Positions 1 through 64,000 of a stretch of 64,000 nt of DNA are shown here, in pieces; position 1 is the first letter of the stretch, and each line of letters begins with the position of its first letter. This DNA is from Bimastos eiseni (taxonomy: Eukaryota; Annelida; Clitellata; Crassiclitellata; Lumbricidae). The stretch covers positions 21,210,854 through 21,274,853 of the forward strand of contig OY365813.1 of assembly GCA_959347315.1 (NCBI GenBank). The letters are read 5' to 3'. The notes beneath the pieces are model-generated. The model was not told the origin of the DNA. It made no database searches and saw nothing but the letters and a program-made list of their open reading frames with translations. A program made the position numbers and the translations under genes.

Positions 1-644
1 AAAATAAGTTGGTGCACCTGTTGTTGGTGTGAAAAAGCACAATTCCCGGAGGATTTCGTTTTTAAAGTAACCTTCAACTTTCAGGTACATGCGCTCATTT
101 ATGTTGAGGCGTTCTATTGCATGTGCACTCATCCAGGCATGCATACTTGTACGAGTATGTAGATATTTGTGTGTATGTATGAATGTATGTAGGCCTATTT
201 GTAAATATGTATGCATGGTGATTGATTGGTATCGAAAAAGAATATATTCAGCGTTATTTAACGACAAACTCAACTGAGAAAATGCATGCACCCATGTACA
301 TGTGTGTATGTAACTATGTATGTATGTATATATGTATGTATGTATGTATGTATGTTTGTATGTATGTATGTATGTATGTACATACATGTATACATGTATA
401 TTTACAGTATGTATGTATGTACGTACGTACGTACGTATGTATGTATGTATGTATGCATGTTTACATGTATACGTGTATCCATGCACGCATGCATACATGC
501 ATGCATTTATGCCTGCTTAGGTCTATATTGTGTACATGTGCATATAGGCCCATGTATGTACATGATACTATGCATGTAAGCTATAGCTACAGTGTATAAT
601 ATTGAATGCACGTGTGCAAAGGATATGGTATACACATGTTATAG
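1..644. repeat. ATGT-rich microsatellite tract, no gene seen
   Basis: Positions about 290 to 590 are dominated by ATGT tetranucleotides mixed with ACGT and CATG variants. All reading frames here translate to low-complexity Met/Tyr/Val/Cys strings, which is what such repeats give by chance. I see no coding or RNA gene in this stretch. It lies downstream of CaMKI exon 2, inside the continuing intron or beyond it. Confidence 0.8.
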
Positions 645-1454
645 CAAAGTTGTATGGTCTCGAGACAGTGTCTCGGTCTCGATCTCGGTAGCCTGCTGTC
701 ACGGTCACGAGGTAGTGTCTCGAATTTTACAAATTGTCTTGAAGTGAAATTCTTGTTCTGTCTCGAACAAGCTGTCTCGATAAGTTTCGCGTTAATTATC
801 TTAAAATCTTGCGCTAGTAACTGAAACCGGAATAAACGAGAAAGGGTAATTCTGGTTAACGCGCGAGTCACATGATACTGAAATCAATTCAATTATCTTA
901 AAGTGGGAAAATGTCTGAGAGAGAACCTGAAGTTGTAAAGTTTCCTCTTAAGCAATTTTAAGTTATTCACAAACAATAGATAATAATAGCATACCGTTTC
1001 TCATCGATGTAAAACCACAATAACTGAAACGATCGGAACAGCTTCGAGTTTCTAAGGGTGAGTAAGGATATGCGCAACTTTTTTAAATTTCGTTTGGTAT
1101 TTGATAATGAATCTGCTTGTTTAAAATCGTCTATAAGATTTCAGATGTGTCTAAGAAGGCTTTTTCTATACTATTCAGAAGATAGGCCGACGAAGAGATT
1201 TAGAAAAAGATAAAACGCGGCACTATAAAAACTGTTCTCAGGAATTGATACTACATACATTATAAGTTTCAAATTGAAATTACAAATGAACCGTATTCCC
1301 GAAAACTGATACATTAGTAATTTACAGCATTTTATATAGGATCCCTTTTACTGTCTCGTACTGTCTTGAACCTGGTGTCTCGGTCTCGGTCTTGGTACCT
1401 CACTGTCTCCGTCTCGTCTTCGTCTTGAAGTTTCAAGTCTTGCATACAACACTG
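645..1454. mobile_element. hAT-like non-autonomous element with TCTCG-rich ends
   Basis: The two ends are inverted. The left end begins CAAAGTTGTATG at 645 and the right end, read on the minus strand from 1454, begins CAGTGTTGTATG. Both ends run into arrays of GTCTCG-type words (655..735 and 1350..1440). The 8 bases outside each end share only TATAG, so the target duplication is decayed or misplaced. CA(G)-type ends suggest the hAT superfamily. There is no transposase reading frame. The assignment is inference from the ends. Confidence 0.45.
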
Positions 1455-1998
1455 GTATATAGTACTATAGTTAGCCATTGACTACGGGTAGACTTTGGTA
1501 GTCTCTGTAGTGAATATATAGTCGGCTGTAACTGTTGCCCGACTATTTTTTCCATCCGAGTCGCCTTTGAACCGGTCATAGTCGACTACTTCCTATCAAA
1601 CATATCTATGGACCTTAACTACCACATTAAAATCGTCCTCTGTGGCCATTCCTCACATTCAAGGACACAGCTGCGCACGGATACACCGCATTACACCCAC
1701 GTTCGGACGTCCGCCAAAAATAACGCTTCTACAGACTCTGAAGCCGAGCTACAGAAATAAAACAGTGAGTACGCATGCGTGGAGTATGCCATGATAGGGG
1801 ACGCCAATAATTAAAAGAATTCCCACACAGGTCGTAAATGATACTGGAATGGTTGCACTGAGCGGACGTAGAGAGAAGTAGCGAGATATGAGTCTGTGAC
1901 TATTATTAGTTCGTCTGGTTGGTTTGTTCCATGCGATATATGACAACATGAGTCCGTTGTTTAAACACGAGATTGGGTACGCTGGATGAAATGAGTCT
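1455..1998. other. gene-free stretch
   Basis: No coding, RNA or clear repeat signal was recognised. The open frames are short and have no recognisable similarity. Confidence 0.4.
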
Positions 1999-2092
1999 GG
2001 CTGACAGACAGACAGACCGACAGACAAATAGACAGACAGACAGACAGACAGACAGACCGACAGACAAACACACAGACAGACAGTGAAAACGT
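1999..2092. repeat. GACA microsatellite
   Basis: Nearly uninterrupted CAGA/GACA tetranucleotides with a few substitutions. Confidence 0.9.
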
Positions 2093-2104
2093 TATCTCGT
2101 CGGG

Positions 2105-16606
<14,502 letters not shown>

Positions 16607-16869
16607 GACGGCTGCTGCGTCAAGTATGTCGGTCCGGCTTGCTATCAGAAGTCCATCCCTGTTCGGGCAACCGGCGTTAGTGGATGAGCAGGTGGTGAAT
16701 GGAAGGAGGGACGAGGGAAGAAGGAAGGGGATCGGTTGGCAGCCGAGGGGCAGCCGAGGAGAGGCGGGCAACGAAGGCAGGCGCGGCGGCCGAGTGACGA
16801 CGCTCGGCGGTCAACGATCGACTGCTTTGCATAACGATTCGACAGCACGCGCCTAGTCACTGTGTATGG

Positions 16870-17238
16870 GCGTCTAGATGACCGTGTCTGTATGTGTGTG
16901 TCTGTCTGTATGTCTGCCTATGTTGGTCTGTTTTTGCCACTTCCTATAGTCTGTAGGTCTGCCCGTGTCTGTCTGTATATCTGCCTATCTCTGTCTTTCG
17001 GCCTGTCTGTCTGTTTGTCTGTCTGTCCGTCTGTATACATGTATCTGCTATTCTCTGTTGGTCTGTTCCTGCCTCTGCCTAGTATGTGTGTCTGTCTCTG
17101 ACTGTCTGTCTGTATATCTTCCATCCTCTGTCGTTCTGTTTCTGACTCTTCTTATAGTCTGTGTGTGTCTGTTGGTCTGCACGCTTGTCTGTTTGTTTGG
17201 CTGCCTTTCTCTGTCTGTTTATCTGCCCCTCCGTCAGC

Positions 17239-17296
<58 letters not shown>

Positions 17297-17305
17297 TTTC
17301 TGACG
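16870..17305. repeat. TCTG/TGTC microsatellite
   Basis: Degenerate CTGT repeats ending in a nearly pure (TCTG)n run at 17237..17295. Frames on both strands are repeat products. Confidence 0.9.
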
Positions 17306-17784
17306 ACCATTATTCATAAACAAATAGCCGCAAACAGAACATGCACAATTCTCTGGCGACGCTGGTTCCCTGTTCTTTCGATCAGTCGATGACCAAATCC
17401 TGCTCACAATGCGAACTGTTTTTTTTTCAGAAAGCTGTCCCAACGCCGGCGGGTCGCTTGCGCTTTCAGCAAAACAGGTAGCCTGGAAAATGATTCAATT
17501 CACCGGTCTTTTGTCCTCGCGTCTGTTACTGCAAGACCTAAAGAAATATCCGTGTATTACTAATCGAGCGGGATCCCTTACACCGAGTGTAAATGTGAGA
17601 ATATTTTTTATAGCGCTGTGTGTCGACCCAGCTTCGACGGATTATTGATCAAGAGAAAGCCTTTGACACGGCTGCCTCTGTGAATGGGTTGCCAAGACAG
17701 TTTGAGGTTCGGGTCTCCAGCGTGTTCGTTTTCCAGTAGATCCTTTTTGAATGGCAGAGAAATCAATGCTCGTATACACGACTC

Positions 17785-18905
17785 AGACAGTGCCAGTCAA
17801 AAGCTTTAATGGGGATGAAGGCGACATTGATTATCTTTGTTCTCATACACTGCCGTTAAGCTGAAACTGTTGCTATTGCTGCTGTTTCTACTCTGACAGT
17901 GCAAGTCCCAAGCCTGGACAAAGAAGGAGGGCGACGCTAATGATCTTTGTTGTCACACGGTGTCGTTAAACTGAAATTGTTACTACTAGGCCTGCTACTA
18001 TTTGTGCTCGGACAGTGCCAGCCCCAAGTCCGGATAAGGGAGGGCGACGCTAATGATTTTTGTTGTTAAAGTGTCGTTAAACTGGAACTACTTTGAGGTC
18101 CCCTTGTACGGACCGCGGTAGAGCGACCGTCGTACGCCTTAACCGACGTAGCTATCGCGGGCTGTAGGCTATCGACCGGATGGGCGTGTACGAGACGGGG
18201 AACCGAGGAAATCTCTTTTGTAATTGAACAGATTAACTGTTTCGAAGGAGAAGAGGAATCGAAAGCGCAGAGATAATTAGACAAGGCAGCTAGAAACAGC
18301 CATTGCGACCGATAATCTTCTTCCCTTAGCCAATGCTCATTGCGACCAATCGATGGCGCTCTTGAATACGAATAAGATTCACGCGAACGATCGATCGTTT
18401 CTTTTAAGACAGCGAGTCTCAAAGTGTCGTCCGCTTGTGTATGGTCATCTGCAGTCAGAGACAATTCGTTCACTGCTCGTACGTACACTGGCAGAGCTAG
18501 TCCCAAACCTGGTTGAAGGAGGAGGGTGAAGCCAATTTCTTTGCCATCAGTGTCGTCAAACTGAAACTACTATTATTTATTTATTCAGCTTCGCCACTGT
18601 TCGTACACTGGCAGCTCTAGTTCCAAGCCTGGATGAAGGAGGCGACGCAATTGATCTCTCTTATCACACGACCGTACGTTATCGTAAATTCGAAACTCCT
18701 CAAGTCTGTACCATAATGCCCATTCCAAACCTGGAAGAAGGGCAACCCAATCATTATGTTATTATTAGCACAGTAGCGTCAAACTAAAACTATTATGGCT
18801 CAAAAACGCCGCCACTGAAAGTCCGTGCCCTAGTGCCAATCCCAAGCCTGGTTGAAGGAGGGGCGATGCCAATGATTTTTGTTATCACAGTGTTGTTAAA
18901 CTACA
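17785..18905 (+). repeat. cluster of about seven R2 repeats, all in the same orientation
   Basis: Copies begin near 17785, 17893, 18008, 18488, 18598, 18715 and 18828. Each runs from GTGCCAGTCCCAAGCCTGG-like sequence through GGAGGGCGACGCTAATGATC, then TTGTTATCACA..GTGTCGTTAAACTG. Spacing is about 105 to 120 bases within runs, interrupted by about 400 bases at 18085..18485. The 146-codon minus-strand frame across 18066..18506 is not convincing as a gene. Confidence 0.8.
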
Positions 18906-19213
18906 AAGATCTGAGAAAACATGTTGCCTGGAGCTGAATTTGGTGATAGGCCTAATAATTAATAATCCATGAACATTGATTCTTAGCATTTTGTGCAACA
19001 ATTTCAACAAAACAGTCACATTTAAAATCATTTCTCGTTTTATTTCAAACGAAACACCCTTATAAAAATATAATTACAATTAAAGTATTACATAGAAACT
19101 TAACCCATCTATAACGATTCAATAAGAAACGAATTCATCGTCGACAAAACAACAAAATCACATAGACCATCGCAAATATTCTTGGAATAATGAAACAAGA
19201 GGACATCTGTAAC

Positions 19214-19651
19214 TAGGGCTGCGGCGGATACCCGGGTACGCGCGAGTACCCGACTCAAAAACTTACTCGAGTAATTTTACTACTCGAGAACCCGTTTAAT
19301 TCCACTTCAGGTCATTTAATTCCATTTCCGGTCGGAAAATTGTCATTTCCGGTACAAGTTTTCCAAAATATGGTGACTTATTGGCGAGTTAATTTGTTAC
19401 TAATTGGTAATTTCAGAAAAGTTGCAGCCTATAGGCCTACTATGTCCAGGTTATAGACTGTTATAGTTTCCTTACTCACTATTACTGACTGCTATGTCTA
19501 CTTAGTCTATCTATGGTCTATGGTAGAAGCCATGAGGATTGTATTAAGCAGCTTGTATTAAGCACTTCCGGTATTAACGGGTACTCGAGTACACGCTAAG
19601 CTACTCGACAGAGTACTCGACTCCAAAACTACATCGTTAGCGGCAGCCCTA
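19214..19651. mobile_element. hAT-like MITE with CTCGAGTA-rich ends
   Basis: 438 bp with inverted ends TAGGGCTGCGGCGGAT and TAGGGCTGCCGCTAACG. Perfect 8-bp target duplication TCTGTAAC at 19206..19213 and 19652..19659. Subterminal parts hold repeated ACTCGAGTA and GGGTACTCG words. There is no reading frame for a transposase. 8-bp duplication and TAGGGCTG ends are known for hAT elements. Confidence 0.9.
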
Positions 19652-19659
19652 TCTGTAAC

Positions 19660-20898
19660 GGAAGTAATCAAAAACAGAATTTGAAGATACTTATTAAGCA
19701 TAAAATTATTTAACGCAGGCATTCATAGTGCACAAATGACGATCGATTGATAACCGCAAAACAAATTCCGTCTGCAAAGACAGAGAGCGAGAGACCTGAC
19801 GCTACTAAGGGCATGAAGTACTACAAACCTCATTTTCTTGGCCTTGGCACACGAAGCCAGGCGGCCGGTCAGCTTCCCTCATCTTCCCAACAACAGTGCA
19901 CTCATCATAGCAGAGTTAACCAAACAAGTTTAAACAGATGACGAATCTTGAACGAAAAGTGCGCGGAACGAACAGATACAGAAGAGAACTCCAAAGCTTA
20001 TTAATTATTATTTATAAATTATTATTAATTGATAGAACTCCAGCATTTAAAAAAGTCTATTCGTTGATAATAGTTCTTTTGGTTACAACCAGAACAAGGC
20101 AATGAGGCAATCGACAAATGGCCGATGGAAATTTACACCATACAGCGTATTACAGCCAGTCTACTATAGACCAACCATAAACTCAGACCCACTATAGAGT
20201 CGCTCTTCGCGATCATTCACACTGTTTAAATGACGAGACAGGTTTTTTAAAATACTGCGACAGTTAAAAAACGGACAGAATAATTGTTAGAAACGAAAAA
20301 TGGATACCAATGCGGTTCGTAGCGTCAAGATCAAGGGGCAACACATTGACCTTTCACGTCAAATCAGTTACAAGTTATGAACTGTTATTGGTGGAGTCAA
20401 CAGCTAACCTTACTTATGAGAGCATCAGAGACGACGATCTCGGTTGAGAGGTGGGAGGACACCCAATAAGAGGTGTAAACAACGTGGGGGGACAACCACA
20501 TAACGTGTTATGATGACCAAAACAAGAACAATAACATACATCATCAATACATCCACACAAAAAAACGAAAGCACCAACTAAGTACATGCCACGCTCATAT
20601 AAAAAAACAAAAAATTTAAATCCATCCAGAATCCTGTTTGCCAAATTCAATCCCAATGTAGTAATTTACCATGGCAATGCTATTTTAACCTTGCCGACAT
20701 ATCTAACTAACATCTAATTTCCTTTTTAATTGTATTTTTTTAAGACTTATATCATACAACAGTTATGTCAGAGAGCTAAAGATTGCACAGGAGTGCACAA
20801 TTTAGCAGTCTCTTGAAAATTGTGCTTTTTCTTGAAACTTAAATTAGTTAAATTAGTTAAGGGGTTAAAGAAAATTCCAAAAAAGGAATTGAAAAATA
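19660..20898. other. gene-free stretch between CaMKI and sphingosine-1-phosphate lyase
   Basis: AT-rich DNA. Apart from the small repeat at 20445..20515, no coding or RNA signal was recognised. It should contain the lyase 3' UTR next to 20899. Confidence 0.5.
20445..20515. repeat. second copy of the GTGGGAGGACACCCAAT repeat family
   Basis: Partial match to 15862..15965 (ACACCCAATAAGAGGTGTA, ACGTGGGGGGACA, ATAACGTGTTA). Confidence 0.5.
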
Positions 20899-20904
20899 TT
20901 TATT
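20899..20904 (-). terminator. AATAAA overlapping the lyase stop codon
   Basis: The minus-strand end reads AAATAAATA, so the TAA stop (20900..20902) is embedded in an AATAAA hexamer. Whether it acts as the polyadenylation signal is unknown; a signal must lie some 10 to 30 bases before the cleavage site. Confidence 0.3.
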
Positions 20905-23900
20905 TCTTCACTGTCGCTTTTGATTTCTTTTCCTCCTGGCCCGTCGTGTTGTAGTAGGCATCGAAAAACAAGCCGGCGATCTCCGAGACCAGAGAACGAT
21001 CCGGAATGCTCTGGGCCATTCCATACATGGCCGCCTGAAAGACAATAAACAACAATAAATCAACCAAACAATCATTCAATCAATCAATCAATAACCAATC
21101 AATTTTTGCTAATTCATAAATCAAAAAATGCACACATAATAATAATAATAATATTAATCCACAAATCCGAATGGGCGACATATTATGTCGTCCATTCGGA
21201 GGGTTGGTCAGCATGGAATTTCAATAGATGAGTTCTGTCAGAATATGTTATTGTATAAGACTTTAGATATAAAGCTTCCTCATTCTCAAAAATAGTTTCA
21301 AGCACAATCTTCAAGACTTTGCATATAAATGAATATTACTGGACAGAATTATTTCCTGTAGTGGGTCCCTCACTATGGAATGACCTTTCCCAACCAGTAG
21401 AATTCTTGTGGGGATATCTCCTGCATCTCTTCGTTGCTTAAACACCTTCCTTTTCACGGGCCTGTCACACTGACAGCATCTCTGAACAATAGCCTGCTGC
21501 GAGGGGTGCTTTACAAATGCACACATAATAATAATAATAAATAACAATAATAATAAATATCAACATTATTCAAACATACAAAATGTGCAAATTTAAACCA
21601 ACAAAATCAAAGAGGAAACTTCCGTTCCAAAATACTTAAAATCCAACATACCGTTCCTCCGATTTTTGCATTTGGTTCCCTCAGTATCTCTTTCGTGCAG
21701 GTCTCAAAGTCCGTCACAAATCGTTCAGCAACTCCCGGTTTAGTGTGGACCAGCGTCACACAAAGATGGATGCTACAAAAATGATTGCTACAATAAACTG
21801 GCTGAAATGGACTTAATTAATTGTGCAAATTCAAAACAACAAACATCCCCAATTGCCTCGAACGTTTACCAACTACGGCACTTAAATCTACATTATTATA
21901 TTTTCAATTTTATTTATATTTATTTTTTATTATGCCCTGAGGTAAACATGATCCCTCAGGGACTTAGAGATAGCTAGCTATTATGCAATTTGTCCGCATC
22001 TGGCCCTAATCATCTTTGTTTTCCTGGTTGGTGAAAGTGTCTCGAAACGCAACAGCATAAAAACGTTGCATGGCTAACGAAATTCGCTATCATTACTACT
22101 ATTATTATTATTATTGTTATCAATATTATTATGATCATTATTATTACCAAATGACTCACTGGTTTCAATTATAATTTTTTTTATCAGTATGAACGCTTAA
22201 AAATGTTTGAGGAATTGGGGTACCATGTTCTCCTTCTCTCACGGTGCCTGAGAGAAAATGACACATATTTGAGATAACACTTTGCCATGGCTATCCGATT
22301 TTACTCTTACATTCACATTTGGGATTTTTATGCACAATGTAAATCTACAATTGCTAGCACCTATAAAAATTTGCAAAAATTTGCAACAAAGATAACTTTG
22401 TACAAGAAATCTTTGCATCATTAAACACTGCGGCTTATTTGAACCTATTTTATCACTTATACATTAACTAAACACAAATGAACTTTCTTCCCAAGAAAAA
22501 AAAGGTTATATCAGTTACAAATCAGTTGACCTACCAGGCTGGGTTCTGCAGTGCATTGAGGTGCCACCCTTTCTCACCAAGCGCATCCGACAGTCGATAG
22601 ATGTTGAACTGCTTTGACCCGACCGCAATGACACTCACCTCCGCTTTGCAGCACAGAAAGACTCCCTGGACTTTCTGCAGCCTACACAAAAATAACAATC
22701 AAAACAATTTATGTAGCTCCTTCATTCACCTGCAATGTTTTGTGTCACGTATGTTAAAGCGACTGGGAAACTAAGGCAGCTCTCCTTAAAAGTGTCGAAC
22801 GCTTCATGCAGCAACAATAATAAATAATAATAAACAATGAAAAATAATAAAAACAATAATCAACAATAATAATTACCTAAGTCATGTGTTTGCCTGTCAT
22901 ATTCAAGGCACGTAATTGGACAGAAGTTGACCTAAATATATGCAGTGCAAGTCACTTCTTTGCATAATAATATGTGTAAAAACAAAACTATCCCTAATCC
23001 TATCTGAGTAATACATCGTGTAATGTAAGGAAAAAATTAAGTACGACCTGTGATTTTTCACGGCTTAACAGGTAGCAATAATAATAATAATTTGTTTCGA
23101 GAGGCTACTATTCTTTTCTCTGCCTCTTGCAGATTCATTGTGTTCTGAAGATGTGTGCTGTTGTTGTTATAAGCCCTTGATTCACAAAAAAGAAACAAAG
23201 CACCACCCACTTCGATTCGATGAATCTCGTAGTTTTGACGATCTTTCTCGTTGACTCGACATATCCGTCTTCGCCCATGTACATCAGGGTCGCCCAGCAG
23301 GCGGCTATGATAGCCCCAGCACGGCTCCCTGGCACACAGAACCATCACCGACCGAGTCAAGATTAAAACAGCCATATTACGAATCTCCACATACATATAA
23401 TGTAACATTGAAGAAATTCAAATCACAGCTCAAAATCTATTATTTTAAAGTAGCAAGTAAGTGACTGTCACTGACGTTTAATTTTTCTAGGTCCCCGGCT
23501 GTGCTGTGGCATGAAATAAATTGTCTAATTTTTGTCGCCATTATTATTGCTTCCACAACGGCGCAATAATCATTTCAGATTCTACAATTATTAATATTGC
23601 TTCTACTATTATCATTCTAGAATTTAAAATAATTAACATTGTTTCTACAATTATCACTTCAGATTGTATAACCATAATAAGAATCATCATACATCTATTT
23701 ATTATTATAACTATCATTATGAATTAAATGAAATAGAGCACTGCTGTCCATTGACAAAGGAACAATCGATGGCCCTAAGCACTTGCGAGTGAAGAACTTG
23801 CCATAGGTCCCTACACAGTAACCAGCTCAGAGAAGAAAACCCATACCCAAACCCTCCAGGTTACAGACTGTGTATTCTACTCGATCAGCAACTCAGTCTG

Positions 23901-25635
23901 ATAAATACCTGCAAACGTTGGTGACGCGTAAATGCCGCCCGGCCAGTCGGGTGCAACAAAGTACTGGAATTTGCGATAGTCCTTTGAGCTGTACATGATC
24001 ACAGACGACCCTTTTGGCGCAAAGCCGTACTGTAAGAAAGTCAAACATGTTCACAGTTTGTTTCAATGACTCCCATTACATTACTCACATACTAAAAGTC
24101 GACTTAACCAGGGATGGTCACTTAAACAAGTGATAACAGATGACCCCCTTGGCGCTCAGGTCAAACGTCAAAGAGAGATAATGAAAGCAACCGGCTTTTC
24201 AGCTGTAATGTTGAGCCGATCAAAACGAAATAATTTCAGTGCAATCCACTGCTCAAAAATAAAACATTTGAAGTCCTTCTATTTTCGGAAAAAGGTGTCT
24301 TCAACATAAGCCTACATAGGAAAAAACAGAAGAAACTTAATGCCTAGGTCAGCAACTTAGATCACTTAGGAAGACCGATCTCTACGTATGCAGCACGAAG
24401 ACTCGGGGATGAACACATAAAATGTCATTATCTAGGACACTCCGCCACTGTTCACACTCTGACAGCACCAGTCCAAAGACTGGATAATGGAGGAGGGCGA
24501 CGCTAATGATCGTTGCTATCACACAGCGTCGTTAAACTGAAACTACAACCACTGAACAGTGAACATCCATGACATATGTCAGCTGGATTCGCATACCTTT
24601 TGGGGCTCCCATTCTAGCCAATATTTTTGTCTTTTTTGTGCCTTTTGCAATGATGCATTTTATTTCAATTGGTTGCAATAAAACACTTTGGATTTGAGCT
24701 GTGAAAATATGCAAAAATTCGACCCAAATTTGACCCACTTATCCATCTAATTAAATCAGTTTCTGATTATTTTCTGATAGCCTGAGTAGATATCCTGAAG
24801 GGGAACTAAATAAATGTTCGATTACATCACATTATTTAAGTAGCAGACCTTATGAGTGTCGGCCGATATACTGGTCACTCCTGGGAGGCTGAAATCGAAA
24901 GGTTCCAGTTCGAATCCGGCCTTTCGCATGAAGGGAATGAGAAAGCCACCAAGGCAGCTGTCGACGTGGACGGGAATGTTGTAGCGTCTTCCTAGCTATA
25001 ATAACAACAACAGCAACAGATGCATTAAACTGCTGCTCACGTGTAATGCAACATAAAAAATAATATATATATCTTTATATAATCTCATGCATTATTCAAT
25101 GAGCAACCTGTTAGATTTACAAACTCGGCATCTATGTAGTTATGAACCGTGTAACTTGCCTCTGTTTTACGGACTGAGGGCTTTTGAGTTATACACTGGC
25201 ATGATAGAAAACACCAATAACAACTACAGCCTAGCACCTTTGAAAGATAATTATATCCAAAGCCAGGACGTATTTAATCATAACATAGATGAACTCATTA
25301 ATTCATTCTTAGCACTTATATAGCACCCCTTCAAGAACCTACTCAGAAGCGCTCCCAGCCAAGTCATGACTAAAGAAGAAAGACTTGAGAGACTTGCAAA
25401 AACCTGACGGTTGGGCAACAAGCAATAATGAATGATCATTCGCATAAATATATTTACACAATAATATATATAATCATATAGTTTATATATATAAATGTAT
25501 ATGGAAGGAAATTGTTAAAAAAGCATTGGACATCTACGAGCAACGAGCCCACGGAGCGATGATTGGATATATATATATATATATATATATCCAGTCATGG
25601 ATATGACTGGATTGTCAGGATATTCCTAGTTGAAA

Positions 25636-25672
<37 letters not shown>

Positions 25673-26380
25673 ATTTTTCACGGCTTAACAGGTAGCAATA
25701 ATAATAATAATTTGTTTCNNNNNNNNNNNNNNNNNNNNNNNNNNNNNNNNNNNNNNNNNNNNNNNNNNNNNNNNNNNNNNNNNNNNNNNNNNNNNNNNNN
25801 NNNNNNNNNNNNNNNNNNNNNNNNNNNNNNNNNNNNNNNNNNNNNNNNNNNNNNNNNNNNNNNNNNNNNNNNNNNNNNNNNNNNNNNNNNNNNNNNNNNN
25901 NNNNNNNNNNNNNNNNNNCTTTTCTCTGCCTCTTGCAGATTCATTGTGTTCTGAAGATGTGTGCTGTTGTTGTTATAAGCCCTTGATATATAAACTAATA
26001 TATATATATATATATATATCCTTTCAACTAGGAATATCCTGACAATCCAGTCATATCCATGACTGGATATATATATATATATATATATATATCCAATCAT
26101 CGCTCCGTGGGCTCGTTGCTCGTAGATGTCCAATGCTTTTTTAACAATTTCCTTCCATATACATTTATATATATAAACTATATGATTATATATATTATTG
26201 TGTAAATATATTTATGCGAATGATCATTCATTATTGCTTGTTGCCCAACCGTCAGGTTTTTGCAAGTCTCTCAAGTCTTTCTTCTTTAGTCATGACTTGG
26301 CTGGGAGCGCTTCTGAGTAGGTTCTTGAAGGGGTGCTATATAAGTGCTAATATCCTGACAATCCAGTCATATCCATGACT

Positions 26381-26426
<46 letters not shown>

Positions 26427-26505
26427 TTTCAACTAGGAATATCCTGACAATCCAGTCATATCCATGACTGGATATATATATATATATATATCCAATCATC
26501 GCTCG

Positions 26506-26575
<70 letters not shown>

Positions 26576-29500
26576 TTTCAACTAGGAATATCCTGACAAT
26601 GATTTCTTTACTACCACTACCCACCTTGGTGATGCTAACAATCGGATCGATCACGCCGTGCGGAAACTGCGGTGCTGAACCAACAAGCTGAAATACGATG
26701 ACACAAAGCAATGAGAACGAGAAATCGACGAACAGTGTTCTACTACAGTACTGTAACTAATAACTTCTATAGCACCGGAATTCACAAAGGATCAACCAAT
26801 AGTGCACCAAAACCAAGCCGTATCGTATCTTTAGTCTATATAGCGCCTCTTACAGAATAACTATTCAGCATGGAAACCCCTGGGAAAAAAATGCCCTTGA
26901 AGAGGTAAATAAAAGTAAATAATAAAACGTAGTCACTAAAAGGAGGTACTCAACAGGCGGCACCTAAATGTAGGTATTTGAAAGGAGGTAACTAAACGGA
27001 GATATTGAAAAGTACATATTTTAAAGGATGTACTTAAAACAAAGTTCCTAAAAGTAGGTATTCAAAAGGCGGTAACTTAAAGCAGTTGGGAGGTACTAAT
27101 ATGTCTGTTAACACTAAATAACTTTCTGGTGTTGCAACATACAGATGATTATTACCGCAGATGGTGAGCAAGGCCATCAGAAGGAAAACAATAAAAATTC
27201 TACCATGCACGTTCTGGAATTGATTGCACTCTTCATCGCTCCTACGTCGACCTTTCTCGTGACTGCATCGATTGCTACGTGGATAATTTTGATGCCGAAA
27301 TAGCTGGCACCCTGAAACCATCAACAGAACCAATGGTAGAAGGATGCAGAACAGCAACTTATGAGGTTACAGCAACGGCAATAAGTCAAGAATTATTCTG
27401 CTGAACTACAGCAACCAACTCCAAACAGAGATACATACACTGAAATATGTCTTCATTACATACCCGAAGACTCCCCAACGTTGAAACAATAATGCAATAA
27501 CACGGACACTCGCTCCTTGAGCAGTCCTGATGGACCTAAGCTTTGTCCTGCATGAACTACAATCCCAACAACACAAACCCACTATGCCCTCTGTCCCCAA
27601 TCCAAGAGGAGTTATGTATACAGTAGGCCTACCTTGTCAAATGCTGCATGGGCTGTTACGGGCACCACCCTGAAACACAATCAAATGCAGATCCAGGATG
27701 AGAAGAACAAAACGGTGGTTATGCAAATGCTAGCAGAATTCTAAGAGCGCACGAAAATGAGCAACATTGGCAAATGTTGGCAAACTGTGCCACATTTAGA
27801 GCACCAATTTCCAGCTCATGCAGCAATAGCACTTACTGTACACTATTTTGCTAACCGTTGCAACAGTTTTGGAAATGACATTTAAGATCATGAAGCTAGC
27901 GCAGAGGGCGTCTCTAAGTAGATTGCTTGAAGAAGCGCTATATCAAGTTTCCTTGATTCAACGTTGAAAGAACATGCTCCATCTTGGGAAACCGATAGAA
28001 ATTGAAATCAAATGACATTTCGGCGCAAAAGGGAGAAAAATCGGTGCATTCTGACGGTTTTCCTTTGTCATTTATACCTGTGTCATTTATACCTGTGTCA
28101 TTTATACCTGTGTCATTTATACCTGTGTCATCTATACCTGTGTCATTTATACCTGTGTCATTTATACCTGTGTCATTTATACCTGTGTCATTTATTCCTG
28201 TATAATCACAACTCATCAGCATCAGTTCTGCATCCAAACCATCAACGTCTCCACCTCTCGTTTCTCTATTTATTTATAATCCAGTTATCGACTTCTCACC
28301 TCTTTGACTTCTCAACAATAGATGCTATGTAATATAGCAGCAACAGATGATAACAAGTTTAATAGAAGTCAAATTTAACTGTATGGCAGTCTGCAAGGCA
28401 CTGTTAATCTTACAGTTACCTCGGGAGCATAAGGCCAAACTGACCTGATGGGGCCACCTGGCATCGAAGCCGCCTCCTCCTATTCTTTGTGCCAGTTTGT
28501 TACCCTTTGACCATCTACCCAAAACAAATGAATCTAGTTGCATCATACATCTCTGGATAACGGATGCCCATGGAGTAGGCACGATCGCGGTACGCCTTGC
28601 ATGCCAGCATGATGCTCTCGGTTCCACCAGATGTCATCTGTAATCAACATGTAAAACTAATTGTAATTGCTATAACAAGGAACAACGAATTATGATGAAA
28701 CATACTAATTAAAAACTGATCAGTCATTTGCAAACGATAGCCAATTACGTCGGTAAATAAAATCATCCAGATAACCCTACATCCTTTCGTTGCTTAAAGA
28801 TTGCATCCTTTTTTTCGGAGTCTCTCACATGGATAGCACCTCTGATCAGTGCAGCACTGTGAGCGTATCATATCTTTAGATTTATGTAGCGCCATCCACA
28901 GAATAACAACTCAGAGGCGATCTCAGCACAGAAACCCCGGGGGAAAAGAAACGCCTTTAAAGCGTGAGAGAAGCAGGTCATAAGTCTTGTTCTTAATGAT
29001 GGAGGCAGATGATTCGGGATAGATGGACCCACAACAGCAAATGCCCAGCGTTGGCACTATATAAATCAATGAACAGAATACAATACATCTCCTACAGAAG
29101 AAACTACCATCAAGTGCCAGTATGCAATCATCTTGTTAGACATTTTATTACAGTACCGTTCCACACGTTTCTGGTCCTCCCTGGAAGAGGCTGCAGACCA
29201 TTCGAACCACTTCCGCCTCCATCTTCCGCACGTCTGGAAAGACGTCCGCGTGCAACGGATTAGTCCAGGCAAAGTCGGCATACACCTAGACAAAAAATGT
29301 CCATAGTCACAAAACAGAAAAAAACAATAAAAATTGGAAACTCAACACAAAAGTCAACATCCAAATTCAGTGTAGTGAATATTTTCGTAAATTAGCACAA
29401 ACTCAAACAAATTCAGTGCAAACAAAAAACTGATTTGCTTATGAACTTGTTATTATGATAACAATAACAAAAAGTCTGCATATAGCTAAATGAAATAAAT

Positions 29501-32500
29501 AATAAAAATATACAAAAAAAGCCATAGCTCAGACAAAAAGCCAGCATATAATTAAAAAAAAAAAATATTAATAGTACGAGTTATACTGCACCCTAGCTTA
29601 GTCGATACTATTAAAGTGCATTGTTCACAAGAATGGCACAATCTTCATTTAACTCTACCACTGTATGCACTATGACAATACCAAGCCTAAGCATGGATAA
29701 AGGAGGGCAATGCTAATGATCTTTGTTATCGCACAATGTCATTAAACTGCAAATAACCATGCAGTGAGCGCAGCAATCGATAAGGAACAGAATGATAACT
29801 CTCATCACACTTCGGTAAATTGAACTAAAAAAGTCTAAGCGCTTCGTCTTAACGGCAATTGAGTAAAACAGAGGCCGAGATATCGCTCACCTTCGATATG
29901 AGCTGAGTGAGCTTCTCCTCTCCACTGTAGACCGTCCCTGAGCAAGCCCCATCACTCCACTTCACACTGACTGAAATAGAAATCTTACGATTTCAGTGAA
30001 AGTACTCTAACCAGAAACGATAATACGGTGGCTAAGCATGGGTAAAAGAGAAAGTCTTGGCGTAGACCAGGGGTGTCAAACCTTCTTAAATGGTGGGCCA
30101 TTGACAACGTTTTCTGGAAAGTGGCGGGCCACAATGCTTACGCACCTAAGCAAAATAGGGGTAGAGATCTGGGAGAGGGCTCGGAGAACACGTCCTGAGA
30201 AAATTCACACAAAACCAATTCTGATATGGTGCATTTTCTAACCTACAAACAGTTGAATTAGGCTTAAAACATCTTAATGTCGATATTCATTAACAATCAC
30301 AAACATCACATAAATCTCATTTAGGCCATAAAAATGACATTAAAATTTTTATTCTCAAATTGTGTGGTCTTTAGCCAAGGCTCTAGGGGCCATAAAAACA
30401 TTGCTGATGGGCCAGAAATGGCCCACAGGTCGGCTCTTTGACACCTCTGGTGTAGACCAATTCATTAAAGGAAGGATCTCCTCTACCGTCTGACACTGTG
30501 TCCTGGGTAGTGCACCACTGCACCTGTTTTATCATTGGGATCTATTCATGTTAACAACATTTAAATGTACACGGACAATCGCAATGTCCTTGACCGTAAG
30601 ATGCCAAATGAATGCTACATACAGAGATGTAAGATATTTTCATTTAAGAAATGTGTTATACATACCTAATTCCTTGTACTTCAACAGCTCTTTAAGAACT
30701 TGAGCCTGAAATAAAGTCATACATCAACGATAACATCAACACCAGAGCATCAGATGAGAGACCTCAATCATGTTAGTGCCTTCATCTTTTTAACCTCAGC
30801 ATATGAGAGATCTCAATCAACAAGAATGACTGCAGTCCCTTAGACAAGTCCTGAGAATTGCCCATGGGAATGAAGCATTGGCACCTTCATTTTCTCATCC
30901 TCAGCATATGAGAGATTTTAATCAAAAAGAATAACAGCAGTTCTTTAAACATACCCTGAGAGGCAGTCATGGGGATGAAGCATTGGCACCTTCATTTTCT
31001 TAACCTCAGCATATGAGAAGGTGACAAGGCGACATCAAACAGAAAGACAATCGAAATTCTCACAATAGAAACATCGCATCAAAAGACGACTTCTTAACAA
31101 TCCCAGCCAAACCTCGGAAAGTCCTTTCGTCGGTAGAGTCTCAATGTACGACTCTCCTTTGGCTGACTTGTGGAATTTCTTCTCCATCTCCAGACTCTGC
31201 TTGCTCATCTCCGACTTAATTTTGTCACGAACAAACGGCAAGTTTTTCACACAATGGAATACGAACTTCTTCGATCTTTCCAAAAGGCCTGGGCAAAACA
31301 AAACCATTGATACTACACTAGACCACACGGCAATGAACACCAGACTTGGGCAACTCGTAAAATCCACTTGTGGTGGGACTTGGTAGGAGGCACACCTCCA
31401 AGAGAAGTCCACTCCTAATTAATAAGGCCGATAGCTGCTTAATTTAGGAACGAGATGAGGGGACAAAAACCTCTCCCCAGCACAAGATCAAATGTATCAA
31501 ATTATCATTATTTGTATTTATATTGCCTTATCCCTTTAATCTCCTGCCTCAATAGTAATATGAAAGGGTGTCCCCTACTAGCGGAACCAGATGGTTCCTT
31601 TGGGGATTTCAACTTTCCCAGTTGCCTTTCTTCCACCTCAATGCTAAATTTAGTACACAACCAGTTAACACTTTTTAAATTCTATCACGCTATTTAATTA
31701 TACTGCCTATGGTTGTATGCATGTATACTCTGCTAACAAATACAATGATTGGAAACAATAAAAACGATATTAATTGATTGAAAGACTGAGCGACGAAGAC
31801 CACGGGCATTTTGGGGAGTAGCCAAACCAGAGTAGTGCCCCAGTGTAGCATTAAGGTTAACTTCCTTCAGCATGCATCAATCTCTGATCAAATTTCTGCC
31901 CTGGCACAGATTTGAACCCCTCACCCCTCAATTGACAGTCACACACTAACCAACATGCCATTATGCACCCCCAGACAAAGAACACCACGACAGTATATCA
32001 CCTGATTCGGTAACCTAGGAGCAAAGTAACATCTTGCCAGAGCTGTGTCTCACGACCAAAACTCACCGCGGTCGGGCTGAAACAGGAAGTTCCATATTGA
32101 CGTGATGAGCAATGTCAAACCCACGGAGAACAGAATAATCTGCCATGCCTCCAACCGGGAACATGACGAGTTAATTCTCACGCGACTGTTCTCCAAATAC
32201 GGTTCAACGTACAAATAATAAGGACGACAAAAATCCTGTCAGAAAATGAAAAAATTAAGATCAGTAAGAAATCCCATTTTATTTCCACCATGCTCGTACA
32301 TTTCATGACATATAAAAAATTCACCAAACAGTGGTACGTCTAAAGTAAATTTTTATTCTAATAGGGTAGAAATAAAAGCTAAACATTTAGTATTTAGTGT
32401 TAGGTAGATCTCATTTGTGAATGAATTCTGCTGCTGTACGTTTCGTTTAGCCCTAAACAGATTTACAGAGCCTTTCCTTCGGCCTTGGCTGTGCCACAGT

Positions 32501-32922
32501 CCTAAGCAAAGAATCTGTGCTTATTAACATTATAAATAATGACTAATATAAAAAATAACAATTATTATTATTATTACAGGTCTAAACTATAGGTGAAGAA
32601 AATGGCAATTAAGCAAACATAAAAGGAATAGGTGTCTGTCCCATCGGCGCTTTGTTTCGAGTTTCGGGGTCACAAATGAGTGCCACGTATACTCCCTTTG
32701 GTCCTAAATTACCAATCAACCCAGTTGTTGCCCTCAACTACACACTATCGTTAGGTGCATTACGCACATCGTAATTGAAATATCCATGATATACGAAACC
32801 CTAATACACCCAAAAATCTCCCCCCGGATTGGCCTAAGTAATTACTTTATACAAAATAAGCATGAAGTATAATATACCAAAACGTCTTGGACAAAATTTG
32901 AGTTTTGCTGTTCCAAAGCCAT
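20900..32922 (-). CDS. SGPL1: sphingosine-1-phosphate lyase
   Basis: This PLP enzyme of the endoplasmic reticulum irreversibly cleaves sphingosine-1-phosphate to phosphoethanolamine and a long-chain aldehyde. Sixteen exons join in phase: 32922..32878, 32235..32067, 31288..31113, 30705..30666, 29970..29891, 29285..29157, 28637..28549, 27669..27633, 27311..27204, 26687..26625, 24995..24849, 24029..23909, 23328..23211, 22681..22535, 21772..21652 and 21034..20900. They give 574 residues, against 568 in human. The N-terminus has a membrane segment at about residues 46 to 67. Conserved blocks include [67 protein letters not shown] and ISADTHK, whose Lys361 binds PLP, followed by YGFAPKGSS. The C-terminus is [18 protein letters not shown]. 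The first exon (15 codons) is the least certain; its gtatat donor and phase fit. The other exons are supported by both splice sites and similarity. Head-to-head with MFSD3, about 2.9 kb apart. Confidence 0.95.
21166..21199. repeat. short hairpin in lyase intron
   Basis: Arms CCGAATGGGCGACATA and, reversed and complemented, CCGAATGGACGACATAA pair with one mismatch and almost no loop. Confidence 0.7.
21340..21510 (+). repeat. LINE-like 3' fragment
   Basis: The text from GTGGGTCCCTCACTATGGAA through ACACCTTCCTTTTCACGG resembles the end of CR1/L2-type LINE coding regions ([14 protein letters not shown]) followed by an untranslated tail. Related tails are at 38395..38585 and 42660..42870. Confidence 0.45.
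23047..23182. repeat. 136-bp segment duplicated at the assembly gap
   Basis: From TGTGATTTTTCACGGCTTAA to GTTATAAGCCCTTGAT. The same segment reappears at 25669..25988, interrupted there by the 200-N gap. In this intact copy only 14 bases separate the two parts. It lies 30 bases downstream of lyase exon 23328..23211. The inner ends share GGCTTA in inverted orientation, which could be remnants of terminal repeats. Confidence 0.85.
24438..24546 (+). repeat. ~95-bp interspersed repeat, family R2
   Basis: Full copy, CCACTGTTCACACTCTGACAG through GTCGTTAAACTGAAACTAC, in a lyase intron and antisense to the gene. Confidence 0.8.
25309..26350. repeat. large inverted duplication flanking the assembly gap
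   Basis: Left arm about 25309..25668 and right arm about 25992..26350 are reverse complements over some 360 bases, essentially identical by eye apart from (TA)n lengths. Each arm holds, from outside in, a LINE-like tail (GGGTGCTATATAAGTGCT), GACGGTTGGGCAAC, ATTGGACATCTACGAGCAAC, a (TA)n run, the hairpin ATCCAGTCAT..ATGACTGGAT and CTAGTTGAAAGGATATAT. The centre is the 136-bp segment containing the gap. It lies in the lyase intron between exons 26687..26625 and 24995..24849. Either a true fold-back or an assembly artefact. Confidence 0.85.
25719..25918. other. assembly gap (200 N)
   Basis: Exactly 200 N, probably a placeholder length. The flanks match 23047..23182, in which the missing part is 14 bases. 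Confidence 0.99.
26350..26600. repeat. (TA)n runs with repeated hairpin module
   Basis: Further copies of CTTTCAACTAGGAATATCC, TGACAATCCAGTCATATCC and ATGACTGGATATAT separated by long (TA)n runs. They continue the pattern of the inverted duplication and end just before lyase exon 26687..26625. Confidence 0.85.
26810..26905 (-). repeat. LINE/SINE 3'-tail repeat
   Basis: Read on the minus strand it has CCTGGGGTTTCCATGCTGA..AGTTATTCTGTAAGAGGCGC and TATATAGACTAAAGATACGA. It matches tails near 38510..38580 (plus) and 28864..28965 (minus). Confidence 0.6.
28066..28200. repeat. 15-bp minisatellite, nine copies
   Basis: Nine tandem copies of TGTCATTTATACCTG with only two substitutions, in a lyase intron. 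Because 15 is a multiple of three it reads open in several frames, but it is not coding. Confidence 0.95.
28864..28965 (-). repeat. LINE/SINE 3'-tail repeat
   Basis: Minus-strand tail with TTTCTGTGCTGAGATCGCC, TCTGAGTTGTTATTCTGTGG and CTACATAAATCTAAAGATAT, as at 38510..38580. Confidence 0.6.
29648..29757 (+). repeat. ~95-bp interspersed repeat, family R2
   Basis: Copy from CCACTGTATGCACTATGAC to TGTCATTAAACTGCAA in a lyase intron. Confidence 0.75.
30068..30449. mobile_element. hAT-like MITE in lyase intron
   Basis: 382 bp with inverted ends CAGGGGTGTCAAAC and CAGAGGTGTCAAAG. Flanking 8-bp duplication GCGTAGAC (30060..30067) and GTGTAGAC (30450..30457), one mismatch. Ends of this type are typical of hAT-related short elements. 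There is no coding frame. Confidence 0.85.
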
Positions 32923-35815
32923 TCTCGTCTATTCCTTTAAACCGCTTCAACATCAAACACAACCTGACTATATTTTGATGATGTTGCCGACGAAGGTATA
33001 ACTGACGTCAAAGCGCCACTGTTCCACAAACTTTATAGCATGTCTAGGAATTCAACTTAGATATTTTATGCACTTAAATCGCTGTCAATGTTCATAAATT
33101 GAAACTGATAATTATATTTATTTCTTGAAAACCAGATGCCCATCATGGGTAAATTATAATTTTAAAACAAACTGAAAAGAAGCAAAGTGTATGCGAGCAT
33201 AATAAGCTATGGTGCAGCATCTTTCTATATAATCTGTTTATAAGTTCATCACTGATATCATTGTACTGGACTATTGCACTTAAAACTTTCAACACAGAGC
33301 AATAATTGTAGCATATGACAATGACCAGAGGCGCCCAGATAGGGGAGGGGTCCGTAGGAAATGCCCTCAATTTCTTGCAGAGGGATATGATGCCTTCCTG
33401 ACACTTGGGACTGGGGGCTTGCCATCATCACTCGGAGAGGATTGACGATGACAGTTTCATTAGAAACACACGACGGCTGCTTGCCTACAAATTAATTGCA
33501 ATCTACAACTGAACCTGAATAAAATGTATTACTGTCTATCAAATAGATAGTGCACAATGAATCCCCATCCAGATGGCGGCTTCTTTCAGAGATATGAACC
33601 TCGAAATAGCACGATCTTCATACTAGCTTAGGCCTAATTGGTCCTTGGGCCTAAATAGAAGAGCACTTTACTAGATCAACGTTTATTTTGTAATCCTGAA
33701 TGTCTGGATTTATTATTATTCCTTTGGTTGTTATGTTGTTTTGGATTATTGAATATTGTCTATAATCCTATACTATAAATGATGTACTGTTAGTATTAAA
33801 TATTACTTGTTAACATTTATATAGATAGTTTGACATTGATGTTATGGAATTGTTTTGATGCCCTGTATATGAGATGGAAAAAAACCTTCATGGGAAAAAA
33901 ACTGAAATAAGAAAAGAACCGATACGGTCAAAAAAGAACCTTCATGAACAAACAAGAAGCTATATGGCCACATGCATAAATTTTACATATGTATGTTTGT
34001 ACATTGTATGTATATATATATACATTTATACAATATGTATGTTTATATATGTTGGAATTAAATGTAATAATCATTTATATGTTATGAAATATCTACAACA
34101 ACCACATGTCGAATTTTGCTGTCTCAGCAACCAGTCATGCAGAAATGGAATCAATAACAACACAAAAGGAAGAAAGAAAACAGAAAGACTAAAGAAAGAA
34201 AGACAACATAAAGATAAAGGATTAAAACTATATACGAAATTGAACTGAAATGTGATAAATTCTGAAGACGTCAACAGCCTGTGCTGCTATAAGATGTCGT
34301 TAAACTGTTGTATAATAATAATAGATCAACGGCATGGTGGTAGTCATTGGGCTATTGAATTTGACATTAAGGAACTCATAAGTCATAACTCCTTGTTTGA
34401 CATATGTATTAATTTAAAACAAATCTAATCGGAACCTCACCCTAATGGTTTTGTCTTTATTTGTTGGATTTATAAGTAATTATTAGCACTGATCATCTTT
34501 ATTTTTAGCAACAGAATGTTTTAACACCGACACCACTCGGAGACTGCGTCAGACGGCGTCTCCCACCAACTTCGCCTAGCGGAAGTACCTAATATGAGGA
34601 TTACGACGAAAAAAAGATGATTTTTTTAAAATTCAACATTATAACATGAATTAGCAACCAATGAAATTACAACCTTGCTTTGTTTTAAATTAGTCTGTGT
34701 GGATAAGCTCATCATAGCCATGTAGAAGCAAGGTATTTGGGTGCTTTCAAAGTAACGTATTAAAGACCAACTGCACATAGTGCACCCTAGTGTGAGACCT
34801 AAATTTCCAATGCGCCATGCACGGCAACTTGGACTCTTAAAAAGATTTTAAAAATTAGTAAATTTTTTTATCATTAATAGATTAGTATCGACTAATATTT
34901 AAAATAAATTGTAATCTAAACATAACGTCGACCAAAGTTAAGTTTCTTAATGATTCATTGGTTGAAAACACTTCTATAGCGGCTCCCTGCTGTGCATATT
35001 CAGAGGCGGTTCCGGCACACCCTCTGTGAATGAAAGCATTATATTTTGTGCGTGACTAGTGTGAAAATCTCTGCACAACCTTTTGCACATGTGCACTCTA
35101 AAAACCTACAATTTCTTATAATTGTGCATCATGAGGGTCTGTTAGTGTCAGGTTAAGCGTCGTGAGGGTTGGTTAGGGTCTGGTTAGGTGTTGTGAGGGT
35201 CGTTTAGGGTCGGGATTAGGTTTAATGTAGTTTTTATAAATATACGAAAATTCATCTTACTTACTCTTTTGTGTCAATCACGTGCAGGAAATATTTTGTA
35301 CTGACCAGTGGCAGCAGATCAAAAGATCAAAATATTATGCGTCAATTGGAGTTTCTGGAACTATAAGTAAGCGGAAGGTGCATGCAGTGTCCCTGATAAA
35401 TAGAACATTCGGATCTAAATGGTGGCAGTTCCAAGCGGATGAAAAGGCACGAAGTTACATGTCAAAGTGCAGGTAAATGGATGTAGGTTATTTATTTCAC
35501 CTCTAGGTGTGGAATGAAGATTTCTGTGGCCATAGCTATTTATAGTGGGCATGATAGCCTCATTAATAGGCAGAGACAATTTGTCAACTGGTTTCGTTAG
35601 AAGCAGGTTTGTTTGTATCTGAATCCATTTATTTGCTGCACACTACACACACATGTGCAAATATATTCTTTCCATCTTTATGTTTTGATGTGCTATGCAA
35701 GTTGACTGAGAAGTCTTTCGAAATGGTGCTATATACAGTTTCAATAACCATTACAATTGTGGAATTGTTTCAATTGTTGTTGCAGCATCACACATCGAAT
35801 CCACGCGATGTCTCC
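32923..35815. other. intergenic region between divergent SGPL1 and MFSD3
   Basis: Mostly AT-rich DNA without recognised genes. It should hold both promoters, but no clear core element was seen. Items: purine-rich GAAAGAAAG stretch near 34150..34220, degenerate TTAGGG-like DNA at 35130..35215, and an open stretch 35287..35471 bounded by cag and gtaaat. The last could be a 5' untranslated exon of MFSD3 but shows no protein similarity. Confidence 0.5.
35130..35215. repeat. degenerate TTAGGG-like repeats
   Basis: Words GTGAGGGTTGGTTAGGGTCT, GGTTAGGTG, GTTTAGGGTCGGGATTAGG in about three ~30-bp units. Resembles decayed interstitial telomere-like repeat or a simple minisatellite. Confidence 0.5.
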
Positions 35816-38800
35816 ATGATGCTTCCGGTGACAGGCAGCGTTCTCCTGCTCATGTTCCTCTACTTCATTCAGGGCCTTCCGTACGGTCTCCAGGCCCTAT
35901 TCCTCCCAGTCTATCTCCGCTCGAAGGGGGTCGACCTCACAGACATCGGCCTGCTGAAGATCGTCTACGCTCCATGGTTGTGCAAGTTTATCTGGGGCCC
36001 TTTGGTGGACCAGCTTAGCACCAAACGCAAATGGCTGTTGATCAGCGTTCTCTGTCTCGCAGTAACGTGCGTTTTTGGGGCGTTCTTTCCTCCGGACATC
36101 CTAATCCCAGTCGTCGTTGTTCTCTTCCTCCTCAATCTCTTTGCCTCTATCCAGGATGTGGCAGTTGACGCGATTGCCATCCGGCTGCTGACCTCTGAAG
36201 AACTTGGTCAGGGCAACACCGTGCAGGTCGTCGGCTACAAGCTAGGGTCGATATTCGGGGGCGGAATACTTGCGTCGTTTGTTCACGTCATCGGATGGAT
36301 GGGGCTGTTTCTCGTTCTTGCGGTCTTGTACGTCGAAGCTGGAATGTTCATTTACGTAGCTCCGGGTCTGCGAAACCTCGACGACCCTCGTCGGCCGAGC
36401 TCGAGGGCGAAGAACGACGAAGAACCAACTCACGAGAATGGCAATAATTTCGATTCGAGTTGCAGCGACGAAATGCACGGCCAATGCGATCATTTCATAG
36501 AGAATTTGGTTGGAAATAGTGTCACCACAGTTCTCGATTCGAAGGAATTGATACACGCGAGGCAGTCACGGCAGTCCTGCCACAGAGACGCATTTGCACA
36601 TTGCTCCGAATCAGCTTCTAGTCGGGAGTGTAGTCACTGTGTGGAGTCGAAACTGGAAGCCAGGGATCGCCTGGATAAGCTGGAAAGAGCAGGCGCTGAG
36701 TCGCCGAAAGTGGATGTGCGCAAATTTCACAATACTTTTCGACAGGTTCTAGACGTTCCCGGAACAATGTGGATGATGTCTTTTCTGCTCCTGTTCAAAT
36801 TAGGTGCGGTGTTTCTGCTGTAATTTTAGATTGGTATGGCATCCAAAACCAATATAGTGCCCCTTCAAGATATATACTCAGAAGTACTCTCTGTGCTGGC
36901 ATAAATAATGTTAAATGTCATAGTGAACAAGTAAAATACATTTGTTAGCAAAACTGCTCAGTAAGCCGAAAAGAGTCACCAGTGGTGGGCACACGCACAA
37001 GTTTAGAACCAACCAACGGATTCCCGTCGACAACTGACAGATCATTAATGGCATGGATGTTCAGAGTCTCTGGGCCAAGTTGTGTTGATAGGGTATAGAT
37101 ATCTGGGTTGTTTAAAAAAATGGTTAGCTTAGTCTTCTTTATGCAGTTGTTTTAAATCGGTTTTAATTTTAACCAAGAATGGGCCAGGAGCTTTAGTGTC
37201 AGAAAAAATCTCAAGACACTATTAAAGATATTTTATGCATGTAGTGTAGTCCAGGAGCAATTGGACCTAAAAATATGTCCCATGGCGGAATTAGTGATGG
37301 AAAGATGCGGTTGGTGTCATTGTCTTTGTCTGATGGTGAAAATTCCTAAAATTTATGGTGTGTGTCGTCCACCCCTGCAGTTAATGTTCAGAGATTTTTG
37401 AAAATTCCTTAAACCATAAGCCATACCTTAGACACTAAAATCACCTGTCTATCAGAGATATTGTGACATATATTTCACGGCGGTTTTTTGGCCGCCATCA
37501 GACTAGTGTTTGAGCAGTTCTGGAAGAGGCTAAAGAAGTGTCTTGATGCACAAGAAAATTAAAAAACAACAACTAGAATTTATTGAAAATTATTAAAATT
37601 TATTATGGAATAATCGTATTGAATAATTATCATTTGTATGATTATATGTACTGATTTATCTTTCATTTTGTCAAATGATAATCCAAGATATGAATGAATA
37701 GGCATAGTATGCACGAGTAGGCCACCTACTTTTTCCTGTACTTCATCTTTACACAAATCGCAAAATTAGCAAACAGCCCACTAAAATCAGGCCACATGTT
37801 GAACAGCATGATGTTTTATCTATTTTCTAAATGCGCTGAATGTAACCTAACTCTGCCACTGTTCGCTTTCTGGCAGTGCCAGTCTCAAGCCTGGATAAAG
37901 GAGGAGGAGGGCGATGATGATGATCTTTGTTGTCACACAGTGTCGTCAAACTGCAACTATTACCACCACCTAAGTCGGACAATCTAGACCAGAATCTGGT
38001 TTTGTTATCAGTTTGTTTGATGCTAATGGCATTTTTTTTCTTTTGCATTCAGGAGAGCAGGGTGCACTGAACATGCTGCCATTGTTCTTTCTTGACAAGA
38101 AAGTGGAACCATCGGAGGTGACCTTCTGGACGGGGGTCGTCGGTCAGGGAGTCTCGATCTGTGGCTCAGTCCTCGGAGGTTGGTTTGTCACGGTCTACAG
38201 GTGAACTTCATTTTGCAATATTCCCACATTTCTGTATGAAATTTCTACTGTGTGCTAAACTTTTATTAATATGACACAGGTCTGTTTTTATCGATTGTTG
38301 TGTGCTAGACGATTGGTTAGAGCACTCGGCTTGCAATACAGTTTTTTGTGTGCCTAGGAGCTAGGACTTAGACTGCCTTGACCCAACACTAGTCTCTTAT
38401 GCTGTTGTGGGTCCATTTACTTGGAATGACCTTGTTCCATCATCTAGGACTAAACTAATGACTGGCTTCTCTTCTTCGGCTTCTCACTCTTTAAAGAAGC
38501 TTCTTTCTACCCGGGGTTTCCGTGCTGAGAGCGCCTCTGAATAGTTATTCTGTGAGAGAGCTATATAAATCTAAAGATAAAGCATATGAATGTTTTGGCA
38601 TTTCCAGACAGTAATCTTGTAGATAACAAATCTAGACATCTTTAGAATGTTTTTACATTAATTTGTTTAATTGTGTTCAGAATTTGAATGCTTATACATC
38701 GTGGACATTTATATAGTTTTGGCTTCTGTGGCCGCTCTGGTATCTCACAGCATTCTTGGCTGTGCTCCATGTTAACTATGCAACTATGCAATCCCTGTCG

Positions 38801-40137
38801 CCCAGTCTCCAATGTTGCAGCTGCAGCACACTGTGGAGTTTGCCCTGCGACGAGGGGTTAACTTCTGGTTCCACGGCTTGCCCGGCTGCTAGGCAATGCC
38901 GATCTTTCTCGGCTGTCGGCCCCTTCTTAGGGATGAATTCGAATTAGAATTATGTTCACTGCTCCTACTAATCCAACTGTGCTTTGATCACGCATATCTT
39001 TTTCTCATGTTGTGGCTGGGAGCACTCCTGAGTAGGTACTAACAGGGGTGCTATATAAATTCTCAAAATGAATGGATGAACAGTGATTTGCAGAATTTCT
39101 TAAATGTGCTAGATATATTGAATTGACAATTTGCAACATTTAAGCAATATGATAAGTTTGTAACACACTGGGAAAGGTGTTCCTTGAACACCCACAAACA
39201 TTGTAAAACAATGTCTGGTCGTTTCTGTGTTAAATGTAGGAGGATTCCGCTAGACTTCATGCTGCAGCAGCTGTGCCTGCTGCGGCTGCTGCCAGTCGGT
39301 GCTCAGCTGCTCCTGGTAGTCATCTGGGATGTTGGACACCTCTACAGAGAAGTCCTTTTTTGTTAGTGGTACAAATAAAAATTCATGTTTGCTATCTCGA
39401 CAAAGAGGCTCTTTTCTGTTAGTTGTGCCACTAAATATTCATGTTTGATATCTATACAGAGAGGCTTTTTCTGATAGTGGTACAAATAAAATATTTGTCT
39501 TGGATATCTATACAGAGAGGCCCTTATCTGGTAGTGGTACTACTAAATATTCAGGCTTGATATCTATGCAGATAAGTCCTTTTCTTAAATGGCACTACTA
39601 AAAATTCATGTCTCATATCTCTACAGAGATTTTCTGTTTGTGGTTTAGTCTGTCTGTTTGTGGTGCTACTAAAACTTCACGTAGCTTTGTTTTGCTGTAA
39701 GCCTGATTTGTGGTAGTTTAGTTTCACTGTGAGCCTGATTCGAGGTAGTTTTGTCGATTGTAAGCTTGATAGTTGGTAGTTATCATGTTGTAGACGTGGC
39801 CATGGTTATGCTGCTGTTACTTCTACTCATCAGTGGAATTATTACCACAGTCACATTCACTTTCATGATGCATTGTTCACGGTCGGCGTCCGTCGACATT
39901 CAGGCCACCCACTACACGACGCTGGCAACGGTGGAAGTGCTCGGCAAGCTCGCCTTCACGGCGGCCTGCGGATGGTTCGCCGATGTCTTCGGCTATCGGT
40001 TCCTGTTCCTGTCCTTTGCAGCACTGTCTGTGATTGTTTTGCCTCTGCTGAAGGCATGTCCAGAAGAGATTACTTGTTTGGAATCGGTGTCAGATCCTGA
40101 GCAGGAACCAAGCGACGTAAGGGATAAGGCCGAATAG
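35816..40137 (+). CDS. MFSD3: MFSD3-type major facilitator superfamily transporter
   Basis: A multi-pass membrane protein related to human MFSD3 and more distantly to the acetyl-CoA transporter family. The transported substrate is not established. Exons 35816..36803, 38053..38200, 39240..39361 and 39794..40137 join in phases 1, 2 and 1 to give 533 residues (412 in human). Family blocks: YFIQGLPYGLQALFLPVYLR (first helix), IVYAPWLCKFIWGPLVDQ, NLFASIQDVAVDAIAIRLL, GNTVQVVGYKLGSIFGGG, then FKLGEQGALNMLPLFFLDK and GIITTVTFTFMMHCSRSA..IQATHYTTLATVEVLGKL. About 120 residues (187 to 307) between helices 6 and 7 form a hydrophilic, Cys/His-containing loop absent in human. The start is taken at the Met pair before LPVTGSV, after a tgcag acceptor ending at 35785 that suggests a 5' untranslated exon. 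The donor at 39361 (gttagt) and acceptor at 39793 are inferred from phase and are the weakest junction. Confidence 0.9.
36842..36895 (-). repeat. LINE-like 3'-tail repeat in MFSD3 intron 1
   Basis: The minus strand reads GAGAGTACTTCTGAGTATAT then TTGAAGGGGCACTATAT, the common tail also seen at 41085..41150, 38985..39075 and 42790..42870. Confidence 0.6.
37850..37962 (+). repeat. ~95-bp interspersed repeat, family R2
   Basis: Well-preserved copy, CTGGCAGTGCCAGTCTCAAG through CACACAGTGTCGTCAAACTG, in MFSD3 intron 1 just before exon 2. Confidence 0.85.
38290..38585 (+). mobile_element. SINE/LINE-derived segment in MFSD3 intron 2
   Basis: Starts with a tRNA-like head (GTGCTAGACGATTGGTTAGA, then GCACTCGGCTTGCAATAC), followed by a LINE-like 3' region (GGGTCCATTTACTTGGAATG) and the tail CTGTGAGAGAGCTATATAAA. 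Confidence 0.5.
38985..39075 (+). repeat. LINE-like 3' tail
   Basis: GTTGTGGCTGGGAGCACTCC, TGAGTAGGTACTAACAGGGG, then TGCTATATAAATTC. Same tail as in the arms of the inverted duplication at 25309..26350. Confidence 0.65.
39335..39650 (+). repeat. ~65-bp minisatellite starting inside the end of MFSD3 exon 3
   Basis: About five units containing TCTACAGAGA(A/G), a T-rich stretch, (G/T)TTAGTGGTAC-like and AAATATTCATGTTTGATATC-like words. The first unit overlaps the last 27 coding bases of exon 3 and its predicted donor gttagt. Later units repeat near-copies of this boundary within the intron. Confidence 0.75.
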
Positions 40138-40341
40138 AATGGCTAGATCTCACTGTTTTTTTGGCTTTCTACTTTTCTTTTTTGTAGGCAATTGCGACAG
40201 TTTAGTGTAAGGACTTATACTGGTCGAGTTATTTATTTTATTTGATCTTTAAAGAAGCTTTTTTCTGCTGGGTATCAAGTCATCCTATTATTGCTCACTA
40301 ATTGTTTGTATAGATTTTTTGTTTAACTTGAAGAAAAAGCG

Positions 40342-40347
40342 AATAAA
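40342..40347 (+). terminator. polyadenylation signal candidate for MFSD3
   Basis: AATAAA about 205 bases downstream of the MFSD3 stop codon, in an A-rich run. Confidence 0.45.
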
Positions 40348-40775
40348 AAAAATCACTTTTCCTGTGGTTATTTACGAGTGCACGTCAGCCTCTTGAGGTA
40401 CATGTTGTATGTTGGCAATTTCCTATTTTAAACAGCCTCCGATAATAATAATAATAATGACAATTTGTATGGCGCCATAACAGTCATATCATTGCAATGG
40501 TGGCTCGGTCAACTAACAGCAGGCTTAGTTGATGTAATGTAAGTTAACAAGTTAATTGGCACTTGCTGGCGTCCAACTTTGGGTAAGAAAACACACAGTT
40601 TTGCTTGTTTTCCAAGGCTTATCCCCCTTGTTAGTTGTTTAAGGCTGTTACGGCACCATATAACTTATTATGATTTGCCCCGATTTCCAATGAAATGAAG
40701 GCATAAAGTGCAGCAAAGTGTCCTTGCTGATGATTTAAATAACAAAGTCAGAACTAACTTCCTAAGTAGAATTTA

Positions 40776-43700
40776 TTAGTGTACAGCTGCAGTACATGCC
40801 AGAAGTTCTCTTCCAATCTCAATAGCCGTTCGATGATTCTCTGGCGATTGGGAATAGCCGAGCATATAAGCGAACAGTAGCTGTGCTTTGATCAAGCGAT
40901 CATGACCCGGTGACCTTGGAATAGCGGAATGGTATGCTTCAAAGAAACTGGGAGGAAAGTTGTTTTCCATTGCCGGGATTGTCATGTCGAATTCGGACGG
41001 GGCATAGAGACCACAAGGATCAAACAGAACTAAAAAACAAATTGGATACAGCTGCTAGACAATTTCCTTAACCAGTAACGTAATGTATCGAGCATTTATT
41101 TAACGCCCTTTCAAGATATCTACTCAGAGACGCTCTCTTCGCTTGCTGAAACGATGTTAATTGTCGTTATGATCGAATAAAATACATCAGTTGGCAAAAC
41201 TTTACACAGTAAGCTGAACAAGTCACCAGTGGTGGGCCCACGAACAAGCGTGGAGCCGACCGATGGATTCCATTCGACAGCTGACAGATGGCATGCATGT
41301 TCAGAGTTTGCAAGGCAGATTAATGGGCCTATAGTACTGACACAATTGAATTCTTGTTCTACAAGTATATTTTAGAAAATTAGCACATTTGGAAAAGAAA
41401 AACAGTAGCCTACTGTTTGATGATTATGACCATTCTAAATGCTTTCTGATCAATTTAGAATGCCTTTGTTTGGCATAACAGGTGATAGGTGGAAAAATGT
41501 CATTTAAAATAATTTATAATCTAATTATTTTTTTGCTCCTGATATAAGAAATTCAGTTGCTGTACCCGCATCGTTGTCAAGCTGACCGATGTTGATGGAA
41601 CAGAAGTCTCCGTGCACGAAAGATGGCTTCAAGTCGATTCCATCAAACACGCGATGAAGTCTCAGTTGCAGTTCAGACCACAGCTCTCGGATCTCTTTAT
41701 TGTCCTTGTCATACAACAAGAAAAATGCTTATCAAGTGCTGAAAAGACTACATTTCTTTCATCAGTGGCTTGCAAGGCTCCTAGTCAGTTCTATTCTTGA
41801 ATTTATATACACTCAAAAAAATGTATATACCAGCATGCAAGTGTATATACACATACACAAATGTCTATACAAGCATGCAAATGTATATACAAGCCCATAA
41901 ATGTATTTACAAGTATGCAAATGCATATACAGGCATGCAACTCTATATACTTGTGGCATATTGGCCATACATACCGAGTGCTTAAACCAGTGCTTTTCAG
42001 CAGTGCTTAAAGTTCCTTAAACCACTGTATCCTGGATTTAATCAGTGACAAAGTGTCCATTATAAGTGCCAAAAAGGAAAAAGTCTGTGTTAATAAAGTA
42101 AGCATTCACAAACACGCACAAGTCAATTCAGTTGGAGAAATGTCTTTATACTGGAATGTTTCAAAAAAATATAACACAAGCTCACTTTTTCGACTAATTC
42201 AAACTGAGGTTGCACCAGATGATGAACATAATACTCCTACAATGGTAACAAGCATCAACTAAGTAAGCTGTTATTATGTGGCACAGTGGCCGATCTGTTA
42301 GAGCGGTCAGCCTGTAACACTCCGTCTGCGCTGGGTGAGCGGGTTCGACACTTGTCCGAGGAGTCACTGTGTAGGGACCTTGAGCAAGTCCTTTGCGCAC
42401 AATTGCTCTGCATTACAACTGCAGTTGTGCTGTTGAGGCATGTGTGCACTTAGCAAAAATTTTTGCAAGAAAGGCAATATCAAATTACAGTTGTATTGTA
42501 TTGTATATTGGAAGGAAAAAAGGCTGAAAAGCCAGGCATCATATTGAACATTGCAGACCAAACGAAGACAAGTCTTAACTATTGTAAACTACTTTTAATG
42601 CATGCGCCTCAAAATCTATATCTAGGGGACTGCTTGATATCTGCATACATAGCATTTCAGAGAGGATCTTAAGAAAGACTATACAAGTGGTTTGCCCCTC
42701 GCTCTGGAGCACACTCCCATTGGCGTTGTGCTTGTCTCCAGGGTCCACTCTGTGACTCTTTTGATACTCGCCTTAAAACTGTTCTTTTCAGCAGTGCTGG
42801 AGTCAGGAGCACTCCTGTGTAATAAACTTGAAGGGGCGCTACATAAATCTTTGACCGAATGATTGAATGAACAAGTGTTACATTACATTATGTCTAAGCC
42901 TGACATTTTCACAGTAATCATCCTTGTTATAGCACTGTGTCATTTATCAGTAATTAACCAACCATCCACTCACGGGCCAAGTGTCAGTCCAAACTGGCGC
43001 AACCCCAAAACGAGGTCCGAAAAATGTATTTAGATGAAATCCAAACTTTTCAACGGGTGGTAACATCATCTTGCCAACAAATCCTTCAGATTCCCGACGC
43101 TTCTTAAGAAGATCCAGGTTGTGCAGGTGTAATCTAAACAATACAAATAGGAATTATGATAAAAATGTTGCTAACCACAAAATAAAACTTATGTTTACTT
43201 TGTTTAGCCTAAACCAAATGCTAAACAACATTCGTCATTTGAATTCTAAACACAATCCAACTTAGTCGCCTGATCTCGAACTGAATTTTAACCCATCTGT
43301 ATGCCTATTGGTTTTCTTTTGCCTAAGCACCCGTGAGTAAGCAGGTTCCCATGACTTTGCTTTCTTGGGCCATAGAAATTTTGAGAATAAGATACAAAAA
43401 GATTCCTGATAGGAATAATTGAAAGCGGGGTTGAGACAATGGTTGGGCCACATAATTAGGGGGACTCCCATCTAAGAACTATAATTGAGGGAAGGCTGGT
43501 GGGGAGAAGGACAAGAGGAACCAGGGAAACTCAGAACAATCCTGGTTATGATGCAAAATCTCCATGTCTGGAGTTGCATGCTCTTTAAGCTATATGGATT
43601 CTGCATATATATATATTCCATCATCTGAAAACTTCTAAATCGTCAGAGTTGGGCTGGCAATGCATTTAAGTAGGTATCTTGGAGGTGCAGTCTATATAAG

Positions 43701-45047
43701 CCTACTGAATAAATCGTTCCACTAAGGCAGTCATTATATGTTCAAAACCATTTCTTATTCACATACTTGGCCAGTCGCAGTCCAAGCTTTTCCCAACAGC
43801 ACTGGACAGGTTCAAGGCCCTCCAAGTACTCCATCACAAATATGGCACCACCCGCTTGATCTGCAACAACCTGAAAAATAAATAATTATCAATGAGACAT
43901 CGCAGTTCTGTATGACAGTGACAGTGTCTCAATTGTTTGCTTCATTATCACAGTTAGGCACTGCTAAAGGTTAGTTCATAACCTGAACTGATCTGGTGAT
44001 AAGCCAGATAAAGTTGGTAAAGGACAATGAAGGTAAAATTCAATAAAAGGCAAAAGATAATGAAAGGCAAAAAACATTGAAAGACAAAGACAATGAGAGA
44101 TAAAAACAATTTAATGTAAAGACAATGAATGTTAGAAGACAATGAAAGGTAACAGACAATGCTGAAAACACAATAAGGCTATGTTTGTTTATCAAATAAC
44201 AACTTCAACTTGATATGCAATCTCTCTACTAACCTTGCATGGCCTTGGAGTCCTAATGCATCCTGTGTCTGCAATTAAATTCAATCCAGCTTCTTCTGCT
44301 ACGAACATATCATAAGCCTGAAGCAACAATCTATCAAAGTTCTATAACAGTCAGTCCAATGTACTGTGGCTTAAACAGAGAGTGGGTAGAGACAAGAATT
44401 ACAAGAAACCCCCAAATATATTATTCTGAATACAGACAGACTAAAGGTTAACCAACCATGTTTGTATTGAATCAGCTATACCATAAATCATAATAATCAA
44501 AATTTTCATTTAATTTCAAACTGACAAACCGTAGTATTATTACAAGTACAGTATGAATGAATGATGACAAGTTATTACAGCAGTCGAATTTCACTGTCGG
44601 CAGCCATGCACGGCGCCCACAACGTTATACATCTAATTTTAACAGACGCCGCCGCCTAGCAAAAGAAGAACTGTAGTGCATCTTACGGGGAGATACGGGC
44701 ATCGAACTCGGTTCCACAGCCTGCGCCCTATTGTGTTCTCCATTACTTAACTCCCCCCAAAACTTCACCAAACATTACGTGCACCCGTGTATGGATTATT
44801 GACTTTCGTAAGAGATTCAATCACACGCTATATGAATCATATACATTGTAACTACTAACTAATGATGATATGAACCATGGACCCAACGATTTTTAACGAA
44901 ACTTACATTATTTCTATCTGAATGTTTCACGAAAACTTTTCCAGATTTTGTGGCGTAGACGGAAGCTTTATTTACAAGGCCGCCGGAAACATCATTCAGC
45001 TTCACGACATCTTTAAAATGAAATTTTTTTCGAAGCAAGTCCTCCAT
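40776..45047 (-). CDS. FN3K: fructosamine-3-kinase / ketosamine-3-kinase
   Basis: This cytosolic ATP-dependent kinase phosphorylates the 3-hydroxyl of fructosamines or related ketosamines on glycated proteins, so that the sugar falls off (deglycation repair). Seven exons join in phase: 45047..44907, 44317..44234, 43870..43767, 43133..42974, 42236..42186, 41704..41566 and 41029..40776. They give 310 residues, against 309 in human FN3K. The fifth exon (17 codons, EYYVHHLVQPQFELVEK) was found by similarity to the family FYxxxRIQPQ region. Kinase features: P-loop-like DVSGGLVNKASVY, Lys41 in KVFVK, HGD at 211 to 213 with catalytic Asp213, metal-binding Asn218 and Asp230 in LFDPCGLY. The P-loop cysteine of human FN3K (Cys24) is Leu24 here. 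A TAATAAA overlaps the stop codon. Convergent with MFSD3 (stop codons about 640 bases apart). FN3K and FN3KRP cannot be told apart reliably by eye. Confidence 0.95.
41080..41160 (-). repeat. LINE-like 3' tail in FN3K intron
   Basis: The minus strand reads AGAGCGTCTCTGAGTAGATA, then TCTTGAAAGGGCG. Same family as 36842..36895. Confidence 0.6.
41815..41955. repeat. ~21-bp minisatellite
   Basis: Six to seven diverged copies of AAATGTATATACAAGCATGC in an FN3K intron. Confidence 0.85.
42275..42450 (+). mobile_element. tRNA-derived SINE with a MIR/CORE-like middle
   Basis: The head GTGGCACAGTGGCCGATCTG..TTAGAGCGGTCAGCC has an A-box-like part, and GAGCGGGTTCGACACTTGTC carries a B-box (GGTTCGACAC). 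It is followed by CTGTGTAGGGACCTTGAGCA and AGTCCTTTGCGC. That stretch resembles the CTTGGGCAAGTCACTTAAC core of CORE-SINEs such as MIR. It lies in the FN3K intron upstream of the 17-codon exon. Family assignment is by recollection of the motif, not by search. Confidence 0.6.
42545..42870 (+). repeat. LINE 3' fragment (RT end plus tail)
   Basis: Contains a decayed end of a reverse-transcriptase frame (WFAPRSGAHSHW-like and DTRLKTVLFS), then TGGAGTCAGGAGCACTCCTG, AACTTGAAGGGGCGCTACAT and AAATC, the CR1/L2-like tail common in this window. Confidence 0.6.
43432..43560 (+). pseudogene. LINE reverse-transcriptase C-terminal fragment with frameshift
   Basis: Encodes LGHIIRG and, after a frameshift, TIIEGRLVGRRTRGTRETQ. 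This corresponds to the FGHVMR..EGKxxGKRGRGRPR segment at the end of LINE proteins, as at 10700..10830. It lies in an FN3K intron. Confidence 0.7.
44030..44162. repeat. degenerate GACAATGAAAGGTAAAA repeat
   Basis: About seven imperfect ~18-bp units in an FN3K intron. Confidence 0.7.
44505..44752 (-). mobile_element. tRNA-derived SINE, family A (near complete)
   Basis: Read on the minus strand: ATAGGGCGCAGGCTGTGGAA, CCGAGTTCGATGCCCGTATC (B-box), the CTTCTTTTGCTAGGCGGCGG body, CATGGCTGCCGACAG and the TTTGTCAGTTTGAAATTAAA tail. Best reference copy in the window. Confidence 0.8.
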
Positions 45048-45414
45048 GGAGCCTCGATGTTTTTTCAGTCAGGTCACGATAGAGGTAGGTCATGTCTATT
45101 AATAATTTCGCTGTTTAGGGTAAATCCCAAAGAATACAAATCAATGATGGTTTTCAGAATACGTTCAACTGCAGAGTTAGAGAAACTGCTTAAATGACAC
45201 CTTTCGTAGCTCCGTAATCCGTATAACTAGCCTTAGGTTCGTAGTGTGAGACTGTGTGACAGTACCAGTCCTAAGCCTTTATGAAGATGGTGGTTGCCCG
45301 CTAGTGTGGTGGTTAGCGCGATGGGCGTAATTTTCTGCTCTATCTTCGCCCCTAGACACTTAGTCGACGGGAAGATGAGACGGCGAGGGTGAATTAATGG
45401 TGTCCGCTCAATAA

Positions 45415-45699
45415 TCCGAAGGTTCGATAGTCCGAAGATTCTACACACAGGCATTAATTTAACTAGAAGCTGGATTGATTAATTGATGAAAAGAATGTGT
45501 AAAACTTGGAGCTGGATCGTGGATTGATATGAAAATAATCATGCCTAAATAGAAGTTGGATGAATGAAAAGAATGGTGCAATCCAGCTACTAGCCAAACA
45601 TTATTTTTTTCACCAATCTATAGCTTCCATTAAAACCGCAACTTAATTATTATCTATCGACCGGATGTCATGCAATCTTCGGACTATCGAACCTTCGGA
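45415..45699. mobile_element. short inverted-repeat element (MITE)
   Basis: 26-bp arms at 45415..45440 and 45674..45699 are perfect reverse complements. Each arm carries TCCGAAG twice around GTTCGATAG. Element about 285 bp, no coding frame. No convincing target duplication was recognised, so the superfamily is open. Confidence 0.75.
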
Positions 45700-46261
45700 C
45701 CATAGATATGCCTTACAGAACTGGGTGAAGACTTGCCTCCGCCCTCATTTGCCGTGGTCAAGAAACTGAAGTCTCTAATTATACCTCATGCACATCGATT
45801 GCTTCATTGCTAGCCTGATCAGGAACTGCTTTTTTCTTACCACAGGCCTATACCTAGGTCCGACAGAGCAGATCCAATGTAGATTAGGTCTACGTCTCGT
45901 ATTGTGACCGTATATATGGTCCTGATTATGTTCAGTTGTCACTGAATTTATTGAGTGAGATCCTTCACCAACACTATCCCTTTCGTAATCGTAATCTCGA
46001 GGTCTTTGCGATGCCCTGAGAGGATAGGCCTATAGCCTATAATTCGTGTACAATGTACAGCTTTTTCAGATGTGTGCACAGCAGAGTCAGCAAAAACAGA
46101 ATCCAAAGGCAGGCGCCATGTCAAAATTGGTTCCGCGTCAAAATGCAAAGGACTGGCCAGCCGGTCGGCTGTAGTGGATGCTGCATGGTGGATGGTACAT
46201 GGGTTGGTGAGACAGCTATTTGACTCGATGCAGAGGAAGCGGGATACAATTTATGGAAAGA

Positions 46262-46331
46262 GGTTGTACATGCGTGCGTTATAGCCTGTACATAAAGGGG
46301 TTGTACATGCGTGCGTTTTAGCCTGTACATA
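46262..46331 (+). repeat. two-copy tandem duplication
   Basis: GGTTGTACATGCGTGCGTTA followed by TAGCCTGTACATA, present twice with one substitution. Confidence 0.9.
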
Positions 46332-47221
46332 GGCTTGCGGCGAGAGTAAAAGCAAGGAGCGGTCGAAGTGCTATAGGCCTATGATTGTGTTATGATTGTG
46401 TTGGTGAGTTCGTAAGCCTAGGCTTATAGGATGATTCAAACCGTGCACGCCTACGCTTTCACTGTTTTAACACAAGCTACAGTTCACTAAACGTTGTTCT
46501 TAACCATTCCAAGCCCTTGTTCAGTTAGGCCTATGTTAACCTACGCTATGTGTTCATCTTTGAGCATAGGCCTAGTGTGTAAAGTTAGTAGACCCTATTC
46601 TTAGTAATCTCGTTATATAATTGGTTTAGTGTTTTCACTGCACGTAGAATAGGCTAATATTAAAATTACGAACTATGATTGAGTTGCTCTTTGAAATGTA
46701 CGGGTAATAATAGGCCTACAGATTGGTCTTCCTCTGCATAAGCGTATTGTATGCACGGCCCACCTTTCCAATGCGATGTATAAGTCATCGAAAATGTCTC
46801 AGCGCTCACCAAGGGAGACCAGCTTATTAACTGGTGCTATGCCAAATCAATTGCAAGTCTGCAATAGCTAAGCTTCTCGTTTCGTTCCGGTGCCAGGCAA
46901 AATCCGGGGAGGTCAAGCGTAGAGGAGGCTGTGTGGTGCTAGGGTGGTATAGGCCTAGTCGGTGATTTTGGTGGTTATGTGGTTGCAATCCTGTGAACTA
47001 CAAAGACCTGAAGTTTAAGTAAAGTCAAAGACCTTATTTATAGGCAGTCTGTTGATTGAACAGACCAACAACGCAACGGTGGTGGGGTCATTTGTGTTGT
47101 CGAACGGAGTTTCTAATTTGAACCAATTAACGCAGTGTATACCATTCTCACTTTGAGGTACGCCTCTCCCTAACTGGACCTGTTTGGTTGCTCTGTCCTT
47201 GGGTGACCCTTTCCCTCCGCA

Positions 47222-47670
47222 TATGAGACAGACAGACAGACAGACAAACAGATAGACAGACAAATAAACAGATAGACAGACAAATAAACAGATAGACAGA
47301 CAAATAAACAGATAGACAGACAAATAAACAGATAGACAGACAAATAAACAGATAGACAGACAAATAAACAGATAGACAGACAAATAAACAGATAGACAGA
47401 CAAATAAACAGATAGACAGACAGAGAGACAAATAAGCAGACAGACAGACAGAGACAGGCAGACAAACAGACTTATAAGCAGACAGACAAATTGTCTCTCA
47501 GGCAGACAAATTCACAGAGAGATAGACAGACAGAGAGACAGGCAGACAGACAAATAAATAAACAAGCAGATAGACAGTCAAATAAACAGACCGATAGACA
47601 GACAGAGAGAGACAAATAGACAGACAGACAGAGAGACAAATAAAAGGATAGACAGACAGACAAATGATAA
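47222..47670. repeat. GACA-derived repeat with a 20-bp higher-order unit
   Basis: About nine exact or near-exact copies of AGACAGACAAATAAACAGAT at 47246..47425, then looser CAGA repeats to 47670. The minus-strand Cys/Leu/Ser open frames are artefacts of the 20-bp period. Confidence 0.95.
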
Positions 47671-48117
47671 AAAAGGTGTGCGAAATGATTCGAATTAAGT
47701 CCATTCACATCAGTCGAGATGGTGATAGTCCGAATTCTTTTATAAGGTTTAACAGGTCTAACAGCGGCGACTTTAGGGAATTTCTTCTCTGTCAATCAAA
47801 ATAATGTCCTTATTCGGTGAGCACGCAAAGGTTCATAGTCGAATGGACCGAGTCACCGTCGGTAGGCCCTCACAAACGCATAGAACCTAGGGCCAATGGC
47901 GTTTCGTCCATGATTCTGCTCCTATTAATATTCATCGTATTCTTCAAAGGGTCTGTCGTCACGTAGTGAGTGGTTGAAGAAACACATTCCCTAGAATCGA
48001 TGAGCCTATGCAAATCCAGAATTATACAATGCAATACAATATATGCTAAACAAAATGCATGCGTTAATGCATTTACGGATAGGACATGTCTGCACCAAGA
48101 ACCTTTGTTATCATACA

Positions 48118-48127
48118 CAAGTATACA

Positions 48128-48160
<33 letters not shown>

Positions 48161-48465
48161 TATATATAAATATATACAGCATACATACATCAATTCACAT
48201 AATGCATACACATTAATGCATACATGCATACATATATACAAACATACATACATACATATATATGCACATATAAATGCATAGATACATACATCAATTCACA
48301 TAATGCATACATGCATACACATTAATGCATACATGCATACATATATACAAACATACATACATACATATATATGCACATATAAATGCATAGATACATACAT
48401 CAATTCACATAATGCATGCATGCATTCAGACATACATATAAACACATGTGCTCATATACATAATA
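48118..48465. repeat. CATA microsatellite with ~105-bp higher-order repeat
   Basis: CATCAATTCACATAATGCAT recurs near 48188, 48289 and 48398 with the same intervening order of ACATTAATG, ATATATACAAAC and ATATATATGCAC words. Confidence 0.9.
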
Positions 48466-49059
48466 TTGTTAATAAATCGAGTATAAAAATTTATTTCTTG
48501 CAATGGCGTTAACTGAATTATGTGCCTACATGTGTAAGGTTAATTATATGTACGCGCTGCGGACAGGCAAGCAGGGAGATAATTGGAGGGCCAAGCTGCC
48601 GGATTTGACGCATGTAGTCCTTTAAATAAGCATGTGGGTGCATCTATATATTACATAAATGTTATTGTATATATATGTATATATATGCATGTATGTTTTT
48701 CACCTGTGTAGGCGTGTATTATATGCGTGTTTATGTAGACTTGCGATGAGGTTACTACCAGCAATATTCCAATCCAGTAACAGTGGTCTGTTAAAGTCCG
48801 CCAGGTTTAGGCCCAGAGCAAGAACAGGGCAGACAGCCAACTAAACAGACCGATAAAAAACGTCAATTATTTCTTACATCATCAGATCAATTTGAACTGC
48901 ATCATTCAGCTCACGTTTCATAAGCAATGAACATGAAGTTTCGTTTTCCCAAACAGTGATGGTGACATGGTTTAATGGGAAAACCAGTAAATCCGCTTAT
49001 TTTAGAGGTAGCATACGTCCTATTGGTTATATATATGACTGTATGTAGGGCCCATATGA

Positions 49060-49110
49060 GTGCGTGTATGTGTGTGTGTATATATGTATGTATGTATGTA
49101 TGTACATACA

Positions 49111-49144
<34 letters not shown>

Positions 49145-49765
49145 CATACATACACACATACACACATACATACAAATACATACAAATATATACATACATA
49201 CATACATACATACATACATACATACATACATACATACATACATACATGCATAAATACATACATAGGGTTGGGCGACATCCATGAGTGCATACATGTATGT
49301 ATGTATGTATATACATACATACATACATACATACATGTATGCACTCATGGATGTCGCCCAACCCTATGTATGTATATATACATACATATTTATACATACA
49401 TACATACATACACAAATACATACACACATAAACACATACATACACACACATACATACATACATACAATACATACATACATATATACATACATACATACAT
49501 ACATACACACACATACATACATACATACAATACATACATACATATATACATACATACATACATACACATACACACATACAATACATACAATACATACATA
49601 CATACAATACATACATACATACATATAATACATACATACACATACACACATACATTACATACATACATACAATACATACAATACATACATACATACAATA
49701 CATACAATACATACATACATATAATACATACAATACATACATACATATAATACATACATACTACA
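49060..49765. repeat. 700-bp CATA/TATG microsatellite
   Basis: Nearly continuous ACAT repeats, with a TATG-oriented start and a long inverted repeat in the middle (49254..49375). It is open in most frames on both strands; none is a gene. Confidence 0.95.
49254..49375. repeat. long perfect inverted repeat (hairpin) with unique-sequence arms
   Basis: Each arm carries the unique block CATAGGGTTGGGCGACATCC then ATGAGTGCATACATG, followed by TATG repeats. The arms meet near 49312 and pair without mismatch apart from repeat-number differences. Confidence 0.9.
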
Positions 49766-49868
49766 CCATTGACTCGAGTCACTCGACGGATGGGGTGTAA
49801 TCAATTAGAGATGCACTGTATTGTACTGGGGCTTTTTTAAATGCGAGTAGTGGCTAAGAAACCCTTAC

Positions 49869-49962
49869 CCGTAAACGACTGCTGACATTTTGTCTGGAGG
49901 TCTTCCTTCGTAAACGAGTCCACTGCTGTCAATTAGATAATGGTAACCGATATCGAGCCAAC
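49869..49962 (-). pseudogene. isolated PGRP exon, partial paralogue
   Basis: A 94-base exon after a caacag acceptor and before gtaagg encodes WLDIGYHYLIDSSGLVYEGR then PPDKMSAVVY. This is the central segment of a peptidoglycan recognition protein (family text WxDIGYNFLIGxDGxVYEGRGW). It starts in phase 1 and ends in phase 2, exactly as the homologous exon 58695..58593 of the HEPN-PGRP gene. The splice sites look usable. No convincing partner exons were found on either side between 45 and 57 kb, so it is probably a remnant of a tandem duplicate. A functional gene with diverged exons is not excluded. Confidence 0.75.
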
Positions 49963-50059
49963 CTGTTGACAGAACGGACTATTTTAGTAATACATTGTAT
50001 GCCAATGTTTTGGATTGGAAACGCTGAGATGAGGGTACGATCTGGGTCGATGTAAAAAT

Positions 50060-50064
50060 GCCAG

Positions 50065-50105
<41 letters not shown>

Positions 50106-50327
50106 ATGTTTTTGTTATTATTAATATTTTCGTTATTATTATTATTACCATTGTTATTACTAATATATTATAGGCATTATATACAATTTAGTGCTGCTAT
50201 GGCTCCTCGAAAGTTCCTCTTAAAACAACGACATTGAATTGTTGGGTGCAGACCTAACAATAGGTAATGTTGCAGACTGACAAACATTTGATAAGGTAGC
50301 TAGTTCCAACATTTTCTATATTGTTAA

Positions 50328-50414
<87 letters not shown>

Positions 50415-50460
50415 TTTTAATATTATTATTATTATTATTATCATTAATATTATTATTACA
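50060..50460. repeat. ATT microsatellites
   Basis: Two (ATT)n blocks, 50066..50165 and 50328..50460, in otherwise unremarkable DNA. Confidence 0.9.
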
Positions 50461-51689
50461 GCCACTATCAAATTTTTTATAGCATATTTATGTTACAGAA
50501 ATGAGAGAGCATTGAATTTATCTGTGGAAAAGAGATTTCATTAGTATGATTTGTTTTATTAGTATGATAATTGTTGTAAATGCTAATAACGATGATGACA
50601 AATTGGTGGTTTATATTAAATTTACATATTTTCCCCTCTGACTGACGTTCCTCTAACATTAAGAAATCAATAATGATAACTGAATTGTTTTGCTTATCGT
50701 CCTCTGTATAGAAATATATTTACCTAGCGCCTTCGAGTAATACTCGCCAAGAGGCGCAATATAAATTATCGCAATGAATTAGCGAGTCCGGTTGTGTTTC
50801 CTTGCCCTGTAATCCCGGGAGTTCTCCGTATAGCATCCAAAAGAGCGCAGCAGCCGGAACGAGCTTATTCAAAGACCCTCAGTCGAACCAAAATCAATGT
50901 AAATGTAGGTATGGCCAAGTTCGGTTCCAGGTCAAATTTCAAAGGAATGAGGCAGGCAGACAGTTAAACGGCTAAGGTGGATAATTTTAGAACTAACCGT
51001 TTCGATCGCTTATAGTACGAAGTAGTCTCAATCATCGCGTACGAGACAGTCTAGTGTCTTACGTAAGGCCACAAACGCCAACAATTCAACCCAATTTGGA
51101 GTGAGATGTTGTACCCTGCAGTGTTATTCCTATCGTCAGATGATCCTCGCTCTTAATCTTCCAGTCCAAGTTGAATTTTCACTTGAGCCGAAACCGGACA
51201 GATAATGAGATTATATATCTCTCAGATTTGTCTATTTCTGTCTTGGTGAAAACCTATATTAAAAAATGTTGGACGAATATGACGACGACGTTCTCTATGA
51301 GCATCTAAGAGTGGAAATGAGAGCACTGTTTTGGCCTGCAGCTCTACGACTTACGGTTATCACCCCATCTGAGTTTAGTAGATTAGTACACGGTGGCCAA
51401 AAACTAGTTATAACACCATAGTCTGTCGATTTTTCGCTACTACTGAAATATAAGATATTGTAGATGGGACGGTTGATCTAAGCCCATCTACACAACATCT
51501 GAATATAATAGTCGCTAACGATGGAATAGGTTGTGATACATAGGCCTATGCAGATGAACACACATATCGGGCGAAGGTCATGGTTTCCTATTTAGGTTTT
51601 TTATTGTTTTTTTCATCTCTTGAAATTCAAAATGTTACAAGGCGTTGTTATGGAATGACTAGTCTTCGCATATGGTTTCATTATTATTA

Positions 51690-51791
51690 TTAATATCATT
51701 AATATTATTTTAATTTCAATAATAATAATAATTATTATTATTATTGTTATTAATATTATTATTGTTATTATTGTTATTGTTATTATTATTG

Positions 51792-51880
<89 letters not shown>

Positions 51881-51885
51881 ATTCT
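51690..51885. repeat. ATT microsatellite
   Basis: Almost pure (ATT)n from about 51785 to 51880, with an imperfect AAT-bearing start that makes a small hairpin with it. Confidence 0.9.
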
Positions 51886-52589
51886 ATATAACGCTGCTTC
51901 AAGTTTGCCTGCTCAAGAGCGCCCTCAGCTCCCAGTATACCCCGGTATACTAGGCTACAGAAGAGTCTTGAGGAAATCTAAAGTTCGTGTATATATATAT
52001 CGTGAAAGGATTACAGTAGATTCTTTCTTGCTAAGCATGCATGCATATCTGTGGACGGTGAAATTCACGATGTTACGGAACTTTAAAATCATCGTCAGTG
52101 TTTGCTCGTAACCATTATACCCTTAACAACTGAACCTCAGTCTGCTCATATTCATCGGATTTCAATTTGGCTTCTTCGATGTATTATGCAATGGACTTCG
52201 TTTTCATCTGGATTGATAATAGCATAATTATGTTATGAAACGGCGATCTCTCGGCCTAGAAGCTGGTAGATCAATTAGACAAAACTCTTATGCATGTAAC
52301 CTATAGTTTGTAAAGTAGAGTTGCAAACAATGGAGCTTTGTGTCGTTACAATAGCATAATTATTGGTCTACTATGGATGTATTTCTGCGCAGTTTGAGAA
52401 GTGGTGAAAGTAGCACTGTGCTTCTATTAACATCTGCAGTTCATATAATTGTTGTTGCATCATCATATTCGGATATCGTAGGTTATCCTTATGTGAAAAT
52501 CCATTTGTACAGAGGACATTTCCTGCTTTAAACTGATTCGTTCGAGAGAAAAAATCAGGCAACACGTGTTACTTAGGGGTTGGCGTAGA

Positions 52590-52835
52590 GTACTGTTGAA
52601 CACGCTGAGACGCATAGCTGAGAAACCTAGTTTGAGACCCGTACCCTTCGTAAGGTTGACTTCCTTCCTTCATTCGCTAGGCGGCGGCGATTGTTAAAAT
52701 TGAGATGTATAACGTAATGAGCGCCCTGCGTCGCTATCGTCGGTTAAATTCGACTCCAGTAATAACTTGTCATCATACTGTAATTATGATCATACTGCGC
52801 TTTGTGAGTTTGAAATTAAACGGAAATTATTAATT
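52590..52835 (+). mobile_element. tRNA-derived SINE, family A
   Basis: Head with GCATAGCTGAGAAACCTAG and GTTTGAGACCCGTACCC, body CCTTCATTCGCTAGGCGGCG, TCGACTCCAGTAATAACTTG, tail TTTGTGAGTTTGAAATTAAA. Confidence 0.8.
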
Positions 52836-53467
52836 ATTACTATAACCCCTCTGTCCAATGTTTAGAATATCTCAAAATGATTTTCACTCTGAAGATCGGC
52901 TACCAAATTGATCAGATGGCTGGTTGGAAGATATAATTATTTAGTCTGTGACATAATTATTTAGTATGTGATATTATCATTTAGTCTGTGGCAGCATGAT
53001 GTCACTGACCGATATTTTAAAGTTATTTATATCACTATACGTAACATTTGATATGGGCAGGTCAATCACACAGCTGGGAAATTTTCATGTGCGACGATCG
53101 AAGGTCAATGTTGCAAACAAGGAAAAGCAGTCATAGTCAGTGATTAAGGTTCTCAACCAGAGGTGCCATGTAACAGATATAATCGCTTTTTGCTATTCGG
53201 ATAAGCACAAAGTGCGTGAAACAAGGTGTGTATGGTTGAGTTTTGAAAGAAAATATCTATTTAGGAAATTTTAGGTGGTAAATCAAATCTATTGGGTGGC
53301 GGATTTCAATGTTGAGGTGGTGGATCTGAGATTCGGCGACCGGCTGACATTTTACCACTGGAAATAAATAGTCTAAATTGAAGACTTATAGAGTCAGAGA
53401 TGATTATCGATTTTGGGAGCAGGCACTAGGGTAATTAAAACGCTATAATATTATGTTTAGTTTTATG

Positions 53468-54688
53468 CAGAGTTGTCTGCGCGCTGCGGGTCGGGTCCAG
53501 ATCCTAATTGGTCGGATTGGGTCAGGTCCAAAACCCGGAACCATTTCGACTCACAATTATTGCAGTGCTTTATTTTCAAAGCTGTGTTTTTCATAATGAT
53601 TCGCAGCGTTTTACATCTTCGAATTTATGCATGCGCTCATTGAACAAGAGACGCTAAGCGCACATGATGAGGGAAAAACGGCGGGCCCAAAGCTATCCTA
53701 GACTCCGAATTAACAACGGACAAAAACGATTGACTTCTGAGACAAAGAATCGGGCACTGAACGGCTAAGCCACTTGGTAGAATTACGTTATAAACCATTC
53801 CAGTAAACCATGCAGGCTATTCTGAAAACTATAGAAAGACAGCTGATATTTACGAGACAATATATATATGAATACAATACACATACGTGTAGTATTTAAA
53901 TTTATACATATGCATATGTGGGGAGAGAGAGAGAGAGAGAGACAGATAGACAGAGAGAGAGAGAGAGAGAGAAAGAAAGAAAGAGAAAGAGATGGCTTGA
54001 AACATAGAGACATAAAGATAGCGTCAGAGGCAGAGCACGTTTGAATGGACGCCGAGCATCTTAAGGTCCGAGATTCAAATCTCTTAAATAAACCGCCATC
54101 TAGATTTGACCACGGTCCACGACTCACCCTGGTGTTGATTATGTAGTCTCAGCTAACTTGAATATGACGAAGGAATTCGAGTGAATACTTCGGACAATAC
54201 AGGATTTGTTTCTTCAAAATGCTGTTTGGAATGATTTATCATTAATTTATGAGAGAAAAAACCCAATAGGTCAACGGATAGATCACAAGTGTGTGATTTA
54301 ACTAGGGATGCAACGCTGGGCATTGGGGGCTCGGACCCTTACCGTCTTACGTACCTTTTGCATGAACTAATGAAGAAAGTAAGTTCGGGATGAAATAAAT
54401 GGAATAAGCGAAGTGTATCTTCTCCAATATTATGTTTAATAACAACGATTTTGAAATGTCAATATCATCGTTTTGTATAGCGGTCTGACTGTGTAGCGTT
54501 TCTGCGACATTAGAATTTGACAACTAATAATATTAGTATAATTGGCACAAAGTCGGGTCGGAAGGGATCGGGTCACGCACTTCATGAGTCGGGTCGGGTC
54601 AGATATTTGGCTTCAGAAGTTTGTCGGGTCCATTTTGGATGGGTCGGGTCGCGTCAGGTCATGAAAATTGGACCCGTGGACAACTCTG
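53468..54688. mobile_element. hAT-like non-autonomous element with GGGTCGGGTC ends
   Basis: Ends CAGAGTTGTCTGCG at 53468 and, on the minus strand from 54688, CAGAGTTGTCCACG. Both are followed by GGGTCGGGTC or GGGTCC arrays (53490..53545 and 54555..54670). Flanking octamers GTTTTATG and ATTTTATA agree at six of eight positions. A (GA)n tract at 53925..53990 and a tRNA-like stretch near 54010..54080 lie inside. No transposase frame. Confidence 0.65.
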
Positions 54689-54714
54689 ATTTTATATAAG
54701 TATAAATCAACTTA

Positions 54715-54895
54715 TGTGTGCATACATGCATGTGCGTATTTGAGTGCATACATAATGTATGTGAGTGTATGTGAGTGTGTGTGTATGTATGTGTGTGTAT
54801 GTGTGTATGTGTACGTGTGTGTGCATGTGTGTATGTGTGTGTTTGTATGTATGTGTGTGTGAGTGTGTGAATGTGTATGTGTGTGTGTGTGTGTG
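54715..54895. repeat. GT/GTAT microsatellite
   Basis: Degenerate TGTATGTG repeats ending in pure (GT)n. Confidence 0.9.
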
Positions 54896-55017
54896 ACACG
54901 AAGCGTGGACAGTAATTTGTTATTTTGTGATGTTATTTTGCAAATCTGCGAGAGCAATCTTTTGTTTACTGACAGTATCAGCTACAAGTCGGTGACGCGC
55001 AGTCTAGAGATTTGAGG

Positions 55018-55120
55018 AGATCAATTGACGAGGGAACCAATTGACTAGGGAACCAATTGACGGGGATCAACTGACAGGGATCAACTGACAGGGATCAACT
55101 GACTGGGGATCAATTGACGT
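55018..55120. repeat. ~17-bp minisatellite
   Basis: About six copies of GGGATCAACTGACA / GGAACCAATTGACTA type units. Confidence 0.85.
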
Positions 55121-56294
55121 GTAACCCTTGCTTCACACATTTTATAGTTATCCGAATCGCAAATATCGATTATATCTGTTAGAGATTCGCCACATAGCCT
55201 GATTGAGGCTTACGTTTTAGACCCACAAATATGTGGAGAGAAATTTGACCACTGCTGAAATAACTAGTAGCAGCAGCAGTTTCTGTTTAACGACATTGCG
55301 TTACAACGATCATTAGTACATTTAGAAGTTAGAGCAACTTAACCGCTTCACCAGTTGATGACGATGAATGTGAAGACGAATAATATTCAAACGACTAATT
55401 CCACGACGGCAATCTCGGCTTGTTATACAATCCATCAAAGCAAAAATAATCTTACCGACTGTATAAGTTAATTCTTCGGTCGTTCCTGTCTAAGGGTTCT
55501 CCAGCTGTCTCTGTCTTGAAACAAAGATGTGCAACGCATGAGATTCGTTGTCAATGATACAAATAAATATGTGTATTTTTTATCAGCTTGAGAAGAAAAC
55601 ATGAAATGTAACTAGTGCAGAGTTTTCAACACGCAACAAGTGGAGTCATTATCGTATTCTCTGACAGCATCTGTCACTGACGATGCATGTTGTATTGCGT
55701 AGGCCCCCTTTATGACGGAGCCAGCTATAGTATACAGTCGAACACGAGACGGCACGATAATTAAGGATAAGACTTTTCCAATAATCGGCCTATTTAGCCA
55801 AAGGGTATGCATGGAATAAATTACGCCCTATGATGTTGTAACAGTAGTTTTCTTTCTCGCCTCGCGGATATTCTCTCTATGTAGATAAGAACTGTGCTTC
55901 AATAAAAAAATCTGGATGTCAAGCTGTGCGTTGATTCACTCTTTTCGTAAATGTTTGCAGATAGGATTTGGGTGGGAAACTTTAATTTGAGATTTCCCCA
56001 AAGGCGACAGCTACAGATAGACCTACGCATCGCCTATATTCATAAGATTTTAATTACTTGCTTTTAATATCACAGTCTTACATTGTAGTAACCGCCGACT
56101 AACCGGACGAGTGTACACCTATTATTCATCACACTGTAATCAATCGCAATTGCAACAATTTCCTCAGTATCTACTTTTTTTCCATAATAACAAGCAGTTG
56201 TAACTTCCATAATATTTTAATGATTTTTTTAAACCTCGTGCTACGAGTTGAAAAAAAACTAATTTAACTTGGGCGTGACCATTATGATTATAGT

Positions 56295-56440
56295 ATGATT
56301 AAAAGTACAGCATAAATGGATGATGACAAGTAATACTACATGAATCGAATTTAACTGTCGGCAGCCATGCAAGGTTCAGCCATAACGCTATGTACATCTA
56401 ACTGACCAATGCTGCTGCCTAGCGAAAGAAGGACTACGTA
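56295..56440 (-). mobile_element. SINE family A fragment
   Basis: Minus-strand body only: CTTCTTTCGCTAGGCAGCAG, ACATAGCGTTATGGCTGAAC, CTTGCATGGCTGCCGACAG, ACTTGTCATCATCC. Head missing. Confidence 0.75.
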
Positions 56441-56962
56441 TTTAGCATTACGAGATGGGCAGTGGAGGAGTTGAATTGAACAAAAACCGCTAAATATGAT
56501 TAATCTAGTTTGCAAAGTGAAGCATGCAACCCAAAACGGAAAAATGTTAGCAGCCAAGTGATTAGCTGCAGAATTATGGAAATTGAGTTGTTAGGTCATG
56601 TGAACATGATGAATTAAGTGTCTCATCGGGATTAATATCAAAGTTTTAGCTAAATACGGAAAGAAATCATATTCAATCAAATAAATGTGTATAAGAAATG
56701 TTATTCATTGTCGATTGTCACAGTTACAGAGACTCTTGTCATCGTCAAACAACGAACGTGTTCTTTGTGCTTCTGCTTAAACATGTCGTATTCGCTCTCA
56801 AGACATGCAGCTGCTGCCGTTACGGTAGGCCTGTGTTTAAAAGAAACAACACAATACAGTCTCAGACACTGAAATGGAATTGTTATTCCTCGGCAGAACC
56901 AGAAAATCACAAGTCAGAGATCAGTGGTTATAATATAGACTTACACTATCCAAGTCATAAAC

Positions 56963-57066
56963 TCCACCACTGTCCGCACTCTGATAGGACCAGTCCTAAG
57001 CCTGGATAAAAGAGGAAGAAGAATTCAATGATCTTTGTCATTACACAGTGTCGCTAAACTGAATAT
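56963..57066 (+). repeat. ~95-bp interspersed repeat, family R2
   Basis: CCACTGTCCGCACTCTGATAG through ACACAGTGTCGCTAAACTG. It lies 290 bases downstream of the HEPN-PGRP stop codon. Confidence 0.8.
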
Positions 57067-57358
57067 ACTACGCCACTTGTCGTACCCACGAAGATTTCAA
57101 TCAATCAATCCATCACTAATTTGTTTCAACGGCAGACAGATGTTCGCATCTACATGATTATTATAACTAGAACATTGTTAGTAATCATTTTAATAATATG
57201 TTGCAATTAATAATAATAAGCCTTACGTAGCCCACAAAATACCCGTATCGAGATCGTAGTTATATCTACAGACTGTTAGAGCGCCAGTTGAAAGCCATGC
57301 GCAGGCACCAGCTTATTTACGAGCGCTGCGTCAAATCATAGGGATTGTTCGAAGGAGG

Positions 57359-60300
57359 TCAGAGCCCGATTTTCAGAGGGTTGAAGGTGGCAGGGTAGCC
57401 GTTAAGGCGGGTGTCAACTTGATTCGACAGCTGGATGGTGTGAGTAGGCGAATCGGCTAAGAGTCCTTGAAGGGGTGAGACTTTCGTTTCAAGGGAAAAG
57501 CTCGAGAGGTAAGGGATTGAAAAGCGCACCCAGGCGTTCATCATATTTAATTGAAAGAACTCGTGAATAATTACCAAGTGATGTTTGATGTGTGGATACT
57601 GTCTCGCGTCCATCGCCTTTATCTTCCGGTACAGATTGATGCCAGGACTTTTGGTTTCAAGGATTTCGCACGCTGCATACAATTGAAAGTCTTTTTTGAG
57701 GATCTTCAGGGAATCTTCCAGATATTCGAGCAGTAGATCGAAGGCAGCCAGCGCTGATGTTGTCGGTTCCCCGTACATGAAGTTACCGATCAACGCGATG
57801 CTTGTGTATTCAGTGTAGTTAGACCTGTTGATGAAAGCACGACAGAATAACCGTGGAGACACAAAACAGCGTTGATACATTGACGTTTGATAGGGAACAA
57901 TGGACATTGAAATGGAGCAGACGTGTCACCTCTTATCTCAATCAATCAATTAATGAATCGTTGAATGAATGACTCAATCAATCATTCAATCTGTAAATCA
58001 ATCAAGCAACTAATCAATCAATATTAATAATAAAAAGGATTAAATTTCATTGTTACCCTACAGTGGAGTAATTACAAGGCAACTTTTGATACGAACCATT
58101 AAACAGTTTCATTACCTCTGGCTCTGTGATATTTAGACAACTAAAAAGGATGTTAGTTAGACAATTTAAAAAGATACAGTTTCGATTCTTAAGGAGCATT
58201 CCAAGGATTCTTTAACACATCAATCAGTCACTGGCAACCCCTCCCTCGTCCGAAACTCGACGAATTTCTGTTCGACGCACACTTTGCCATTTGGCAAATT
58301 GGCCGGATGTGCGTTATAAATACTGAACGAGGAACAAGAAAGATATTTCATTCACGCTGCACCTTGCAACCCCGACACCATGCCCATACGGAGCCCATAT
58401 AGGGCCCATGCTCCAAAACGGGACCCGTACAGAGTCAACATGGTTCCCTCTAATGCCCGTTAAAATGTGACAATCGACAACGAATAACGATGCGAGGACT
58501 TCAAACGTTAAGCAGAAGTTGGTTGACTATGAACTTTTGGATTGTAATTTCTATCACGTGTAGCTAGCTACTTATTGTTAAGGAAAAATTACCTAAGACG
58601 AGAGCCAGGCATCGTATTAGGAGGGCGACCATCGTAGACGTATCCGTTGCGGTCAATCAGATAATGATACATGATATCCACACGACCGCCGATCACTGCG
58701 ATGTCAAACACGTAGCAATTCAGTAGTAGGCCTAGAGACTATACTCTAAATTGGAAATTGATAAGCGTGTATGGTTGTACGTATATGTGTCGTGTATTCA
58801 AACGCGTGTATGCATATGTGTATGAATGTATGTATGCATATATGACCTGTATGTATGTATGTAGGCCTGTGTGTTCATTCATTTAAAGTTTTATATTGCC
58901 CTTTCTATGTAACTGCTAAAAATTGCTCCCAACTCCAGGGCAAACAAAAGTTTTCAAATGGCCATAAAAAGCACTACTTTGTGATTTATGGAACAGGCAC
59001 AACTCCAGGGAAAGGTCATTCCGAACTTTGGCCTTTCACAGAGATTGAACGCTGGGAAATGTGTGTACGCATGTATTTATAATGTATTTGCATATGTACA
59101 GTACATATACTCATGTATGCATGTATGTGTGTATGCATGCATGTATGTATGTATGTATCTATGTATGTATGCGTGTCTGTATGTATTTACACGGTGATTC
59201 ATTGAAAAACGTACCTTACATAGGTTAGCATAACTCAGGTAAATGACCATTAATTTTAATGAAATTTCAGAATAATGATGCTTGATATTCTATTCAAGTG
59301 CTACATAAATCATTTGACACACCAAGCTAAAATGACGTAACGCGATTGACGAAACTAATGACGTCACGAAAATATCGCGAAAAAATGGTGTTTACCGAAG
59401 AGGATAAACAATTTGTTACATTCTTACGAAAGAATAAAAAGTACAGTGCAAAACGTTTTCTAAAGAAATTTCCTGATAAAGAGTGGACTCTTGGTGGATT
59501 AAATGCGTTACTTTCAAAGATCGACAAAACTGGGTCTTTCCATCGTCGACCAGGCAGCGGCCGCCCGCGTACGGCAGCAACAACCGACAATGCTGAAAAG
59601 GTTGAATCGCTGGTGCTCAGCCAGGAAGATATGCCGCAAACGCATCGCACACAGAGACAAATTGCTCGAGAAATAGGAATCAGTCAGACATCAGTTTGGA
59701 GAATTGTCAAGAATGATTTACAGTTGCGATGTTTAAAGAAACGACACGCTCAAGAACTCACAGCAGCCAACAAGCAAGCAAGATTGACACGTTCCCGTCA
59801 GCTACTGAGGTTGTATCCTGCAAGCTTAGTGAATTTCATTTGGTTTACTGATGAGAAATTGTTTACTGTGGCAGCACCCAGTAACAGTCAGAATGATCGT
59901 ATTTACGTTTCAGCCGGTACAAGGAAGAGAGACGTTCCAGCAAATCGTCTTTTGCGGACTCGACCAACTTTCAGCAAGTCCCTTATGGTATCTGTCGGGG
60001 TATCTGCACTCGGTCGTACGAACATCCATTTCATCGAACCAGGTGTTAAGATTAATGGACAATATTACAGAGATGTTCTACTAATGCAGGGTCTCTTGCC
60101 TGACATTCGTGAGATAACGGAGTATTTCATCTTCCAGCAGGATAGCGCTCCTGCGCACAGAGCTCGGGAGACCGTTGCGTTACTCGAAACTGAAACACCT
60201 GATTTCATCCCGCCTAATTACTGGCCACCTAATAGCCCTGATTTGAATCCAGTGGACTATAAGATATGGAGCGTCATGCAGGAAAAAGTCTACAGAAATC

Positions 60301-61403
60301 GAATACATGATGTCGACGAGTTGCGTCACCGAATTGTGGAGGTATGGGATGAAATGGATCAGCGCATCATTGATGAGTCAGTCAGGCAGTGGCGTAGGCG
60401 TCTTCGCGCGTGTGTTACTGCCCGAGGGGGTCAATTTGAACATAAACTGTAACTTTCTTCCTATTCAGAACTGATTCCTCTATGTTCACTTAAAATTTTT
60501 TTGACATAAACCGATATTTGACGGAGTTACAATTAAATATCTAGGGGTACGTTTTTTAATGAATCACCGTGTATATATGTACGAATGTCAATGTGTGCAT
60601 GTATGTATGTACGAATGTATGCATGTATTTATGTATATATGTACGTGTGTATGTATGTATGTGTGCCTGTATGTACGCATGTAAATATGCGTGTCTGTAT
60701 GTAGACGTGTCTCTATGTATTTATGTATGTATGAATGTGTGTATGCACTGGTGTATGCAAGTGTACTTATGTACATATTTAATTATTCTCTTCTTTCCTG
60801 TTAGTCAACCTTATACGCCCCTAAACACCTCAACTCACTCGGCCTCTGATGAAATGCATATTCAACTGTGAAACGATGCATAGTTACACGAACTCACTGT
60901 CGGGATGCATATGCAGGATCTGGATGTTCTTCACTTGACTGCAGCAGTCCTGCGTGACGGAACACTCAGTCACTTCTGCCGTGTGGCCGTAGAAAACAGT
61001 AGACACTGGAACGTGCATATATTTGTACACTCCCGATGGAGGAACAGCACCCCAGGCGGAACGAGGAACGAAATGGATCGCTCCACTTCCACCTAAGAAG
61101 AAGTGGAAAAATTAGCTAATACAAGAATACGTAAAAATGATAATAATAGTAATAATAATACTACTAATAGTAATAACAATAATGATACTAATTATATTAA
61201 TAATAATTTACAATAACTTACAAAAAATTACAATAGTAATAATAATAATAGCGGTAGAAATGATTATGATAATAATAGTAGTAGCAATGATGCTGATGAT
61301 GACGATGTTGTTGTTGTTATTGTTGCTGATGATGATGATAATGATGATGAAGATGATGGTGGTGGTGGTTGTGGTGGTGGTGGTGGTGATTATGATGATG
61401 ATG

Positions 61404-61464
<61 letters not shown>

Positions 61465-61602
61465 AATGATGATGAAGATGATGGTGGTGGTGGTTGTGGT
61501 GGTGGTGATTATGATGATGATGTGATGATGATGATGATGATGATAATGATGATGAAGATGATGGTGGTGGTGGTTGTGGTGGTGGTGATTATGATGATGA
61601 TG

Positions 61603-61641
<39 letters not shown>

Positions 61642-61674
61642 CGACAACGACGACGACGATGACGATGTCGACGT

Positions 61675-61737
<63 letters not shown>

Positions 61738-61761
61738 CGACGACAACGACGATGACGATGT

Positions 61762-61843
<82 letters not shown>

Positions 61844-62982
61844 CATAACTTTCGTTTTTTTTTAAACTGACAAACCGCGGTAGGATTACATGTACAGTAT
61901 GAACTGATCTCTCACATGAGTTGAATTTTACTGTCGGCAGTCAAGCAAGGCGCATTAACCAACGTTGACACCTAGGACTAGTCAACCTTACAGGGGTAGG
62001 GGTCTACGGGTATCGCGCTCAGTTCCTTAGCTCAATTTTTTCTCATTTATGTTCCCCAATGTGCGAATAGTCAATTGATATAATAAAGAATGTTCTAGTT
62101 CAAAGCATTGCGTCATTTTTTAGACAGAAATAGTTAATGGACCCTACCAACGATTTGATATCTGACGCCCTTTTCACACGGGGATTCCTGTCTGCAGCTC
62201 ACGACGTTCGTTACGATCAGCAACACGAACATCACGACCCCCACAGCACCAAGGATCCGATAAAAGCGACGCCGTCCGTCCAGCTCAGCCCTGAGGACGT
62301 CATTCATCTCCCGAAGGACCTGCTCCTTCACTTGGATCTCCAACTCCCTCGCGGCGCTGCGATCCAACTTCGCGGTCATGTAGCTCTCGAAGTCAACGGA
62401 AGCGTCGAGGCGACGCAGGGCCGCGGATACGAAGTTCCAGAGCTCCCAGAACGTTCCGTCGTCGAGTTCAGGTCGCTGGAGATGGAAGAGTCTATTCCGG
62501 GTGAGACGGATGCGGATGACGTCGTGGTACCATTCCTCCTGTCCTGGAGAAGGCGGATGGTCGTCATCTTTCCAGTTGATGACAGTTCCTTTCGGCGAGG
62601 TGGTAAGATTTCTTGCCAGGACACACCACAGGGTCATGTCTATGGCCGCGAGGTCGCAGGTACCGTATTCCGGGTAGAGTATGGCCAACTGGTGAGTATT
62701 TATCACCGACCGAGGCCCTTTGTTCAGCGATCGTATCTTGGTTTCCATGAGTCGTAGAATCGTGTGTAGCGTCTGGCCATTTGGCAGCCGACAGAGAACC
62801 GTCTTTCGAATCGCTCTCGTGCCTTCGATCATCGTCAGTTTTACGAGACGAAAGTAGTTCCTTGCGAGTTCGTCTTTGGCGTACGGTAGCTCGTTCATGT
62901 TCAAATTAAGCATAGGATGACTGCTACTTATACAGTGTCTGTGCAGTTTTAGCAGTCGAAGATCTACCTCAATACAGTCCAC
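57359..62982 (-). CDS. predicted type II membrane receptor: DZIP3-like HEPN domain, transmembrane helix, PGRP domain
   Basis: Four exons join in phase: 62982..62148 (phase 1), 61092..60898 (1), 58695..58593 (2) and 57824..57359, giving 532 residues. Residues about 40 to 215 match the DZIP3-like HEPN domain: NYFRLVKLTMIEGTRAIR, INTHQLAILYP, DMTLWCVLARNL, then RNRLFH with Arg162 and His167 of the HEPN Rx4-6H motif, and ELDDGTFWELWNFVSAALRRL-like text. A basic RRR (237 to 239) precedes a helix at 243 to 262 (ILGAVGVVMFVLLIVTNVVS), predicting the N-terminus inside. Residues 286 to 455 are a PGRP domain: FVPRSAWGA, HTAEVTECSVTQDCC, ILHMHPDMIGGRVDIMYHYL, DGRPP, TSIALIGNFM, ETKSPGINLY. Zinc ligand His315 remains, but the GHRDV His is Ala429 and the Cys is Ser437, so amidase activity is unlikely. 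About 75 residues follow without a known domain. The start may instead be Met24 or Met29. Expected role: microbial sensing at the membrane, as insect PGRP-LC; this is inference. Confidence 0.85.
58770..59188. repeat. TATG-rich microsatellite pieces
   Basis: ATGT repeats at 58770..58865 and 59070..59188 in intron 2 of the HEPN-PGRP gene. The mariner element sits at the end of the second. Confidence 0.8.
59190..60571 (+). mobile_element. Tc1/mariner-type transposon, DD37D class, apparently full length
   Basis: 1382 bp. The 26-bp terminal inverted repeats at 59190..59215 and 60546..60571 differ at one position and begin CACGGTGATTCATT. They are flanked by the TA target duplication (59188..59189 and 60572..60573). 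It carries one intact transposase frame. It is inserted in a TATG microsatellite in intron 2 of the HEPN-PGRP gene, opposite to the gene's direction. Confidence 0.95.
59346..60452 (+). CDS. Tc1/mariner superfamily transposase (DDE_3-type), DD37D
   Basis: 368 residues, uninterrupted, cutting and pasting its own element at TA dinucleotides. The N-terminal DNA-binding part has a helix-turn-helix near residues 18 to 62, the GRPR hinge (GSGRPRT, 71 to 77) and a second helix-turn-helix with QIAREIGISQTSVWRIVKND (105 to 124). The catalytic part shows Asp169 in FTDEKLF, Asp266 in QQDSAPAH and Asp304 in SPDLNPVDYKIW. The spacing of the last two is 37 residues, hence DD37D, unlike the DD34E of Tc1 or DD34D of classical mariner; DD37D is known from the maT lineage. 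The start may be Met5 or Met14 rather than Met1. Intact frame plus near-identical ends suggests recent activity. Confidence 0.93.
   Translation: MTKLMTSRKYREKMVFTEEDKQFVTFLRKNKKYSAKRFLKKFPDKEWTLGGLNALLSKIDKTGSFHRRPGSGRPRTAATTDNAEKVESLVLSQEDMPQTHRTQRQIAREIGISQTSVWRIVKNDLQLRCLKKRHAQELTAANKQARLTRSRQLLRLYPASLVNFIWFTDEKLFTVAAPSNSQNDRIYVSAGTRKRDVPANRLLRTRPTFSKSLMVSVGVSALGRTNIHFIEPGVKINGQYYRDVLLMQGLLPDIREITEYFIFQQDSAPAHRARETVALLETETPDFIPPNYWPPNSPDLNPVDYKIWSVMQEKVYRNRIHDVDELRHRIVEVWDEMDQRIIDESVRQWRRRLRACVTARGGQFEHKL
60571..60780. repeat. ATGT microsatellite, continuation
   Basis: The microsatellite interrupted by the mariner insertion resumes here with TGTATGTACGAATGTATGCA-type units. Confidence 0.85.
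61125..61855. repeat. ATA/GAT/GAC trinucleotide microsatellite with higher-order repeats
   Basis: Begins AAT-rich, becomes (GAT)n and (GAC GAT)n. A ~75 to 110-bp unit containing GATGAAGATGATGGTGGTGG and TTGTGGTGGTGGTGATTATG occurs three times (near 61345, 61465 and 61550). A GACGACAACGACGA..GATGACGATG unit occurs twice (near 61640 and 61737). It lies in intron 1 of the HEPN-PGRP gene, 30 bases upstream of exon 2. Confidence 0.95.
61866..62045 (-). mobile_element. SINE family A copy
   Basis: Minus strand: GAGCTAAGGAACTGAGCGCG, GATACCCGTAGACC (B-box region), CTTGCTTGACTGCCGACAG, TTTGTCAGTTTAAA tail. Lies in intron 1 of the HEPN-PGRP gene. Confidence 0.75.
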
Positions 62983-64000
62983 TTACTGAGAGTTCCACGC
63001 TTATGGATGTCCAAAATGTTCTAGGAATACATTCAGCCTTTTGTCCCGTGGGATGATTCTAGTAAGATGTAACGCTTTTTGGTATTAAATCTGTGTCTGT
63101 GCAATTTTAGCAGTTAAAGAACAACCTGTAGTTAACGGATAGAAAGTTCTACGCTTACGGATGTCCACAGTGTTTTAGGAATAGGCCTACATTCAGTCTG
63201 AGGTGTTGGGTAATCCTCCTATACACGTAACGATGGCTGGTAGGCCTATATGCTGCAATATAACTTGAGCTCACACTAGTTTCCACAGAATAACGTTATA
63301 CACAAAACATACGCTTTTGGAAGCTGTTCACGGTTAAGAAAATAATATAATATGAGTTATTACCAGATGCAGCGACAGTTTGGACAAATTGTTCGTGATA
63401 GGGAAAGAGAAACTTCTTTAGTAGGTATGGCTCATAAACAATAAGAGTAGCCGGAATATGCATTTGATATTATAGTCTTTGTAGACCTTTTAGCCCAATT
63501 GTGTAAGTTTTGCGCTTAGATTGATTTAACAGTCCCCGAAATAGCTTGCAACGGCACACACTAAGGTCTACGTGGATCCTATTCGATAATAATTAGCGGT
63601 GACATGGTTACTCAGTAATAGTCAATAATATATGAAAGAATATGGTTCATAGCTGAATATGTTGTCAGTTTAACAAGCCAACAATGGGAGTAATGGGAGT
63701 GAAGTGGTAACAGGGCACGACCATGAGCAGAGGCGCTACTAGGGGGTGCGGGGGGATACCAGGGGGCGCTCAAGGATAGAAAAGTTGACCCACACAATTC
63801 ATTAAATTCCGTTTAGTTTTTATTCTTTTTTGAAGGAGAAGGGTATATGGGTGCTTTCAGTACGCTGCGTCACGTCTTCGGAATTTGCCATAGCTACATC
63901 TGAGATCCCGAGGAAAAATTGTTCTGGTTGCTCCTCTGACCAGGAGAATGACAGTGAGATACAATCCCTCAAAAACATTTAATTATAATTATAATCTATC
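62983..64000. other. upstream region of the HEPN-PGRP gene, no gene seen
   Basis: Should hold the promoter of the minus-strand HEPN-PGRP gene. A segment is duplicated: CTGTGCAGTTTTAGCAG..TTCCACGCTTATGGATGTCC (62940..63015) resembles CTGTGCAATTTTAGCAG..TTCTACGCTTACGGATGTCC (63098..63170). No TATA box or other gene could be assigned. Confidence 0.5.

Follow-up and report, generated by a model that had tools for sequence, protein, structure and literature searches.

The window analysed here is a stretch of 64,000 nucleotides from the genome of the annelid Bimastos eiseni. A gene on its minus strand encodes one protein composed of a HEPN_DZIP3 domain, a single membrane helix and a peptidoglycan recognition protein (PGRP) ectodomain. 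The features of the locus are as follows.

62148..62913, minus strand: exon 1, with the HEPN_DZIP3 domain (predicted cytosolic), the membrane helix and the start of the putative extracellular stalk; phase-1 donor at 62147
62359..62775, minus strand: HEPN_DZIP3 domain (Pfam PF18738), residues 47-185
62482..62499, minus strand: RNRLFH, a putative RNase motif of the Rx4H type, residues 139-144
62200..62256, minus strand: the one hydrophobic helix, at residues 220-238, where the Kyte-Doolittle value for 19 residues peaks at 2.70
60898..61092, minus strand: exon 2, in which the PGRP ectodomain begins; it encodes H292, the first zinc ligand and still a histidine, as well as cysteines 299, 305 and 306
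58593..58695, minus strand: exon 3, PGRP core strand DIMYHYLIDRNGYVYDGR
57575..57824, minus strand: exon 4 with its corrected end, remainder of the PGRP; zinc-ligand position 2 is A406 and position 3 is S414
57359..57574, minus strand: C-terminal 71 codons and stop of the earlier model, probably intron 4; not present in P0001, P0004 or the C16 copies
56798..56830, minus strand: newly proposed exon 5, which encodes the terminal ten residues, AYRNGSSCMS, and the stop
59189..60572, plus strand: Mariner/Tc1-like element inside intron 2, with terminal inverted repeats and a transposase frame at 59331-60452 (DDE_3, 1.1e-7)
49868..49963, minus strand: second paralogue remnant, a lone exon 3 with splice-like ends; P0004 is the nearest sequence, with 90.6% identity across 32 residues
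47967..48005, minus strand: remnant similar to the C-terminal end of P0004 and containing an in-frame stop (84.6% over 13 residues at a tblastn E of 0.084, weak when taken alone)

The original prediction described four minus-strand exons bounded by GT/AG sites, in phases 1, 1 and 2, the HEPN exon being joined to the first PGRP exon. These exons, the fourth starting at 57824, do form one open frame. The exon 1/exon 2 junction reads ...RYQIV-G-GSGAIHFVPRSAWGA. Runs of N are absent from 56.5 to 64 kb; the window has a single one, at 25719-25918. Exon 1 starts either at a first ATG (62913) or at a second one (62898), which is the start used by relatives such as P0003. The predicted length of 532 residues turned out to have been counted from stop to stop, beginning at 62982; read from its first ATG, the four-exon model has 509 residues.

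The C-terminus also had to be revised. Instead of running to the stop at 57359, the fourth exon probably ends at 57575, and the 71 terminal residues of the four-exon model are probably intron. A phase-0 GT donor is located at 57574, directly after ...HIKHHL, and a homologous donor is present in all eight four-exon copies of the gene on contig C16 of the same genome. The fifth exon supplies the last of six conserved cysteines. The resulting protein has 448 residues, while the database proteins P0001 and P0004 have 452 and 447. Tails resembling exon 5, of the form x-[HY]-x-x-...-C, were found in seven of the eight C16 copies (none for g8); they were chosen by eye and score among 170 candidate acceptors in total, 18-26 for each gene. 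In view of the lengths of the relatives, the C16 donors, the C16 tails and the cysteines, the four-exon C-terminus was dropped in favour of the fifth exon.

That the HEPN domain, the helix and the PGRP belong to one gene is near certain. By itself, the window offers splice-site evidence only, and Amidase_2 falls just below its Pfam cut-off in the window model (7.8e-5, 23.4 bits versus 26), two points that would favour two adjacent genes or a mis-joined model. However, P0001 and P0004 carry both domains in a single frame, with Amidase_2 over the cut-off. Their source contigs (1.8-2.0 kb) are too short for genomic introns and therefore probably derive from spliced RNA. The eight C16 copies have the same exon order, and intron 1 is merely 1,055 bases long. 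Finally, in 12 HEPN-helix reading frames from other sources, homology ends at the same phase-1 donor, a position also shared by the eight C16 copies. Because of the both-domain frames, the C16 copies and the common donor, two genes, whether or not with a separate transcription start just before 61092, are very unlikely and the two-gene model was discarded; the same evidence bears out the single receptor gene originally proposed.

A protein search returned 18 matches, two with both domains and 16 with HEPN only. Four of the latter (P0021-P0024, 167-193 residues) end before any helix; the DZIP3-type HEPN of the window gene is therefore also found outside a receptor context. In the original prediction this domain order was not known to have been described, and searches of the open-access literature for both domains together found no paper describing a HEPN and PGRP fusion. 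The prediction had suggested echinoderms, hemichordates and lancelets as groups to search; the source animal is an annelid, as shown by its mitochondrial gene order compared with PMC2639372, which also led to the rejection of an echinoderm origin. No match was obtained with PADLOC for the three proteins submitted or with NCBIfam for P0001 and P0004. Among 18 pattern matches in viral_contigs there was no relative, and neither Rfam nor a tRNA scan found anything in the window.

The proposed Pfam check recovered HEPN_DZIP3 far above its cut-off (64.1 bits versus 27, 1.6e-17; 4.1e-18 with exon 1 alone) and left Amidase_2 under its own. HEPN_DZIP3 was also matched in all six C16 exon-1 frames scanned; a Foldseek search for the HEPN fold gave no match. 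In alignments of 14 and 17 rows, made of HEPN frames from several sources, R139, N140, L142 and H144 (R-N-x-L-x-H) are invariant. Among the genome loci, Rx4H is kept in seven of nine, two C16 copies carrying W or K instead of the arginine. In Csm6, the Rx4-6H motifs of two HEPN domains are reported to form a composite site, a feature shared with IRE1 and RNase L (PMC4748810). DZIP3-type HEPN effectors have been reported fused to NACHT, TPR, RING, ankyrin, CARD, DEATH and LRR domains (PMC3710099).

These data bear on whether the HEPN domain would cut RNA or would instead act, in the same receptor, as a scaffold or adaptor recruiting signalling partners. The two loci that lack the catalytic arginine still have open exon-1 frames, and PGRP-LC is described as signalling through a cytosolic interaction motif (PMC2483946). 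Against such a role, the invariance of Rx4H in the 14 and 17 HEPN rows exceeds what a scaffold needs, and 194 of 202 DZIP3-type HEPN proteins of pearl oyster are reported to keep Rx4-6H (PMC9646362). We consider the adaptor role rather unlikely, though a serious competitor of the RNase reading.

The PGRP half was compared with PDB sequences using phmmer. At E <= 0.001, 25 distinct sequences were found; 24 are named peptidoglycan recognition protein and one is a CG14704 protein. The best match is PGRP-LF (9.6e-19). With a predicted model of P0001, Foldseek returned 43 matches at E <= 0.001, of which 36 are PGRPs and 7 are related amidases or endolysins. C299 and C305, located beside helix 1, are invariant in 11 of 11 proteins and align with the two corresponding cysteines of amphioxus PGRP3; we take this pair to be a disulphide. 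At all nine loci H292 is kept, the second zinc-ligand histidine is replaced by A or M and the zinc cysteine by S. Since two of the three zinc ligands are lost, the ectodomain should, as judged from its residues, be a non-amidase that binds its ligand and does not cut it. In PGRP-LB, for which the roles of the zinc-ligand residues are described, C160S is reported to cause loss of the zinc (PMC8124813).

The ligand might be another glycan or a host molecule instead of peptidoglycan. In the alignment, residues of the ligand-groove loops differ from those of ordinary PGRPs, and cysteines 407 and 446 form an additional conserved pair. Nevertheless, the general PGRP fold and core are retained and exons 2-4 are under constraint (see below). 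A ligand unrelated to peptidoglycan is considered unlikely, and peptidoglycan or a related bacterial ligand is kept as the preferred reading.

No second hydrophobic segment above 1.6 (Kyte-Doolittle) was found beside the helix at residues 220-238. By the charge rule, the N-terminus of the window gene product would lie inside, but the C16-like frames do not show this preference. Cysteines 246, 299, 305, 306 and 407 are conserved in 11 of 11 proteins and cysteine 446 in 10 of 11. All of these are located after the helix, and no cysteine on the HEPN side is conserved in all 11. We infer a type II receptor, with the PGRP outside and the HEPN domain inside. This predicted anatomy fits sensing outside coupled to an effector or adaptor inside.

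The gene belongs to a family. On contig C16, a tandem array at 954-1023 kb contains eight further four-exon copies, with exons 1-4 in order and phases 1, 1, 2 and 0; seven of the eight are without stops. At least nine PF18738 loci are present in the genome (one in the window, eight on C16), all nine over the profile cut-off; the search scored 10 candidates, and the genome may contain more copies. In the HEPN tree, window-type and C16-type sequences fall into two cleanly separated clades (100/100); one row, P0021, is long. In the PGRP tree no inner branch is well supported (0/9). A PF01510 search of the genome gave 15 matches; the PGRPs linked to HEPN escaped it, being split over several exons. 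By contrast with the nine HEPN-linked loci, a GH...CPG motif was found by pattern search at 5 of these 15 other PGRP loci (about 3.2 kb each).

Among the seven stop-free C16 copies (21 pairs), dN/dS ranges from 0.25 to 0.52 for exon 1 (median 0.34) and from 0.21 to 0.39 for exons 2-4 (median 0.31). Both halves of the receptor are under constraint, with a median dN/dS of about 0.3. This result bears on a decoy or tolerance role, in which the non-amidase PGRP would absorb ligand or damp another PGRP pathway in the manner of PGRP-LF, perhaps toward resident bacteria. PGRP-LF, the best PDB sequence match, is reported to block PGRP-LC signalling, and annelid PGRPs are described as strongly expressed in symbiont tissue (PMC8476170). 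A decoy has no need of a cytosolic domain under constraint, whereas here that domain is constrained and its motif kept. We regard such a role as improbable.

Both domains and one hydrophobic helix in a multi-copy family, Rx4H in seven of nine loci, loss of zinc ligands and constraint on both halves are the observations from which we propose a type II pattern-recognition receptor whose PGRP clustering would pair HEPN domains into an RNase. We give this explanation as a whole a probability of about 0.5; in it we infer the orientation, the ligand, the clustering, the RNase activity and its target. The C-terminal PGRP would lie outside the cell and bind, but not cut, peptidoglycan or a bacterial ligand related to it, and the N-terminal DZIP3-type HEPN would act in the cytosol as the effector. 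Clustering of receptors by their ligand, or the release of a dimer linked by disulphide, would juxtapose two HEPN domains, and their paired Rx4H motifs would form one composite RNase site. By cleaving host RNA, this site may cause local decay, an arrest of translation or the death of the cell, or may start a signal. The logic would resemble that of IRE1, but with the topology reversed and a sensor for bacteria in place of one for misfolded proteins.

Several known systems share parts of this arrangement. Insect PGRP-LC also has an N-terminal cytosolic part, one helix and a C-terminal non-amidase PGRP, and ligand-driven multimerisation is its reported trigger (PMC2483946). Its signal goes via a RHIM-like motif, whereas the window gene has HEPN_DZIP3 with an RNase motif; no RHIM family matched the window model at E <= 1 in Pfam, which may miss RHIM-like motifs. 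Annelid PGRPs with a membrane helix include OalgPGRP1, 3 and 5 of Olavius algarvensis, and Rpi5 of Ridgeia piscesae, described as having a helix but lacking a signal peptide (PMC3372519). PMC5117596 ascribes to the three Olavius proteins "novel cytoplasmic domains" with no similarity to known sequences. The cytosolic parts of the Olavius and Ridgeia proteins may or may not be HEPN. The amidase residues are reported to be intact in OalgPGRP1 and 5, and four of the five in OalgPGRP3 (PMC5117596), unlike at all nine loci here.

NLR-like proteins of cnidarians and molluscs are reported to use an N-terminal DZIP3-type HEPN as immune-receptor effector (PMC9646362, PMC8260672, PMC9334734). They sense intracellularly by NACHT and repeats, in contrast to the PGRP placed across the membrane in the window gene. 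In IRE1, which also spans the membrane, and in RNase L, a sensor is fused to an RNase of the HEPN type (KEN), and two protomers are described as necessary for the active site of this RNase (PMC4748810). The window gene differs by having no kinase-like domain, another HEPN family, a reversed topology and a bacterial-type sensor. The resemblance, drawn by analogy, is one of logic and not of membership.

Tentatively, and at less than even odds, the family may be a new class of immune receptors, a tandem family in annelids that would link surface peptidoglycan sensing to cytosolic RNA cleavage in one molecule, IRE1-like and without kinase, adaptor or transcription factor. Outside insects, transmembrane PGRPs have cytosolic parts with no assigned function, as PMC5117596 states for an annelid. 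The window family names one such cytosolic part, a HEPN domain whose RNase motif is intact in most copies. If this domain is active, bacterial sensing and RNA decay would be linked in one protein, and DZIP3-type HEPN effectors would be brought to the cell surface. Where animals live alongside dense bacterial communities, the receptor would then also be a candidate for switching between tolerance and killing.

Rebuilding the gene from sequence reproduced the four exons of the original prediction, their splice sites, the phases 1, 1, 2 and the HEPN/PGRP junction. The single open frame also stood, but the proposed 532 residues did not, since 509 are counted from the first ATG. A phase-0 donor at 57574 leads to a fifth exon at 56798-56830 and to a corrected protein of 448 aa, or 443 aa when translation starts at the second ATG. 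The introns measure 1,055, 2,202, 768 and 744 bases in corrected coordinates. Intron 1 is mostly filled by long GAT/ATC-type triplet repeats (61130-61870), and intron 2 carries a Mariner-like element (59189-60572) whose 373-codon frame is open and whose terminal repeats match. Two similar stretches of ~150 bases, seen by eye immediately before exon 1 (~62930-63210), might represent a promoter or 5' exon that has been duplicated. The Pfam check bore out HEPN_DZIP3 (1.6e-17), Amidase_2 remaining below the Pfam threshold. A PDB sequence search gave 25 PGRP-type matches, with PGRP-LF the best (9.6e-19).

Searching ~5.8 billion predicted proteins revealed seven matches: two with HEPN only, three with PGRP only and two with both domains. 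The latter are P0001 (452 aa, 60% identity, longest contig 1,836 bases) and P0004 (447 aa, 49% identity, contig of 2,014 bases). Given the intron sizes of the window gene, uninterrupted frames on contigs this short must in all probability come from spliced RNA or have been copied from it. In two profile searches, both-domain proteins made up 2 of 18 matches each, none beyond these two, and only HEPN-only frames were gained. In all 12 HEPN-only frames reaching the membrane helix, homology ends at a single shared glycine. After it comes K (5/12), E (4/12) or M, T or G (3/12), K or E being the expected readthrough of a GTAAR or GTGAR donor. The HEPN-helix exon therefore has one common phase-1 donor, shared even by frames of only 37-40% identity.

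The assembly (660 Mb, 118 contigs) contains nine loci in a PF18738 profile search, one in the window and eight on contig C16. On C16:945,000-1,034,999, tblastn found eight copies, each with exons 1-4 in the expected order; the 20 kb upstream of the window and the 10 kb downstream yielded none. In every one of the eight C16 copies, donors and acceptors match in phase (1, 1, 2), and exon 4 closes with a phase-0 donor. Seven are stop-free, and g3 has one stop. Among these seven (21 non-independent pairs), dN/dS is 0.25-0.52 for exon 1 (median 0.34) and 0.21-0.39 for exons 2-4 (median 0.31). Constraint clearly acts on both the HEPN and PGRP halves. The array also holds a HEPN-only stretch (arginine to tryptophan) and a HEPN fragment, both without PGRP exons (945000+41796 to 945000+45592), apparently decayed copies. 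Remnants of a second, P0004-type paralogue lie on the minus strand of the window (49868-49963 and 47967-48005); its HEPN exon, exon 2 and exon 4 were not among the matches listed within the window.

The mitochondrial genome is contig C118 (15,339 bases), on which a family search identified COX1 and the remaining genes were recognised by eye from open frames. The order, on one strand, is cox1, cox2, cox3, nad6, cob, atp6, nad5, nad4L, nad4, (rRNA region), nad1, nad3, nad2, with a repeat region separating atp6 from nad5. According to the available text of PMC2639372, exactly these gene-order shifts form the annelid pattern, and the control region of Clitellata, Maldanidae and Terebellidae sits between atp6 and nad5. 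Nuclear contigs C1-C17 carry many COX1-like stretches (35 COX1 matches in all). Several outside C118 are full-length with TGA codons as their only stops, and so are large, recent mitochondrial insertions or assembly joins.

Another gene of the window lies ~17 kb from the receptor:

35570-36823 and 39739-40137, plus strand, membrane-transporter gene (MFS_1 7e-23, Acatn 2.9e-13)

In NCBIfam it scores best with the AmpG muropeptide transporter family (1.2e-32), but at 113 bits it stays under the cut-off of 350. It is a possible peptidoglycan-fragment transporter, and its nearness may be coincidence.

Cysteines 246, 299, 305, 306 and 407 occur in all 11 proteins compared. Cysteine 446, the sixth conserved one and contributed by the exon-5 tail, occurs in 10, the exception being g8, for which exon 5 was not found. 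Domain order and conserved cysteines solely after the helix suggest HEPN inside and PGRP outside; the charge rule agrees in the window gene, not in C16-like frames. The first zinc-ligand histidine is present at all nine loci; at every one the second is A or M and the cysteine is S. The C160S mutation strips zinc from PGRP-LB (PMC8124813, available text). Of 15 further PGRP loci in the genome, none adjoins a HEPN locus and five carry GH...CPG (pattern search). Together, the lost ligands and this motif point to the HEPN-linked PGRPs as a predicted non-amidase set; the animal apparently possesses amidase-type PGRPs as well.

The receptor architecture is real, multi-copy and constrained. Searches of the open-access literature on HEPN combined with PGRP or peptidoglycan recognition, and on DZIP3/HEPN in echinoderms, yielded no description of a HEPN-PGRP fusion; print beyond may differ. 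None appears in the available text of PMC3710099, PMC9334734, PMC9646362, PMC8260672, PMC8195603 or PMC7773633, the last naming HEPN only within a reference. As available, PMC3710099 lists TPR, Zn-ribbon, RING, ankyrin, CARD, NACHT, DEATH and LRR as DZIP3-type fusion partners, and its main text lacks the word peptidoglycan. Among published cases, the nearest is that of the annelid Olavius: the cytoplasmic domains of its membrane PGRPs are unassigned (PMC5117596, available text).

R139-N140-x-L142-x-H144 is invariant in HEPN alignments of 14 and of 17 rows. Within the genome it is kept at 7 of 9 loci, the arginine being replaced in g4 (by W) and g6 (by K); because of these two copies, an adaptor role for HEPN is the main rival to RNA cleavage. 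HEPN RNases work when dimerised, sharing a composite Rx4-6H site, as described for Csm6, IRE1 and RNase L in the available text of PMC4748810, and ligand causes PGRP-LC to multimerise (PMC2483946, likewise). Combining the two, we infer as the likeliest working that receptors would cluster outside the cell, HEPN domains would pair inside, and the paired domains would cleave RNA.
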